DNA from: Acidobacteriota bacterium
GTDB taxonomy: Bacteria; Acidobacteriota; Terriglobia; Acidiferrales; UBA7541
Length of the DNA: 32,414 nt
Reading direction: 5' to 3'
NCBI GenBank assembly: GCA_016201215.1
Contig: JACQDH010000187.1
Span: forward strand, 1 to 32,414
Of this stretch, positions 1-32,414 are shown one piece after another (position 1 is the first letter of the stretch; each line of letters opens with the position of its first letter). Both the position numbers and the translations under genes were made by a program. The notes beneath the pieces were generated by a model. That model was given only the letters and a program-made list of their open reading frames with translations, was not told where the DNA came from and made no database searches.

Positions 1-831
1 CGCCTGGGCGGCGGCATCGGGACGCGCGGTCCGGGCGAGCAGAAACTCGAAACCGACCGGCGGCGTATTCGCGACCGCATTCGCAAGATCGGGCAGAGCA
101 TCGAAATGCTGCGCCGCCAGCGCTCGTTGCGCCGGGAGGCGCGGCAGGCCGTGCCTCTGGGAACGGTCGCGCTGGTCGGCTACACGAACGCCGGGAAATC
201 GACGCTGTTCAACGCACTCAGCCGGGCGGCGGTCCTGGTCTCACCCAAGATGTTCGCCACTCTGGACCCCACCGTGCGCGCGGTGCGCCTGCCGTCCAAC
301 CGCCGGGTGCTGCTGTCGGACACCGTCGGGTTCATCCGCGATCTGCCCAAGGGCTTGCTCGCCGCGTTCCGTGCCACTCTCGAAGAAGTGCAGGAGGCGG
401 CGTTGATCTTGCACGTGACCGACATCTCCAATCCGCATCATGCCGAGCAGGACGCCGAGGTCGAAAAGGTGCTCGTCGAACTCGGCGTCGAGAATAGGCT
501 GCGGCTGCACGTCTTCAATAAGATTGACCTTCTCGATCCCGAGCAGGCGGCTGCGCTCCACGCCGGCAACGGGAACGTGTTCGTGTCCGCGCTGGCCGGC
601 ACCGGCCTGCAGGAGTTGCTGCAGCACATTGACGCCGCCATGCCCGTCGATCCCATCGTGCGCCTGCAGTTCAGCCTGCCGCTAGCCGACGGCCGCACGC
701 TCGCGCTGGTGCACGCGCTCGGCCGCGTCCTGCGCTCGGAAGTGAACGACTCCCGGATGGCCATCGAAGCTGAGTTGCCGGAATCGGTCGCGCGCCGCCT
801 CAAGCTCTACCCCTCGGCATCACTGACCTAG
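1..831 (+). CDS. hflX: GTPase HflX, 5'-truncated by the window edge
   Basis: The reading frame is open from base 1, so the N-terminal ribosome-binding part lies outside the window. The visible part begins with the family's glycine-rich segment (GGIGTRGPGE, about bases 10-39) and an arginine-rich helix. The G domain follows: P-loop GYTNAGKS (from about base 178), G3 DTVGF, and G4 NKID near base 520. HflX is a TRAFAC-class GTPase that binds the 50S subunit and splits stalled or heat-damaged 70S ribosomes. The C-terminal end is the usual short domain. The identification rests on these motifs. No downstream gene is close enough to be clearly co-transcribed; the next small ORF starts about 105 bases later. 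Confidence 0.95.
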   Translation, partial: RLGGGIGTRGPGEQKLETDRRRIRDRIRKIGQSIEMLRRQRSLRREARQAVPLGTVALVGYTNAGKSTLFNALSRAAVLVSPKMFATLDPTVRAVRLPSNRRVLLSDTVGFIRDLPKGLLAAFRATLEEVQEAALILHVTDISNPHHAEQDAEVEKVLVELGVENRLRLHVFNKIDLLDPEQAAALHAGNGNVFVSALAGTGLQELLQHIDAAMPVDPIVRLQFSLPLADGRTLALVHALGRVLRSEVNDSRMAIEAELPESVARRLKLYPSASLT

Positions 832-937
832 ACCGTTCGCTGGAGAAGCCTGTTCGGGAAGGCAGCCGCGGCTTTGCGCGGAACATTCGCCGGGGGTTTC
901 TGCGTACCAATTGTTGGGAGTCCCGAGAGGTGGCCTC

Positions 938-1138
938 ATGGTGAAATTCTTGCTCTGGTGCATCCTGCTGGTGCTGTGCTGGCCGCTGGCCCTGTTGGCG
1001 CTCCTGCTCTATCCGCTTGTGTGGTTGCTCCTGTTGCCGTTCCGGTTGATAGGGATCGCCGTTCAGGGGGTCCTCGAGCTGATACGGGCCATGATCCTGC
1101 TGCCCGCACGGGTCCTCCGGGGTCCCAGCCGGGCCTGA
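938..1138 (+). CDS. Small hydrophobic membrane protein of unknown function
   Basis: A 66-residue ORF that is almost entirely hydrophobic: it begins MVKFLLWCILLVLCW and continues with Leu/Val/Pro-rich segments to about residue 50. It probably forms one long or two short membrane spans, followed by a short basic tail (RVLRGPSRA). I chose the ATG at 938 because a purine-rich GAGAGG lies 7-9 bases upstream; an upstream TTG at 911 is less likely. I do not recognise a family. Support is moderate: the ATG plus Shine-Dalgarno-like sequence and the strongly membrane-like composition argue for a real gene, but Leu-rich ORFs can also arise by chance in GC-rich DNA. Confidence 0.55.
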   Translation: MVKFLLWCILLVLCWPLALLALLLYPLVWLLLLPFRLIGIAVQGVLELIRAMILLPARVLRGPSRA

Positions 1139-1147
1139 GAAGCCCGG
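1129..1147 (+). terminator. Possible hairpin over the end of the small membrane-protein gene
   Basis: CCGGGC and GCCCGG form a perfect 6-bp stem around a 7-base loop that contains the stop codon. No T-run follows, so this is at best a weak or Rho-assisted terminator. Confidence 0.25.
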
Positions 1148-1257
1148 TTAGCCCCAGCATCGCGGGCTGCGCCGGATCTCCATCTTTCCTCCGTTCGAAC
1201 AGAGCTAAAGGGGCCTGTCGGAACTGCCTGCCCGTCAGCCAGATAGCCCAATCGCGT

Positions 1258-1371
1258 TGTGGAAATTATTGTGGAAAACGGCGTTGACGAAAGACCAGCG
1301 AAGCCGGAAAGACCTTGTGCAGCACAGCTTTCAGTGCGCCGGAGTCATGCTTAAGTCATTGAATTTCCACA
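1258..1371. promoter_or_regulatory. Cluster of three DnaA-box-like nonamers
   Basis: TGTGGAAAT (1258-1266) and TGTGGAAAA (1270-1278) are spaced exactly 12 bases apart, and ATTTCCACA (1363-1371) lies on the other strand. TTTTCCACA is the DnaA-box form reported in some phyla such as cyanobacteria. No dnaA, dnaN or gidA gene lies near, so an origin is not supported; a DnaA-titration or regulatory cluster is possible, and chance in AT-richer DNA is also possible. Confidence 0.25.
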
Positions 1372-1637
1372 AGTTACGCGCTGGCCCCTATTATGAGTTT
1401 CGTAATCAGCGCGCGGAGTCGCTGGCCTCTTCCTTTCTGGGATTTGCACAGGTTTGCAGCAGAGCGTTCATCGAAAGTTACCCTTATGCCCCTTGTGTTA
1501 GCAGATTTTACCCGCTGCAAGGGCGTCGCGCCAGAGGCCCACGACGCGTGCAGGCCGTCAATGTTCTCGTTCAGATAGATGCGTGACTCCGCAGACCGGG
1601 ACTCTCCGACTTCTCGCGCGATCTGCTGGGCGGCAAC

Positions 1638-1662
1638 GAGTCAGTGGATCGTCGGCTGACTC
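1638..1662. repeat. 7-bp perfect inverted repeat
   Basis: GAGTCAG (1638-1644) and CTGACTC (1656-1662) are separated by 11 bases. It may be an operator or a small hairpin; nothing around it decides. Confidence 0.3.
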
Positions 1663-1798
1663 CTCCCCAATGGCACTTTCCCTGGCCAATCGTGGCTCGA
1701 GGTCGAGCGAATAGGTCTATGCCCGGGGGAATAGTTTTCTCTTGCCGGCAGTTCTGTTATCCCAAAATGTCACCCATCATAGGAACCAGTACACGTCG

Positions 1799-1827
1799 TT
1801 GACTGGCGCGGAGGGCGGGTCTATAGT
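1799..1827 (+). promoter_or_regulatory. Sigma-70-type promoter for pgsA
   Basis: TTGACT (1799-1804), a 17-base spacer and TATAGT (1822-1827) match the housekeeping consensus at 5/6 in each box with ideal spacing. The expected start site near 1834 leaves a leader of about 55 bases before the pgsA ATG at 1890. The downstream overlapping amrA gene should share this transcript. Confidence 0.65.
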
Positions 1828-1889
1828 GGGGTCGCCTCGCGACAGGGCGTGTTGGGACACGCCGTGAGACGAAGTCTCCTCGGTGTACC

Positions 1890-2516
1890 ATGAACCTGCC
1901 GAACAGCCTGACAATTCTGCGCATCTTCTTCGCTCCGCTCCTCGTTGTGGTGCTGCTTACGCGCGAGCCGAATCTGGTGCTCTGGGGCCTCCCCATGAAC
2001 TTCGCCGTGTGGGGCGTGCTGATCCTGCTGGCCGCGGCGGCCACGGACTGGGCGGACGGCTATTTTGCGCGGCGGCGGGGCGAGGTGACCACGCTGGGGA
2101 TCCTGCTCGACCCGATTGCGGACAAGCTGCTGATTTCGGCGGCGTTCATCTCGCTGGTGGAGATGCATCTGGTACCGGCGTGGATGGTGGTGATCATCAT
2201 CGGGCGCGAGTTCACCGTGCTGGGGCTGCGCAGCATCGCTTCCGCCGAAGGCTTCACCATCCAGGCCTCCGCGCTGGGCAAGACCAAGATGGTCTTGCAG
2301 GTGCTCGCGGTGTGCGCCGTGATTCTGGGTGCCAAGCACCTGCCCTTTAAGCCGCTGGCCACGCTTCTGCTGTGGCTCGTGGTGGTCAGCGCAATAGCCT
2401 CGGCGGTGCAATACTTCCTCAAGTTCTGGAGCCAGGTGGACAGCAGCGTGAAACAGCGGCGCCGTTTGCGGCTGCTCGAGCGCCGAAAAAAACCACAGGA
2501 TGTCGCCACTCTCTAA
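1890..2516 (+). CDS. pgsA: CDP-diacylglycerol--glycerol-3-phosphate 3-phosphatidyltransferase
   Basis: A 208-residue integral membrane enzyme of the CDP-alcohol phosphatidyltransferase family. It makes phosphatidylglycerol-phosphate from CDP-diacylglycerol and glycerol-3-phosphate, the committed step to phosphatidylglycerol and cardiolipin. The full signature DG(X)2AR(X)8G(X)3D(X)3D is present with Asp53, Asp56, Arg61, Gly70, Asp74 and Asp78; these aspartates bind the metal and the CDP group. The N-terminus MNLPNSLTILRIFFAP is typical of PgsA rather than of PssA or a cardiolipin synthase of this fold. Several hydrophobic spans follow, and the C-terminus is basic. It overlaps amrA by 17 bases, so the two are probably translated from one message. 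Confidence 0.93.
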   Translation: MNLPNSLTILRIFFAPLLVVVLLTREPNLVLWGLPMNFAVWGVLILLAAAATDWADGYFARRRGEVTTLGILLDPIADKLLISAAFISLVEMHLVPAWMVVIIIGREFTVLGLRSIASAEGFTIQASALGKTKMVLQVLAVCAVILGAKHLPFKPLATLLLWLVVVSAIASAVQYFLKFWSQVDSSVKQRRRLRLLERRKKPQDVATL

Positions 2517-3069
2517 GGACGATCGTGGTGCCCTGCTCGCTTTGGCGCGTCGTGCTATCGTCGAGGTCGTTTGCCACAAGCGCCTCCCGGAATCTCCTGC
2601 CCCCACCGGCGCCCTTGCCCGCCCGTCCGGGGCCTTTGTCAGCCTGCACCGGGCTGGCCGGCTCTGTGGGTGCATCGGGCAACTGACGCTCTCCGCCTCG
2701 CTGGCGGAGACGGTCGTGCGTTGCGCCATCAGCGCGGCCGTGAGAGACCCAAGGTTTCGCCCGCTTGCCGCCGATGAAATCACCGATCTGGCCATTGAAA
2801 TTTCCGTCCTCTCTCCGCTGGAGCCGATGGATCCACAGGCCATCGAGGTGGGGCGTCACGGCCTGCTGGTGGTCCGTGACGAACACCGCGGCGTCCTCCT
2901 GCCCCAGGTCGCCGTCGAACACGGCTGGACGCGCGAGCGTTTCCTGGAAGAGACCTGCGGCAAGGCGGGGATCGAACCTGACGCTTGGAAAGATCCGGCC
3001 ACGCGCCTAATGGCCTTCACCGCCGAGGTATTTTCCGAAGCCGATTTCCAGGCCCGGTCAGCGGTCTAG
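2500..3069 (+). CDS. amrA: AMMECR1 / AmmeMemoRadiSam system protein A-like protein
   Basis: A 189-residue cytosolic protein. The AMMECR1 hallmark appears at about residues 45-62 (GAFVSLH...GCIGQL), where human AMMECR1 has LRGCIG. The C-terminal LLPQVAVEHGWTRERFLEE and a following TCGKAG are also typical of the family. The start at 2500 fits the family's usual N-terminus (acidic residues, then LLALARRAI), although the gene begins inside the end of pgsA and has no clear ribosome-binding site of its own. In many bacteria and archaea AMMECR1 proteins accompany a Memo-like dioxygenase and a radical-SAM protein; neither is in this window. The biochemical role is not established. The 17-base overlap with pgsA suggests co-translation. 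Confidence 0.85.
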   Translation: MSPLSKDDRGALLALARRAIVEVVCHKRLPESPAPTGALARPSGAFVSLHRAGRLCGCIGQLTLSASLAETVVRCAISAAVRDPRFRPLAADEITDLAIEISVLSPLEPMDPQAIEVGRHGLLVVRDEHRGVLLPQVAVEHGWTRERFLEETCGKAGIEPDAWKDPATRLMAFTAEVFSEADFQARSAV

Positions 3070-3192
3070 CCCGGCGCGAAAGCTTTCCCATTGCCCGGTG
3101 CCATAAGAAAGGCGCCCTTGCCCGAGCCAGGGGTACACGAACGATCCTCATGTCACTCTGGAAGATTAGAGCAACCCGGCGAGCCGGACTGG

Positions 3193-4050
3193 CTACTCCA
3201 TCTCGACGTAGTCACCCACGTAGATCTCGCGCAGGCTGACAGTGATCAGCACCGTGGAAGCGTTGGGCGCGATGCGCAGCACAATCCCTTCGCCCAAGAT
3301 CTCCCTCGGCAGATCATCCCACTTGTACGGCACCGGCGTGCTGCCGAAGCCGTGGGCACTGTAGGCCATGCCGTAGGTCTGATAGGCCGATTCGGCGTGG
3401 ATACCCTGGTAGCGGAAGATGCGGAAGTAATCGCCAACCTTGACGCCCTGCTCGCTGCCCAGGTTGACGTACACGACGCTGTTTGCGCCGCCCACTTGGC
3501 CGAAGTTTTTCATCGTTACCACCGTCGCCAGCTTGCCGCCGCTGGCCGGGGCGAAGCGGTCGAACTTCGCGCTTGGTCGGAAGGCGGGCACAGGGCGCTG
3601 CGCAGCAACTTGCACGATGTCGCCGCGCTGCATGTAGTCACAGGAGAAGGTGATCTCGGCGATGGAGACTTTCGGCTGGATGCTGACCACCCGCACCCGG
3701 CCGAGGTCCGCGTAGGTCGTGCCCATGGCGCGGAGCAGCGTTGGCTGCAAGTTGGTCCATTTGTGCTTCAGGGGTTCCTTGACCGCGCGCATCACTAGGA
3801 ACTCATCGCCGACCCGTACGCCCTGGGTGGAGCCCTTATTGATGTACACCAGGTCGCCTTGGGCGAAAGTCACTTTATAGTTGGATTGTTCTCCGGAGAT
3901 TAGGTAGGTGTCGCGCGGAACCGCTTCGCTGGTGACCACCCCCGAGCAATAGATGTCACCGGGGGCGAGCTTCTGGGGCGCTGGTTGTGCCGCGGCGCTG
4001 CCGGCGGCCAGCCCGATGCCCAGACACAGACACGCCATCCTTGTACGCAT
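3193..4050 (-). CDS. Secreted protein with two tandem VGD-motif beta domains, function unknown
   Basis: A 285-residue protein with a clear signal peptide (residues 1-21, cleavage after SAAA before Gln22). The mature part is an internal duplication. Unit 1 (about 65-146) has DLVYINKGSTQGVRVGDEF and unit 2 (about 190-282) has VVYVNLGSEQGVKVGDYF. Each continues with an aromatic/basic strand, a V-I-P-x-x-S segment and a closing GD(I/Y)V. The (V)Y(V/I)N-x-G-x-x-x-GV-x-VGD pattern resembles the C-terminal domain of FlgT-like envelope proteins, but no flagellar gene is near, so this is only a fold-level guess. Cys35 and Cys137 could form a disulfide. A strong AGGAG lies upstream of the ATG. It is divergent from aroDE and convergent with amrA. 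Confidence 0.75.
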   Translation of the reverse strand: MRTRMACLCLGIGLAAGSAAAQPAPQKLAPGDIYCSGVVTSEAVPRDTYLISGEQSNYKVTFAQGDLVYINKGSTQGVRVGDEFLVMRAVKEPLKHKWTNLQPTLLRAMGTTYADLGRVRVVSIQPKVSIAEITFSCDYMQRGDIVQVAAQRPVPAFRPSAKFDRFAPASGGKLATVVTMKNFGQVGGANSVVYVNLGSEQGVKVGDYFRIFRYQGIHAESAYQTYGMAYSAHGFGSTPVPYKWDDLPREILGEGIVLRIAPNASTVLITVSLREIYVGDYVEME

Positions 4051-4177
4051 GATCCGTCTCCTTCGACACCTGCGGACACTCGCGCTCTGCCTGCAGGCCC
4101 GCGCAAAGGCCCCGCGCGGCCACTACGCTGACGTTAGCAAAGGCCTTGGGGGGCGTCAAGAACGGGCGGCCGCGCGC

Positions 4178-4206
4178 TTTACACATTGGATACCGCGTGG
4201 TAGAAG
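4178..4206 (+). promoter_or_regulatory. Candidate promoter for the aroDE-trpE-exonuclease-trpG run
   Basis: TTTACA (4178-4183), a 17-base spacer and TAGAAG (4201-4206) match the sigma-70 consensus 5/6 and 4/6. The start site would fall near 4213, giving a leader of about 30 bases before the aroDE ATG at 4242. No attenuator or leader peptide is visible in so short a leader. Confidence 0.45.
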
Positions 4207-4241
4207 CCGTGAATCCCTGCTTGGGGAGAAAGGAGCGCCGC

Positions 4242-5753
4242 ATGCTCTTCGGCCGGGATCGCATCTGCGCGGTTGTCGCCGCACCGTCTGCGGCGGAAAT
4301 GGCGCGGCAGCTCCGCCGCGCCTTGCGTTCCACGCGTACCGTCGAGCTGCGCCTGGACTGGCTGAAGAGTGACAAGGAACGCCTGCTCTTCATCGGCTGG
4401 CTGCAATTGCACGCTCCTCGGGCCACGCTGCTGGCCACCTGCCGGGGCCGCAGAGCCGGGGGCCGCTTTGCGGACGGGATCCCGAAGCAAATGGTCTTCT
4501 TGCAGATGGCGGCGCTCTCCGGCTGCGCGTGGTGCGACCTCGAGATCGAGACCGCCGCGCTTTTTCGTGGCGCGGAGTTGAAAGCGTTCCTGGGCCGGGT
4601 GGGTGTGCTGGTCTCCTACCACGATTTCCATGGGACGCCCCGGAATCTCGGGGAAATCGTCCGCCGGCTGGAGCGCTGCGGCGGCGACGCCATTAAGCTC
4701 GCCACGCAGTGCCATTCCCTCGCGGATAGCCGGCGAGTTTTGGCCCTTGCCCGCAGCCACCGGCGCATCGTGGCCGTACCCATGGGCGAAGCGGGGCTCC
4801 CGGGCCGCGTACTGGCGCTGCGCGAAGGCAGTGCGCTGGCCTATGCCGCCGTCGAAGCCGCGACCGCGCCGGGGCAACTCTCGCTGGACCAGATGAAACA
4901 CCTCTATCGTGCCGACCAGCTCAACCGGCGCACGCGCATCTATGGCGTGATCGGCGACCCGATCGGCCACTCGCTTTCGCCACTGCTGCACAACGCCGGA
5001 TTCCAGGCGCGGCGGGTCGACGCCGTCTATCTTCCCTTCCGCGTACGCGAACTCCGCGATTTTCTCCGCGTGATTGGCCCGCTGGGGATCGCCGGCTTCA
5101 GCGTGACCCTGCCGCACAAGCAGCGCATCCTGGGCTGCCTGGATGATTGCGAACCGCTGGCGAGCCAGATTGGCGCGGTGAACACGGTCGTCGTGCGTAG
5201 GGATGGGAAACTCTACGGGTACAATACCGATTACGTCGGCGTGCTGCGTGCGCTCGAGCGGCGCGTGCGGCTGGCCGGGAGCCGCGTACTGCTCTATGGC
5301 GCCGGGGGTGCCGCGCGCGCGGTCGCCTTTGCGCTCGCCCGGGCCGGCGCGGTCGTCTGCATCTCGGCACGGCGCAGGGAGAAGGCCCGCGCGCTGGCCC
5401 GAGCCGTGGGAGGTGAAGAGGTCGACCGCTGGCGCTTGAAGCGGGAGTTTTTCGATGCCATCGTCAACGCCACTCCGGTGGGAATGCATCCGGACACTGA
5501 GCACTCACCACTCGAGGCGGCTGAGCTGAACTGCCGCATGGTGATGGACCTGATCTACCGCCCGAGGAAGACGCTTCTGTTGCAGAGGGCGGAGCGTCGC
5601 GGCATCGAAACCCTTTCCGGAGTGGAGATGTTCGTCGCGCAAGGCACCGCGCAATGGGAGATCTGGACCGGCCTGCGCGCGCCGGTGGTGCCCATGCGCC
5701 GCGCCGTACTCGCCGCCTTGCGAGCCGAGGAGAAGTCCAGCAGCGAGCGATGA
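4242..5753 (+). CDS. aroDE: Bifunctional 3-dehydroquinate dehydratase (type I) / shikimate dehydrogenase
   Basis: A 503-residue fusion catalysing steps 3 and 4 of the shikimate pathway: 3-dehydroquinate to 3-dehydroshikimate, then NADPH-dependent reduction to shikimate. Residues 1 to about 222 form the AroD domain, with VELRLDW (substrate binding), general base His127 in SYHDF, Schiff-base Lys152 in DAIKLAT, and Arg189 in MGEAGLPGR. Residues from about 232 form the AroE domain: IGHSLSPLLHNAGF, catalytic Lys293 (TLPHK), Asp330 (YNTDYVG) and the NADP loop GAGGAARA at 353-360. I start at 4242 because AGGAG lies 6 bases upstream and the AroD fold begins directly; a longer frame opens at 4146 without such a site. 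The stop overlaps the trpE start (ATGA). The same domain order occurs in plants and in some bacteria. Confidence 0.93.
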   Translation: MLFGRDRICAVVAAPSAAEMARQLRRALRSTRTVELRLDWLKSDKERLLFIGWLQLHAPRATLLATCRGRRAGGRFADGIPKQMVFLQMAALSGCAWCDLEIETAALFRGAELKAFLGRVGVLVSYHDFHGTPRNLGEIVRRLERCGGDAIKLATQCHSLADSRRVLALARSHRRIVAVPMGEAGLPGRVLALREGSALAYAAVEAATAPGQLSLDQMKHLYRADQLNRRTRIYGVIGDPIGHSLSPLLHNAGFQARRVDAVYLPFRVRELRDFLRVIGPLGIAGFSVTLPHKQRILGCLDDCEPLASQIGAVNTVVVRRDGKLYGYNTDYVGVLRALERRVRLAGSRVLLYGAGGAARAVAFALARAGAVVCISARRREKARALARAVGGEEVDRWRLKREFFDAIVNATPVGMHPDTEHSPLEAAELNCRMVMDLIYRPRKTLLLQRAERRGIETLSGVEMFVAQGTAQWEIWTGLRAPVVPMRRAVLAALRAEEKSSSER

Positions 5754-7240
5754 TCCAGCCCGACTACAAGACATTCTGCCGCCTGGCGCGCCAGGGCAAT
5801 CTGGTGCCGGTCTATGACACGTCCACCGCAGACCTGCTCACGCCGGTGTCGGCCTATCTTCGACTGGCGCACGACGCGCGCTATTCGTTTCTGCTGGAAA
5901 GCGTCGAGGGGGGCGAGAAGATTGCACGCTATACCTTTGTCGGCGCCAATCCCGTCGAGGTGTTCCGATACAGCCACGGTGCGTGCATCGTCGAGGGCGA
6001 TGGCCGTCTGCACTGGCAGCAGGCGAATCCCATCGAGTTCCTGCGTCACCGCATCGGACGCTATCGCCCGGTGCGCGTTCCGGGCCTGCCGCCGCTGGTG
6101 GGCGGCGCGATCGGCTATTTCGCCTACGACATGGTGCGCCTGATTGAGCGCATTCCCGCCACGGGTCGCGACGACCTGGGCCTGGACGATGCGGTGCTCA
6201 TGTTTTATCTCGGCCTGGTGGCCTTCGACCACGTTCAGCACCGCATCTGGATCGTGCGCAACGTCTTCACCGAAGGCCCGGGGACTCTTCGCGCGAGATA
6301 TAACGCCGCCGTGCGCGAAATCGCTGCGACGCGCCGCGCGATGGAGCAGCCGCTCCCTGAACAGCAGGACCGCAGGCGACAACGGGCCTCGCCGGCCGCT
6401 GCGCTGCGCGTCACCGTGAACATGCGGCGCAGCCAATTCCTGGCCGCGGTGCGTCAGGCCAAGCGCTACATCCGTGCCGGCGACGCCTTCCAGGTTGTGC
6501 CCAGCCAGCGGTTTTCCGCGCGCACGAATGCCGATGCGTTTGAGATTTATCGCGCGCTGCGCGTGGTGAATCCCTCGCCGTATCTCTACTTCCTGCGGCT
6601 CGGTGACGTCGCGGTGGTCGGCAGCTCGCCCGAGATGCTGGTGAAAATCCAGGAGCGCGATGCTTTCTATCGTCCCATCGCCGGCACGCGCCCGCGTGGC
6701 CGCGACGAAAAAGAGGATCAGCGCCTCGAAGCCGAGCTGGCCGCCGATCCCAAGGAGCGCGCCGAGCACATCATGCTGGTGGACCTGGGGCGCAACGACC
6801 TGGGCCGCGTGTGCGAGTACGGGTCGGTGCGCGTGGAAAAACTGATGACCATCGAGCGCTACTCGCACGTGATGCACATCGTCTCCAGCCTGCGCGGGCG
6901 GCTGCGCCCGGAGGTGGACTGCTTCGACGCGCTGATGGCCTGCTTTCCGGCCGGCACGCTGACCGGCGCGCCGAAGGTGCGGGCGATGGAAATCATCGAC
7001 GAGCTCGAGCCCACGCGCCGCTGGATCTACTCAGGGGCCATCCTGTATCTGGATTTTTCCGGCAACCTGGACTCCTGCATCGCCATCCGCACGCTGGTAG
7101 TGAAGAACGGAATGGCCTACTGGCAGGCGGGCGCGGGCATCGTGGCCGATTCCGTCCCCGCGCGCGAATACGAGGAGACGGTGAACAAGGCCCGCGCCCT
7201 GGTGGTCGCGCTCAAAGCCGCGCATCGAGGCAAGCGGTAG
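5750..7240 (+). CDS. trpE: Anthranilate synthase component I
   Basis: A 496-residue protein that converts chorismate to anthranilate using ammonia delivered by TrpG. The N-terminal domain carries LLES (48-51), part of the tryptophan feedback site, followed by VEGGEKIARYTFVG. The chorismate-binding domain shows PSPYLYFL, GSSPEMLV, RPIAGTRPRG, HIMLVDLGRND, YSHVMHIVS and CFPAGTLTGAPK in the family order. The length is normal. The start at 5750 gives a 4-base ATGA overlap with aroDE, which implies translational coupling; longer upstream frames would lie inside aroDE. Its glutaminase partner trpG is two genes downstream, separated by an exonuclease gene. LLES makes TrpE more likely than PabB. Confidence 0.95.
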   Translation: MIQPDYKTFCRLARQGNLVPVYDTSTADLLTPVSAYLRLAHDARYSFLLESVEGGEKIARYTFVGANPVEVFRYSHGACIVEGDGRLHWQQANPIEFLRHRIGRYRPVRVPGLPPLVGGAIGYFAYDMVRLIERIPATGRDDLGLDDAVLMFYLGLVAFDHVQHRIWIVRNVFTEGPGTLRARYNAAVREIAATRRAMEQPLPEQQDRRRQRASPAAALRVTVNMRRSQFLAAVRQAKRYIRAGDAFQVVPSQRFSARTNADAFEIYRALRVVNPSPYLYFLRLGDVAVVGSSPEMLVKIQERDAFYRPIAGTRPRGRDEKEDQRLEAELAADPKERAEHIMLVDLGRNDLGRVCEYGSVRVEKLMTIERYSHVMHIVSSLRGRLRPEVDCFDALMACFPAGTLTGAPKVRAMEIIDELEPTRRWIYSGAILYLDFSGNLDSCIAIRTLVVKNGMAYWQAGAGIVADSVPAREYEETVNKARALVVALKAAHRGKR

Positions 7241-7280
7241 CGATTGTGCGGGCGGGGCCGCAGGACAGAGGAGGAATTCC

Positions 7281-7952
7281 ATGAAGAAGGTCTTCCTCGA
7301 TATCGAGACGTTGCCCGCCAGCGACGAGGCCTGGAAGCAGCTACCGGCAAAGATCCGCGACGATTTGGCCGCAAAGTCCAGAAAGACCGGCACCCCCAAG
7401 CAGAAGATGGACGAGGCGCATCGGCGAACGTCTTTGATGGGGGACCTAGGAAGGATTCTGTGTATCGGGTTGATCGTGGAGCATGATGAGCAGGGGTCGC
7501 CGATGGTCCTCGGCTGGAATGAAGCGGCCGGCCGCTTCCGGGAGGAGGAGCCCGCGCTGCTGCGCGACTTCTGGGACGCGCTGCGGGGATTCGAGACGCA
7601 CCGCGACCTGCTCATCGGTCACAACGTCTTCGATTTCGATTTACGGTTCATCTACCAGAGGTCCGTCGTCCACCGCGTCAAGCCCTCGGTGGAGCTGAGC
7701 CTGCGCCGCTACTCCAGCCAGCCGGTTTTCGATACTATGCAGGAGTGGGGCAAGTGGAGCCGGCAGGATCACGTCAGCCTGGATCGGATCGCGCGCGCCC
7801 TGGGGTTGGCCTCCTCCAAGACCGAGGAGATTTCGGGCGCCACGCTCTATGACCGGTATCTCGAGGGAAAGCACAGGCTCATCCGCGAATACTGCGTGGC
7901 CGATGTGGTTCTCACACGCGCCGTTTATCGGAGAATGACTTTCGCGGACTGA
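7281..7952 (+). CDS. Predicted 3'-5' exonuclease, DnaQ/RNase H-like fold (PolB-exonuclease type)
   Basis: A 223-residue protein with the three exonuclease motifs in order: motif I FLDIETLP with Asp7 and Glu9, motif II GHNVFDFDLRFIY with Asp118/Asp120, and motif III YCVADVVLTRAVY with Asp208. These residues bind two metals and hydrolyse 3' nucleotides of DNA or RNA. The arrangement resembles the stand-alone 'DNA polymerase B exonuclease-like' family (PF10108 type). A strong AGAGGAGG-type ribosome-binding site lies just upstream. The gene sits between trpE and trpG in the same direction with spacers of only 40 and 21 bases, so it is probably co-transcribed; no tryptophan-related role is known to me. 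Substrate and biological role are open. Confidence 0.85.
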   Translation: MKKVFLDIETLPASDEAWKQLPAKIRDDLAAKSRKTGTPKQKMDEAHRRTSLMGDLGRILCIGLIVEHDEQGSPMVLGWNEAAGRFREEEPALLRDFWDALRGFETHRDLLIGHNVFDFDLRFIYQRSVVHRVKPSVELSLRRYSSQPVFDTMQEWGKWSRQDHVSLDRIARALGLASSKTEEISGATLYDRYLEGKHRLIREYCVADVVLTRAVYRRMTFAD

Positions 7953-7973
7953 ATCCGCGGCCTCACGTAGCCA

Positions 7974-8537
7974 ATGATTCTGCTGCTCGACAACTACGAC
8001 TCATTCACCTACAACCTGGCGCAGTACCTCGGCCAGTTGGGACAAAAGCTCGACGTGCGCCGCAACGACCGGATCACGCTGGAAGAAGTTGCGGCGCTGA
8101 AGCCCGAGCGCATCGTCATCTCACCCGGGCCGGGGGTGCCGGAGGACGCCGGGATCAGCGTGGAGCTGATCCGCCGGTTCGCGGGCCGCGTTCCGATTCT
8201 GGGTGTATGCCTGGGTCATCAGGCCATTGGCCACGCCTTCGGTGGTCACGTGGTCCGCGCATCTTCGATCATGCACGGCAAGACCAGCGAGATCACCCAT
8301 GACGGCAGGACCATCTTCCGCAAAGTGCGCCAGCGGTTCACCGCTACGCGCTACCACTCGCTGATCGTGGACCGCAAAGGCTTGCCGCGCGAGCTTGAAA
8401 TCTCCGCGCGCACTTCCGACGGCATCATCATGGGCCTGCGCCACCGCAAGCTGCGCGTCGAAGGCGTGCAGTTCCACCCCGAATCGGTCCTCACCGAAGT
8501 CGGCATGCAGCTCCTGCGCAATTTCCTCACGCTCTAG
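7974..8537 (+). CDS. trpG: Anthranilate synthase component II (glutamine amidotransferase)
   Basis: A 187-residue class I glutamine amidotransferase. It hydrolyses glutamine and passes ammonia to TrpE. The sequence begins [20 protein letters not shown], the TrpG/PabA hallmark. It has the oxyanion segment [11 protein letters not shown], the nucleophile Cys79 in GVCLGHQ, and His168/Glu170 in VQFHPE to complete the triad. The length is normal for a free-standing subunit. The start follows the exonuclease stop by 21 bases. In genomes with one copy, such a protein often serves both anthranilate and aminodeoxychorismate synthases; with no pabB in view that cannot be decided here. Confidence 0.94.
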
Positions 8538-8560
8538 CGAAACACCTGCCTCTCAGCCCT

Positions 8561-8586
8561 GTCATTCTGAGCCCGCTGCGGCGGGC
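8561..8586. repeat. Intergenic repeat fragment with hairpin (GTCATTCTGAGC type)
   Basis: GTCATTCTGAGC (8561-8572) matches GTCATCCTGAGC at 15901-15912 in 11 of 12 positions. It runs into a hairpin GCCCGC-TGCG-GCGGGC (8571-8586). It sits between the trpG stop and the promoter at 8591 and could help end the trp transcript, although no T-run follows. Confidence 0.4.
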
Positions 8587-8590
8587 GGAT

Positions 8591-8619
8591 TTGACATATG
8601 CGCCGCTGCGGGATAAAGT
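8591..8619 (+). promoter_or_regulatory. Sigma-70-type promoter for the ABC transporter pair
   Basis: A perfect TTGACA (8591-8596), a 17-base spacer and TAAAGT (8614-8619, 4/6). The expected start near 8626 leaves a leader of about 175 bases before the ATPase ATG at 8801. I see no known riboswitch in that leader. Confidence 0.5.
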
Positions 8620-8800
8620 CCTGCGAAAAGGAACAAGCAGGTGATTCCCGTGCGCATCATCGTCGCTCTCCTGTAAACGCCTCTCTGGCGTTCCGTTCCA
8701 GAGACACCCGCGAGGTTGAACCGCTTGGTTGTGCCTGCCGGAGGTCACGGCAGATTAACAGGGGGCCGTGCAGCACGCACGGGGCGATCGGTTACGAGCC

Positions 8801-9742
8801 ATGAGCGACTTCGCCATTGAAGTGGAAAAACTGGTCAAGGTCTATCACCCGAGGCGCCAGCCGCCGGTGCGCGCCGTGGATGGGCTGAGCTTCAACGTCA
8901 CGCGCGGGGCGATCTTCGGCCTGCTCGGTCCCAACGGCGCGGGCAAGACAAGCACCCTGCGGGTGCTCAACACGCTCAGCCGGCCCACGGGCGGGCGCGC
9001 GCGCCTGCTGGGCTTCGACGTGGTCGCGCAACCCGTCGAGGTGCGCCGGCGCATCTCCGTGGTGCTGCAAGAGACGGCCGTCGAGCAGTTCCTCAGCGTG
9101 CGCGACAACCTGCTCACCTACGCACGCTTCCACGGCCTCGATCGAGTGCTGGCCCGGCGCCGCGCCGCAGAGGTGATGGAGCGCTTCCATCTGTCCCCGG
9201 AAGCCGAGCGCAAAGTCATGGACCTGAGCGGGGGCTACCGCCGGCGCGTGCAGGTGGCCAAGGTGTTCATGGTGCAGACCCCCGTGATGTTCCTCGACGA
9301 ATTCTCCACGGGCATGGACCCGATCCTGAAACGCGCGGTGATGGGTTACCTGCGCGATGAAGCACGGCAGGGACGCACGATCGTTCTGACCACGCAGGTG
9401 CTGAGCGAGGCTGAGGAACTCTGCGACGACATTCTGATCATGAACAAGGGCCGGCAGGTGGCCCGCGGCGACCTGCACGCGCTCAAGCTGCTCTCCGAAG
9501 GAGTGTACGAGGTCGTGATGACCTTCGACCAATTGCCCGAGTCGATCCAGGCCGAGCTCTCGCGTCTGGCCCCGCTGCGCATGAACATCAACCAGAACAC
9601 CATCGAGCTGGCGCTGAAGGCCGAGGAGGCGCGGGTGCTCGAGTTGGTCAGCGAGCTGGCGCGGAACCGCCGCGTGCTGCGCGTCGAAGTCAGCGGCGCA
9701 AGCCTCGAAGACATTTTTGTGGAGCTCACGCAGGGGAAATAG
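8801..9742 (+). CDS. ABC transporter ATP-binding protein (DrrA/ABC-2 exporter type)
   Basis: A 313-residue ATPase that should pair with the membrane protein encoded directly downstream. Motifs: Walker A GPNGAGKT (43-50), Q-loop Gln90, signature LSGGYRRRVQ (142-151) and Walker B VMFLDE (162-167) followed by STGMDP. At the switch position most ABC ATPases have His (TTH), but here the residue is Gln199 (LTTQVLSEAEEL). About 90 residues of C-terminal extension follow the nucleotide-binding domain, as in DrrA/NodI-type exporters. I chose the ATG at 8801 because MSDFAIEVEKLVKVY matches the family start; a GTG at 8768 would add 11 residues. The substrate is unknown: these systems export drugs, lipids or polysaccharides. 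Confidence 0.9.
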   Translation: MSDFAIEVEKLVKVYHPRRQPPVRAVDGLSFNVTRGAIFGLLGPNGAGKTSTLRVLNTLSRPTGGRARLLGFDVVAQPVEVRRRISVVLQETAVEQFLSVRDNLLTYARFHGLDRVLARRRAAEVMERFHLSPEAERKVMDLSGGYRRRVQVAKVFMVQTPVMFLDEFSTGMDPILKRAVMGYLRDEARQGRTIVLTTQVLSEAEELCDDILIMNKGRQVARGDLHALKLLSEGVYEVVMTFDQLPESIQAELSRLAPLRMNINQNTIELALKAEEARVLELVSELARNRRVLRVEVSGASLEDIFVELTQGK

Positions 9743-9754
9743 CGCGAGGACAAT

Positions 9755-10510
9755 ATGGCGGCCATGAGCGCGGTGTTTTATCGCGAAGGGAAAATCCGCA
9801 TCACCAACGTGACCTTCATTTTCTGGGACCTCTTCTACCCGCTGGCCTACATGCTGGTCTTCGGTGTGGCGGTGAGCCGTGCTCTGGGTGCCCCCGTCTC
9901 CACCTCTGCGGTGGACTACAATTCGTTTTTTCTGGCCGGTGTGCTCGGGATGGCCAGCTTCGGCATCGCCTCGAATACCTCCTGGTCGTTCTTCCTCGAC
10001 CGCGACAACGGCATCTTCTACGAGATGCTCACCTACCCGCTGAGCCGCGCGGAGTATCTGTTGGGGAAAGTCCTGTTCAATCTGCTGATCGCGGTGCTGC
10101 AGGCGGGGATCACGATTGCCCTGGGCACGCTGCTGCTGGGCATTCGCATCCGGCTGGACCTGCTGCCCCTGCTTTTCCTGGGTGTCGTCGGCGGGATGGC
10201 CGGATGGTTTTTCTTCTACGCCATTTTTGCGCTGAAGATTCGCCGCAACGACCTGTTCAACAGCGTTACTTCAGTTTTCTATTTTGTTTTTCTGTTTGCC
10301 AGCTCGATGTTCTATCCGCTTGAGCCGCTTCCGGCGTGGTTCCGGACGGCGGCGCTCGCCAACCCCATCACCTGGCAGGTGGACCTGCTGCGCTACAGCA
10401 CCATTGGTCTCGGCGAGCCGCGCCGCATCGCCGTCGAGGCCGCGGCCTTTGCGGTATTCGCTGTGGTCTCGTTTACCTACGCCGTCCGCTGCCTCCGGCA
10501 GCAGGAGTAA
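9755..10510 (+). CDS. ABC-2 type transporter permease
   Basis: A 251-residue protein with about six hydrophobic spans, starting near residue 20 (FIFWDLFYPLAYMLVFGVAV) and ending with a span before the short basic tail RCLRQQE. The conserved ABC-2 features are present: a mid-protein segment with DRDNGIFYEMLTYPLSR at about 85-101 and a late ANPITWQVDLLRY. An upstream CGAGGA lies 5-6 bases before the ATG. It begins 12 bases after the ATPase gene, so the two form one exporter unit in the cytoplasmic membrane. Nothing nearby identifies the substrate. Confidence 0.9.
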   Translation: MAAMSAVFYREGKIRITNVTFIFWDLFYPLAYMLVFGVAVSRALGAPVSTSAVDYNSFFLAGVLGMASFGIASNTSWSFFLDRDNGIFYEMLTYPLSRAEYLLGKVLFNLLIAVLQAGITIALGTLLLGIRIRLDLLPLLFLGVVGGMAGWFFFYAIFALKIRRNDLFNSVTSVFYFVFLFASSMFYPLEPLPAWFRTAALANPITWQVDLLRYSTIGLGEPRRIAVEAAAFAVFAVVSFTYAVRCLRQQE

Positions 10511-10540
10511 CGGCGCGCCGGTGCGCGGCCTCCAGTCATT

Positions 10541-11056
10541 CTAGGCCTGAGCCGCCGACTGGAAGGGCTCGTCGGCGCTGCCACCGTAGATATTCGGCAC
10601 TTTCGAGCCCATCGGCCGCAGGTAGGCGGCCAACTGCCCGCGATGGTGAGTCGTGTGGCTGTTCAGAAACGAGAGATAAACCACCGCCGGTTCGTTGTAC
10701 ACGCCGTAGAACGGGACCTTCTGCGCGAACTTCTCCGCCGAGAGTGCTTTTACCTTGGCCAGCGTAACAGGGAAGTGCCGGTCGTAATAGGCGAGCACGT
10801 CGGCCACGGTTTGAATGTGCGCAGGCTTGGTTTCGTCCTCCGGCTGAAACTCTCCGGAAGCGACTCCCTCGGCGAACCACACTTCCGCGTGCGCGATGTG
10901 CCAGGCGAGCTCCAGAGCGCTTCGCGATCGCGGGTCAGGGCGGTAGTCGCGCTTGGCCTCGGGAATCGCTGCAATCACCTTGCGCGTGGTCGGGTATTCG
11001 CGCTCGCAGTTCGCCAGGATGAAATCGGCCAGGAATTTTGCGTGTTCGGGTTGCAT
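10541..11056 (-). CDS. DinB/YfiT-like four-helix metalloprotein
   Basis: A 171-residue protein of the DinB superfamily, small four-helix bundles that bind a divalent metal through three histidines. Candidate ligands are His53 or His56 in LELAWHIAHAEVWF and the SHTTHHRGQL segment (His134, His138), at the positions usual for the family. Many members are uncharacterised; characterised relatives include thiol-S-transferases such as bacillithiol- and mycothiol-dependent enzymes. The start at 11056 is preceded by GAGGGAGGGA at good spacing; a TTG at 11074 within that purine run is less likely. It is convergent with the ABC permease and lies 47 bases downstream of trpD on the same strand, possibly on its transcript. 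Confidence 0.85.
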   Translation of the reverse strand: MQPEHAKFLADFILANCEREYPTTRKVIAAIPEAKRDYRPDPRSRSALELAWHIAHAEVWFAEGVASGEFQPEDETKPAHIQTVADVLAYYDRHFPVTLAKVKALSAEKFAQKVPFYGVYNEPAVVYLSFLNSHTTHHRGQLAAYLRPMGSKVPNIYGGSADEPFQSAAQA

Positions 11057-11103
11057 GATTTGTCCCTCCCTCAAGTGGATTGGAATTGAATCCTCGCCTG
11101 CGG

Positions 11104-12147
11104 TCAGGTTTCCTTCTCATTTGTGAAGGTGACCAGGTGATCCAGCTTAGCACGCGCGGCGCCGGAATCAATCGCCTGGGCGGCGAGGTGCACGCCTTCG
11201 CGGAAGTCCGCAGCGCGCCCGGCGGCCACCAGCGCCGCGGCGGCGTTGGCTAGGACGATGTCGCGGCGCGGGCCGCGCTCGCCATCGAGAATGCCGAGAA
11301 TGATGTGGGCGTTGGTGCGGACGTCGCCCCCAGCCAGTGCTGGCAGCGGCGCGCGTGGCAGGCCAAAGTCTTCCGGCGTGGCCGCGTAGCTCCGGACGCT
11401 ACCGCCGTGCACTTCGGCGATGTACGTTTCACCGCTCAGCGAAATCTCGTCCAGTCCGTCCACGCCGTGCACGACAAACGCGCGCTCCACGCCCAACTGC
11501 GCCGAAGCCTCCGCCAGCAGGTCCACCAGGTCCAATGCAAACACGCCCAGCACCTGGGCCGATGCTCCTGCCGGGTTGGTAAGTGGGCCGAGCAGGTTGA
11601 ACACAGTCCGCCCTCCCAGCCGGCGCCGCGCCGCCATCGCGTTCCGCACGGCCGGGTGCAGCGCCGGAGCAAACAGGAAGCCGATGCCCACCCGCTCGAC
11701 CCCCGCGCCCACGCGTCCCGGCGGCGTCGCGAGGTTCACGCCCAGCGCTTCGAGCACATCGGCCGAGCCGCACTTCGAGTTGATCGAGCGATTGCCGTGT
11801 TTGGCCACGCGCGCGCCCGCGCCGGCGGCGACAAACGCTGCCGCGGTCGAGATGTTGAACGTGCCCCGAGCGTCGCCCCCCGTGCCGCAGGTGTCCACCA
11901 GCGTTCCCATCCTGCTGCGGACGGAATCGGCGCCCGAAGGAAAGATGGGTTGCGCGTGGCGGCGCATGGCCGTAGCAAAGCCCACCAGTTCTTCTACGGT
12001 CTCACCCTTCAGGCGCAGCGCGGCCAGCAGGGTGACGATCTGCTCGTCGTCCGCGCAGCCGGAGAGCAACTCTTCCATCGCACGGTCCGCCTCGCGGCGC
12101 GTGAGCGGCTCTCTGGCTTCGACCTTTTGAATTGCTTCGACAATCAT
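11104..12147 (-). CDS. trpD: Anthranilate phosphoribosyltransferase
   Basis: A 347-residue enzyme joining anthranilate and PRPP to give phosphoribosyl-anthranilate, the second step of tryptophan synthesis. The PRPP/metal loop GTGGD (88-92), KHGNRS (116-121) and CGSADVLEALG are all present, followed by FLFAPALHPA and NLLGPLTNP, as expected for TrpD. The start at 12147 gives the family N-terminus (MIVEAIQKVEAREPLTRREA); a longer frame would run to 12309 and overlap the divergent sucC. No strong ribosome-binding site is visible. It is on the opposite strand to trpE and trpG, so the tryptophan genes here are not one operon. Confidence 0.94.
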   Translation of the reverse strand: MIVEAIQKVEAREPLTRREADRAMEELLSGCADDEQIVTLLAALRLKGETVEELVGFATAMRRHAQPIFPSGADSVRSRMGTLVDTCGTGGDARGTFNISTAAAFVAAGAGARVAKHGNRSINSKCGSADVLEALGVNLATPPGRVGAGVERVGIGFLFAPALHPAVRNAMAARRRLGGRTVFNLLGPLTNPAGASAQVLGVFALDLVDLLAEASAQLGVERAFVVHGVDGLDEISLSGETYIAEVHGGSVRSYAATPEDFGLPRAPLPALAGGDVRTNAHIILGILDGERGPRRDIVLANAAAALVAAGRAADFREGVHLAAQAIDSGAARAKLDHLVTFTNEKET

Positions 12148-12277
12148 CGGAGCGTCACGTTTGGCACCGCGTGCGACGAAACGCGCGCCGCGAAGAGTCT
12201 GCCTTGCCCCGCCCACAGCTTCAGAGTAAACTTGCGCGCTTCGTCGGAAGCCAAATTCTAGCACTGTTGGTACCTCC

Positions 12278-13437
<1,160 letters not shown>

Positions 13438-13438
<1 letters not shown>

Positions 13439-13878
13439 TGACGGTGGACGTTCGGGAAGCAAAGGAAGTAAAGGACGTGAAGGAAGCTGAGGAAAGGGCA
13501 GCGCGCGCTGGTCCCGTCAGGAACTATACAGACCTCTTGGTCTATAAGCAGGCGTATCGCCTGGCATTGGAGGTTTCTGAGCTTGCGCGCACCTTCCCCC
13601 GGCAAGAACAGTACGAACTCGGCCGCCAACTCCGCAATTCGTCACGATCCGTCGCGGCGAATATCGTGGAGGGTTGGGCGAAACGCAACTCTGCTGCTGA
13701 GTTCAAGAGGCATCTGCTCATCGCCAACGGTGAAGCTTCTGAGACAAGGTTTTGGCTCGATTTGGCCGCTGATGAAGGCTGCGCGCGGAAAGAGCGATGC
13801 GAGACATTGAAGGCTGGCTACGGCAAGTTAGGGATGATGATTCACAATTTATGGAAGGAATGGCGGAAGTTTCCGTGA
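13438..13878 (+). CDS. Four-helix-bundle protein of the S23 / 23S rRNA intervening-sequence (IVP) family
   Basis: A 146-residue protein. From residue 29 it matches the S23/IVP pattern: [60 protein letters not shown], then a long helical tail. Homologues occur inside 23S rRNA intervening sequences and as free-standing genes, and the fold is shared with the Avd accessory protein of diversity-generating retroelements; the function is unknown. The first 28 residues (with [14 protein letters not shown]) are not family sequence: they are translated from the left purine-rich repeat. The ATG at 13438 overlaps the sucC stop (TGATG); a TTG three bases earlier is the alternative. The gene splits sucC from sucD and is bracketed by inverted repeats, which suggests an inserted element (inference). 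Confidence 0.87.
13455..13484 (+). repeat. Left purine-rich inverted repeat flanking the IVP gene
   Basis: A 30-base GA-rich tract built of GGAAGT/AAAGGA-like words. It matches the reverse complement of 13887-13916 in 26 of 30 positions. It lies inside the 5' end of the IVP reading frame and encodes its Glu/Lys/Val-rich N-terminus. Confidence 0.6.
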
Positions 13879-13886
13879 GGTCCTGA

Positions 13887-13916
13887 TCCTTTATGTCCTT
13901 TACCTCCTTTACTTCC
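13887..13916 (-). repeat. Right purine-rich inverted repeat flanking the IVP gene
   Basis: The reverse-complement partner of 13455-13484 (26/30 identical). It begins 8 bases after the IVP stop and ends 14 bases before the sucD ATG, so on the coding strand the sucD leader is pyrimidine-rich. A third similar tract lies at 17686-17719. Confidence 0.6.
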
Positions 13917-13930
13917 TCTACCTCACTCAG

Positions 13931-14815
13931 ATGAGCATACTTGTTGACGAGAGTTCGAGGGTGGTCGTGCAGGGTTTGACCGGGCGCGAGGGCAGCTTCC
14001 ACGCGCAGCAGATGATCGAGTACGGCACGAAAGTCGTGGCCGGGGTCACTCCGGGCAAGGGCGGCACCAAACACCTCGAGGTGCCCGTGTTCAACACCCT
14101 CGCCGAGGCCGTGTGCGAAACCGGCGCGAATGCTTCGGTGATTTTCGTGCCGCCCGCGTATGCGGCTGACGCCATCCTGGAAGCGACGGACGCAGGCCTG
14201 CCCCTGGTGGTCTGCATCACCGAGGGCATCCCCACGCTGGACATGGTGCGCGTGGCCGCAGCGCTGCAGGGCGGTCGTACGCGCCTGATCGGTCCCAACT
14301 GCCCGGGCATCATCTCGCCGGGCAAATGCAAGATCGGGATCATGCCCGGGCGCATCCACAGGCAAGGACACGTTGGCGTGGTCAGCCGCAGCGGCACGCT
14401 CACTTACGAGGCGGTGGATCAACTGACGCGCCTTGGCATCGGACAATCCACCTGCATCGGCATCGGCGGCGACCCGATCATCGGTACGACGTTTCTCGAC
14501 GCCATTCGCCTGTTTAACGAGGACCCGGAGACGCACGCGATCGTGATGATCGGCGAAATCGGCGGCAATGCCGAAGAACGCGCGGCAGAATTCATCCAGG
14601 CGAACGTGCGCAAGCCCGTGGTGGGCTTCGTCGCCGGGCAGACCGCGCCGCCGGGCCGCCGCATGGGCCACGCCGGCGCAATCATCAGCGGCGGTCAGGG
14701 CACCGCGAAAGAAAAGTACGCGGCAATGGCCGCCGCGGGGATTCACTGCATCCAAAGTCCCGCGGAAATCGGGCACACCGTGGCTGCCGCGCTCGGCAAA
14801 GCCGTAGCAAAGTAG
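13931..14815 (+). CDS. sucD: Succinyl-CoA ligase alpha subunit
   Basis: A 294-residue CoA-binding subunit that carries the phosphohistidine intermediate. The N-terminal Rossmann domain has [15 protein letters not shown] and [16 protein letters not shown] lies in the middle, and the active-site His247 is in [14 protein letters not shown]. The length is normal. The ATG at 13931 follows a pyrimidine-rich stretch (the right repeat) and has no Shine-Dalgarno sequence. It is separated from sucC by the IVP gene and a 52-base spacer. It should still act with SucC; whether the spacing alters subunit balance cannot be seen from sequence. Confidence 0.96.
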
Positions 14816-14818
14816 CTG

Positions 14819-14844
14819 GTGTAGCGGCGGCCTTCAGGCCGCCA
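14819..14844. repeat. REP-like hairpin, copy A (TAGCGGCGGCCTTC type)
   Basis: A hairpin GGCGGC-CTTCAG-GCCGCC begins 3 bases after the sucD stop. The 26-base unit matches 25505-25530 at 22 of 26 positions, and it shares its TAGCG-stem-CTTC layout with 17727-17749. Confidence 0.5.
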
Positions 14845-14860
14845 GCTGTGGCTCGTGTAA

Positions 14861-14910
14861 TGGCGGGCTTTCACGGTGCTTGTGTCCCGGCCTCGCCGGG
14901 AAGCCCGCCA
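14861..14910. repeat. Nested inverted repeat between sucD and ndk
   Basis: TGGCGGGCTT (14861-14870) and AAGCCCGCCA (14901-14910) are a perfect 10-bp inverted repeat. Inside it CCCGG (14886-14890) pairs with CCGGG (14896-14900). It is strong enough to form a long RNA hairpin or cruciform. No T-run follows. Confidence 0.5.
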
Positions 14911-14930
14911 GCTGTGCCGGGATTGTGACG

Positions 14931-14945
14931 CCAGCGTCCCGCTGG
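14931..14945. repeat. Short hairpin upstream of ndk
   Basis: CCAGCG-TCC-CGCTGG, a 6-bp perfect stem with a 3-base loop. It is the third distinct hairpin in the 215-base sucD-ndk spacer. Confidence 0.45.
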
Positions 14946-15030
14946 CATTCCAGAGACCCCTGGGGAGACACCATCGTTACAGGAAGGCGACGTGAAGCGT
15001 GCCTCTAGAGGAACACAGGAGAATCGAGTG

Positions 15031-15447
15031 GTGATTGAACGGACGCTCGCAATCATAAAACCGGACGCAGTAGGCGGCGGTGTGTCCGGGGAAATCCTGG
15101 CGCGCATTCATAAGGCCGGGTTTCGAATTGTTGCGATCAAATCTCTGCGTTTGACCAAGGCCGAAGCCGAAGGTTTCTACGCCGTGCACAGAAGCAGGCC
15201 GTTCTTCGCCGATCTGACTACCTTCATGAGTTCCGGAAAGGTCGTGGTGATGGTGCTCGAAGCCGAGAACGCCATCGCCCGCTGGCGTGACATCATGGGC
15301 GCCACCGACCCCGCCAAGGCCGCCCCGGGCACCATCCGCCGCGAGTTTGGCAGCAGCATCCAGAACAACTGCACCCACGGCTCCGACGCGCCGGACACCG
15401 CCACCTTCGAGATCGGCTACTTTTTCCCGGGCGTGGACTTGATCTAG
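15031..15447 (+). CDS. ndk: Nucleoside diphosphate kinase
   Basis: A 138-residue kinase that transfers the gamma phosphate between NTPs and NDPs through a phosphohistidine. [14 protein letters not shown] is the typical start, and the active-site His116 is in NCTHGSD. The length is normal. The start is one of two adjacent GTG codons (15028 or 15031) with AGGAG at 15017-15021; I chose 15031 because it gives the family's exact N-terminus. A longer ATG frame at 14992 would add unrelated residues. Ndk behind sucCD makes metabolic sense because succinyl-CoA ligase makes ATP or GTP, but three hairpins separate the genes, so co-transcription is uncertain. Confidence 0.95.
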
Positions 15448-15630
15448 TTCTGCCTCGACTCGTAGAATCAGGGCACGCCGGGAACGCAGTGGGTTTGCGC
15501 CCCCTTCCATTGCCATCAGGGCAGCGGACGCGTCTCGCGTGGTGCGCCGAAGCGCGCCGCTACATCAACCGCGCGGGGCTAGGCTGCGACTCTCCCCAAG
15601 CGTTCCAAAGGTCAGGTAGAATCGGCCCTG

Positions 15631-15864
15631 ATGGAGCCCTTGCGCGAACTGGGCAAGCTGCTGCTGGTGTTCGGTGCCGTACTGGTCGCCGCGGGAGCGA
15701 TCCTGCTGCTGGGGGCGCGCCTGCCGTTCCGGCTGGGGCGTTTGCCGGGCGACATCGTTTATCAGGGTCGGAACACGACGTTCTATTTCCCCGTTGTGAC
15801 GTGCTTTGTTCTCAGCGTGGCCTTGGCACTGGTTCTCTGGCTTGTTTCCTTCTTTCGGCGATAG
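15631..15864 (+). CDS. DUF2905 small membrane protein
   Basis: A 77-residue protein with two hydrophobic spans (about 8-28 and 53-74) joined by the conserved segment RLPFRLGRLPGDIVYQGRNT, then TFYFP. This loop is the DUF2905 signature; the function of the family is unknown. The ATG at 15631 gives the expected N-terminus, but I see no strong ribosome-binding site. The gene stands alone, 183 bases after ndk and 457 bases before xseA. Confidence 0.85.
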   Translation: MEPLRELGKLLLVFGAVLVAAGAILLLGARLPFRLGRLPGDIVYQGRNTTFYFPVVTCFVLSVALALVLWLVSFFRR

Positions 15865-15900
15865 CAATCTCTCGCTGCCCTCGAGCGACTCGGGCAAGTT

Positions 15901-15933
15901 GTCATCCTGAGCGAAGCGAACGATCTCTCCGGA
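15901..15933. repeat. Intergenic 'CHPERSE' repeat fragment
   Basis: The string starting GTCATCCTGAGCGAAGCGAA translates as CHPERSE plus a short tail. From memory, this word recurs in the intergenic DNA of many Acidobacteriota and Chloroflexota genomes and in spurious ORFs called from it. A partial relative lies at 8561-8572. It is not part of a gene here. Confidence 0.45.
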
Positions 15934-15982
15934 GCTTCTGAGATCTCCAGCTTCTCTCCGGCCTATTTCTTGCCCTCGCGGT

Positions 15983-15988
15983 TATAAT
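15983..15988 (+). promoter_or_regulatory. Perfect -10 hexamer without a clear -35 box
   Basis: TATAAT occurs within GGTTATAATATTC. No TTGACA-like box lies 16-18 bases upstream. If used, the transcript would run through the 16100-16202 hairpin array into xseA with a leader of about 330 bases. Confidence 0.25.
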
Positions 15989-16099
15989 ATTCTTGTAAGC
16001 TCCCGAAGAGCACTCGGAGAGTTGTGCCAATGTGGCTCCTGGCTGGTGGTCCAGAGGGCTGGCCAGCCCGGGAAGGGGGGAAGATCGGATCCACTGACT

Positions 16100-16202
16100 T
16101 AAGTGCTTTAGAATCTGCACACAAGAAAAAATGTGTGCTTGTAAGTGCTTTAGATTCTGCACTTACATATTTCTTGTACGCTAAGTCTTTTAGAATGTGC
16201 AC
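16100..16202. repeat. Three-unit direct-repeat and hairpin array upstream of xseA
   Basis: Three 21-base copies begin at 16100, 16142 and 16182, so the period is about 41 bases. Copies 1 and 2 differ at one base; copy 3 differs from copy 1 at three. Copy 2 is itself an inverted repeat (TAAGTGC and GCACTTA, 10-base centre), and copy 3 pairs CTAAGT with ACTTAG. The array is AT-rich in a GC-rich genome and is bracketed by two G6 runs, at 16075-16080 and 16216-16221 (the second followed by T and G4). The rest of the 15865-16321 gap holds the CHPERSE fragment and the lone -10 box but no gene. Confidence 0.7.
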
Positions 16203-16321
16203 TTAGCTAAGAATAGGGGGGTGGGGTTCACTACGGTTAACTTATTCCGTCCGAGCGGCAAACCACTGAAATTCCGGGACTAAGTTTGCCCGCTGGCGGA
16301 AGCCAAGGTCTCCGAGACAGC

Positions 16322-17683
16322 ATGACGCAATTCCAACTCAACTTGGCGCCCGAGCGAAAAGTCTTGTCGGTCAGCGAGCTGACCGGGCGCATCCGCGACC
16401 TGCTTGCGCGGGAATTCATCGACATCTGGGTGGAAGGCGAAATCTCCAATTGCCACGCGGCGCAGTCCGGCCACTTGTACTTCACACTCAAGGACGCCAA
16501 GGCGCAGGTGCGCTGCGTTTGTTTCCGCAATCAGGTGCGCCTGCTGAAGTTCCGCCCCGAGGACGGCCTGCACGTCACCGTGCGCGGCTCGATCAGTGTC
16601 TATGAGCCGCGCGGGGAATACCAGATCTACGTCGAGCACATCGAGCCGGTGGGCATGGGCGCGCTGCGACTGGCTTTCGAGCAGCTCAAGAAGCGCCTGG
16701 AAGCCGAAGGCCTGTTCGATCCGGCGGTGAAGAAACCCCTGCCCGTGCTGCCGCGGCGCATCGGGCTGGTCACTTCGCCGCGGGGCGCGGCGGTGCGCGA
16801 CGTCGTGCGCATCCTCCGCCGCAGGTTCCCCAACGTCCATTTGATTCTTTATCCCGTGCGCGTGCAGGGCGAAGGCGCCGCCGGCGAAATCGTCGAAGCC
16901 GTCAAGTTTTTCAACCGCAAGCAACTGGCCGACGTGCTGATCCTGGCGCGCGGTGGCGGCTCGCTCGAAGACCTCTGGGCTTTCAACGAAGAAAGCCTCG
17001 CGCGGGCCATCCGCGCCTCCACGATTCCCATCATCACGGGCGTGGGCCACGAGACCGATTTCACCATCGCGGACTTTGCCGCCGATGTGCGCGCCTCCAC
17101 GCCCTCGGCTGCAGCCGAGCTCGTGGTGCAGACGCGGCAGGAGTTCGACCGCCACATCGCGCAACTTCAGCACAAAATGGTTCAGCGGATGCGCTACCTG
17201 CTGCTCGAGTGGCGCCACCGGCTGCAGGAGCTCGCCGCCCATCCCGGTTTTCAGCGGCTGGAGGACCTGCTGCGGCTGAACCGCCAGCAGACCGATGAGC
17301 TGGTCGCGCGATTGGGCGTGGCGCTGCAAGGGCGTCTCGAGCGGCTGCGACGGCGGTTCACCGTGGCGCAGACGCGGATCGTGGCGTTTGACCTGCGCGC
17401 GCGCATCGCCGCGCTGCGCTTGCGCCTGGAGCAGCGCGCCGGCGACCTGCAGGTGCGCGCCGAACGGTTCCTGGTCGGGAAACGCCAGCGGCTGGAGCGA
17501 TTGATGTTGCAACTCGACGAGCGCAGCCCGCTGCGCGTGCTCGAACGCGGCTACGCCATCGTCTATGACGCCGCCGGCAACGTCGTGCGTGCCGTCGAGC
17601 AGGTGGCCATCGGTGATGAAATCGCGATCCAGCTTGCCCGCGGCCGCCTGGGGGCGGAAGTGAAGAGGAAGGAGGGGGAGTAG
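16322..17683 (+). CDS. xseA: Exodeoxyribonuclease VII large subunit
   Basis: A 453-residue nuclease subunit that, with several XseB subunits, degrades single-stranded DNA from both ends. The N-terminal OB fold includes FIDIWVEGEISNCH and SGHLYFTLKD. The catalytic domain has RIGLVTSPRGAAVRDV, LILARGGGSLEDLWAFNEE and ITGVGHETDFTIADF, then STPSAAAE. A long helical, coiled-coil-like region rich in Arg/Leu follows, ending in PLRVLERGYAIV. I chose the ATG at 16322 (MTQFQLNLAPERKVLSVSEL); a TTG at 16286 is possible. No xseB follows; a purine-rich repeat and a hairpin lie after the stop. It is convergent with lepA. Confidence 0.95.
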   Translation: MTQFQLNLAPERKVLSVSELTGRIRDLLAREFIDIWVEGEISNCHAAQSGHLYFTLKDAKAQVRCVCFRNQVRLLKFRPEDGLHVTVRGSISVYEPRGEYQIYVEHIEPVGMGALRLAFEQLKKRLEAEGLFDPAVKKPLPVLPRRIGLVTSPRGAAVRDVVRILRRRFPNVHLILYPVRVQGEGAAGEIVEAVKFFNRKQLADVLILARGGGSLEDLWAFNEESLARAIRASTIPIITGVGHETDFTIADFAADVRASTPSAAAELVVQTRQEFDRHIAQLQHKMVQRMRYLLLEWRHRLQELAAHPGFQRLEDLLRLNRQQTDELVARLGVALQGRLERLRRRFTVAQTRIVAFDLRARIAALRLRLEQRAGDLQVRAERFLVGKRQRLERLMLQLDERSPLRVLERGYAIVYDAAGNVVRAVEQVAIGDEIAIQLARGRLGAEVKRKEGE

Positions 17684-17685
17684 GC

Positions 17686-17719
17686 GAAGTAGAGGAAGTC
17701 AGGGAGGCAGAGGAAGTGG
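17686..17719 (+). repeat. Stand-alone copy of the IVP-flanking purine repeat
   Basis: This 34-base GA-rich tract begins 2 bases after the xseA stop. It matches the minus strand of 13891-13924 in 26 of 34 positions, with 13 of the first 14 identical (GAAGTAGAGGAAGT here). No IVP gene is attached. Low complexity weakens the match. Confidence 0.45.
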
Positions 17720-17730
17720 GAGAGGCGTAG

Positions 17731-17749
17731 CGCAGGCTTCCAGCCTGCG
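17731..17749. repeat. REP-like hairpin between xseA and lepA
   Basis: CGCAGGCT-TCC-AGCCTGCG, a perfect 8-bp stem with a 3-base loop, preceded by GTAG as in the copy at 14819. It lies between convergent genes and may act as a bidirectional terminator, though only a weak pyrimidine run follows on the + strand. Confidence 0.5.
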
Positions 17750-17800
17750 TTCTTCCTTTTCGACGGAGGGTGGGAGCGAAAACCCCGGTGGAGAGCAGCG

Positions 17801-19606
<1,806 letters not shown>

Positions 19607-19922
19607 CGGTCAACAATCTTGCGAGGGTGAAGGTAGACAGCGCTTTCGAGATTCGTGGTGCGTCCCACCCTGCTTCGATTTATGTGCTCCTCTAAACCAC
19701 TCAGTGTGCCACAAACCGGCGCGGCGAGCCAGCGCGCGGGACCGCTTCGCTGGCTGCTCCTCTGGCCCTGCGGGCAGGGTGGGTACAGCTATCCGGCACG
19801 CCACAGGCGCACCACAAGGGTTTGGTGGACGTCCGCCGCACGGTATATAGTCTTAGCTTCGGTGCCCGTGACTCCGTGTGGCGGCGGGGCCTTGACTCCG
19901 TTGCGAATTCAGCTCTGCGCTC
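19607..19922. other. Divergent spacer between lepA and the TPR gene, with two hairpins
   Basis: The 316 bases hold no convincing ORF. AGCCAGCG (19727-19734) and CGCTGGCT (19748-19755) form an 8-bp perfect inverted repeat with a 13-base loop. CCCTGC and GCAGGG (19766-19779) form a second, tight hairpin. A TATAGT box toward the TPR gene is listed separately. I see no clear promoter toward lepA. Confidence 0.5.
19822..19851 (+). promoter_or_regulatory. Candidate promoter of the TPR-thiolase-ribH-nusB run
   Basis: TTGGTG (19822-19827), an 18-base spacer and TATAGT (19846-19851). The -10 box is good; the -35 box keeps only the TTG. A start near 19858 would leave a leader of about 65 bases. Confidence 0.35.
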
Positions 19923-22481
19923 ATGACCGTTGACGTCAACAAACATCTCGAGCGCGCCAAGCGCTACCTGGAGCGGAACAAGCTCGAGGACGCCATCGAG
20001 GCCTACCACGCGGTTCTCGAAGCAGCTCCCCACCATCAGGAAGCCATGCAGGCCCTCGGGGACCTTTACGCTCGGGTGGACAAACCCGAGCGTGCCGCGA
20101 CCTACTACGGCTTGTTGTTCGATCGTCTGACCGACCCTCGCGAAGAGCCCAAGGCCGTCGCTCTCTACACGCGCTTCCTGAGAAACGTTTCGCAACCCCC
20201 GGAACGCGTGGCCCGCTACGCGCTGCTGCTGCAGAAGCAGAACAAGCCCGAGGAGGCCATCGAGCAGTACACCGCTGCGGCCGAACAGTTTGAAGCGTGC
20301 GGCAGAGTCGAGCAGGCGCTGGAGTGCCACGAACGGATTGCCCAGCTCGATCCCGACAACGCGGCGCGCCACCTCGCCCTGGGCGAACTCGCCGAGCGCA
20401 TGGGCAATCTGCCGGTCGCCGCCCGAGGTTTTCTGCGCGCCGGGCAACTGGCCAAGGTTGCGGGCGAAGTCGATGGCGCGCTCGAACTCTACGCCCGTGC
20501 GTACCAACTGGCGCCCGAGGAGCGCGGCGTGGCGCTGCTCTATGCGCAGGCACGGCTGCACAGGGGAGAGGCGGGTGCGGCGGTCGAACTGCTCGAACCC
20601 CTTGCCCCGAGCGAGACCGATCCCGTTTTTCTGGAGACCTTCGGCGAAGCCCTGATGCACGTCGGTCAGCTCGATCGCGCCCGCTCCGTCCTCGAACAGT
20701 TTTACCGAGAGAGAGCCGACAGCTTCGGAAAACTTCTCGAGCTCGCCGACCACTACATCAAGGCGAAGCAGGAAGCGTCGGCCCTGGAGCTTCTCGCTCA
20801 GGTCAAGAAACGCATGTGCGACGCCCACCGCGAAAACGAGTTTGCGGCGCAACTCGACCGCGTGGCGGAAGCCAATCCTTCCTCGGTCGGACTGACCGAA
20901 TTCTGGGGCGCGCTCTATAATGAGTTGAACCGCGAGGCGAAGTATTTTGACGTGCTCGTGCGGCTGTTCGACGTTTACCTGGCGGCTGGCAACGTGACCG
21001 GTGCGTGCGAGACGCTCGACCGGCTGGTGGACATCGACCCTTACGACTTCCGCAACCAGCAGCGCATCGAGCGCCTGGAAGGGCGCGTGGATCCGGCCTA
21101 TCTCCGCAGCGCCAGCTCCCGGCTGGTCAAAGCAGCCTCGCAGGGGCCGCAGGCTCTGGTCATCCAGCGCTCTCTGAGCGAGGAGGAGAGCGAGGACGGG
21201 TTCACCGAGGAAGGGCGCGCGCACCAGGCACTTGAGGATCTGCTCGTGCAGGCGGAAATTTTCCTGCAGTACTCGCTCCAGGCCAAGGCCGTCGAGCGGC
21301 TGCAAAAAATTGCGGAGATGTTCCCCGGCGAAGAAGAACGTAACGAACGTCTTCGCAACCTCTATCAACTCGCGCATTGGTCCCCTGCGGGATCCAAGCT
21401 TCGCGCGGAGAGCTCGTCCGGTGCCGCCACGGCCAGTTCGCAGCCCGGTAAGACAGGTGCCTATAGCCCGGAGACGCTCCGTGACCTTTCCAAGATCAAC
21501 GAGATCAATCAACTCGTGTACCGGCAGGCCAATCCCAAGGTCATGCTTTCGGTCGCCGTCAACCAGGTGGGCAGCTACCTGCGCGTCACGCGCTGCTTGG
21601 CGGTGATGGGGGCGCCGGGACAACCACCGCAGATGGCCGCGGAATACTGCGCACCGGGCGTGGAGGCTTCGCTGGGTGGCCTGATCGTGCGACTGCTTTC
21701 GCAGATCGAGCGCGCGGCCCCGGACTCCCTCGGCGGCTTGCCGCTGGAGGCGGCGGCCGCGCCGGTGCTGCGGGAGATGGGTTTGGAAACTGCGCTCGGC
21801 GTGCAGCTCACCGACAAGGAAACACAGACACCTGCGGGCATGCTCGTCGTCGGCCACGCGGCGGCGCACAAGTGGAAACCCAACGAGACTTACTTCCTGC
21901 AAGCCGTGGGCGACCAGATGCTCCTGAGCGTCAACCACACCCGGCTCCGCACGCTGGTGCGCACCCTCGCCGTGGCCGACGAAAAAACCGGCCTGCTCGC
22001 CCGCAGCTCCTATACGGACTGCCTGCTGGGGGAAACCCAACGGGCCAAGAGTCAGGGCACGCCGCTGGCGCTGGCCATCCTGCAGGTCGACCGCGGCCCC
22101 GAACTGATCCAGCAGCAGGGAGAAGGCATGGTCGAGCGTCACATGGAGCAACTGGCCCGGGCGTTGCAGCCCGTGGCGCGTCAGAATGATTTAGCGGTCA
22201 AGTACACCGCCTGGGCGCTGGCGTTCATCCTGCCGGATACACCCTTGGCGGGGGCGCGGAACCTGATCGAAAAACTGCGCAAGGTCGCCGCTGGCGTGCG
22301 CCCGCCGTGGGATCCGGGGCGCCTCACGATGAGCGCTGGCGTGGCCGAAGCCATTGCGCGCCCCGACTACGATAGCGAAGACATCGTCACCGACTTGATC
22401 AACCGCGCCGAATTCAGCCTGGAAGAGGCGCGGAGGAAGGGCGGCGACACCATTGTGTCGCTCGAAATCTCCCAGGGTTGA
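19923..22481 (+). CDS. TPR protein with GAF-like and degenerate GGDEF domains
   Basis: An 852-residue, apparently cytosolic protein with no signal peptide or membrane span. Residues 1 to about 480 are helical TPR-like repeats (for example HLERAKRYLERNKLEDAIEA, and several A-x-x-Y-x-x-A-x-x-L-x-P units). A Ser/Gly-rich linker (about 488-515) leads to a GAF-like region (about 520-675). Residues 685-845 fit a GGDEF fold: DEKTGLLARSSYTDCL at the start, LTMSAGVAEA and an AEFSLEEARRKGGDTIV ending. The signature is lost: where GGDEF is expected the sequence is TAWAL (762-766), and the first metal Asp is Gln. It is unlikely to make c-di-GMP and may be a sensor or scaffold. The frame runs into the thiolase gene. 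Confidence 0.8.
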   Translation: MTVDVNKHLERAKRYLERNKLEDAIEAYHAVLEAAPHHQEAMQALGDLYARVDKPERAATYYGLLFDRLTDPREEPKAVALYTRFLRNVSQPPERVARYALLLQKQNKPEEAIEQYTAAAEQFEACGRVEQALECHERIAQLDPDNAARHLALGELAERMGNLPVAARGFLRAGQLAKVAGEVDGALELYARAYQLAPEERGVALLYAQARLHRGEAGAAVELLEPLAPSETDPVFLETFGEALMHVGQLDRARSVLEQFYRERADSFGKLLELADHYIKAKQEASALELLAQVKKRMCDAHRENEFAAQLDRVAEANPSSVGLTEFWGALYNELNREAKYFDVLVRLFDVYLAAGNVTGACETLDRLVDIDPYDFRNQQRIERLEGRVDPAYLRSASSRLVKAASQGPQALVIQRSLSEEESEDGFTEEGRAHQALEDLLVQAEIFLQYSLQAKAVERLQKIAEMFPGEEERNERLRNLYQLAHWSPAGSKLRAESSSGAATASSQPGKTGAYSPETLRDLSKINEINQLVYRQANPKVMLSVAVNQVGSYLRVTRCLAVMGAPGQPPQMAAEYCAPGVEASLGGLIVRLLSQIERAAPDSLGGLPLEAAAAPVLREMGLETALGVQLTDKETQTPAGMLVVGHAAAHKWKPNETYFLQAVGDQMLLSVNHTRLRTLVRTLAVADEKTGLLARSSYTDCLLGETQRAKSQGTPLALAILQVDRGPELIQQQGEGMVERHMEQLARALQPVARQNDLAVKYTAWALAFILPDTPLAGARNLIEKLRKVAAGVRPPWDPGRLTMSAGVAEAIARPDYDSEDIVTDLINRAEFSLEEARRKGGDTIVSLEISQG

Positions 22482-22489
22482 GAGGGAGC

Positions 22490-23677
22490 ATGTTCCCCAC
22501 CGACGTTGTGATTCTTGCCGGTGCCCGCACGCCCATGACGCGCTATACGGGCGCTTTTAAGGACACTTCAGCCATCGAGCTGGGCGCCTGTGCAGCCCGT
22601 GAGGCCATCCGCCGCGCCGGAACCGACCCCGCCGAGTTGGACCACGTGATCTTCGGCAATGTGATGCAGACCAGCAGCGACGCCATCTACGGCGCCCGGC
22701 ACGTTGGGCTCAAAGCCGGGCTGAATGCGGAAACCCCGGCCGTGACCATCAACCGCCTCTGCGGCTCGGGAGTCGAAGCCGTCGCACAGGCGGCGCAACG
22801 CATCCTGCTGGGCGAGTCGAAACTCGTACTCGCCGGCGGCATGGAAAACATGACCCAGGCACCTCACGTGGTTCGTGGCGCGCGCACGGGCTTCCGCCTG
22901 GGCGAAGGCCAGTTGGAAGATGCGCTGATGACCGGCTTACTGGACACCTATTGCGGCTGCTCCATGGCTGATACGGCCGAAAACCTGGCCGCCGAGTATG
23001 GCATCACGCGCCGGGCCTGCGACGAATACGCCCTGCGCAGCCAGCAGGCTGCCGAAGCCGCGTATAAAGCCTGCTGGATGAAGGAAGAGATCGTTCCAGT
23101 GGAAGTGAAGCAGGGGCGCAAGTCGCAACTGGTCAGCGAAGACGACCATCGCCGCCCGGACACCACCTTGGAGACGCTGGAAAAACTCCCACCGGCATTC
23201 CGCAAGGACGGGATTGTTACCGCCGGGAACGCCAGCGGGATCGTGGACGGCGCCGCAGCAGTGGTGGTCACGCACGCGCAGACCGCCAGAGAACGCGGCT
23301 GGAAGCCGCTGGGGCGGATCGTCTCCTGGGCCGCTGTCGGCGTTGAGCCGCGCATCATGGGGATCGGCCCGGTGCCGGCGACGCAGAAAGCGCTGGCCAG
23401 CGCGGGCCTCCAGCTCGAGCAGATGGACCGCATCGAGGTCAACGAAGCCTTCGCCCCGCAGTACCTGGCCGTGGAAACAGCCCTGGGCCTCGCTCGTGAC
23501 AAAACCAACGTGAACGGTGGCGCCATCGCTCTTGGCCACCCGCTGGGCGCGACCGGCACGCGGCTCGTGCTGACCCTGCTCCTCGAACTGCGCCGCCGCA
23601 GCTTGCGTTACGGTCTGGCCACGGCCTGCATCGGGGGCGGTCAGGGTATCGCCATGATCGTCGAGTCAATGTCCTAG
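22490..23677 (+). CDS. Acetyl-CoA acetyltransferase (thiolase)
   Basis: A 395-residue thiolase condensing two acetyl-CoA or cleaving 3-ketoacyl-CoA. The nucleophile Cys91 is in NRLCGSGVEAVAQAA, His350 in GGAIALGHPLGATG and Cys380 in ATACIGGGQG, at the spacing known for the family. GGMENMTQAPHVVRGAR and NEAFAPQYLAVE are also typical. The N-terminus MFPTDVVILAGARTPM supports the ATG at 22490, preceded by GAGAGGGAG; a TTG at 22478 would overlap the upstream gene. It is followed within 51 bases by a 3-hydroxyacyl-CoA dehydrogenase and then an enoyl-CoA hydratase, so the three form an acyl-CoA module. Whether biosynthetic (AtoB/PhaA-like) or degradative (FadA-like) is not decided by sequence. Confidence 0.92.
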   Translation: MFPTDVVILAGARTPMTRYTGAFKDTSAIELGACAAREAIRRAGTDPAELDHVIFGNVMQTSSDAIYGARHVGLKAGLNAETPAVTINRLCGSGVEAVAQAAQRILLGESKLVLAGGMENMTQAPHVVRGARTGFRLGEGQLEDALMTGLLDTYCGCSMADTAENLAAEYGITRRACDEYALRSQQAAEAAYKACWMKEEIVPVEVKQGRKSQLVSEDDHRRPDTTLETLEKLPPAFRKDGIVTAGNASGIVDGAAAVVVTHAQTARERGWKPLGRIVSWAAVGVEPRIMGIGPVPATQKALASAGLQLEQMDRIEVNEAFAPQYLAVETALGLARDKTNVNGGAIALGHPLGATGTRLVLTLLLELRRRSLRYGLATACIGGGQGIAMIVESMS

Positions 23678-23728
23678 CCTGACTCTCCGAAATCGTTTAC
23701 ATTCATACCTCGTCTTGGGGGGATTCCT

Positions 23729-24613
23729 ATGCCGATTGACAAGGTGGGTGTGGTGGGATGCGGACTGATGGGCTCAGGCATCGCCCAGGTGGTGGCCCAG
23801 GCCGGCTGCCACGTGGTCGTGCGCGAGGTCAGCGACGAGCTGGTGGCCAAGGGGCTGAAGAGCATCGAGAAGAACCTGCAGCGGCTGGTCGAGAAGGGCT
23901 CGCTCACCGAGGCCCAGCGCGATCAGACCCGCGGCCGCCTGCGCGGCACCACCAGCCTCGACGAGCTGCGCGACACCGACCTGGTGATCGAGGCCATCAT
24001 CGAACAATTGCCTGCGAAGAAAGAGCTGTTTGCCGCTCTCGACAAGCTTTGCCCGAAGGCTACCATCTTTGCCAGCAATACCTCCTCGATTTCGATCACT
24101 GAGATGGCCACCGCCACGCAGCGCCCGGATCGCTTCCTGGGCCTGCATTTTTTCAACCCTGTTCCGGTGATGAAGCTGGTGGAAGTGATCCGCACGATCA
24201 CCACGGACCCGAAAGTGTTCGAGGAAATCGTGGGCTTCGCCGAGCGGCTGGGCAAGACGCCGGTGCGAACGAGCGATCGGACCGGCTTCATCGTGAACCG
24301 GCTGCTGGTGCCCTATCTGCTCGACGCCATCCGCGCGCTGGAAGAGGGCGTGGGCTCGATTGAAGACATCGACAAGTCCATGAAGCTTGGCTGCGGTCAT
24401 CCGATGGGGCCGCTGACGCTGCTGGATTTCGTCGGCTTGGACACCACCTACTACATTGCCAACGTGATGTTCGACGAGTTCAGGGAGCCCCGTTTTGCGC
24501 CGCCGCCGCTGCTGAAGCGCATGGTGCTGGCCGGCTGGAACGGCCGTAAGGCCGGCCGGGGATTCTACGATTACACCGATCCGCAGAACCCCAGGCCGAT
24601 GCAACTGAAGTAG
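23729..24613 (+). CDS. 3-hydroxybutyryl/3-hydroxyacyl-CoA dehydrogenase
   Basis: A 294-residue NAD(P)-dependent dehydrogenase interconverting 3-hydroxyacyl-CoA and 3-ketoacyl-CoA. The Rossmann loop is VGVVGCGLMGSGIAQ (G10-x-G12-x-x-G15). SNTSS, the catalytic His140 in LHFFNPVPVMKLVEV with Glu152, and GFIVNRLLVPYL are all present. The C-terminal domain has GCGHPMGPLTLLDFVGLD and ends with GRGFYDY. It is the short, single-domain Hbd/PaaH type, not a FadB fusion. A GGGGGG run lies just before the ATG. It is flanked by the thiolase and the hydratase genes in the same direction. Confidence 0.93.
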   Translation: MPIDKVGVVGCGLMGSGIAQVVAQAGCHVVVREVSDELVAKGLKSIEKNLQRLVEKGSLTEAQRDQTRGRLRGTTSLDELRDTDLVIEAIIEQLPAKKELFAALDKLCPKATIFASNTSSISITEMATATQRPDRFLGLHFFNPVPVMKLVEVIRTITTDPKVFEEIVGFAERLGKTPVRTSDRTGFIVNRLLVPYLLDAIRALEEGVGSIEDIDKSMKLGCGHPMGPLTLLDFVGLDTTYYIANVMFDEFREPRFAPPPLLKRMVLAGWNGRKAGRGFYDYTDPQNPRPMQLK

Positions 24614-24658
24614 AAGATGAAAACCTAGAGTTGAGATGGGCGGCCGCAACTGGCCTGA

Positions 24659-24689
24659 AACTGATAACGGATGACTGAGAACTGATAAC
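24659..24689 (+). repeat. Short direct repeat before the hydratase gene
   Basis: AACTGATAAC occurs at 24659-24668 and again at 24680-24689, with further ACTGA words between and after. It is AT-rich filler in the 97-base spacer, not a recognised operator. Confidence 0.35.
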
Positions 24690-24710
24690 TGAAGACGGAG
24701 CTGGAATCTT

Positions 24711-25493
24711 ATGGCTTACGAAAATCTTCTGTACGAGAAGAAAGACAACATCGGCTACATCACCTTCAATCGCCCGAAAGTGTTGAACGCCCTCAACCGC
24801 AAGATGATGGAAGAGCTGGGTGATCTGCTCGCCCATGTTCGCGAGGACAAAGAGGTGCGCGTCCTGATTCTGACCGGCGCGGGAGAAAAAGCCTTCGTCG
24901 CCGGCGCGGACATCAACGAGCTGGCGCAACGCACCCCGGTGGATGGCAAAGAGTTCTCCCTCTTCGGCCAGGGCGTGTTGCATATGCTCGAAACGCTCGG
25001 GAAGCCTTCGATTGCCGCCATCAACGGGTTCGCGCTGGGCGGTGGCTGCGAGCTGGCGCTGGCCTGCACGATCCGCCTGGCCAGCAAGACGGCGAGGCTC
25101 GGCCAGCCCGAGGTGAAACTCGGCATCATCCCCGGCTATGGCGGTTCGCAACGCCTGGCGCGGCTGTGTGGCAAGGGCATGGCGCACGAGATGTGCCTCG
25201 GCGGCGAAATGATCTCGGCTGAAGAGGCCCTGCGCATCGGCTTGGTGAATCACATCTACGAACCGGCCGAATTGATGCCCGCCGCCGAGGCGTTGGCGAA
25301 GAAGATCGCCGCAAATGCTCCGCTTGCGGTGAAGTTTGCCATGGAGGCCATCGAGCACGGCATGGAGATGCCGCAGGAAGAGGGCTTGTTTCTGGAAGCA
25401 ACGCTGTTCGGCCTGTGCTGCGCCACCGAGGATATGCGCGAGGGCACCCGCGCATTCTTGGAGAAGCGCCCCGCGCAGTTCCAAGGCCGATAG
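24711..25493 (+). CDS. Enoyl-CoA hydratase / crotonase family
   Basis: A 260-residue crotonase-fold enzyme that adds water to trans-2-enoyl-CoA, or the reverse. The two catalytic glutamates are present: Glu114 in GGGCELALAC and Glu134 in LGQPEVKLGIIPGYGG. The oxyanion-hole segment AFVAGADINEL and the N-terminal ITFNRPKVLNAL are typical, and the length is normal. It completes a thiolase-dehydrogenase-hydratase set suited to crotonyl-CoA/3-hydroxybutyryl-CoA chemistry or short-chain beta-oxidation. No acyl-CoA dehydrogenase or PHB synthase is in the window to choose between them. ribH follows 84 bases later. Confidence 0.93.
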   Translation: MAYENLLYEKKDNIGYITFNRPKVLNALNRKMMEELGDLLAHVREDKEVRVLILTGAGEKAFVAGADINELAQRTPVDGKEFSLFGQGVLHMLETLGKPSIAAINGFALGGGCELALACTIRLASKTARLGQPEVKLGIIPGYGGSQRLARLCGKGMAHEMCLGGEMISAEEALRIGLVNHIYEPAELMPAAEALAKKIAANAPLAVKFAMEAIEHGMEMPQEEGLFLEATLFGLCCATEDMREGTRAFLEKRPAQFQGR

Positions 25494-25504
25494 AACCCGT
25501 CGAG

Positions 25505-25530
25505 GTGAAGCGGCGGACTTCCGCCCGCCA
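25505..25530. repeat. REP-like hairpin, copy B
   Basis: A unit 22/26 identical to 14819-14844. Its stem is GGCGG-ACTT-CCGCC (25512-25525). Two of the four changes disrupt the outer stem pairing seen in copy A. It lies between the hydratase and ribH genes. Confidence 0.45.
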
Positions 25531-25577
25531 TCTGACGTGTTTGTCCAGGTCACGGCCGCGGCCCGCAGAGAGCAGAG

Positions 25578-26120
25578 ATGAAGGGAAAGGCCCAACCCAA
25601 TCAGATCCGCGGTGAGCTGAGCGCTGCGGGGCTGCGCTTCGGCGTAGTGGTCAGCCGGTTCAATAGTTTTATCACCGAGCGCCTGCTCGCCGGGGCGCTC
25701 GACGCGCTTGAGCGTGGCGGGGCCGACGCGAAACAGATTGACGTCGCGCGCGTCCCCGGCTCGTTTGAGATTCCCCTCGCGGCGAAGAAAATGGGTAGCT
25801 CCGGCAAGTACGATGCAGTCATCGCTATCGGCTGCATCCTACGTGGGGAGACCTCGCACTTCGAGTACATCGCCTCCGAGGTGGCGCGCGGCGTGCAACT
25901 CGCACAGATGGACACCGGCGTGCCGATGATTTTTTGCGTGCTGACCTGCGACACCCTCGAGCAGGCCATCGAGCGCGCGGGCCTCAAGAGCGGAAACAAA
26001 GGCTTTGAGGCCGGGCTCAGCGGGCTCGAAATGGCCAACCTCGCGCGCAAGCTCTCCTCCCGCGGTTGGGCAGGAAACGAGGGTCCCGTTCCGCGCCGCA
26101 GTCGCCGTAAGTGCACGTAG
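25578..26120 (+). CDS. ribH: 6,7-dimethyl-8-ribityllumazine synthase
   Basis: A 180-residue enzyme catalysing the penultimate step of riboflavin synthesis, condensing the ribityl-aminopyrimidine with dihydroxybutanone phosphate; it assembles into pentamers or icosahedral shells. Substrate-site segments SRFNSFITERLL, VPGSFEIP and IGCILRGETSHFEYI (catalytic His94) are present, followed by GVLTCDTLEQA-like VLTCDTLEQA and SGNKGFEAGLSGLEM. A basic, low-complexity tail of about 20 residues (GPVPRRSRRKCT at the end) extends beyond the usual C-terminus. No FMN riboswitch is visible in the 84-base spacer. nusB begins 2 bases after its stop; the ribH-nusB pairing is classical. Confidence 0.94.
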   Translation: MKGKAQPNQIRGELSAAGLRFGVVVSRFNSFITERLLAGALDALERGGADAKQIDVARVPGSFEIPLAAKKMGSSGKYDAVIAIGCILRGETSHFEYIASEVARGVQLAQMDTGVPMIFCVLTCDTLEQAIERAGLKSGNKGFEAGLSGLEMANLARKLSSRGWAGNEGPVPRRSRRKCT

Positions 26121-26121
26121 C

Positions 26122-26526
26122 ATGTCGCTGCGGCGCAAGTCCCGGGAGTTCGCCCTGCAGATGCTCTTCCAGTGGGAGATCGGCCGGCAACCGCTGGAAT
26201 TGATCGAGGCAAGCTTTTGGAAGAACACCCGCTCGGAAAAGACTACGCGCACGTTTGCCAATCAACTCTTTGAAGGCGCGGTGGCCCAGGCGGCCGCGCT
26301 CGACGAGCTGGTCAGCCGGCACGCCATCGACTGGCGCCTGGAGCGCCTGGCGGCGATTGACCGCGCGATTCTGCGCCTGGCCATTTATGAGCTGCGCGCC
26401 GGGGAAACCCCGCCCAAGGTGGTCATCAACGAGGCCGTCGAGCTGGCCAAGAAATTCTCCTCCGCCGAGGCTGCGCCGTTCATCAACGGCATCCTCGACG
26501 CCGTCCACAAATCCGCGAAAACGTAA
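26122..26526 (+). CDS. nusB: Transcription antitermination factor NusB
   Basis: A 134-residue all-helical RNA-binding protein that joins NusE (S10) at boxA for rRNA antitermination. The N-terminus MSLRRKSREFALQMLFQWEI has the family's Arg-rich RNA-binding start, and IDRAILRLAIYEL and PPKVVINEAVELAKKFSSAEA with FINGILDAV complete the signature. The ATG at 26122 lies directly behind the ribH stop; a longer frame upstream is inside ribH. Translation is probably coupled to ribH. Confidence 0.95.
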   Translation: MSLRRKSREFALQMLFQWEIGRQPLELIEASFWKNTRSEKTTRTFANQLFEGAVAQAAALDELVSRHAIDWRLERLAAIDRAILRLAIYELRAGETPPKVVINEAVELAKKFSSAEAAPFINGILDAVHKSAKT

Positions 26527-26590
26527 CGGGACGGGATATCGGAAGACCGCATCGCCGTCCTGTCCTCTGCGTCCAGCTCCGCCAGATTGT

Positions 26591-26621
26591 TTTCTGCGCG
26601 CGCGGAATTTCCGCGCAGAAA
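26591..26621. terminator. Strong inverted repeat after nusB
   Basis: TTTCTGCGCG (26591-26600) and CGCGCAGAAA (26612-26621) are perfect 10-bp arms around 11 bases; an alternative inner stem GCGCGG-AATTT-CCGCGC also fits. It lies 65 bases after the nusB stop. No T-run follows, so termination is only probable. Confidence 0.4.
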
Positions 26622-26652
26622 CAAACCGCTCGTGGGATCGCGAATATTCCCC

Positions 26653-26714
26653 AGTACTAAAGTACTACGGAAAAATTGTTACCGGAGCAGCACAAGCCAC
26701 AACTTTCCGGAAAG
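26653..26714. promoter_or_regulatory. Two palindromes upstream of the heptad-repeat gene
   Basis: AGTACT-AA-AGTACT (26653-26666) is a pair of self-complementary hexamers, and CTTTCCGGAAAG (26703-26714) is a perfect 12-bp palindrome. Both lie within 125 bases of the ATG at 26777, in a place suited to operators. I see no convincing sigma-70 boxes, so another sigma factor may be used. Confidence 0.4.
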
Positions 26715-26776
26715 CGTCGGGTTCCTCGAGTGTAGGCTGATGGAGGCCGCAAAAATTCTAAGAAGGAGAACCGAAG

Positions 26777-27373
26777 ATGGACGTGGACAAGATTGTGCGA
26801 CGCAGCTTGACGGGATTTGCCCTGGCCGGCCTGTTGGCAGTCGGCGGGTGGGCCCAAAGCCAGGGAGGCTCGGGTACCGGTTCCGAATCTAGCAAGCCGA
26901 CTACTCCGCCCGCCGCATCCGGCGACGTCAAGCAGGACACCAAGGAGATCCGCCAAGACCGGCGCGATATCCGGCGCGACCGCCGCGACATTCACAAGGA
27001 CAAGCAGGATATTCGCAGTGACAAGCGGGATATCCGCAGCGACCGGCGCGACGTGCGGGCCGACCGCCGCGACATTCGCAGCGACAAGCGCGACATCAAA
27101 GAAGACAAGGCCCAGCTCAAGTCCGACGTCGCCAAGTACGGCAAGAACAGCGACCAGGCCAAGGCCGACCGCAAAGATATCCGCTCTGACCGCAAGGATA
27201 TCGCCAAGGACGCGAAGGACGTTCGTGCCGACAGGCGCGACATCCATGAAGACCGCAAGGACCTGAAGGCAGATGTGAAGGATCTCCACAAGGACCGCAA
27301 GGACATCAAGTCCGACAAGCGCGACCTGCGGCACGACAAGCGGAAGCGCCGCCACGACCGCGCAAGCCAGTAA
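26777..27373 (+). CDS. Secreted polyampholyte of 20 in-register seven-residue repeats, function unknown
   Basis: A 198-residue protein. Residues 1-26 form a signal peptide (basic start, FALAGLLAVGG core, cleavage after GWA before Gln27). A Ser/Gly/Pro/Thr linker (27-49) leads to residues 50-189: 140 residues that keep an exact 7-residue phase, with consensus D-(I/L/V)-(R/K)-x-D-(R/K)-(R/K), for example DIRSDKR DIRSDRR. Residues 120-133 break the motif but not the phase. On a helical wheel Asp1 and Asp5 form one stripe, Arg3, Arg6 and Arg7 the opposite face, and a single hydrophobic residue per turn-pair a seam. This is not a standard a/d coiled coil. An AAGGAG lies 8 bases before the ATG, and a strong terminator follows. 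It is monocistronic. I do not know its function; stress protection or surface interaction is conjecture. Confidence 0.85.
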   Translation: MDVDKIVRRSLTGFALAGLLAVGGWAQSQGGSGTGSESSKPTTPPAASGDVKQDTKEIRQDRRDIRRDRRDIHKDKQDIRSDKRDIRSDRRDVRADRRDIRSDKRDIKEDKAQLKSDVAKYGKNSDQAKADRKDIRSDRKDIAKDAKDVRADRRDIHEDRKDLKADVKDLHKDRKDIKSDKRDLRHDKRKRRHDRASQ

Positions 27374-27398
27374 ACCCGGAAACTCCCTTGCCAACAAG

Positions 27399-27433
27399 AA
27401 GGGCCGATCCGAGAGGATCGGCCCTTTTCTTTT
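27399..27433 (+). terminator. Rho-independent terminator of the heptad-repeat gene
   Basis: A 12-bp perfect stem (arms 27399-27410 and 27415-27426; GGGCCGATCC within the left arm) with a GAGA loop, running into TTTTCTTTT. It is the clearest intrinsic terminator in the window. It lies between convergent genes and may also serve phzF from the other side. Confidence 0.9.
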
Positions 27434-27454
27434 CCTGTTTCCAGCTCGGCCGGC

Positions 27455-28336
27455 TCAGGCTTCGAGATAACCTTCCAGGATGACGACAGCCGAGCCGCTG
27501 ACACGCGGCACGAGCTTGCCGCGTTCCTCACTCACCTCGACGTGGATGCGGCTGGGGCGGCCCATTTCCACGCCCTGCAGGATTTCGAGCGCCTGCCCGG
27601 CCTTGAGTCGTCCGTGGCGCACCAGATACGCTCCCAGTGATCCGCCTGCCGAGCCAGTGGCCGGATCTTCGTGCAGCTCCCAGGGAATCATCCCACGCGC
27701 AAAGGCCTTGCCGCGAGTGCCCAGCGCGAAGCAGTACGCCAGCACGCCCGCGTTGGAGATCAGCTTCTTCAGGGCGTGCATGTCCAGGTGAATGCGCCTG
27801 AGCGCCGCGCGCCGCCGCAGCGGCACCATCAGGTTGAAAATCCCCGTGGACACAGCCTCGATCGGCAGCGAAGGCTCAAAGTCGCGCGGCGCAAGACCCA
27901 GCGCCCGCGCGAGGGCGGCGCGACACAAGCGCGCCGCGCGGAACTGCGCGGGCTTTTGCGTCATGGTCACCCATTCGGGCCGGCCATCGTGAAAGGCGAT
28001 CTCCACAGGCAGAACACCCGCCCCGGTCTGCTGCCAGATGTGCACAGACCCTTCCTGCGCCGGTACGACTCCCAGCCCGGCCAGCAAGAACCATGTGCCA
28101 ATCACCGGATGCCCCGCCAGAGGAAGTTCGCGCGTGGTGGTGAAAATGCGCAGCCGGGCCAACGCTCGATTCGTGGTTGGTTTCTGCACGAATACGGTTT
28201 CCGAGAGGTTCATTTCGCGGGCAATGGCTTGCATGCGGCGTAAAGAGAGGCCGTCGCCGTCGGTGATCACCGCCAGCGGGTTGCCCGCATAAGGCGTCGT
28301 GGTGAAGACGTCGAGCTGGTATAAGCGTCGTTTCAC
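27455..28336 (-). CDS. PhzF-family isomerase/epimerase-like protein
   Basis: A 293-residue protein of the PhzF/diaminopimelate-epimerase-like fold. The start LYQLDVFTTTPYAGNPLAV, the catalytic Glu46 in MNLSETVFV, LPLAGHPVIGTWFLL and EDPATGSAGGSLGAYLV are the family landmarks. Only PhzF itself, in phenazine synthesis, has a well-known reaction; no phenazine genes are here, so the substrate is unknown. The start is a GTG at 28336. It is the last gene of the minus-strand run, 19 bases after the cupin gene, and ends close to the bidirectional-looking terminator at 27399. Confidence 0.9.
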   Translation of the reverse strand: MKRRLYQLDVFTTTPYAGNPLAVITDGDGLSLRRMQAIAREMNLSETVFVQKPTTNRALARLRIFTTTRELPLAGHPVIGTWFLLAGLGVVPAQEGSVHIWQQTGAGVLPVEIAFHDGRPEWVTMTQKPAQFRAARLCRAALARALGLAPRDFEPSLPIEAVSTGIFNLMVPLRRRAALRRIHLDMHALKKLISNAGVLAYCFALGTRGKAFARGMIPWELHEDPATGSAGGSLGAYLVRHGRLKAGQALEILQGVEMGRPSRIHVEVSEERGKLVPRVSGSAVVILEGYLEA

Positions 28337-28355
28337 GGGAGCAGCTTCTCTCGGT

Positions 28356-28715
28356 TCAGATTCGTTCGAGTTCGGCGACAGTTCTTTCGTTCCTCACGTT
28401 GCCGGTGTTCAGGGTGGACTTGGGCTCGAACAAAAGGACGTGCACTTCCTCTTCGGCGATGGGCAAGTGGTCGACGCCCCGGGGCACAATGAGGAACTCG
28501 CCCTCGCAGACCAGCACGTCGCGGTCGCGCAACCGCATCCGCAGCGTGCCCTGGACCACCAGAAAGAGCTCGTCTTCCTGCTCGTGGCGGTGCCAGATGA
28601 ACTCGCCCTTGAGTTTCACGATCTTGACGTACGAGTCGTTGAGCTCGCCCACGATTTTCGGGCTCCAGTAGTCGTTCACCCGGGTGAACTTATCAAGCAG
28701 GTTGACCTTTTCCAT
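28356..28715 (-). CDS. Small single-domain cupin
   Basis: A 119-residue beta-barrel protein. Cupin motif 1 has His42, His44 and Glu49 (WHRHEQEDELFLVVQG), and motif 2 has VPRGVDHLP with His83, so all four metal ligands are present. The N-terminus MEKVNLLDKFTRVNDYWSPK matches a common subgroup of stand-alone cupins often annotated as mannose-6-phosphate isomerase-like, but the substrate is unproven. It lies 27 bases behind the hexomutase gene and 19 before phzF, consistent with one transcript. A sugar-related role is suggested only by the neighbours. Confidence 0.88.
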   Translation of the reverse strand: MEKVNLLDKFTRVNDYWSPKIVGELNDSYVKIVKLKGEFIWHRHEQEDELFLVVQGTLRMRLRDRDVLVCEGEFLIVPRGVDHLPIAEEEVHVLLFEPKSTLNTGNVRNERTVAELERI

Positions 28716-28742
28716 GACGGATTCCTCGGGACCGATCTCTGT

Positions 28743-30152
28743 CTAGAGCTCCTGCACCACAGCGCTGACCTCGGCCAGGATGCGCTGTGTAATTTCGGGA
28801 CGGAGCGTTTCGGAATAAATGCGAAGCATCGGCTCGGTGCCCGACGCGCGCAGCATCACCCAGCCCACCTCGCCGAGATAGACCTTGATGCCGTCGAGAT
28901 CCTCGCGTTTCACGACCAGCCAATCAAGCACGCGCGTCAGCTTCTTGTCCGCGAAGTGGGCGATCGCGCGTTCCTTCTGCCCGGGCCTGAGTTCCAGATC
29001 CACGCGGCTGTAGTGATGCTCGCCGAACTCCGTGTGCAGCATCTTCACCAGCTCGCCTAGGGTCTTGCCGTGCCAGGCCATCAATTCAGCGAGCAGCAGC
29101 GACATCACCGTGGCATCGCGCTCGGGGAGATAGAGCTTGGTGCCGATGCCGCCCGACTCCTCGCCGCCCAGCAGGATGTCGCGTTCGAGCATCAGCTCGC
29201 AGATGTATTTGAACCCGATGGGGGTCACAAAGAGTTTCCGGCTGAACTTCTCCGCGATCTTGTCCACCAGGTCGGTGGCGGAGAATGTCTTGGCCACGTC
29301 GCCCGCGATCCGGCGCGTCCCGGCCAGGTGCCAGAGCAGCATCGAGAAGATCTGGTGGGGCGTGACGAACGTGCCGTCGCGGTCCATCGCGCCGATGCGG
29401 TCGCCGTCACCGTCGGCGCAAAAGCCCGCGTCATAGTTTCCCGAAACCACTGCCTGCCGCAGCGCCTCGACGTGCGGCTCGATGGGTTCCGGGTTGACGC
29501 CGCCGAACAGAGGGTCGCGTGTGCCGCGGATTTCATCGCAGGCGATGCCGTTGCGCGTCAGCACCTCGTGCAGCAGCCCGCGAGCAGCACCATGCATGGG
29601 GTCCACAACAAAGCGGAACCCGGCGGCGCGCAACTTGCCCCAGTCCACCAGCTTCTCGACGGTTTCGAGGTAAGGCGCGCGCACGTTGAGCGAATGGATC
29701 AAGTCGTTGCGCGGGGGCAGCGGCGGCACGCCGTCGCGCAGGACCGCTTCCAATTCCTTTTCCACTTGCGCAACGATGGAGGGCAGCGCGGAGCTGCCGT
29801 AACTGGCCTTGAACTTCACGCCGTTCCAGCGGTAGGGGTTGTGGCTGGCGGTGATCATGATCCCGCCGGCGGCGCCGCGCTGGCGCACCAGCAGCGAAAG
29901 CGCGGGCGAAGGGCAGACCTGATCGGCGAGCCACACCGGCGTGCCGGTGCTGGCCACGGTTTCCGCCGCCACGCGCGCGGCGCGCTCGGAAGCGTAGCGC
30001 GTGTCATAGCCCACCAGCACGCCGCGGGCGGGCTGCTCGGCCCGTACGACGTAACGCGCGATGGCCTGGGCAACCTTGCGCACGTTTTCGTACGTGAAAT
30101 CCTCGGCGATGACGCCGCGCCAGCCGTCGGTCCCGAACTTAATGTGGCTCAC
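28743..30152 (-). CDS. Phosphohexomutase (phosphoglucomutase/phosphomannomutase family)
   Basis: A 469-residue alpha-D-phosphohexomutase. The N-terminus IKFGTDGWRGVIAEDFTYEN, phosphoserine Ser103 in MITASHNPYRWNG, metal loop DGDGDR (247-252), sugar-binding GEESGGIG and the phosphate-binding RASGTEPMLRIYSE are all present in order. The enzyme moves phosphate between C6 and C1 of glucose or mannose. Placement after manA and manC suggests it supplies mannose-1-phosphate (ManB role), but glucose specificity cannot be excluded from sequence. The start is a GTG at 30152, 51 bases after the manC stop. A TATACT hexamer lies close upstream at a distance that would suit a nearly leaderless internal transcript; this is weak. 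Confidence 0.92.
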   Translation of the reverse strand: MSHIKFGTDGWRGVIAEDFTYENVRKVAQAIARYVVRAEQPARGVLVGYDTRYASERAARVAAETVASTGTPVWLADQVCPSPALSLLVRQRGAAGGIMITASHNPYRWNGVKFKASYGSSALPSIVAQVEKELEAVLRDGVPPLPPRNDLIHSLNVRAPYLETVEKLVDWGKLRAAGFRFVVDPMHGAARGLLHEVLTRNGIACDEIRGTRDPLFGGVNPEPIEPHVEALRQAVVSGNYDAGFCADGDGDRIGAMDRDGTFVTPHQIFSMLLWHLAGTRRIAGDVAKTFSATDLVDKIAEKFSRKLFVTPIGFKYICELMLERDILLGGEESGGIGTKLYLPERDATVMSLLLAELMAWHGKTLGELVKMLHTEFGEHHYSRVDLELRPGQKERAIAHFADKKLTRVLDWLVVKREDLDGIKVYLGEVGWVMLRASGTEPMLRIYSETLRPEITQRILAEVSAVVQEL

Positions 30153-30203
30153 TGGAGAGCAGTATAAGCGAAGGGGTGCGGAGCGAGAAGCGGCTTGGGG
30201 GTT

Positions 30204-31334
30204 TCAGAGCAAACCCTTTTGGCCTCGCGCTTCGAGCCACTTCACGATCTTGCCGACGTCCTGGGCGCGGTCGCGGGCACAGAGCAGCAGCGCATCTGGA
30301 GTCTCTACCACAAGCAGATCGTGAATCCCGATCGCGGCGAGGAATTTTTCCGGGCACCAGAAGAAGTTGCCCCGCGTGTCGAGCGCAACGAAGCGTCCGG
30401 CGGAGATATTCTCTCCCGCTTTCCGCGCCAGAAGCTCGTACACCGCGGCCCAGGAGCCGATGTCGCTCCAGCCCACCACGGCGGGCAGCACGAAGACCGG
30501 CGATGATTTCCGGTTGGACGGACCGCTCGGCCGCGTCGCCGCCTCCAGGATTGCATAGTCCACCGAGATGTTTTTCAGGTGCGGGTAGATGCGCCGCAGA
30601 GTGCCTGCGTAGCGCGGCGTGCCGATATCGTCGGAGAGCCGCATCAGCGCTCGATACGTTGACGGCAGATGTCTCTTCAGGTTTTGGAGGAACGTCGAGA
30701 CGCGCCAGAAGAACATGCCCGCGTTCCAGTAGTAGCGGCCGGAGGCGAAGTACCGCCGCGCGCGGGCCAGCGCGGGCTTTTCCGTGAAGCGCCGCACCGC
30801 ATAGGCGCGTATCTCGCCAACGTGCATGGTCGCTTGGGCGCACTGGATATAGCCGTAGCCGGTTTCCGGGCGCGTCGGCAGGATGCCCAACACGACCAGG
30901 TTTTCCCCCCGCGCGGCGACCTCAAGCGCGGCACGGACCACACGACGGTAGCGCGAAGACTGCGCGATATAGTGATCGGCCGGCAGCACGGCCATCAGTG
31001 CATCGCCGCCGGCAGACTGCCGCGCCAGATGCACCGCGGCCAGCCCGATCGCGGCGGCGGTGTTGCGCCCGACGGGTTCACAGAGAATCCTTGAGCGGGC
31101 CACGCGCGGGACCTGCTGGCGAACGCCTGCCGCCTGGTCGTCGTTGGTGACCACCCAGATGCGGGAAGGCGGAAATACGGGCAGCAGCCGCTTGACGGTT
31201 TGCTGGAGCATGGTTTGTTCGCCAACAATGTTAAGCAACTGCTTGGGCGTCCGCCTGCGGCTGCGCGGCCAGAAGCGCGTGCCGCGGCCGCCGGCCAGAA
31301 TGACGGCATGCGCGGGGAGTTTCGGCGTGCTCAC
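30204..31334 (-). CDS. manC: Mannose-1-phosphate guanylyltransferase
   Basis: A 376-residue nucleotidyltransferase making GDP-mannose from GTP and mannose-1-phosphate. The signature AVILAGGRGTRFWPRSR, followed by TPKQLLNIVG, identifies the subfamily. EPVGRNTAAAIGLAA, LPADHYI, ETGYGYIQC and FTEKPALARA with YYWNAGMFFWR follow in the usual order. It is the short form without the C-terminal phosphomannose-isomerase domain; that activity is supplied by the gene just upstream. The GTG start overlaps the manA stop by 4 bases (GTGA), implying translational coupling. Confidence 0.93.
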   Translation of the reverse strand: MSTPKLPAHAVILAGGRGTRFWPRSRRRTPKQLLNIVGEQTMLQQTVKRLLPVFPPSRIWVVTNDDQAAGVRQQVPRVARSRILCEPVGRNTAAAIGLAAVHLARQSAGGDALMAVLPADHYIAQSSRYRRVVRAALEVAARGENLVVLGILPTRPETGYGYIQCAQATMHVGEIRAYAVRRFTEKPALARARRYFASGRYYWNAGMFFWRVSTFLQNLKRHLPSTYRALMRLSDDIGTPRYAGTLRRIYPHLKNISVDYAILEAATRPSGPSNRKSSPVFVLPAVVGWSDIGSWAAVYELLARKAGENISAGRFVALDTRGNFFWCPEKFLAAIGIHDLLVVETPDALLLCARDRAQDVGKIVKWLEARGQKGLL

Positions 31335-32380
31335 GGGTACACCAGGCGCGACCAGGCCTTTTCTTCGACGCGCTGATCGGCCAGCCGCCGCACGAAATCG
31401 TGGACGTCGGGTACGTACGTGCGCAGCAGCGTGGTCGGGCTGGCCGGCTCAAGCTGGTAGGCGCCCAGCGCGGCGGGCAGCAACCAGGCCTGCGCGGGGC
31501 CATAGTCGGCCGCGACGTCACCGGACTCGATGCGGCCGTTTCCCGCCAGGACGATCAGCAAATCAAAGTGCTCCGCCGAGGTGGCCCCCGCAATCCGTTC
31601 GGCGAACTCCCATCGCTCGGTGGCAAAGTAGCGGCAGGCAATCAAGTAGGTTTCCGTCACCGGGCCGCGAGTGATGCGCACCGGCTCGATCTTCCCGCCG
31701 CTCTGCTCGCCGAAATGGATGACCGCGAGCGCCTTTGCGACGTGCAGCGGCCGGGGAGTGCCTTCCGGGGTCAGGCGGTCGTAATCATACACGCGATAGG
31801 TGATGTCGGAATTTTCCTGAATTTCGCAGAGCACCACGCCGGGCCCGATGGTGTGCGCCGTACCCGCGGGAACAAAAATCACATCGCCCGCGCGAACCGG
31901 AATGCGCTCGAGGCAATCCTCGACGGTGCCGGCCTCAATCGCCTCGCGGAAAGACTCCGGGGTCACGTCCGGTTTCAGGCCGACTCTGACTTCAGCACCG
32001 GGGCGCGCCGAAACTGCGTACCACATCTCGGTCTTCCCGATCCCGCCGAGGCGCGATTCGTGCCGCCGCGCGTAGTCGTCGTCGGGATGCACCTGCACGG
32101 AGAGCTTGTCCTCAGGAAGGATGAACTTCACCAGCAGAGGAAACGGGCCTTCGCCCCGCAGCCGGCTGCCGGTCCATTCCACGGGCATGGTGTCCCACGC
32201 GTCGCCGAGCTTCTGGCCGGTGAACGGTCCGTCGGCGAAGCAACACTCGTTGCCGGCCAGCCAGACTTCGCCAATGGGCTCGTGCCCCTGGATCTGCGGA
32301 GAGAGAAGCGGGGCGAGCGCACGCGCGCCCCAGATGCGCGGCACGAAGACAGGTTCGAGACGCGACGCAGACAGCTTCAC
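31331..32380 (-). CDS. manA: Mannose-6-phosphate isomerase, class I (zinc)
   Basis: A 349-residue isomerase of fructose-6-phosphate and mannose-6-phosphate. The N-terminus RLEPVFVPRIWGARALAPLL is typical of the short bacterial form. Zinc ligands are seen as Gln96 and His98 (SVQVHPDD), Glu118 (GKTEMWY) and His176 (PAGTAHTIGPG). EIQENSDITYRVYDYDR is the conserved active-site strand. The GTG start at 32380 overlaps the stop of an upstream partial gene by 4 bases (GTGA), the same style as the manA/manC junction. It opens the GDP-mannose run of this strand. Confidence 0.92.
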   Translation of the reverse strand: MKLSASRLEPVFVPRIWGARALAPLLSPQIQGHEPIGEVWLAGNECCFADGPFTGQKLGDAWDTMPVEWTGSRLRGEGPFPLLVKFILPEDKLSVQVHPDDDYARRHESRLGGIGKTEMWYAVSARPGAEVRVGLKPDVTPESFREAIEAGTVEDCLERIPVRAGDVIFVPAGTAHTIGPGVVLCEIQENSDITYRVYDYDRLTPEGTPRPLHVAKALAVIHFGEQSGGKIEPVRITRGPVTETYLIACRYFATERWEFAERIAGATSAEHFDLLIVLAGNGRIESGDVAADYGPAQAWLLPAALGAYQLEPASPTTLLRTYVPDVHDFVRRLADQRVEEKAWSRLVYP

Positions 32381-32414
32381 GTGCGCGATTCCGTCGCAAA
32401 GAAGAATCGCTCGA
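32377..32414 (-). CDS. Possible 3' end of an upstream gene in the man run
   Basis: On the minus strand a frame from the window edge reads ERFFFATESRT and stops with the TGA of a GTGA overlap with manA. Only 11 residues are visible, so no identity can be given. The overlap mirrors the manA/manC junction, which is the main support. Confidence 0.3.
   Translation of the reverse strand, partial: ERFFFATESRT

Follow-up and report, generated by a model that had tools for sequence, protein, structure and literature searches.

In the 32,414-nt stretch of an Acidobacteriota genome analysed here (the window), sucC (positions 12278–13438, forward strand; ATP-grasp_2 and Ligase_CoA domains) and sucD (13931–14815, forward strand; CoA_binding and Ligase_CoA domains) are spaced 495 nt apart; among the 30 sucC loci that we read, 25 have a spacing of 8 nt. 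The inserted cassette occupies the forward strand from the sucC stop, which adjoins it, to the sucD start (13439–13930, about 490 nt). It contains an ORF (13438–13878, forward strand; true start uncertain) that matches the 23S_rRNA_IVP (IVP/S23) family in profile searches (PF05635, E = 2.1e−27; TIGR02436, 7.3e−28), with the domain located at 13531–13845. Scores exceed the curated cut-offs for both PF05635 (95.9 bits vs 33.8) and TIGR02436 (97 vs 24). Together with the domains of sucC and sucD, these matches bear out the sequence-only reading of the locus, which had placed an IVP gene between the two. The cassette is flanked by protein genes and does not lie inside a 23S rRNA gene.

The ORF is bracketed by two arrays of a 9-nt unit, GTAAAGGAN, as defined by Tandem Repeats Finder. 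According to a relaxed scan, the left array, composed of units of the type G(T/C)A(A/G)AGGAN, covers positions 13450–13493 on the forward strand, and the right array, built from the same unit on the reverse strand, covers 13887–13930. The arms initially recognised within them (13455–13484 and 13887–13916) match each other in inverted orientation at 26 of 30 positions, corresponding to a score of 18. This score was never reached when both flanks were dinucleotide-shuffled 1000 times (maximum 13) or when shuffling was kept inside the purine-rich tracts (2000 times, maximum 14), so that the inverted repeat is real and shuffled purine tracts do not yield it. Chance or low complexity as the source of the inverted match is excluded by both kinds of shuffles and by the swapped partners considered below. 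The initial description of a roughly 460-base element with terminal inverted repeats needs to be amended in part: the bracketing stands, but the ends are arrays of 9-nt units rather than a plain terminal inverted repeat, and the element extends over about 490 nt. The relaxed scan detected three arrays of the 9-nt unit in the window, namely, the two arms and an IVP-less array on the forward strand (17680–17714) at the stop codon (17681–17683) of the exonuclease VII large subunit gene; no such arrays were present in five letter shuffles or in the reversed window. Two tandem arrays of other kinds are also found in the window. One is a 7-nt-type array (CTGATAA / AACTGA; 24655–24700) between the genes for 3-hydroxyacyl-CoA dehydrogenase and enoyl-CoA hydratase, which resembles the TAACTGA heptamer described in the text of PMC4679880. 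The other consists of 6.7 copies of a 21-nt unit (26957–27096).

The IVP protein of the window is predicted to be a four-helix bundle (AlphaFold2 with a 33-row alignment; mean pLDDT 89, pTM 0.75). The best PDB match of the model is 2gsc_B (TM 0.71/0.87), and Foldseek ranks the IVP structures 2gsc and 2rld first, followed by the Avd chains 8ub7_C and 4dwl_D. NF033474 is matched at 1e−5, below the cut-off of that profile. Pfam matches of the ORF between the arms are limited to IVP and bAvd, with no Y1 or other catalytic family among them, and no transposase or nuclease is encoded in the cassette.

The sequence-only reading took the left repeat to encode the first 28 residues of the protein. This is doubtful, as in the relatives G002, G005 and G014, read by eye, an ATG stands directly 3′ of the left arm; the translated left repeat is probably an artefact of start-codon choice. 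The position of the ATG right behind the arm in these relatives suggests that the arm could act as a ribosome site, and the left arm may supply a GGAGG/AAAGGA-like sequence. In the window, the position aligned to this ATG (13495–13497) reads AGG, which means that translation must begin upstream, at GTG 13477 or ATG 13438, or is impaired.

IVP is present in 64 of the 121 genomes of the class that were searched, the source genome (G000) included. Among the matches listed, 119 IVP genes were recovered, two of which were dropped for a flank shorter than 150 nt, leaving 117 genes from 51 genomes. Using as a criterion the best ungapped inverted match between the left and right flanks with a score of at least 14, we found inverted arms around 94 of the 117 genes, as compared to 0 of 234 shuffles, 7 of 583 swapped partners and 3 of 117 for direct repeats. 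The other 23 IVP genes have no inverted repeat at this score. Non-IVP genes of the same loci are rarely bracketed (9 of 223), and none of those in the 240–700 bp range is (0 of 43). As to the proposed check for the same inverted repeat at other IVP genes, the arrangement recurs, but the sequence is specific to the element.

The period of the arms is 7 or 14 in 80 of the 94 elements, 8 in eight, 9 in four and different in the remaining two. In register, the arms of a given element have a median identity of 89%, compared with 81% when shifted by one unit and 79% between neighbouring units within one arm; the arm–arm identity is the higher one in 80 of 86 elements. Judging by this in-register likeness, the arms look like block copies of each other, with the unit-order permutation test being significant in just 12 of 80 single elements. 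Unit similarity climbs with IVP identity (Mantel rho 0.15, compared with at most 0.09 in 300 permutations). Among pairs without homologous neighbours, the unit is shared by 42% of those with IVP identity of at least 70% (n = 12), by 35% at 60–70% (n = 51) and by 0.4% below 40% (n = 2374). Seven of the pairs listed occupy the same site in the congeners G093 and G100; the IVPs are 90–93% identical in three of them and 65–77% identical in the other four. Neighbours of the four diverged pairs are 83–98% identical, and in some of these pairs the arms have changed together. Same sites with similar or almost identical neighbours, but diverged IVP and arms, were noted for L088/L107, L089/L085 and L090/L099 of these two genomes. 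Judging from sequence comparison, the G093/G100 cassettes seem to have been replaced or exchanged, or else to be fast-evolving.

Left arms usually adjoin the stop codon of an upstream gene. In 59 of 91 elements, the start of the left arm falls −12 to +20 nt from the stop codon of a sense ORF with 100 codons or more (control, 95 of 1820), and in 35 of 93 elements the right arm ends, by the same measure, at the stop codon of an antisense ORF that converges on it (control, 139 of 1860). Gene neighbours were delineated by a simple codon-score caller that gives rough start codons. Between co-directional neighbours, the IVP gene is in the sense direction in 78 cases and in the antisense direction in 12; of 149 pairs of adjacent non-IVP genes in these loci, 118 share one direction. 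Purine-rich left arms are found in 76 elements of the class and pyrimidine-rich ones in 16.

To look beyond the class, we used a set obtained by searching with the Xanthomonas homologue. The best 80 of 571 loci come from many phyla and include one archaeal record; three loci were dropped because of a short flank, and 77 were usable. An inverted repeat is present in 51 of the 77, as opposed to 10 of 381 for the swapped-partner control and 10 of 77 for direct repeats, and in 47 of 73 when only one of the five Xanthomonas loci, which are near-copies, is kept. The remaining 26 IVP genes lack an inverted repeat with a score of at least 14. Direct repeats at 10 of the 77 loci indicate that tandem arrays near IVP genes are not always inverted. 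Direct rather than inverted repeats were rejected as the characteristic arrangement, at 3 of 117 in the class but 10 of 77 in the multi-phylum set. In the multi-phylum set, the left arm lies at the upstream stop in 34 of 50 cases (control, 39 of 1000), the right arm meets the stop codon of a converging ORF on the antisense strand in 11 of 50 (control, 17 of 1000), and purine-rich left arms outnumber pyrimidine-rich ones 44 to 3. The arm unit GGGAATC is found in all five Xanthomonas IVP genes read, and arms of the GGGAATC type are also found in Dokdonella fugitiva, Luteimonas and Solimonas. Among cyanobacterial plasmid IVP loci, for which flanks in 8 of 31 records were examined, six of the eight have an inverted score of at least 14. 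The record of an ANME-1 archaeon (L235) contains an IVP homologue with an inverted-repeat score of 16.

Of 59 genomes in which sucC is present, 30 were read at the sucC–sucD junction. In addition to the 25 loci with the 8-nt spacing, three have the cassette (G000, G002 and G005) and two have longer IVP-less gaps. One of these gaps, in G001, is 67 nt long and matches the arms of the element in G014, and that in G013 (123 nt) is similar by eye; the array pattern has no match in the G013 genome. Within genus g2, where sucC is 95–98% identical, the site is filled in G002 and empty in G014 and G024. G014 instead has an IVP gene, 92% identical to that of G002, directly behind the recR stop, whereas the recR locus of G002 (recR 96% identical to that of G014) has no IVP. 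The recR locus was read in eight genomes, of which the incomplete locus of G000 was set aside; by eye, it also lacks IVP in G001, G005, G018, G011 and G012. In G086, a different IVP (37% identical to that of the window) with different arms occupies the same sucCD junction, and further IVP genes are located behind sucD in G002, G018, G073 and G027. The relatives thus do not all carry the gene at this site, and the empty sites, together with IVP genes elsewhere that have inverted repeats far above controls, speak for the mobile or transferable cassette proposed from the letters of the window.

Filled and unfilled sites are also seen on cyanobacterial plasmids. The Anabaena 90 plasmid carries an IVP gene between cas6 and cas4, whereas the Dolichospermum plasmid, 98.9% identical to it where aligned, has no IVP between these genes; the latter is not a clean empty site because 245 nt of other sequence separate its cas6 and cas4. 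In Nostoc UHCC 0302 (75% identical), cas6 and cas4 are 23 nt apart, and two more comparisons of plasmids with and without the gene are available at about 89% identity. By eye, there is no clear target-site duplication at the sucCD or plasmid sites; a possible ATGA duplication at sucCD, likewise seen by eye, is inconsistent among G000, G001, G002 and G005. IVP genes lie between cas6 and cas4 on plasmids of both Anabaena sp. 90 (L295) and Pseudanabaena galeata (L318), with different repeat units; they may be relevant to the IVP that a figure legend of PMC10910872 names as CRISPR-linked.

Two IVP genes were found in the source genome (3.29 Mb, 80.55% complete). The second one (L001; G000:C262, 1415–1875) is located between two CoA_trans (CoA-transferase) genes and has inverted arms of a 7-nt unit (TCAGCTA type) unrelated to the arms in the window. 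Both genes split two adjacent genes, and their ends have the plan in common while differing in sequence. The source genome also has IVP-less 9-nt arrays at several other places, one of which is a convergent pair (C158).

The pattern of the 9-nt array matches 31 of 73 genomes, with a single match overall for the reversed control; the counts are of pattern matches, which overlap within one array. The median is 20 in the nine genomes that have an IVP sharing 50% identity or more with that of the window (including G093, with 52% over 81 residues) and 0 in the 64 others (p = 0.001, with counts that ignore phylogeny). Within the family (7 vs 38 genomes), the contrast has a p of 0.003 for counts that likewise ignore phylogeny. 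On the other hand, 24 of the 64 genomes without such an IVP still have array matches, G016 has 13 of them and no IVP match, and G018 and G093 have an IVP above the 50% threshold yet zero matches. When any IVP is counted, arrays are matched in 21 of 41 genomes with IVP and 10 of 32 without (Fisher p = 0.10). Five close opposite-strand array pairs were found among the matches listed, all of them convergent.

In our view, these observations are best explained, with a probability of about 0.6, by a minimal mobile DNA cassette composed of an IVP/S23 gene and inverted arrays of short units, with IVP binding its own arrays and catalysis provided from elsewhere. In such a scenario, the cassette would insert as DNA at intergenic junctions, typically right behind the stop of the upstream gene and in the sense direction. 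A sense insertion behind a stop codon would allow the host operon to transcribe the cassette. The IVP protein would then bind its own array at both ends and bring the ends together, and a host or unrelated enzyme would cut and join. IVP-less arrays may be decayed or trans-mobilised derivatives, and the 23S rRNA intervening sequences (IVSs) may be the same cassette landed in rRNA. The parts of this scenario are not equally firm. That the cassette is mobile as DNA has good support from sequence comparison. Comparison between genomes likewise establishes the anatomy of the cassettes, its generality, the placement at stop codons, the sense bias, the empty and filled sites and the related copies at different sites. 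It also establishes the correlation between unit and protein and the enrichment of IVP-less arrays and convergent pairs in genomes with a related IVP.

Regarding the catalytic partner, two candidates were considered. RT-driven retrohoming is disfavoured: IVP and RT counts are uncorrelated (rho 0.12, p 0.31), 25 of the 41 IVP genomes have no RVT_1 match, and none was found at E ≤ 1e−6 in the source genome, a draft that is 80.55% complete. Among genomes with at least five IVP matches, RVT_1 is absent from G002, G073, G085, G087, G089 and G096 and present in G014, G093 and G100. Y1_Tnp matches were found in 38 of 41 IVP genomes vs 21 of 32 without IVP (Fisher p = 0.006 over 73 genomes, a comparison that ignores completeness and phylogeny). 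As an obligatory partner, the Y1 transposase was rejected, given a weak association of counts (rho 0.33, p 0.004) and three counter-examples, G037, G081 and G092, which have IVP but no Y1_Tnp match; G092 is listed as 100% complete and has four IVP matches.

Alternatively, the arrays might constitute an independent dispersed repeat or hairpin, propagated by slippage, recombination or a Y1-type transposase, with IVP genes merely sitting in the loops. Such an origin would fit the wide occurrence of IVP-less arrays, including the genomes in which no IVP was detected, the uniformly convergent orientation of the close array pairs listed, and the more frequent Y1_Tnp matches in IVP genomes. Nevertheless, we regard it as unlikely, because the unit tracks IVP relatedness even where neighbours are not shared, arms seldom surround non-IVP genes, 9-nt arrays are enriched in genomes with a related IVP, and the three genomes named above have IVP in spite of lacking a Y1_Tnp match.

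The arms could also be thought to act in RNA, forming a stem in the operon mRNA that would be cut by RNase III to free the IVP transcript, in which case the pairing would be under selection. The predominance of the sense orientation agrees with this possibility, as does the Coxiella IVS, which according to the text of PMC4990558 has the same anatomy (S23 ORF, 28-bp terminal inverted repeat, heptamers GACAGAT). However, the expected excess of G-U over A-C among arm mismatches is absent: the counts are 91 vs 84 in the class, 19 vs 39 in the multi-phylum set (the reverse, p 0.01; four of the five Xanthomonas loci left out) and 110 vs 123 combined. This indicates that the arms match as DNA. Since IVP-less arrays and the diversity of units would also be left unexplained, we consider a role of this kind improbable, more so than that of an independent repeat. 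Finally, an ordinary, vertically inherited host gene of the sucCD operon with incidental low-complexity flanks is hardly credible: although the insertion is common to G000, G002 and G005, which represent three genera, IVP divergence is near that of sucC, and purifying selection is evident (dN/dS ≤ 0.125 in five of six computable pairs out of nine tried, 0.58 in the sixth), most sucCD loci are empty, the site is filled or empty within one genus with a 92%-identical copy elsewhere, and shuffles do not yield the arm match.

Several components of the mobile cassette are already known separately: IVSs with S23 (in Coxiella also with heptamers), heptamer arrays, and the kinship of IVP and Avd, described in PMC10053308. 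The IVS in the 23S rRNA of Coxiella burnetii (428–444 nt) is described in PMC4990558 as having an S23p ORF, a terminal stem of 28 bp and tandem GACAGAT heptamers before the ORF, and as being excised by RNase III. In the same text, the Xanthomonas IVP homologue is reported to be a homopentamer, S23p proteins are said to have no known function in spite of available structures, and IVSs to be of unclear functionality and origin. The heptamers and the terminal stem of Coxiella place rRNA IVSs and IVP cassettes side by side. As for dispersed heptamers, Rehm et al. (PMC4692102) describe the GGGAATC repeats of Xanthomonas as scattered, often forming convergent pairs, lying near stop codons and generally showing no link to mobile elements. 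The same source describes a dispersed GGGGA(T/C)T heptamer in Nostoc; PMC4679880 reports TAACTGA in Beggiatoaceae, and PMC2700814 heptanucleotide elements, some of them paired, in Geobacter metallireducens. In the texts of these three papers, such repeats are interpreted as quadruplexes, as translational sites or as sites of regulator binding. The main text of PMC4692102 does not mention XCC0516, S23, 23S, intervening sequences or four-helix proteins, that of PMC4679880 mentions none of S23, 23S, intervening sequences or four-helix proteins, and the text of PMC2700814 neither S23 nor four-helix. In the open-access PMC literature, supplements aside, we found no work joining IVP genes outside rRNA with tandem-repeat arms.

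The survey ties IVP genes to the heptamer arrays of Xanthomonas, Nostoc, Beggiatoaceae and Geobacter, for which unrelated explanations had been given, and IVP cassettes may account for puzzling repeat arrays in several bacteria. We tentatively propose, at somewhat less than even odds, that the cassettes represent a pan-bacterial class of mobile DNA with fast-evolving inverted tandem ends, and that these ends are recognised by an Avd-like ring protein, itself non-catalytic, which diversifies together with its own repeat. This class would be the source of the dispersed heptamer arrays in Xanthomonas and others, and IVSs would be cassettes landed in rRNA. From the survey follow a concrete prediction, namely, binding of every IVP to its own array, and a direct way of testing where IVSs come from.

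The cassettes can be compared with several known systems. In REP/REPIN elements with the RAYT (Y1) transposase, one protein gene is flanked by inverted repeats and protein-less copies are dispersed elsewhere in the genome. The IVP cassettes share both properties, but IVP matches no Y1 family, and the arms are built from many unrelated tandem units rather than from one palindrome family. From conventional IS elements and MITEs they differ in that units vary between elements, as reflected in the 7 of 583 swapped partners, and only close relatives tend to share a unit. With Avd of diversity-generating retroelements the likeness is in the fold (8ub7_C and 4dwl_D in Foldseek), whereas no RT was matched in the source draft or in 25 of the 41 IVP genomes. 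Dispersed heptamers of Xanthomonas, Nostoc, Beggiatoaceae and Geobacter resemble the arms, as far as the cited texts describe them, in being short tandem arrays in largely intergenic positions. The Coxiella IVS, as portrayed in PMC4990558, is similar in its single IVP/S23 ORF, terminal inverted repeat, upstream tandem heptamers, size and suspected mobile nature, but it is located in 23S rRNA, from which RNase III excises it, whereas the cassette of the window, with its 9-nt unit, is situated between protein genes and has arms with no RNA-pairing bias.

Follow-up and report, generated by a model that had tools for sequence, protein, structure and literature searches.

The window, a stretch of 32,414 nt of Acidobacteriota DNA, carries a gene whose exported product is very probably folded, as judged from modelling and from arm lengths in relatives, into a hairpin in which two helices of equal length run antiparallel. 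The structure and regulation of this hairpin gene are well supported by computation: an export signal, the hairpin, the equality of its arms, purifying selection and the conservation of a promoter were all recovered. This promoter is of the ECF type and had been missed in the initial annotation; it is the best clue to the function of the gene. The best explanation overall, to which we give about an even chance, is that of an ECF-controlled periplasmic polyampholyte hairpin which serves as a protective electrostatic shield. In the bacterial envelope, the protein is probably a protective component that has so far escaped recognition.

The gene and its heptad repeat

The gene at 26777-27373 (plus strand, 198 residues) is real and occurs as a single copy in the host assembly, which is 81% complete. 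Residues 1-26 (26777-26854) form a signal peptide, assigned by eye and by a simple hydrophobicity rule, with cleavage expected after ...GGWA; this bears out the earlier description of the protein as secreted. A hydrophobic leader peptide is present in nearly all relatives and often ends with A-x-A-Q. It is followed in the window protein by a low-complexity linker of Ser, Gly, Thr and Pro (residues 27-48, 26855-26920), for which the block pLDDT in AlphaFold2 is only about 47-61. The palindromes reported before in the leader are indeed found (at 26591-26621 and 26647-26672), and so is the strong terminator, which is an intrinsic terminator at 27397-27428 (plus strand) with a stem of 14 pairs, a loop of 4 and a T-rich tail. 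An Rfam scan of the window detected no family. On the minus strand, an open frame of 246 aa (26657-27397) spans the whole hairpin gene; it is probably not a gene and exists because of the codons of the repeat.

From residue 50 onwards the sequence has a period of seven, with a lag-7 identity of 46% compared to 2-7% at lags 1, 2, 5, 6, 8 and 9, and the heptad D-(I/L/V)-(R/K)-x-D-(R/K)-(R/K), with positions counted from 0 to 6, occurs well above shuffled controls. The second Asp (position 4) is found in 19 of the 20 heptads and an acidic residue at the first position in 17. While the periodicity described for residues 50-189 is thus real, its supposed perfection is not: three consecutive central heptads (113-119, 120-126 and 127-133, QLKSDVA KYGKNSD QAKADRK) are off-pattern and contain a turn including Y-G-K-N-S. 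The opposed acidic and basic faces are clearly present, as the periodicity at 3.5 residues per turn reaches 0.23 for acidic and 0.26 for basic residues, with shuffle maxima of 0.10 and 0.11; that of the aliphatic residues is also strong and exceeds every shuffle. Acid-base pairs at i/i+4 are scarce within the 140 residues (6 basic-to-acidic, none acidic-to-basic), in line with the view that this is not a salt-bridged single helix. It also holds that there is one aliphatic residue per heptad, so that the repeat is no classical coiled coil, but the aliphatic line can be interrupted by Arg. Among the heptads of the relatives, position 1 is Ile, Leu or Val in 78% and Arg in 13%, position 4 is Asp in 94% and position 5 is Arg or Lys in 69%. 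Variability is highest at position 3, where 13% are His.

Where equivalent heptad places carry the same residue, the codons are identical in 64.7% of the cases, with 65.3% expected from codon usage alone. Synonymous codons are thus as divergent as codon usage permits, and the repeats did not arise by recent tandem copying. Purifying selection acts on the gene, with a dN/dS of 0.34 against a same-genus orthologue and of 0.07-0.19 among closer pairs. That the frame is spurious, for example the shadow of a long antisense frame, or a product of low-complexity drift, might be suspected because the other strand also carries long open frames. However, the signal peptide, promoter, terminator and orthologues, a dN/dS well below 1 and the randomised synonymous codons argue against this, and we give it practically no chance.

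The predicted hairpin and the equality of its arms

AlphaFold2 was run twice, with the single sequence as an alignment-free control and with 37 relatives, and the same two helices (49-121 and 126-197) were obtained in both cases. Mean pLDDT was 84 without the alignment, and block pLDDT is 91-98 across most of both arms. The predicted arms, both made of heptads, are encoded by 26921-27139 and 27152-27367 (plus strand). They are connected by a turn at residues 122-125 (GKNS, 27140-27151) that is part of the loop motif KYGKNSDQ, and a loop (Y/F)G-x-x-S-x-Q is conserved in the family, with other loops that contain Gly elsewhere. The best full-length matches in Foldseek are antiparallel two-helix coiled coils such as YscO (4mh6, TM 0.83 by target), the p85 inter-SH2 region, the N-domain of RipA and SMC arms. 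Probabilities were near 1, but E values were 0.03 or worse with none at or below 0.001, so these proteins are shape analogues and not relatives. The two long helices and short turn of a coiled-coil hairpin are borne out by the model, the shape matches and the equality of the arms. Such a hairpin has hydrophobic residues at both core positions, a and d, of each heptad, which is not the case here, as only position 1 is aliphatic.

The high variability of position 3 suits the outer position f, which would place position 1 at d, 5 at a, 4 at g, 0 at c, 2 at e and 6 at b. The register would then read g=Asp, a=Arg/Lys, b=Arg/Lys, c=Asp/Glu, d=Ile/Leu, e=Arg/Asn and f=variable. In an antiparallel helix pair, g faces g' and e faces e'. 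With this pairing, the acidic edges of both arms would lie on one face and the basic edges on the other. Of the 106 heptads with Arg or Lys at position d (1), 43 have neutral residues at both e and a (2 and 5), compared to 40 of the 703 with a hydrophobic residue at d; this hints at a constraint on the local charge pattern. Mirroring of polar heptads across the two arms was not significant (16 matches, 14.5 expected).

Profile searches resulted in 80 named loci. The gene occurs in 45 of the 89 genomes of the host's own family, and a phylum-wide search of the Acidobacteriota revealed about a dozen members with clear relatives. As no copy was detected in about half of the host-family genomes, the gene is not generally essential. 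Carriers, many of which are soil bacteria, belong to groups 1 and 2 of the Acidobacteriota, to Chitinophagaceae and other Bacteroidota, Gemmatimonadota, Ralstonia and other Burkholderiales, Rokubacteria, Nitrospirae and Deltaproteobacteria. No Pfam model fits the family, and NCBIfam matches are far below cut-off; those to SMC and HmpF reflect generic coiled-coil composition. The family probably has no model in these libraries because its low complexity hides members from ordinary searches. A tblastn search of plasmids with the window and Ralstonia proteins gave no match, possibly due to low-complexity filtering, and a scan of genome contigs with one protein as query confirmed no relative. Six low-complexity repeat frames from Acidobacteriota (L007, L008, L011, L018, L022, L029) match by composition only and appear to be unrelated.

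We segmented 69 non-redundant proteins into heptads. Most of them have two arms and one loop, and 61 are usable as single hairpins. Three proteins (L093, L112, L140) contain two tandem hairpins each, while the loop is absent from four (L016, L044, L058, L101). In the 61 single hairpins, the arms are 22 to 84 residues long, and their length varies widely even between near relatives; L155 has arms of about 119 and 116 residues. The two arm lengths are strongly correlated (r = 0.84, n=61; r = 0.90 for the 52 relatives with a single break), with a median difference of 5 residues. When the loop is placed at random, r is -0.59 and does not exceed -0.36 in 5000 trials. The correlation is about 0.9 separately in the groups from Acidobacteriota, Bacteroidota and Gemmatimonadota; it is lacking (r = -0.07) in a Proteobacteria/mixed group of 11 sequences with a narrow length range.

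Random phase breaks in homologues, which the initial annotation had named as a sign of mere drift, are not what is seen: phase is intact inside the arms of 52 of the 61 relatives. Of the 61, 40 show a phase jump of 2 at the loop and 10 show none. One register through both halves is thus a trait of the window protein that is shared by a minority of relatives only. Because the phase usually jumps at the loop while the arms stay equal, it is the equality of the arms and not the continuous register that is conserved.

These data bear on the initial proposal of a single long bipolar rod of 140 residues which self-associates side by side. The window protein does hold its heptad register through the loop, and L044 and L101 have no loop. 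The predicted structure is helical, as had been anticipated; however, both models turn at 122-125, and nearly all relatives have a central loop and equal arms. We thus regard the single rod as very unlikely and retain the two-helix hairpin.

Another alternative is a desiccation protectant similar to LEA proteins or hydrophilins, which would be mostly unfolded in water, become helical on drying and stop envelope proteins from clumping. It would fit the many soil hosts and a composition that is strongly hydrophilic (GRAVY -1.65 for the whole protein, -2.0 for its mature form, family mean -2.1), with less than 1% aromatic residues and almost no Cys. As judged from the GRAVY value of -1.65, the hydrophilicity index is above 1, as in hydrophilins; however, the Gly content of 5.1% (whole) or 3.5% (mature) is below the limit of 6% that hydrophilins exceed (PMC7448490). 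In addition, there is no match to a LEA Pfam model, repeats are heptads and not 11-mers, and equal arms imply a folded hairpin, so that we consider this alternative improbable.

Promoter and genomic context

Upstream of the hairpin gene, AAC (26701-26703) is followed after 17 nt by GTT (26721-26723), giving a putative ECF-type promoter at 26701-26723 (plus strand). For ECF promoters, an AAC core in the -35 element (PMC8791391) and a spacer of 16-17 bp (PMC6767563) have been described, and both features are found here. The pattern shared by the family is AAC(T/C)T-N15-GT(C/T), that is AAC, 17 bases and GTC or GTT, and lies mostly 55-95 nt ahead of the start codon. It was found in 48 of 102 upstream regions from the family, a count which overstates the independent evidence because these regions are related, while other spacings gave 0-5 cases and shuffles about one. 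Outside the core clade, it is present in 18 of 69 regions. The pattern precedes 35 of 79 family genes and only 6 of 573 neighbour genes, and one of these six neighbours adjoins an ECF sigma gene. It is spread over Acidobacteriota, Bacteroidota (L117, L128, L088), Ralstonia (L106) and a deltaproteobacterium (L116), and is absent from about half of the relatives. A sigma-70-type site was not found upstream of the window gene. When four genomes were searched with the strict pattern, no wider regulon emerged, and the only prominent matches with a plausible start were at genes of the family.

In four loci (L116, L117, L105, L088), an ECF sigma gene is located 93-552 bp from the hairpin gene, and in L116 it is followed by zf-HC2 and DUF3106 genes. 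In L105 and L117, a likely regulatory unit lies next to the hairpin gene, within up to 1.5 kb upstream: a divergent cluster in which an ECF sigma gene is accompanied by a putative anti-sigma-like gene and a small LTXXQ-like exported gene. Taken together, we are fairly confident that the hairpin family is under ECF sigma control, and the window copy may well be so too.

Transcription may be subject to a second level of control. The palindrome AGTACTAAAGTACT (26653-26666, no strand assigned) is a candidate operator for a gene-specific regulator. The match to AGTACTNNAGTACT is unique in the genome itself and in one genome of the same genus, and in both genomes the palindrome is located 35 nt upstream of the -35 element. 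In four relatives (L031, L032, L040, L045), GTAC dyads occur 25-26 nt upstream, which is closer by roughly one turn of the helix.

In the host's own family, the hairpin gene is located between nusB and a convergent phzF-like gene (names judged from sequence). This context is conserved in that family only and explains nothing about the function, and neighbours are different in group 1 Acidobacteriota and in Ralstonia. Elsewhere in the window (13435-13878, plus strand), an ORF resembling S23-type four-helix bundles was noticed by eye between sucC-like and sucD-like genes; the S23-type family is known from insertions in 23S rRNA genes. In six Bacteroidota-type loci (L075, L080, L086, L095, L098, L102), the hairpin gene is adjoined by a beta-barrel-like exported gene from one uncharacterised family, which is co-directional and 8-145 bp downstream in five of them; one of these genes has a weak match to Gcw_chp, below cut-off.

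This barrel-like neighbour and the arms, which remain equal as they change in step between about 4 and 17 heptads, would fit an envelope spacer in which arm length sets a distance. Under ECF stress control, bipolar hairpins might stack with the acidic face of one on the basic face of the next and so build filaments or sheets in the periplasm. If so, evolution would tune the reach of such a strut by gaining or losing heptads in both arms together. However, a lipobox, a membrane anchor or a peptidoglycan-binding domain was not seen, and length varies widely even among near relatives; this modular strut is doubtful, both as a spacer and in its stacked form.

Proposed function and comparison with known systems

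The export, the envelope-stress-type promoter, the extremely hydrophilic but folded and bipolar hairpin and the absence of recognised catalytic or anchoring motifs suggest that the protein protects the envelope or is part of its structure. We propose that the gene is transcribed alone from the ECF-sigma-type promoter under the influence of the gene-specific upstream operator, which implies that the protein is made under envelope stress. It would be exported, most likely to the periplasm, where it may be abundant and would fold as one antiparallel hairpin. This polyampholyte would form a two-sided plate with acidic edges (c, g) on one face and basic edges (b, e) on the other. The basic face may bind acidic surfaces such as lipopolysaccharide, nucleic acid or acidic unfolded proteins, and the acidic face basic surfaces or a second hairpin. 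The protein would thereby act as a periplasmic electrostatic shield or holdase, a mechanism that we put forward tentatively.

The same charge pattern might instead serve as a buffer for cations or polyanions, with Asp stripes and His binding metals or with the basic face mainly binding lipopolysaccharide or extracellular DNA. In favour of this, the Asp positions 0 and 4 neighbour position 3, where His occurs, and the net charge is positive (median +8). On the other hand, His is a minority at that position, acidic and basic residues nearly balance, and no metal transporter is prominent among recurrent neighbours. We thus consider a buffer unlikely and prefer the protective shield.

The family spans many Gram-negative phyla, and its conserved promoter offers a direct and cheap handle on function. 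Because of the equal-arm rule, it is also a clean test case from nature for how charge patterning can keep a helical hairpin together when only half of the usual hydrophobic core is present. The fold class is already known, while the sequence family, the equal-arm rule, the half-hydrophobic heptad and the promoter were not found in the libraries and papers searched; a literature search on the motif and the hairpin family returned nothing relevant.

Several known systems share some of these features. Spy/CpxP (LTXXQ) chaperones are also small, exported, helical and linked to envelope stress control. However, the hairpin family would be under a different regulator, and none of 38 members matched LTXXQ (PF07813). 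In L117, a separate and weakly LTXXQ-like gene is found close to the ECF gene. LEA group 3 proteins and hydrophilins are likewise highly charged, repetitive and amphipathic, and differ in their 11-residue repeat, their higher Gly content and the lack of a hairpin architecture. ER/K single alpha helices are also charged, helical and poor in hydrophobic residues, but their dense i/i+4 salt bridges are missing here, and charges are segregated to opposite faces of a hairpin. The closest structural resemblance is to YscO, p85 inter-SH2 and SMC arms, which also consist of two long helices and a short turn. Any sequence relation to them is undetectable, and the hairpin family is set apart by a single aliphatic residue per heptad, Asp at c and g, and basic residues at a, b and e.
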